Below are positions 1 to 15,016 of a stretch of 15,016 nt of DNA, piece after piece (position 1 is the stretch's first letter; each line of letters starts with the position of its first letter). Position numbers and translations under genes: made by a program. This stretch comes from Campylobacterales bacterium (GTDB lineage: Bacteria; Campylobacterota; Campylobacteria; Campylobacterales; Sulfurimonadaceae). A model generated the notes under the pieces. The model had not been told where the DNA came from, did not search any database, and worked only from the letters and a program-made list of their open reading frames with translations. The stretch spans positions 1-15,016 of the forward strand of contig JAFGVR010000145.1 of the NCBI GenBank assembly GCA_016937915.1, in the 5' to 3' direction.

Positions 1-125
1 CCGTACTTTGCGATATTTATATCTTTTATTTTATCTAATTGGTGCTTATTTAGAAATTTGCTTGGGTTTTTAGAGGTGCCCTCAAATATATTATATATAA
101 AATAACCTAAAAAAACAAAAATAAC
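1..125 (-). other. Possible partial coding frame at the left edge, unrecognised
   Basis: Read on the minus strand from 125 to the window edge, one frame stays open for 41 codons. It gives a hydrophobic stretch (VIFVFLGYFIYNIF) followed by a polar, lysine-rich part (FEGTSKNPSKFLNKHQLDK). This looks like a membrane segment followed by a soluble region. A TAA stop (126-128) lies directly upstream and no ATG, GTG or TTG occurs in the frame, so a normal start is missing. It could be a gene remnant that has lost its 5' end, a gene using a rare start, or chance. I do not recognise the family. Confidence 0.25.
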
Positions 126-436
126 TTATATATGAAATGTGTGTTAATTATGCAAAATAGTCAAAATATTCTAAAAACAAGAGAATTTATTAAAAAATAT
201 GTAGTTTTCTTAAAGATATGGTGTGTGTTAAATGTCATATATAAAAATAATATACATAAATGTTTGTTAATTGCCAAGAGAACTACATAACAAACACAAT
301 GTTCCTTAAGTTTAATAAACTGTAGGTTATGGAATATAGTTTACAACTTCAGAACGATATAGTTAAAAGTTTTAGTAGTTGATAAACTATCTGGTGGAAC
401 CTCTTTGTACCAAGCGAAGTAGTAAAGAGTAAAATA
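126..436. other. AT-rich non-coding stretch with small inverted repeats
   Basis: No convincing gene is visible. Visible structure: a perfect 9-bp inverted repeat TGTTTGTTA (261-269) / TAACAAACA (288-296); a second pair ATAGTTTA (336-343) / TAAACTAT (383-390); and a hairpin CTCTTT (401-406) / AAAGAG (424-429) with three further inner pairs. None is followed by a T-run, so none looks like a standard terminator. The stretch reads as degraded intergenic DNA next to a decayed toxin-antitoxin locus. Confidence 0.4.
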
Positions 437-592
437 TCAGTTAATATTTTTTTGTTTGAAAACACTCACGATATGGATTTTATGATCAATGATTTTAGTA
501 ACTTTTGCTTTCGCTTCTTGAAGTGACATAGTGTTTTGTGTTTCTTCTTTAACAGATATCTTATCTTTAAGTAAAATATCTATAAGACCCAT
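437..592 (-). CDS. Small hypothetical ORF, 51 aa, unrecognised
   Basis: From the internal ATG at 592 the frame encodes about 51 residues beginning MGLIDILLKDK and ending FKQKNIN. The frame extends upstream to an ATG at 661, but that part would overlap the antitoxin remnant. The product is mildly amphipathic, without signal peptide, membrane segment or a family I know. It lies just downstream of the decayed toxin-antitoxin pair on the same strand. The only purine-rich stretch upstream (AAGAAG, inside the end of the antitoxin frame) is about 16 nt from the ATG, which is too far for a good ribosome binding site. It may be a gene fragment or a chance frame. Confidence 0.2.
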   Translation of the reverse strand: MGLIDILLKDKISVKEETQNTMSLQEAKAKVTKIIDHKIHIVSVFKQKNIN

Positions 593-599
593 AAATTTT

Positions 600-785
600 T
601 TAAAAATTATCTTCTTTTGTAGGTTTATTAGTAGAAGCTTTTTTAAGTATAGATATAGCATGTTCTCTAGAACCTTCTAAAGCTCTTTTTTGAAGATAGT
701 CTTCTGTTTTTAGTGAAGATATTTTTTCAGCTACTGCATTAACTATAAATTGATTTATAGAAGCATCACCTTTTAACATCTTCAT
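600..785 (-). pseudogene. C-terminal remnant of a CopG/RHH-type antitoxin
   Basis: The 61-codon frame contains SINQFIVNAVAEKISSLKTE, then DYLQKRALEGSREH and a C-terminal KPTKEDNF tail. As I know the small ribbon-helix-helix (CopG/Arc-like) antitoxins paired with PIN toxins, this is their usual second half: helix 2 with 'SINQFI..AVAEK', then 'TEDYL..RA..G', then a short acidic tail. The N-terminal beta strand and helix 1 that make up the DNA-binding half are absent. In their place, directly upstream, is the start of a PIN toxin in another frame. The apparent ATG at 785 lies inside that PIN sequence, so it is probably a chance start created by the fusion. A functional antitoxin is unlikely because DNA binding should be lost. 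Confidence 0.6.
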
Positions 786-921
786 ACTCTATAATCATAG
801 TATTAAATACTACACTTATCTTTTGTTCATTTTTAAAGAACCAAATCATAAGCTTATTTGAAACTCCATCAATCGACATTAGAGATGGCAAAATTACATT
901 TGTATCTATTACTACTTTCAT
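766..921 (-). pseudogene. N-terminal fragment of a PIN-domain toxin
   Basis: From ATG 921 (or the in-frame ATG at 927) the frame reads MKVVIDTNVILPSLMSIDG, continues with KLMIWFFKN and ends IIEYEDVKR before TGA at 766-768. This is the opening of a PIN-family ribonuclease (VapC-like, COG1569-type): the first beta strand with catalytic Asp6 (VIDTNV) and the later conserved Glu of IIEYE. Only about 51 residues remain of a family that is usually about 130-140, so the central and C-terminal acidic residues needed for metal binding are gone. The frame runs straight into the antitoxin remnant, which suggests an internal deletion joining two genes. It is very probably dead. Confidence 0.65.
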
Positions 922-954
922 ATTCATATTATATATGATATGACTTTTTGGGTT

Positions 955-974
955 AAGGGATTACTTAATCCCTT
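955..974 (-). terminator. Hairpin at the end of pstS, weak terminator candidate
   Basis: A perfect 9-bp stem, AAGGGATTA (955-963) and TAATCCCTT (966-974), spans the pstS stop codon. On the minus strand it is followed by AACCC and an A-run rather than a T-run, so a standard Rho-independent terminator is not supported. It may still act as a 3'-end stabilising hairpin. Confidence 0.25.
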
Positions 975-1965
975 TCTCAGCCCAGTAAGCTCTTACTTTT
1001 TCAGTCAAACTATCAGGTAGTGGAACAAAACCTAAGCTTTTTGCTATATCTTGACCGTTTTTGTAGTTCCACTCATAAAATGCAGTTACTTTTTTGTTCA
1101 TATCTGCTTTTTCTGTTGGAACAAGGATAAATGTAGATGCAAGGATTGGATAAGAATCATCACCATCAGGATCAGCTATCATAGCGTAAAAATCTTTTGA
1201 AGGATCAAGGTCAGCTTTAGCAGCACCAGCTTGGAAAGCTTCAAGTGTAGGTTTTATAAACTTACCAGCTTTGTTCTCAACCATAGCCATAGCGATATCA
1301 TTTGTTTTAGCATCTGCGTAGTCTATGTAACCAACTGAGTATGGAGTTTGCTTAAGTAGTGCAGCTACACCTGAGTTTGTTTTACCACCGATGTGTTGCT
1401 CACCTGGCCAGTTTAGTGATTTTTTAGCTCCATAAGCTTTTGCCCAACCACCACTTACTTTACTTAGGTAGTATGTAAAGTTATAAGTAGTACCACTTCC
1501 ATCAGCACGGTGTACAAATGTTAGTTTTTCGTGTGGAAGTTTTACCCCTTTGTTATCTTCAGCGATGATTTTGTTATCCCAATAATCAACTTTACCAGCA
1601 GCAATTGCTACTATAGCTTTACGGCTTAGTTTTATCTCTTTTACATTTGGTAAGTTATAACCCATAGTGATAGCACCAACAACTGCTGGGAATTGGTAAA
1701 GTTTATCTGCTTTTAGATTTTCAGGTGAAAGTGGCTTGTCAGTACCTGCAAAATCAACTGCACGGTCTTGTGCATCTTTTATCCCTTTTGATGAACCTTT
1801 TTTTATGTAATCAACTTTGATGCCAGTCTCATCATTATAAGCTTTTATCCATTTTTGATATACACTGTATGGAAAAGAAGCACCGCTCCCTTTTAAAATA
1901 TCATCAGCGTTTAGGGCTGAAAACGCAACTGTACTAGCTAAAGCGATTGAAATTAACTTCCTCAT
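961..1965 (-). CDS. pstS: Phosphate ABC transporter, periplasmic substrate-binding protein PstS
   Basis: PstS binds inorganic phosphate in the periplasm and passes it to the PstCAB inner-membrane transporter. The 334-residue product has a clean signal peptide (residues 1-20, ending SALNA before DD). It carries the family's phosphate-site signatures: GSGASFPYSVYQKW (about 26-39), AGTDKPLSP (73-81) and HRADGSGTT (152-160), the last supplying the Arg, Asp and Ser/Gly/Thr ligands. Length is normal for the family. The start is supported by AAGGAT about 8 nt upstream of the ATG. No pstC, pstA or pstB follows: the next sequence downstream is toxin-antitoxin debris, so pstS stands alone here and must work with transporter genes elsewhere. 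Its promoter faces the porin gene and shares a cluster of Pho-box-like repeats with it, which predicts induction by phosphate starvation. Confidence 0.95.
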   Translation of the reverse strand: MRKLISIALASTVAFSALNADDILKGSGASFPYSVYQKWIKAYNDETGIKVDYIKKGSSKGIKDAQDRAVDFAGTDKPLSPENLKADKLYQFPAVVGAITMGYNLPNVKEIKLSRKAIVAIAAGKVDYWDNKIIAEDNKGVKLPHEKLTFVHRADGSGTTYNFTYYLSKVSGGWAKAYGAKKSLNWPGEQHIGGKTNSGVAALLKQTPYSVGYIDYADAKTNDIAMAMVENKAGKFIKPTLEAFQAGAAKADLDPSKDFYAMIADPDGDDSYPILASTFILVPTEKADMNKKVTAFYEWNYKNGQDIAKSLGFVPLPDSLTEKVRAYWAEKGIK

Positions 1966-1996
1966 TTTAAGTAATCCTTAAATTTAATTTGATGCA

Positions 1997-2041
1997 AGTA
2001 TAAAAGAATTTGGTTTCAAAACGATTACAAAGTGGTAACAA
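1997..2041 (-). promoter_or_regulatory. Predicted Pho-box promoter of pstS
   Basis: Read on the minus strand there are three 7-mers, TTGTTAC (2041-2035), TTGTAAT (2030-2024) and TTGAAAC (2019-2013), each separated by a 4-bp spacer and so repeating every 11 bp. Ten bases further on is TATACT (2002-1997), a good -10 element. Direct 7-mers with 11-bp periodicity in place of a -35 box, about 10 bp before the -10, is the layout of promoters activated by OmpR-family phosphate regulators (PhoB in enterics, PhosR in Campylobacter). The site is inferred from layout; the regulator is not in the window. Confidence 0.7.
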
Positions 2042-2078
2042 ACTTGTAACCGTTTTGTAATCGTCTATTTGATAAAAT
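2033..2078 (+). promoter_or_regulatory. Predicted Pho-box promoter of the porin gene
   Basis: On the plus strand the 7-mers TGGTAAC (2033-2039), TTGTAAC (2044-2050) and TTGTAAT (2055-2061) repeat every 11 bp with 4-bp spacers. They are followed after 11 bp by TAAAAT (2073-2078) as the -10. The geometry matches the pstS promoter on the opposite strand, and the two sets of half-sites overlap. The ribosome binding site AAGGAA (2095-2100) lies 9 nt before the porin ATG. Confidence 0.7.
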
Positions 2079-2109
2079 TCCATAAGTTAAAGTTAAGGAA
2101 ATCAAAATT

Positions 2110-3405
2110 ATGATTAAAAAAATCGCACTATCAAGCCTAGTGGCTTTATCGATTGGTTTAGTTCCTGCAAATGCAGGTGAGTTAAAATTTTATACTGATG
2201 CAAACGGTCAGGTGTTTGTAACTCCAGGTGAGGGTCGTACACTTCTTCAAGCTGATCCGCAAGAGGTTATGAACGCAATGCAACAAGCTGCTTCAACTAC
2301 TGCTGCAATGAAAAAAGAGATAAAAGAGGAACTTAAAGAGGAGATAAAAAAAGATACTCCTGTTTTTGCTAAATCTTCAAAATTAAATTTCAGCGGTACA
2401 CATTATTTGGGTTATAACTATAAAAATATGAAACAAGGCGATGCTACAGGTAACTTTGAAATGCGTCGTAACTATGTTCAAGCAAAAGCTTATGTTCTAG
2501 ATGATCCAAAATCTTATTTGCGTGTAACTTTAGACAGTACTTATAGCAACTCTACTGCAAACGGTGAAGGTCATGCCAATGTTTATGTTAAATATGCTTA
2601 TCTTTACTTAAATGATATTCTTCCATATACTGGTATGGAGTTTGGTATGGCTCACCGTCCTTGGATAGATTACGAAGAGCATCAAGGTTGGTGGATGCGT
2701 TCTATCAGTAAAGTTTTTGTTGAAGCAAGTGAAGCATCTCACTTAACGAATTCAGCGGATCTTGGTGTTAACTTTAAAACTAAAACTCCATACTTTACTT
2801 CAGAAGTTGGTCTGTTTAACGGTGAAGGTTATCATGGTACAAATGATAATACAGGTACTAATGATGAAGAACTAGGTGATGGTAACTCTTTAGAGTGGAG
2901 ATTTACTGCAGCACTTTTAGGCAATGGTGATAAGAAAAGAAAAGCGACAAAAGATTCTTATGCTGACATCTCTTTCTTTGGACAGTTAAACTCTGATAAC
3001 TCACACAATGCTGATGCAGTTGGAAACTCTGAAGACTATAAATTTTATGGTATCCATGGTGTTTACAACACTCCAAACTTCTTAGTAGCTGCTCAGTATG
3101 TTAAATCTGATAATGATTTAATGATTGAAGATACTGATGATTGGAACGGTAAAGGTTTCTCTGTAAATGGTACAGTAAGATTTGGTGCTAAAAAAGAGTA
3201 TTCTGCTTTTGCTAGATATGATAAATGGGAAAATGAAACTACAGTATCAAATACAATTGAGACTGAAGAAAATTATATTTATGGTTTAGCTTGGCAACAA
3301 AACAAAAACTTCAAATGGTTACTTTCTGGTCAAACTTATGACATAAAAGAGAGTGATGCAAGTGATTGGAACTCTGTAATGCTTACAAGTGAAGTTCACT
3401 GGTAA
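2110..3405 (+). CDS. Outer-membrane porin, probably phosphate-starvation induced
   Basis: The 431-residue product starts with a signal peptide (1-22, ending VPANA before GE). After a short segment (KFYTDANGQVFVTPGEGR, 26-43), a charged helical stretch (about 48-82, EIKEELKEEIKKD) looks like a periplasmic coiled coil. From about residue 90 come alternating beta strands typical of a barrel, and the chain ends in EVHW, an aromatic C-terminus as the outer-membrane assembly machinery (BAM) recognises. This fits the general porins of Campylobacterota and resembles the OprO/OprP (phosphate-selective) group in build. It is divergent from pstS and its promoter carries Pho-box-like repeats, so diffusion of phosphate or other anions is a reasonable inference. 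Selectivity itself cannot be read from the sequence. A perfect hairpin terminator follows the gene. Confidence 0.85.
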   Translation: MIKKIALSSLVALSIGLVPANAGELKFYTDANGQVFVTPGEGRTLLQADPQEVMNAMQQAASTTAAMKKEIKEELKEEIKKDTPVFAKSSKLNFSGTHYLGYNYKNMKQGDATGNFEMRRNYVQAKAYVLDDPKSYLRVTLDSTYSNSTANGEGHANVYVKYAYLYLNDILPYTGMEFGMAHRPWIDYEEHQGWWMRSISKVFVEASEASHLTNSADLGVNFKTKTPYFTSEVGLFNGEGYHGTNDNTGTNDEELGDGNSLEWRFTAALLGNGDKKRKATKDSYADISFFGQLNSDNSHNADAVGNSEDYKFYGIHGVYNTPNFLVAAQYVKSDNDLMIEDTDDWNGKGFSVNGTVRFGAKKEYSAFARYDKWENETTVSNTIETEENYIYGLAWQQNKNFKWLLSGQTYDIKESDASDWNSVMLTSEVHW

Positions 3406-3440
3406 GATAATCTTTTTCATTTTATTTTTTCATTTTTTCA

Positions 3441-3470
3441 AGGCAGATTTTTTAAATCTGCCTCTCCTTT
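3441..3470 (+). terminator. Rho-independent terminator after the porin gene
   Basis: AGGCAGATTT (3441-3450) and AAATCTGCCT (3454-3463) form a perfect 10-bp stem with a TTT loop, 36 nt after the porin stop. The 3' side continues CTCCTTTT, a modest T-rich tail. It separates the porin transcript from the TonB operon and so supports an independent promoter for the latter. Confidence 0.7.
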
Positions 3471-3551
3471 TAACCTCTTTTTCAAACAATCTAATTATTA
3501 TAAAAACTTATGTATCTAAAATGTAATCAACAGCTGTTAAACTTCGGTATC

Positions 3552-3605
3552 AATGTAGTTGCACGACCATATAGATTTCTTTAACTTCCTCTATGCAACT
3601 ACATT
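3552..3605. repeat. Perfect 12-bp inverted repeat upstream of the TonB operon
   Basis: AATGTAGTTGCA (3552-3563) and TGCAACTACATT (3594-3605) are exact reverse complements separated by 30 bp, ending 14 bp before the first predicted Pho 7-mer of the operon promoter. It could be an operator for a second dimeric regulator, a hairpin, or the ends of a tiny mobile-element relic. No T-run follows, so it is not a terminator. The rest of 3471-3551 shows nothing I can name. Confidence 0.5.
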
Positions 3606-3619
3606 AACTACTACTAAAA

Positions 3620-3653
3620 TTGTCCCCAAACTGTAATCGTTTATAGATAAAAT
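3620..3653 (+). promoter_or_regulatory. Predicted Pho-box promoter of the TonB/receptor operon
   Basis: TTGTCCC (3620-3626) and CTGTAAT (3631-3637) are 7-mers with a 4-bp spacer, followed after 10 bp by TAAAAT (3648-3653). The block TGTAATCGT followed by a GATAAAAT -10 is shared almost letter for letter with the porin promoter (2056-2064 and 2071-2078). Only two 7-mers are clear, and the first deviates in its last three bases, so this site is weaker than the pstS and porin boxes. It predicts a transcript starting near 3660 and leaving a leader of about 60 nt. Confidence 0.55.
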
Positions 3654-3721
3654 CCACTTCATAAAGTATAGAAAATAAATCATATTTTTTGTTTTCGTAT
3701 ATGCAAGGAGAAGCAAATATA

Positions 3722-4483
3722 ATGCAGACTAAGTTTAAAAAAATAGTGTTATCAACAACTTGTTTGTTAGCATTAAATACCAGTACTCTAAATGGTGATG
3801 AAAGTTTTGACAATATGGTCAAATCTTTGATGGAGCTTCGTTCAGAGGTTGGGATGCTACACACTCAAATAAGTGAAAATAATGATGCTTACAAAAGTAA
3901 TATAAAATCACTCGAACTACAAAAAAATGACCTTGAAGCTCAGATAGGTAGAAAGTCAACATTTTTAAAAGAGGTTACTCAAGATATAGAGAAGATAAGA
4001 GAAGCTACAAAAGAGAACTCTAACTCTGGAGATGATTTAAAACCTCTTTTAGCTGAATCTATTGAGAAGTTGATTACTCATATAAAATCATCTTTGCCAT
4101 TTAAAACAGATGAGAGAGTAGCTGAACTTCAAAAGATAAAAGATCAGTTAGAAACTGGCAAAGTAACTCCACAAAGAGCATTGGCTCGTGTATGGAGTAA
4201 CTATGAGGATGCATTTCGTTTAACAAAAGAGAATGGTATCTTTAAAGATGTAATTGAACTTAACAATGAATCTATCTTGGTTGAAGTTGCAAAGGTTGGG
4301 ATGATGATGCTTTACTTTAAAACTCCTGATGATAGGGTTGGTTACTTAAAAGACTCAAAATTTACAGAGGTTAGTGATGAGAACACTAAAAAAGATATTT
4401 TAAATCTTTTTGATGCGATGAAAAAACAGATTCGTACAGGTTACTTTACACTGCCAAATACTCTAGCTATGGGGGCTAAATAA
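3722..4483 (+). CDS. DUF3450-family periplasmic coiled-coil protein
   Basis: First gene of the TonB operon, 253 residues from ATG 3722. The upstream in-frame ATGs at 3689 and 3701 are less likely: the one at 3701 overlaps the AAGGAG ribosome binding site (3705-3710), and only the 3722 start puts a signal peptide (MQTKFKKIVLSTTCLLALN) at the N-terminus. A long coiled coil (about 30-105) is followed by the conserved part of DUF3450: LPFKTDERVAELQ, then VSN/WSNYEDAFRLTKENG-like helices, and VGMMMLYFKTPDDRVGYL. The family's biochemical role is unknown, but it recurs at the head of TtpC-type TonB operons, so it probably helps the energising complex in the periplasm. Its stop overlaps the next ATG by one base (TAATG), indicating translational coupling. 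Confidence 0.8.
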   Translation: MQTKFKKIVLSTTCLLALNTSTLNGDESFDNMVKSLMELRSEVGMLHTQISENNDAYKSNIKSLELQKNDLEAQIGRKSTFLKEVTQDIEKIREATKENSNSGDDLKPLLAESIEKLITHIKSSLPFKTDERVAELQKIKDQLETGKVTPQRALARVWSNYEDAFRLTKENGIFKDVIELNNESILVEVAKVGMMMLYFKTPDDRVGYLKDSKFTEVSDENTKKDILNLFDAMKKQIRTGYFTLPNTLAMGAK

Positions 4484-5793
4484 TGAAGAAAATATTACTT
4501 TTAGCGTTTTTTATAACTACTCTTGTTGCTTCACAAAATGATACACAGCTTATGCTTGCATACCAAAAAGAGTTCGCATTTTTAAAAGCTCAAAAAGAGT
4601 CACTTAAAACTCAACTAAGCAAACTTGAATCTCGTCACTCTAAAACTATAAATAAAGCAAAAGATGATGTAGAAAAACTTCAAAACACACTCCTTGGATA
4701 TAACATAAAGATAGAGGAAGCTCAAAAAAATCTACATCAGATGCAACTAAAAAAAGATGTTATGGATGATGATACAGCTATGGTTGAGACTGTTAAGATG
4801 CAGATGAAATCATCTCTAAAAACAAACGGTTCATCTTTAGATGAAGATAAAGACCCAATAGTTACTTTAAAAAATGGATTTAACCAAAGTATAAATCGTT
4901 TAGGTGAGTTAGAGAGTGTAGTTACAACTGATGGTTTTTTTCACCTAAAAGATGGGAAAAGAGTTGATGGAAAGATTATCCACATAGGTAATGTAGCAGC
5001 TTATGGTATATCAGATGAGTTTAGCGGGGCTTTAGCACCAGCTGGAAACAATGTTTTAAAAGTTTGGCCTGAGTTAGAGAGTACTGCAACTGCAATGGCA
5101 CTTAAATCTAATCAAACTCCACAGAAGTTAAATATATTTATTTATGAGTCTTTAGAAAAAGAGATAGAGTATGCAAAAGAGAAAACTTTAGAGGATTTTC
5201 TAGCATCTGGTGGGCTTGTTGGTTACTCTATCGTTGGTCTTGGTCTATTTGCTGTTTTACTTATAATTATCCGCATCGTACTACTTAGTTCTGCAAATAG
5301 TAAAACAGAAAATATCATAAGAGGCATCGAAGCTGATGTTGAGCTTGGAAATATAGATGAAGCACTATCTGTTGCATCGTCATACAAAGGCTCAACTGCT
5401 CGTGTTATGCAAGCAGTTCTTAAAAATATCCGTAAAAACCGTGAACATATAGAAGATATAGTTATGGAAAATATCTTAAATGAGAGTACAAGACTAGACA
5501 GATACAACGCATTTATACTAGTTATCGCAGCAGTGGCACCTTTACTTGGTCTTTTGGGAACTGTTACAGGTATGATATCTACATTTGACATCATCACTGA
5601 ACACGGAACAGGGGATCCTAAACTGTTAGCTGGTGGTATATCTGAAGCACTTGTTACAACAGAGCTTGGTCTTATAGTAGCTATCCCTGCACTTTTAGCT
5701 GGAAATATCCTTATGGGATGGAGTAGAAATATTAAAGATTCTATGGAAGAGAACGCTCTTCGCATCGTAAATATCTACAATAAAAACAGATAA
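4483..5793 (+). CDS. TtpC-like MotA/TolQ/ExbB family protein with periplasmic coiled-coil domain
   Basis: A 436-residue, two-part protein. Residues 1-17 are a signal-like segment (MKKILLLAFFITTLVAS), followed by a long coiled coil (about 22-110). Next is a small periplasmic region containing FFHLKDGKRVDG (152-163) and GAL/APAGNNVLKVWPE (182-198). Three membrane segments follow (about 244-269, 342-366, 389-413). The last two carry the MotA/TolQ/ExbB proton-channel signature APLLGLLGTVTGMISTFD and the helix GISEALVTTELGLIVAIP. This build matches TtpC, which in Vibrio works with a separate ExbB, ExbD and TonB2 to energise outer-membrane receptors. A normal short ExbB follows directly, as in those systems. 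The periplasmic part may reach towards the DUF3450 coiled coil; this is inference. Confidence 0.88.
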   Translation: MKKILLLAFFITTLVASQNDTQLMLAYQKEFAFLKAQKESLKTQLSKLESRHSKTINKAKDDVEKLQNTLLGYNIKIEEAQKNLHQMQLKKDVMDDDTAMVETVKMQMKSSLKTNGSSLDEDKDPIVTLKNGFNQSINRLGELESVVTTDGFFHLKDGKRVDGKIIHIGNVAAYGISDEFSGALAPAGNNVLKVWPELESTATAMALKSNQTPQKLNIFIYESLEKEIEYAKEKTLEDFLASGGLVGYSIVGLGLFAVLLIIIRIVLLSSANSKTENIIRGIEADVELGNIDEALSVASSYKGSTARVMQAVLKNIRKNREHIEDIVMENILNESTRLDRYNAFILVIAAVAPLLGLLGTVTGMISTFDIITEHGTGDPKLLAGGISEALVTTELGLIVAIPALLAGNILMGWSRNIKDSMEENALRIVNIYNKNR

Positions 5794-5801
5794 GAAAAAC
5801 T

Positions 5802-6404
5802 ATGACTGAGTTACTCAATCAATTTATAGGGTATATGCAAGGGGGTGGTTATGTTATGTGGCCACTCTTCTTTGCAAATATGATTCTTTGGTATGGACTT
5901 GCATACCGCTACATAGTTATGCAAAGAGGTCGTAAAAAGAGTGCTAGAGTGCTTATAGATTCACATATGAAAAAAGGTGAAAACAAAAAGCAAAAAGGTA
6001 TTTTAGATATGGTTATACACGATTCGATAAAGGTGTATAAAGAGATGAAAGATAATCCAAATCTTCGTGATTATATACAAAGTGCTCAGTACCCTTATAT
6101 AAGAGAGGTTAAGAAGTTCTCTATAATAGTTACAACTATCATTATTTTAGCTCCCCTTATAGGTTTACTTGGAACTGTTATAGGGATGATAGAGACTTTT
6201 GATTCTTTGGGCTCATCAACACTTTTTAGTCAAGGCGGAGGGATAGCCGGTGGTATCTCCCAAGCACTTTTTACTACTCAGCTGGGTCTTATAGTAGCGG
6301 CTCCTGGACTAGTTTTAGGGCGAATGCTAGATAAAAAACAACAAAATTTAGAGCTTGAGTTTGAACAGGTAAAAGATATTTTAAGTACAAGAGAAGGGAA
6401 ATAG
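5802..6404 (+). CDS. exbB: ExbB, TonB-system proton channel subunit
   Basis: A 200-residue ExbB/TolQ-family protein of the short type found in TtpC systems. Three membrane helices are visible (about 16-38, 105-131, 155-176). The second has APLIGLLGTVIGMIETFDSL and the third GISQALFTTQLGLIVAAPG, which line the proton path with ExbD. The cytoplasmic loop between helices 1 and 2 is about 65 residues. With ExbD it converts proton motive force into movement of TonB. It starts 8 nt after the TtpC-like gene, with no strong Shine-Dalgarno (only AAGAAAAA), and its stop abuts the exbD start, so translation is probably coupled along the operon. Confidence 0.93.
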   Translation: MTELLNQFIGYMQGGGYVMWPLFFANMILWYGLAYRYIVMQRGRKKSARVLIDSHMKKGENKKQKGILDMVIHDSIKVYKEMKDNPNLRDYIQSAQYPYIREVKKFSIIVTTIIILAPLIGLLGTVIGMIETFDSLGSSTLFSQGGGIAGGISQALFTTQLGLIVAAPGLVLGRMLDKKQQNLELEFEQVKDILSTREGK

Positions 6405-6809
6405 ATGAGATTTAGAAATAAAAGTGATGAAGTACAAAATATAGATATATCTCCACTAATAGATATGGTGTTTATCTTACTTATCTTTTTTATGGTTAGT
6501 TCAACTTTTGTAAAAGATATGAAACTAGAACTAAACCGTCCAACTGCTAGTAGTTCTACAAAAGCATCTGCAAAAGTTATCCGTGTATATATCGATAGCT
6601 ATGGTGATACTTATGTGGATAACCAACAAGTAAAACAGTGGGCTATCCAAAACAAGGTTAGAGACCTTTTACATGTTTCTTTGGAAAAAAGTGTCCTTGT
6701 TATCACAGATGATGGAGTTGAAGCTCAAAAGCTTATAGATGTGGTTGATCAGTGCCGTTTAGCTGGGGCGAAAGATTTAGCAGTTTCAACACAACATGAA
6801 GCAGGATGA
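6405..6809 (+). CDS. exbD: ExbD, TonB-system proton channel subunit
   Basis: A 134-residue ExbD/TolR protein. The N-terminus (NIDISPLIDMVFILLIFFMV) has the family's single membrane helix with the essential membrane Asp at residue 20. A periplasmic domain follows (about 45-134) with the peptide-binding-like fold expected for the family (VIRVYIDSYGDTYVDNQQV, then VLVITDDGVEAQKLIDVVD). It starts immediately after the exbB stop, at zero spacing, and its end overlaps possible starts of tonB. It forms the ion-conducting core with ExbB. Confidence 0.93.
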   Translation: MRFRNKSDEVQNIDISPLIDMVFILLIFFMVSSTFVKDMKLELNRPTASSSTKASAKVIRVYIDSYGDTYVDNQQVKQWAIQNKVRDLLHVSLEKSVLVITDDGVEAQKLIDVVDQCRLAGAKDLAVSTQHEAG

Positions 6810-6813
6810 GAAA

Positions 6814-7452
6814 GTGAACAGTAAGATATTTGCTTTTAAGCATCTGTTCGCCATTTTTGGGATGCTTTTAGGTACTTTTTTTCTCCTTTTGATAGCTGTA
6901 TTTATGAACCAAAAAGAGCAATATGAAAAAGATGAAAAAAAAGTGTTCGCAACTTCTATAGATGTAGCACCTACGCAAAAACCAAAACCAAAGCCTAAAC
7001 CAAAACAAGAGCCAAAACCAAAACCAAAAAGCTCGCCAAAAATGGCACCAGCTGCAAACCTTGGTGGAGCGTTGGCTGGGATAGATTTGGGACTCCCTGA
7101 GTTTGGCATCGGTGAGTTTGAGATAAGTGACAACATGGTTGGTGATGTTGATAAAAACCTTGTCATGACAGCATCTACCGTTGATGAGCCACCTAAACCA
7201 ACTAGCAGAGTTGGCATCGAGTACCCAAAAGATGCTAAAAACAAAGGGATCAAGGGGTATGTGGTTTTTAATATTTTAATAGATAAAGCGGGAAATGTAA
7301 CTGAGATGCAGATACTTGAATCAGTTCCAAGTGGTATCTTTGATCAGGCAGCATCTGACTCTGTATCTCAGTGGAAGTTCTCACCTGCAAAATACAAAAA
7401 CGAAGCGGTAAAAGTTTGGGCAAAACAGAAAATCCGTTTTGATTTAGAATAA
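6814..7452 (+). CDS. tonB: TonB energy-transducing protein
   Basis: TonB links the inner-membrane motor to the outer-membrane receptor. The product has one N-terminal membrane helix (LFAIFGMLLGTFFLLLIAVF), then a Lys-Pro repeat linker (KPKPKPKPK...EPKPKPKSSPK) that spans the periplasm. A C-terminal TonB domain follows, with YPKDAKNKGIKGYVVFNILI, AGNVTEMQILES, FDQAASDSVSQWKFSP and a terminal IRFDLE. I prefer the GTG start at 6814 (212 aa) because AGGATGAG lies at ideal distance upstream. The ATG at 6796 (218 aa) has no ribosome binding site and sits inside exbD. With GTG, the gene starts 4 nt after the exbD stop and the ribosome binding site includes that stop codon. It lies in the operon with its own receptor, so it is probably dedicated rather than the cell's general TonB. 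Confidence 0.93.
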   Translation: MNSKIFAFKHLFAIFGMLLGTFFLLLIAVFMNQKEQYEKDEKKVFATSIDVAPTQKPKPKPKPKQEPKPKPKSSPKMAPAANLGGALAGIDLGLPEFGIGEFEISDNMVGDVDKNLVMTASTVDEPPKPTSRVGIEYPKDAKNKGIKGYVVFNILIDKAGNVTEMQILESVPSGIFDQAASDSVSQWKFSPAKYKNEAVKVWAKQKIRFDLE

Positions 7453-7463
7453 AAGAGTTGTAA

Positions 7464-8594
7464 ATGAAGAAAATAATATTATTGATACTTATCATAAATT
7501 CATTGCTTGTAGCTAAAGAGAGTGAAAAAGTAAGCCTTATGGGTCTTGCAGCTTTACTTATAAAAGATGGTTACTATCAGCGTGCAAATACAACTCTTGA
7601 CGAAGTGGATACTACTGCCAAAAAATTTGATTTTATCCATTACTACAACCTTAGAGGTTTTGTGGCGGTGAAGATAAAAGAGTATGAAAAAGCTGTTGAG
7701 TATTTTACAAAATCTATAAAATACGGAAATCAAGACCTAAATACATACCTGTATATAGCCGAAGCAAACTATAGAATGAAAAAATACAAAGAGGCGATAG
7801 AGTCATACGACAAAGCTAAAGATGCAATCAACTCAAACGAGCATCACTACTCTGTAAAGATAGATTGTTACTGGAAACTAAAAAACTATAACGCTACTCT
7901 TGAGACTTTAGATGCAGCTTATAAAGCGTTCCCAAAACAGTACAACTTTTTAAAGCAGAAGTTTTTTTACTTAGTTCAGCTTGAACTTTTTCAAAGTGCA
8001 AAAGATGAGGCACAAAGATATATAGCTATAGCAAATCCAGATGCAAAAACATACCTTCACATAGCAAAAGCGTTTAAAAATGCTGGAGAGAATAAAGAGG
8101 CTATCAAGCTTTTAGAAAAAGCACAGCTTAGTATCCATGATGCAAAACTTGTAGCATTTTTGGCTTACTTGTATATCGAAGAGGGTGAACTCTATAGTGC
8201 AGCTAATCTTTTTGATAAAGCTTCTATTTATGAGCAAAGTTTTTCAGGTTCAGCATCTGAGATATACAGAAAAGTACAGGCTTATACTCAAGCTTTATAT
8301 GCAAACTCAAAGATTTTGGATGTAAAAGAGAAACTAAAACAAAAGATATCTATATTTTTGGAGTTTGGAGAGTTTGAAAAAGTTGTAGCTTTGGAAGATA
8401 TGTTAGATAGAACTGCACTTTTAGAAAATGAGGATATACGCTACGCTTTAGCTTATGCATACTTTAAAACAGAAGATTACAAAGAGGCTGAATATCACTT
8501 AAAACGATTGACTAGAAATGACTTGTTCCAAAAATCTATATCTCTTAGAAAGAGTATGGAGCAGTGTAAAGAAGATATATGGGAGTGTAGATGA
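7464..8594 (+). CDS. Secreted TPR-repeat protein of the TonB operon
   Basis: 376 residues with an N-terminal signal peptide (MKKIILLILIINSLLVA). The rest is a chain of helical hairpins typical of tetratricopeptide repeats, for example HYYNLRGFVAVKIKEYEKAV (59-78), NTYLYIAEANYRMKKYKEAI (93-112), KTYLHIAKAFKNAGENKEAI (195-214) and YALAYAYFKTEDYKEAEYHL further on. TPR proteins act as scaffolds. A TPR gene in this position, after tonB, is a standing part of TtpC-type TonB clusters, though its job there is not well defined. Its likely place is the periplasm, holding the TonB complex or receptor. It begins 11 nt after tonB and its stop overlaps the receptor start (ATGA), so the pair is translationally coupled. 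Confidence 0.85.
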   Translation: MKKIILLILIINSLLVAKESEKVSLMGLAALLIKDGYYQRANTTLDEVDTTAKKFDFIHYYNLRGFVAVKIKEYEKAVEYFTKSIKYGNQDLNTYLYIAEANYRMKKYKEAIESYDKAKDAINSNEHHYSVKIDCYWKLKNYNATLETLDAAYKAFPKQYNFLKQKFFYLVQLELFQSAKDEAQRYIAIANPDAKTYLHIAKAFKNAGENKEAIKLLEKAQLSIHDAKLVAFLAYLYIEEGELYSAANLFDKASIYEQSFSGSASEIYRKVQAYTQALYANSKILDVKEKLKQKISIFLEFGEFEKVVALEDMLDRTALLENEDIRYALAYAYFKTEDYKEAEYHLKRLTRNDLFQKSISLRKSMEQCKEDIWECR

Positions 8595-11500
8595 AGTTAA
8601 ATCTTATAAAATATATGATGCTTTTGTTGTTGCCAGTTTTAGCAGCAGCGGCATCTATGGGGGAGTTACAGCTTTTTGTATTTAAAGATGGTAAACCTGT
8701 GAGCAACAACGAGGTTATCATAGATGCAACCTCTAAATTTAAAACAGATAGTGATGGTTATCTTTCTCATAGATTAGAAGTTGGAGTGCATCAGCTTCAG
8801 ATAATCTCTAAAGATAAAGATAATAAAAATCTAGCTTATCTAAAAAAGAGTTTTACGATAGTTGAGTCTAAAAGTACACAGCTACTTGTAACTTTAAAAG
8901 AGAATGAGAAGATAGTAACAAATACAGAGATGCCAGAGGGGTTTGAAGATTCAAACACAACAGCTAAAAAAGATATAGTAGAGAAAAAACTTGGTTTTGC
9001 AAAAGTTGTATTTAAAGTTTTATCTTCTGAAGATAAAAAACCTATAGCAGATGCAAGAGTGTTTGTAAAAGGGAGTGATACGGACGGTGTGAGTGACAAA
9101 GATGGTGTTATCACCTTAAATGTTGAGGAGGGGATAAAGACTTTCTCTATCATCCACTCAAAGTTTAGTTCACGCACTATAAGCGATATAAATATAACTG
9201 CAGATGCGACATTAGAGCAAACTATAGAGTTAACACCTGCAAGTATGGAGCTTGAAGAGTTTATAGTTTTAGCACCTAGCATCGAGGGCACTGTAGCATC
9301 TGTTATGATGGAGGAGAAGAAGTCAACTTCAGTTACAAACATACTTAGTTCTGAGCAGATGAGTAAAAAGGGTGATGGCAACGCAGCGGCTGCACTAAAA
9401 AGGGTAGCTGGTCTTACTCTAGTAGATGGTAAAAATGTATATGTAAGAGGTCTTGGTGAGAGATACTCAAATGTAGAGATGAACGGTTTACCTCTTCCAA
9501 GCCCAGACCCAACCAAGCGTGTAGTTCCACTTGATATTTTCCCATCTAATGTGATTGGGAGTTTAAAGGTTCAAAAAAGTGCAACAGCAGATATCCCAGC
9601 ATCGTTTGGTGGTGGATATATCGATGTAAGAACTAAAAATGCAAAATCTAGTGACTATATGAAAATATCACTAGGGCTTGGAGGAAACTCAAACACTGGT
9701 AAAAGTGTATATGAGTATGAGGGTAGTAAAGATGATTGGAGTGGATATGATGATGGTTATAGAGATATAAGTCCAACAATATTTCAATACTATAATCTTG
9801 AAGATGGTCTTGCATCTGGACTTAATGATGAGCAAAATAAAGAGCTTTTACAAAGTTATATAAACAGAAAGTTCAATTTTGAGAAAAATTCTTTGCCTAT
9901 GAATTTTAGTGCTGGTTTTGAGAGTGTACAAAACTTTTCAATTGGCAGTGAAGATGATTTGACATTATCTTTTAACTATGAGTACTCACAAAAGCACAAG
10001 TATAGAAAAGATGAGAAGTGGGGTTATAACTATAACGAGGTAGCCAATTCTTATGATGACAATGCTATAAAAGATGGTTTTACTGAACAAACTACATCTA
10101 CATATTCTCATGGTGGGATGATAAACTTAGCTTATAATCCATTTGATTTTCTAAATCTTAAATGGACAACTATGTATATGCTTGATAGTGAAAAACTAAC
10201 TAAATTTACTCAAAATAACGATTATCAAAACAACGAGTATGTAAATATATACAATTTAAACTGGGAAGAGAGGGAACTTTTTGTAAATCAACTCAGCCTA
10301 GCTTATAAATATAGTTTGTTTGAAAAAGATGCAGAGTTTGATTTTGCCATAGAGAGAGCTAGTACAGAGCTTAATCAACCTGGTAACTATGAGTATCTAT
10401 ATGCAGTACCAGAGGGATTGAGTGATATATATGCAGTAGATATGAGAAGTGATAACCATAAGATGAGTTTGCTAAATTCAAAAGATGATGTTGATGCTTT
10501 TATGTTTAAAAACAAGCAGTTTTTAGAACTTTTAAGTGAAGAGGATTATTTAGAGTTTGGTTATAAAAAATCTACTAAAAATAGAGATACTACCAACTAT
10601 AACTTTAGACTTGATGAGACAAATGAATATAATATTAATACCTACATATATACAGATATTGATACTTTGTATGAGGAGCAGATATTATCAGATATAGATG
10701 CAGCAGATATGAATTTTGTATTCTCTGCAAATACAAACGATGCTTCAAACTTTGTGGCAACTGTTGAGGATAATACAAAATTTGTATCATTAGGGTTAAA
10801 TCCTATTGAGGATCTAAGTGTTATGTACGGTATGCAGTTTGTAGATCTTGTTCAAAGCATCAGAGTTAAAACTTCTACAGAATCTGAGAGTTTTGAGTTA
10901 AAAGAATCTTTTCCTAGTTTGAATTTAAAATATCGTTTAGATGAGGATAATATATTTGATATAGCAACATCTACTACCTACATAGTGCCGGATTTGAGAG
11001 AGTTCTCTGCTGGTTCATTTACCCACCCATACGAAGCGGCTACTATCTTAGGTGGTAACACTGAAGCTGTAAGAACAAAAGCAGCAGGTGGAAGATACCT
11101 TGATTATACTGAGATAAAAAATTATGATTTTCAGTATAGTCACTATTTCTCATCTAAAGAGAACATGAAATTTTCACTCTTTTACAAAGAGATGCAACGC
11201 CCTATAGAGGATGTCAGACTTCAGCCAAATGGTCCAAGGGAACAATATACATTTGTAAATACTAAAGAGGCAAAACTAAAAGGTTTTGAGATAGATTTTA
11301 GAAAATATTTTGATTTTATCTCAGAATGTTATGAGAACTTTTATCTATCTGGTAACTACTCATATAACGATTCTGAAGTTAAACTCTATGAAGATCAGAC
11401 AGATTATTTTACAACAAACAACAGACCACTTCAAGGTTTGTCAAAAACTGTAATAAATATGACATTTGGTTATGAAAATGATGATGAATCGATAGTCCTT

Positions 11501-11755
11501 GTTTATAATAAAATGGGTGAGAGGATAAGAATGGTTGGAACTAATGACTCATCTGATAAGCAGATGGATACGATAGAGATTCCAGCTCAAGTCCTTGATT
11601 TTGTATGGAGTACAAAACTAAGCAATGGTATAGGTTTAAAACTTAAACTTCAAAATATTTTAGATGAAGAGACCATCTGGATGACTGGTGATAAAATAAT
11701 AAGAAGTTATAAAAAAGGTAAAGCTTACTCACTCTCAGCATCTTATAAATTTTAG
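8591..11755 (+). CDS. TonB-dependent outer-membrane receptor, substrate unknown (predicted Pho-controlled)
   Basis: The last and largest operon gene, 1054 residues. A signal peptide (about 1-20) is followed by two small carboxypeptidase-regulatory-like (Ig-fold) domains: about 26-102, with FKDGKPVSNNEVIIDATSKF, and about 136-217, with SSEDKKPIADARVFVKGSD. A likely TonB box, LEEFIVLAPS, is at 221-230. The plug (about 245-348) carries AAALKRVAGLTLVDGKNVYV, RGLGERYSNVEMNGLPLPSP and LDIFPSNVIGSLKVQKSATA, then GGGYIDVRT. The beta barrel ends in SLSASYKF with the terminal Phe expected for BAM insertion. The receptor imports a ligand too large or scarce for porins using TonB energy. Operon position shows which TonB it uses. 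The predicted Pho promoter suggests a phosphorus-containing ligand, but this is inference; siderophore or other uptake is not excluded. Confidence 0.9.
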   Translation: MKLNLIKYMMLLLLPVLAAAASMGELQLFVFKDGKPVSNNEVIIDATSKFKTDSDGYLSHRLEVGVHQLQIISKDKDNKNLAYLKKSFTIVESKSTQLLVTLKENEKIVTNTEMPEGFEDSNTTAKKDIVEKKLGFAKVVFKVLSSEDKKPIADARVFVKGSDTDGVSDKDGVITLNVEEGIKTFSIIHSKFSSRTISDINITADATLEQTIELTPASMELEEFIVLAPSIEGTVASVMMEEKKSTSVTNILSSEQMSKKGDGNAAAALKRVAGLTLVDGKNVYVRGLGERYSNVEMNGLPLPSPDPTKRVVPLDIFPSNVIGSLKVQKSATADIPASFGGGYIDVRTKNAKSSDYMKISLGLGGNSNTGKSVYEYEGSKDDWSGYDDGYRDISPTIFQYYNLEDGLASGLNDEQNKELLQSYINRKFNFEKNSLPMNFSAGFESVQNFSIGSEDDLTLSFNYEYSQKHKYRKDEKWGYNYNEVANSYDDNAIKDGFTEQTTSTYSHGGMINLAYNPFDFLNLKWTTMYMLDSEKLTKFTQNNDYQNNEYVNIYNLNWEERELFVNQLSLAYKYSLFEKDAEFDFAIERASTELNQPGNYEYLYAVPEGLSDIYAVDMRSDNHKMSLLNSKDDVDAFMFKNKQFLELLSEEDYLEFGYKKSTKNRDTTNYNFRLDETNEYNINTYIYTDIDTLYEEQILSDIDAADMNFVFSANTNDASNFVATVEDNTKFVSLGLNPIEDLSVMYGMQFVDLVQSIRVKTSTESESFELKESFPSLNLKYRLDEDNIFDIATSTTYIVPDLREFSAGSFTHPYEAATILGGNTEAVRTKAAGGRYLDYTEIKNYDFQYSHYFSSKENMKFSLFYKEMQRPIEDVRLQPNGPREQYTFVNTKEAKLKGFEIDFRKYFDFISECYENFYLSGNYSYNDSEVKLYEDQTDYFTTNNRPLQGLSKTVINMTFGYENDDESIVLVYNKMGERIRMVGTNDSSDKQMDTIEIPAQVLDFVWSTKLSNGIGLKLKLQNILDEETIWMTGDKIIRSYKKGKAYSLSASYKF

Positions 11756-11772
11756 ACCACTTTCTTATAAAA

Positions 11773-11797
11773 TAGAGGATCTTTAACAGATTCTCTA
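11773..11797 (+). terminator. Hairpin after the TonB operon, weak terminator candidate
   Basis: TAGAGGATC (11773-11781) pairs with GATTCTCTA (11789-11797), nine pairs with one G-T wobble and a 7-nt loop, 17 nt after the receptor stop. No T-run follows, so it is only a candidate for the transcript end. Confidence 0.3.
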
Positions 11798-11850
11798 CCA
11801 TCGTAAACTATTTGAGGTGTTGAAACAACAATATGTCATTTAAACTTCGC

Positions 11851-11856
11851 TAAAAT
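11851..11856 (+). promoter_or_regulatory. Possible -10 element for hsdM
   Basis: TAAAAT (11851-11856) lies 39 bp before the hsdM ATG in an AT-rich leader. No -35 box stands at normal distance. The only TTGAAAC-like sequence (11820-11826) is 24 bp upstream, and promoters of this bacterial group often lack a recognisable -35. The ribosome binding site AAGGAA (11883-11888) is well placed 7 nt before the ATG. Confidence 0.35.
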
Positions 11857-11895
11857 AATTAATAATTTTTTATAAAAATATCAAGGAAATTTATA

Positions 11896-13449
11896 ATGAC
11901 AAGTACACAGCAAAGAGCTGAATTACAACGACAAATATGGCAAATAGCAAATGAAGTAAGAGGCTCAGTTGATGGATGGGATTTTAAGCAGTATGTTTTA
12001 GGTACTTTGTTTTATAGATTTATTAGTGAAAACTTTTCAAATTATATAGAGGCTGGAGATGAAAGCATCGATTATGCTTCATTATCTGATGATGTTATAA
12101 CTCCAGAGATTAAAGATGATGCCATAAAAACAAAAGGTTACTTCATCTATCCAAGTCAACTATTTGTAAATGTTGCTAAAAATGGAAATGACAATCCTGA
12201 TTTAAACACAGATTTAAAAGCTATATTTGGTGATATAGAAGCAAGTGCAAACGGCTATCCATCAGAACAAGACATTAAAGGACTTTTTGCAGATTTTGAT
12301 ACAACAAGCAACAGACTAGGGAATACGGTAAAAGATAAAAACAGTAGATTATCGTCTGTACTCAAAGGTGTTGCAGGTCTAAATTTTGGAAAATTTGAAG
12401 AGAATCATATAGATCTTTTTGGTGATGCTTATGAGTTTCTTATCTCAAACTATGCAGCAAATGCAGGTAAATCTGGAGGAGAGTTTTTTACTCCTCAAAG
12501 TGTTTCAAAACTTATCGCTCAACTAGCGATGCACAAACAAGAGAAAGTAAATAAAATCTACGACCCCGCCGCAGGTTCTGGCTCACTACTTCTACAAGCA
12601 AAGAAACAATTCGATGACCATATTGTAGAAGATGGTTTTTTTGGTCAAGAAATAAATCACACTACTTACAACCTTGCTCGTATGAATATGTTTTTACATA
12701 ATATCAACTATGATAAATTTAACATAGCTTTAGGCAATACTCTCATAGACCCACATTATGGAGATGATAAACCATTTGATGCTATTGTCTCTAACCCTCC
12801 ATATTCTGTAAACTGGGAAGGTAGTGATAATCCTCTATTGATAAACGATGATAGATTTGCACCTGCTGGAGTTCTTGCCCCAAAATCAAAAGCAGATTTT
12901 GCATTTGTGCTTCATTGTTTGAGTTACCTTTCGCCTAAAGGAAGAGCGGCGATAGTATGTTTCCCTGGTATTTTCTATCGAGGTGGGGCAGAAGCAAAGA
13001 TACGAAAATATTTAGTTGATGGTAACTATGTAGAAACTGTAATTTCCCTTGCTCCAAATCTATTTTTTGGAACATCGATAGCTGTCAATATCTTGGTACT
13101 TTCAAAACATAAAACAGACAATAAAACACAGTTTATCGATGCAAGTGAACTTTATAAAAAACAGACCAATAACAATATCTTAACTTATGAGGGTGAAAAC
13201 AACCATATAGACCAAATTATGAAAGTGTTTGATAGCAAAGCTGACATCGCTCATTTTGCTAAGTGTGTGGATAATGAGACAATAGCCGACAATGACTATA
13301 ATCTCTCTGTTAGCTCGTATGTAGAAGCAAAAGACACAAGAGAAAAAGTAGATATAAATAAACTTAATAGTGAACTTAAAACTACTGTTTCAAAGATAGA
13401 CAATCTAAGAAGTGAGATAGATAAAATCGTAGCGGAGATTGAAGCATGA
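11896..13449 (+). CDS. hsdM: Type I restriction-modification system, DNA methyltransferase subunit HsdM
   Basis: 517 residues, a normal HsdM length. The N-terminal helical domain (about 5-160, with [10 protein letters not shown] and [13 protein letters not shown]) is the HsdM_N type. The N6-adenine methyltransferase core has [17 protein letters not shown] (195-211), the SAM-binding motif [13 protein letters not shown] (223-234) and the catalytic NPPY (300-303, in SNPPYSVNW). A C-terminal coiled-coil tail (about 475-517) is expected to contact HsdS. It methylates adenine within the site chosen by HsdS and, with HsdR, forms the restriction enzyme. HsdR is not in the window. The last bases overlap the next ORF (ATGA), so rhuM and hsdS are probably co-transcribed and translationally coupled with it. 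Confidence 0.95.
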
Positions 13450-14492
13450 ACAAAAAAGATAATCACATCACAATAAGAAGCAGTGCCGCGGAGTATTTAA
13501 CTTTTGCAGCCTCTACAAATGCAGCAAATGAAAATATAGAAATAAGATACGAAGATGAAAATCTATGGCTTACACAAAAACTTATAGCACAGCTCTATGA
13601 TGTTGAAGTCAATACTATCAACTATCATATCAAAAAAATATTTGCAGATAATGAGCTGGAAGAAAATTCAGTTATTCGAAAATTTCGAATAACTGCAAAT
13701 GATGGTAAAACCTACAACACACAACACTATAACCTTTCTATGATTATCGCTATTGGGTTTAAAGTAGATAATGAAAAAGCTGTACAGTTTAGAAAATGGG
13801 CAAATAATATCATCAATGAATACACCATCAAAGGCTTTAGTATGGATGATGAGAGGCTTAAAAATGATGGTTCGGTTTTAACTAAAAAATATTTTGAAGA
13901 GCAACTAACACGAATCAGAGAGATTAGGCTAAGTGAGCGAAAGTTTTATCAAAAAATCACAGATATTTATGCCACTTCTATTGATTATGATGTCTCATCC
14001 ACTGCAACCAAAAGATTTTTTGCAACAGTACAAAACAAACTTCATTGGGCAATCCACGGACAAACAGCCGCAGAAGTGGTTTATAATCGTGCCGATGCTG
14101 GGAAAGAAAATATGGGATTAAACTCATGGAGCGATGCACCAAATGGCAAAATACAAAAATTTGATGTAACCGTTGCAAAAAACTACCTAAATGATAAAGA
14201 GTTGGCAAGCCTGCAAAGACTGGTGAGTGCTTATCTTGATTTGGCAGAAGATATGGCTCAAAGAGAGATACCCATGACCATGAGCGATTGGGAGTTTAGA
14301 CTAAATAAATTTATCGAAGCAACAGATAGAGAGATACTAAATGATAGTGGCAAAATAAGTGCCGAAATAGCAAAAGCCCATGCCCTAAGCGAGTTTGAAA
14401 AATATAGAGTAATTCAAGACAAAAACTATCTATCTGATTTTGATAGACAAGTAGCTTTTTTAGAAAATAACCAAAGTAGTGAAGATGAGTAA
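13446..14492 (+). CDS. rhuM: RhuM-family protein lodged between hsdM and hsdS
   Basis: 348 residues of the virulence RhuM family. The first third is the usual winged-helix-like part: [20 protein letters not shown], then [25 protein letters not shown] and [20 protein letters not shown]. The C-terminal part carries the conserved [20 protein letters not shown], then NMGLNSW and the [22 protein letters not shown] blocks. The family is named after a Salmonella pathogenicity-island gene, has no settled activity, and is often found inside type I restriction loci. The first 25 residues ([17 protein letters not shown]) look like an extra lead-in. It overlaps hsdM by 4 nt and hsdS by 8 nt, so it is a fixed operon member rather than a random insertion. 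A 27-bp near-perfect palindrome lies in its coding sequence at 13669-13695. Confidence 0.88.
13669..13695. repeat. 13-bp-arm palindrome inside rhuM
   Basis: CAGTTATTCGAAA (13669-13681) and TTTCGAATAACTG (13683-13695) are exact reverse complements around a single A. The coding meaning is the conserved SVIRKFRIT stretch. A hairpin with no spacer of this length is uncommon in coding DNA and could mark a protein-binding site or an mRNA hairpin. Confidence 0.6.
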
Positions 14493-15016
14493 TATAAAAG
14501 AACTTCTTGAGGGTGTAGATGTTGAGTGGAAGCCTTTATCAGATGAGAATAATCCAGTTGCAGAATTAAGGCGAGGTAGAGTAATGTCTAAAACTTACCT
14601 TACTGAAAATATTGGTGATTATCCTGTATATAGTTCACAAACTGCAAATAATGGAGAAATTGGAAAAATTGATACATTTGACTTTGATGGAGAATTTGTT
14701 AGTTGGACAACAGATGGAGCCAATGCTGGAACAGTTTTTTATAGAACGGGTAAGTTTTCTATTACTAATGTTTGTGGGCTTATAAAAATTAACAATGAAA
14801 CAGAATTAAACTATAAATTTTTATTTTATTGGTTATCTATTGAAGCTAAAAAACATGTTTATTCAGGAATGGGAAACCCTAAGCTAATGAGTCATCAGGT
14901 TTCTAAAATTCCAATTCCGATAATACCTTTACATATCCAAAGTGAAATTGTCCGAATTTTGGACAATTTCACAGAGCTTACAGCAGAGCTTACAGCAGAG
15001 CTTACAGCACGAAAAA
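14485..15016 (+). CDS. hsdS: Type I restriction-modification specificity subunit HsdS, cut by window edge
   Basis: From ATG 14485, overlapping the end of rhuM by 8 nt, 177 residues are visible and the frame is open at the edge. Residues 1-140 form the first target recognition domain in the usual HsdS style: VEWKPLSDE, a TYLTENIGDYPVYSSQTANN block and VSWTTDGANAGTVFYRTGKF. NPKLMSHQVSKIPIPIIPLH leads into the central conserved helix QSEIVRILDNFTELTAELTA. This helix holds three ELTA repeats, a known spacer between the two target domains in type I enzymes of the EcoR124 kind. HsdS chooses the DNA sequence that HsdM methylates. The second target domain and the end are outside the window. Confidence 0.93.
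   Translation, partial: MSNIKELLEGVDVEWKPLSDENNPVAELRRGRVMSKTYLTENIGDYPVYSSQTANNGEIGKIDTFDFDGEFVSWTTDGANAGTVFYRTGKFSITNVCGLIKINNETELNYKFLFYWLSIEAKKHVYSGMGNPKLMSHQVSKIPIPIIPLHIQSEIVRILDNFTELTAELTAELTARK
14944..14970. repeat. Perfect 10-bp palindrome in hsdS central region
   Basis: GAAATTGTCC (14944-14953) and GGACAATTTC (14961-14970) are exact reverse complements around GAATTTT. They encode EIVRILDNF, the conserved helix just before the repeat array. It could be a recombination or hairpin site, or a by-product of coding a conserved helix. Confidence 0.6.
14974..15009 (+). repeat. Three tandem 12-bp repeats (ELTA) in hsdS
   Basis: GAGCTTACAGCA occurs three times in exact tandem (14974-14985, 14986-14997, 14998-15009), in frame, encoding ELTA each time. 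The unit length is a multiple of three, so gain or loss of a unit keeps the frame and changes the distance between the two target recognition domains. Confidence 0.9.

Follow-up and report, generated by a model that had tools for sequence, protein, structure and literature searches.

The window analysed here, a stretch of DNA of 15,016 nucleotides from a relative of Sulfurimonas, taken as a whole, carries a seven-gene TonB system on its forward strand (3722-11755), in which adjoining genes overlap or are separated by at most 11 bp. The operon starts with a DUF3450 protein of the TtpB kind (3722..4483; PF11932, 106.7 bits), followed by a TtpC-like protein (4483..5793) that joins an ExbB-type channel domain (MotA_ExbB, PF01618) to a long N-terminal part and is 35.6% identical over 205 amino acids to TtpC of Vibrio campbellii (E 8e-33). 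ExbB (5802..6404; PF01618), ExbD (6405..6809; PF02472), TonB (6796..7452; PF03544), a TPR protein assigned as TtpD-like from its TPR families and its position in the operon (7464..8594) and a TonB-dependent receptor of 1054 amino acids (8591..11755) complete the row. The Pfam and NCBIfam matches and the gene order bear out the initial annotation, which had described seven packed genes for a TonB machine of the TtpC type, together with a receptor of its own. The first six genes follow the order ttpB-ttpC-exbB-exbD-tonB-ttpD reported for the Vibrio TonB2 and TonB3 systems (PMC6957404); Vibrio vulnificus TonB2 (ttpB2, ttpC2, exbB2, exbD2, tonB2, ttpD2) thus has the same genes, DUF3450 and TPR proteins included. 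Whereas the window operon contains a receptor, no receptor of this kind was found alongside in the stretch around the V. campbellii TtpC locus.

The receptor has a Plug domain (PF07715) and CarboxypepD_reg-like domains. Its conserved stretch ASMELEEFIVLAP (9239..9277, forward strand), which we take to be the likely TonB box, is nearly invariant in 16 and in 54 aligned receptors; cut or broken receptors, such as those of L013, L014 and L029, were omitted from the alignment. The receptor reached 187.4 bits with TIGR01782 (TonB-Xanth-Caul), below the curated cut-off of 310, and a PDB profile search returned the N-terminal domain of RagA as its sole match. No SusD-like family, the partner expected of a SusCD or PusCD pair, was found among the window proteins scanned against Pfam and NCBIfam.

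Phosphate genes lie upstream of the operon. The reverse strand carries pstS (961..1965), whose product matches TIGR00975 with 312.9 bits, above the cut-off of that family. Its predicted pho-box promoter (1997..2029, reverse strand; -10 TATACT) deviates from the full pattern by one mismatch and has a promoter score of 29.6. A second predicted pho-box promoter (2045..2078, forward strand) has two boxes without mismatch, a spacing longer by one base and a score of 23.3. It precedes a gene (2110..3405, forward strand) that probably encodes a porin-like outer-membrane protein, as a 69% identical homologue adjoins the operon in a related genome (L029). The gene had been called a passive porin: relatives support the porin-like label, but no Pfam or NCBIfam family was matched at E 0.001, so that this label rests on the relatives.

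We then searched for such promoters before the operon, using a model of 7-mer boxes trained on other pstS promoters. This model had replaced a rigid 33-bp promoter matrix, with which promoters carrying extra boxes scored badly (below 0 in L015, L017, L018, L022 and L023). One training promoter without a site (L050) was excluded from the box counts. Two sites were predicted on the forward strand. Site A (3511..3543; TGTATCT-N4-TGTAATC-N9-TAAACT), absent from the initial annotation, has a score of 15.8, the best in the 250 bp upstream and slightly above the 14.7 of site B (3621..3653; TGTCCCC-N4-TGTAATC-N9-TAAAAT), which had been noticed before. In both sites the boxes stand 9 bp from the -10; the 10 bp given previously are correct in a register with the 7-mers one base further left. 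Between the two sites lies an inverted repeat (3552..3605) with 12-bp arms (3552-3563 and 3594-3605) and an RNA fold z-score of -3.8. The operon had also been said to repeat the promoter geometry of its neighbours. This holds exactly for pstS, with identical spacing, and within 1 bp for the longer porin-like promoter, and the core TGTAATCGT indeed occurs in all three promoters.

The score of site B was reached by none of 2000 dinucleotide shuffles of 3472-3721, and therefore none reached that of site A; in another set, 0 of 500 shuffles attained the site A score. When the stretch of site A was excluded (3551-3721), 2 of 2000 shuffles attained the score of site B. Allowing at most two mismatches, the full pattern was found at nine places in the whole 1.5-Mb assembly, among them site A, site B and the pstS promoter, as against none for the reversed pattern. 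Such boxes also precede the pstCAB-phoU-regulator-kinase operon of the same genome, whose regulator gene lies at 8093-8764 of contig C47. The Pho box has been defined as two or more 11-bp repeats (PMC4415409), and at least two are found before the operon. The operon boxes are nevertheless degenerate, with two per site, and their promoter scores lie below those of pstS and of the porin-like gene. The four-box array typical of most relatives was not found before the window operon (its score was reached by 44 of 500 shuffles). Since these arrays had been spotted by eye before the box model was built, four-box counts are descriptive only.

The initial annotation had proposed to look for the 7-mer pattern before orthologous operons. 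Of 19 operons of this type, counting that of the window, 14 passed the two-box threshold; none of 13 other TtpC-type operons from the phylum, added later as negative controls, did so (Fisher p 2.5e-5). None of 121 genes inside the operons of this type reached a promoter score of 14. In two orthologues (L015 and L017) wrong start codons had hidden the boxes; the corrected stretches show arrays, although weak ones, and a third orthologue (L023) has no clear site, which counts against control by phosphate. Of the 17 genomes with a high-scoring DUF3450 protein, 12 were included; L016 was left out, its contig being the same as that of L030. Genes of the pst system, of PHO4 permeases and of OmpR-type regulators are conserved neighbours of the operon. 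Both receptor and pstS genes are present in 15 genomes, in 11 of which the two share a contig and are no more than 15 kb apart, and a PHO4 permease gene follows the receptor in three Sulfurovum loci; against this, 5 of the 20 genomes with the receptor gave no pstS match.

In relatives the operon is adjoined by a gene whose product is an ElpS/FI-type beta-helix protein. Among 397 genomes this protein was found in 18, each of which also belongs to the 20 that have the receptor; the two receptor genomes without it (G078 and G264) count against the phosphorus reading. In the source genome the gene is present on a contig other than that of the window (C86), where other small genes and then the contig end lie upstream. 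No lipobox was evident in its product, which, like the separate contig, counts against the phosphorus reading, and a PDB profile search gave one match, at chance level (E 0.21). Near a homologue on a Marinobacter plasmid, neither a receptor nor Ttp genes are annotated. The beta-helix protein appears to be akin to proteins made under phosphate starvation in Caulobacter (CC0170) and Flavobacterium (Fjoh_3856); the sequence compared with it was that of a homologue from a Sphingomonas locus with the Caulobacter arrangement, and 8 of 15 beta-helix proteins were used in the alignment. ElpS and the FI-FIII proteins are reported to be induced by phosphate starvation (PMC2996285, PMC8115612). In Caulobacter, as here, a surface protein of the beta-helix family (ElpS, CC0170) is paired with a TonB receptor (CC0171), and the ElpS-receptor arrangement of the Sphingomonas locus is homologous to the pair described here. 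Unlike here, the Caulobacter pair adjoins type II secretion genes; cc0171 is reported as constitutively expressed, and intracellular phosphate was not seen to change (PMC2996285), which counts against a role in phosphorus uptake. The Flavobacterium PUS clusters (PusCD with FI and FII lipoproteins, the FI type being induced by low phosphate) likewise have TonB receptors with a CarboxypepD_reg-like domain. They come with phosphatases, phosphodiesterases and in part SusD-like proteins, and the available sections of PMC8115612 do not mention a Ttp motor.

A closer parallel was found on Alteromonas macleodii pBGP9, where phoR, pstS, a beta-helix gene, a receptor gene and six Ttp motor genes stand in one row. 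Boxes of the E. coli type precede its DUF3450 and beta-helix genes; before its pstS no array was conspicuous. In the TtpC tree, for which 12 of the 13 control operons were used (the partial L031 was left out), the A. macleodii protein groups with Vibrio and with the other Campylobacterota operons and not with the Sulfurimonas type, whose rows form a 100/100 group.

Boxes in orthologues, linkage to pst, PHO4 and OmpR-type regulator genes and the Alteromonas parallel all support the phosphate control proposed initially. As far as sequence comparison can tell, the operon probably encodes a Pho-controlled importer of the outer membrane, driven by TonB with a dedicated motor, that takes up a phosphorus compound. 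An iron system (siderophore or haem) like Vibrio TonB2, with an incidental pstS neighbour, appears quite unlikely, even though those Ttp systems that have been characterised work in iron uptake (PMC6957404), a related cassette in Pseudoalteromonas CF6-2 adjoins fhuF and a siderophore receptor gene instead of pst, and tonB-exbB-exbD of a Pseudoalteromonas chromid is named among iron genes (PMC8496264). Vibrio TonB2 is reported to be induced by iron limitation, whereas predicted pho boxes and pst linkage mark the window operon, and the 100/100 TtpC group is separate from the rows beside iron genes. A Fur-like pattern, not specific to the genus, occurs in the window at chance level (6 copies as against a mean of 3.2 in shuffles, 22 of 200 of which had at least as many); it is absent from 3420-3721, the nearest copy (3405-3419) having 3 mismatches.

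The operon might instead be Pho-controlled but carry another cargo, such as a metal, vitamin or carbon compound required in phosphate starvation, which we hold to be unlikely. The ligand of the receptor cannot be read from the sequence, and partners of the beta-helix kind resemble polysaccharide-acting proteins by modelling (PMC8115612); linkage to phosphate transporters, however, recurs in loci of different genera. Finally, the window boxes might have arisen by chance or have decayed, this copy having lost its phosphate control, which we hold to be very unlikely. Their degeneracy, the missing four-copy array and the two shuffles that attained the site B score point in this direction, but the presence of two sites that both keep the 9-bp spacing exactly, the assembly-wide contrast with the reversed pattern and the boxes before orthologous operons argue against it.

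If the operon is indeed a Pho-controlled phosphorus importer, a PhoB/PhosR-type regulator from the pstCAB-phoU-regulator-kinase operon would bind the 11-bp tandem boxes when phosphate is scarce and switch the operon on. TonB would be energised from the proton gradient through TtpC, ExbB and ExbD, and TtpB and TtpD would be accessory proteins as in Vibrio. TonB would pull on the receptor, and a phosphorus-containing ligand would enter the periplasm and be passed to PstSCAB or a PHO4 permease; the beta-helix protein would be a likely surface partner, catching or processing the ligand. Bound phosphate, organic or metal-bound, seems likelier than free phosphate, because the loci already carry porin-like genes. 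Each part is of a familiar kind; the literature searched yielded no Ttp motor controlled by phosphate. With somewhat better than even confidence, we suggest a cross-phylum phosphorus importer made of Ttp motor, receptor and beta-helix protein, in which the motor itself, besides the receptor, would be wired to phosphate starvation. It would occur in two TtpC lineages (Campylobacterota and Alteromonadales), and a motor type of iron uptake may have turned to phosphorus more than once.

For annotation, the DUF3450-TtpC operons of Campylobacterota comprise at least two types, separable by score, tree and promoter. If the proposed function is correct, Sulfurimonas, Sulfurovum and their kin would have an energised route for phosphorus across the outer membrane, and TtpC-type motors would not be specific to iron. 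For the ElpS/FI proteins, which phosphate starvation induces strongly, there would be a concrete machine in which their role could be tested.

The operon lies in an assembly of 1.5 Mb (63% complete, 270 contigs), of which the window forms an entire contig, C40. Its seven plus-strand genes, from 3722 to 11755, overlap or are separated by at most 11 bp. Pfam and NCBIfam searches assigned them to DUF3450, two proteins of the MotA/ExbB family (436 and 200 aa), ExbD, TonB, a TPR-repeat protein, and a receptor containing a CarboxypepD_reg-like domain and a plug. The first six match the gene order of the Vibrio vulnificus TonB2 system, given in PMC6957404 as ttpB2-ttpC2-exbB2-exbD2-tonB2-ttpD2, in which TtpB corresponds to the DUF3450 protein and TtpD to the TPR protein; a V. 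campbellii locus also shares gene order and homology with the operon. The TtpC-type machine with its own receptor, as proposed in the initial annotation, is confirmed. Its TonB gives the sole TonB_C match of this incomplete assembly, and nine receptor-bearing relatives have 3 to 6 matches each. Named contigs carrying TtpC came from Sulfurimonas, Sulfurovum and other Campylobacterota. Upstream, pstS runs on the minus strand, divergent from a porin-like gene, and downstream is a type I restriction locus (11896-15015: hsdM, TIGR00497; a gene of the RhuM family, PF13310; and, truncated by the contig end, an HsdS-like fragment), in the place where several relatives carry OmpR-type regulators. Short minus-strand frames at about 470-930 resemble, by reading of the sequence, a broken PIN-domain toxin-antitoxin pair.

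We scored the operon promoters with a box model trained on 29 pstS promoters, 28 from 30 loci of the genus plus that of locus L014; training sites were found in 28 of them, all but L050. The 56 training boxes spell TGTAAYC; 4 bp separate one from the next, and a TATAMT-like -10 element follows after 9 bp. The test set comprised the 250 bp preceding the window operon and those preceding its orthologues at 18 loci. These promoters were outside the training set; several genomes contributed to both sets, their pstS to training and their operon to testing. The window operon scored 15.8 at 3511 (site A, 3511-3543) and 14.7 at 3621 (site B, 3621-3653), with a 9-bp spacing in both. Absence of the 7-mer pattern before orthologous operons had been named as what would speak against phosphate control; a two-box score of at least 12.5 was found before 14 of the 19 operons, the window included, so that this part of the proposal held. 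A four-box array with 11-bp steps was present in 14 of the 19 loci (L014, L018-L022, L024-L030 and L032), its score matched by none of 500 shuffles, and a strong two-box site preceded the L011 operon. The arrays of L015 and L017 appeared only with a corrected start (1 and 4 of 500 shuffles matched their scores), and no clear site was detected by the model in the 250 bp upstream of the L023 operon. Between sites A and B lies a perfect 12-bp inverted repeat (arms 3552-3563 and 3594-3605; RNA fold z-score -3.8) with no T run behind it. The late Pho genes of E. coli offer an analogue for weaker, multi-copy boxes, and by this analogy the operon boxes suggest action in deeper starvation than pst.

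At a promoter score of 14, none of 121 genes inside operons of this type was detected, against 21 of the 53 other genes preceded by 60 bp or more. Seventeen of these 21 were run against Pfam: 16 were transporter permeases in the pstC position, porins, PHO4 permeases or OmpR-type regulators, and the remaining one encoded a PHP-domain protein. Across whole assemblies, the full pattern at up to two mismatches occurred at 9 places in the own assembly versus 0 for the reversed control (8 versus 2 in G030, 8 versus 0 in G008). Three of the nine are pstS, site A and site B. Another, on contig C47, precedes two ABC permeases, an ATPase, PhoU, an OmpR-type regulator and a kinase (ORFs and Pfam). Two stand back to back on C86 (908-975), between a kinase (Pfam) and a gene read as EAL/GGDEF-like; one lies within a Na/Pi cotransporter gene (C228, 3095-3127, one mismatch), and the last two are on C145 and C172. 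The C47 contig, with pstCAB-phoU and the regulator, also carries a PHO4 permease (2298-3884) and a phosphonate-binding-type periplasmic protein (5806-6651).

As a negative control we used other TtpC operons. DUF3450 matches above about 80 bits, surveyed in 397 genomes of the phylum, fell into a high class (217-257 bits; 18 places in 17 genomes) and a low class (85-113 bits; 20 places in 20 genomes). The low-class genomes were exactly the 20 carrying the receptor (E 1e-60), and in 19 of them DUF3450 and receptor lay a few kb apart on one contig (two contigs in G392). Before 13 control operons, from 12 of the 17 high-class genomes, no pho boxes were found (no two-box score exceeded 3.3 and no promoter score 7.4), and within the stretches read none of the 13 had a BLAST match to the window receptor. 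Among eight scanned, the neighbours included FeoB and a haemoglobin/transferrin-type receptor above cut-offs; four were nearest the TonB-siderophore family (one over cut-off, three under) and two were unrelated. One locus, L111, carries tandem TtpC-type operons (3399-8071 and 11442-16215), each beside a siderophore- or haem-type receptor.

The receptor was present in 10 of 60 relatives. In the phylum sample, pstS was found in 130 of the 397 genomes and together with the receptor in 15; the two were within 15 kb on one contig in 11 of these (2.2 to 14.2 kb) and on different contigs in four. No pstS match was found in the other five receptor genomes. A PHO4 permease follows the receptor in three Sulfurovum loci (L015, L017, L018) and OmpR-type regulators stand behind it in several, their best homologue in the own genome being the regulator after PhoU on C47 (51%). 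The only phosphoesterase-like Pfam match, among the part of the neighbours scanned, was the PHP protein of L017.

In relatives, the operon is preceded by a protein that consists of one to three units, each about 310 aa long, and in most cases has a lipobox. The six scanned gave no match in the Pfam version used; its homologues belong to the precomputed family PF28492 and are named, for example, right-handed parallel beta-helix protein. At E 1e-30 it occurred in 18 of the 397 genomes, all among the 20 receptor genomes (Fisher p 3e-29; absent from G078 and G264). Four-box scores of at least 20 preceded 6 of 13 beta-helix genes in relatives. In the L028 locus the gene (14979-17210) has a masked or unsequenced run. 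The own genome carries it on C86, the contig of the back-to-back boxes, with no evident lipobox. In Sphingomonas a beta-helix homologue (41% over 201 aa) is followed by a homologue of the receptor (31% over 372 aa) and by gsp genes, an arrangement like the elpS-cc0171-gsp of Caulobacter. According to PMC2996285, ElpS is produced in phosphate starvation, cc0171 was constitutive, and intracellular phosphate showed no detected change; PMC11208175 places several TonB receptors under Caulobacter PhoB control.

Similar cassettes occur in Alteromonadales. In 12 of 12 records common to two plasmid searches, among the 20 matches listed for each, TtpC and a beta-helix homologue lay 3.5 to 5.1 kb apart. 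Around the beta-helix homologue of a Marinobacter plasmid, neither a receptor nor Ttp genes are annotated. Alteromonas macleodii pBGP9 carries in a row phoR, pstS, an oxygenase, the beta-helix protein, a receptor (29% over 910 aa), DUF3450, TtpC, ExbB, ExbD, TonB and TPR. The Pseudoalteromonas CF6-2 cassette has fhuF and a siderophore receptor, rather than pst, as its neighbours. E. coli-type boxes with 11-bp steps precede DUF3450 and the beta-helix gene in both (two-box scores matched by 0, 1, 0 and 0 of 500 shuffles); four control stretches gave lowest counts of 20 and 23 of 500, for three and four boxes before asd. No such boxes were seen before either receptor gene, nor immediately upstream of the Alteromonas pstS (108 of 500). 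In a TtpC tree of 37 rows, the 21 rows of the window type split from all others with support 100/100, and the three Alteromonadales rows grouped with those of Vibrio and of the remaining Campylobacterota operons. Because this tree was midpoint-rooted and carried a program warning of long branches, one recruitment and two recruitments are both compatible with it.

Ttp motors (for iron), TonB receptors in Pho regulons and ElpS/FI proteins are each already known; in full-text searches of open-licence papers, we found none linking a Ttp motor to phosphate. Judged from sequence, the operon would be best accounted for as a TonB importer under Pho control, served by a Ttp motor of its own and by a beta-helix partner.
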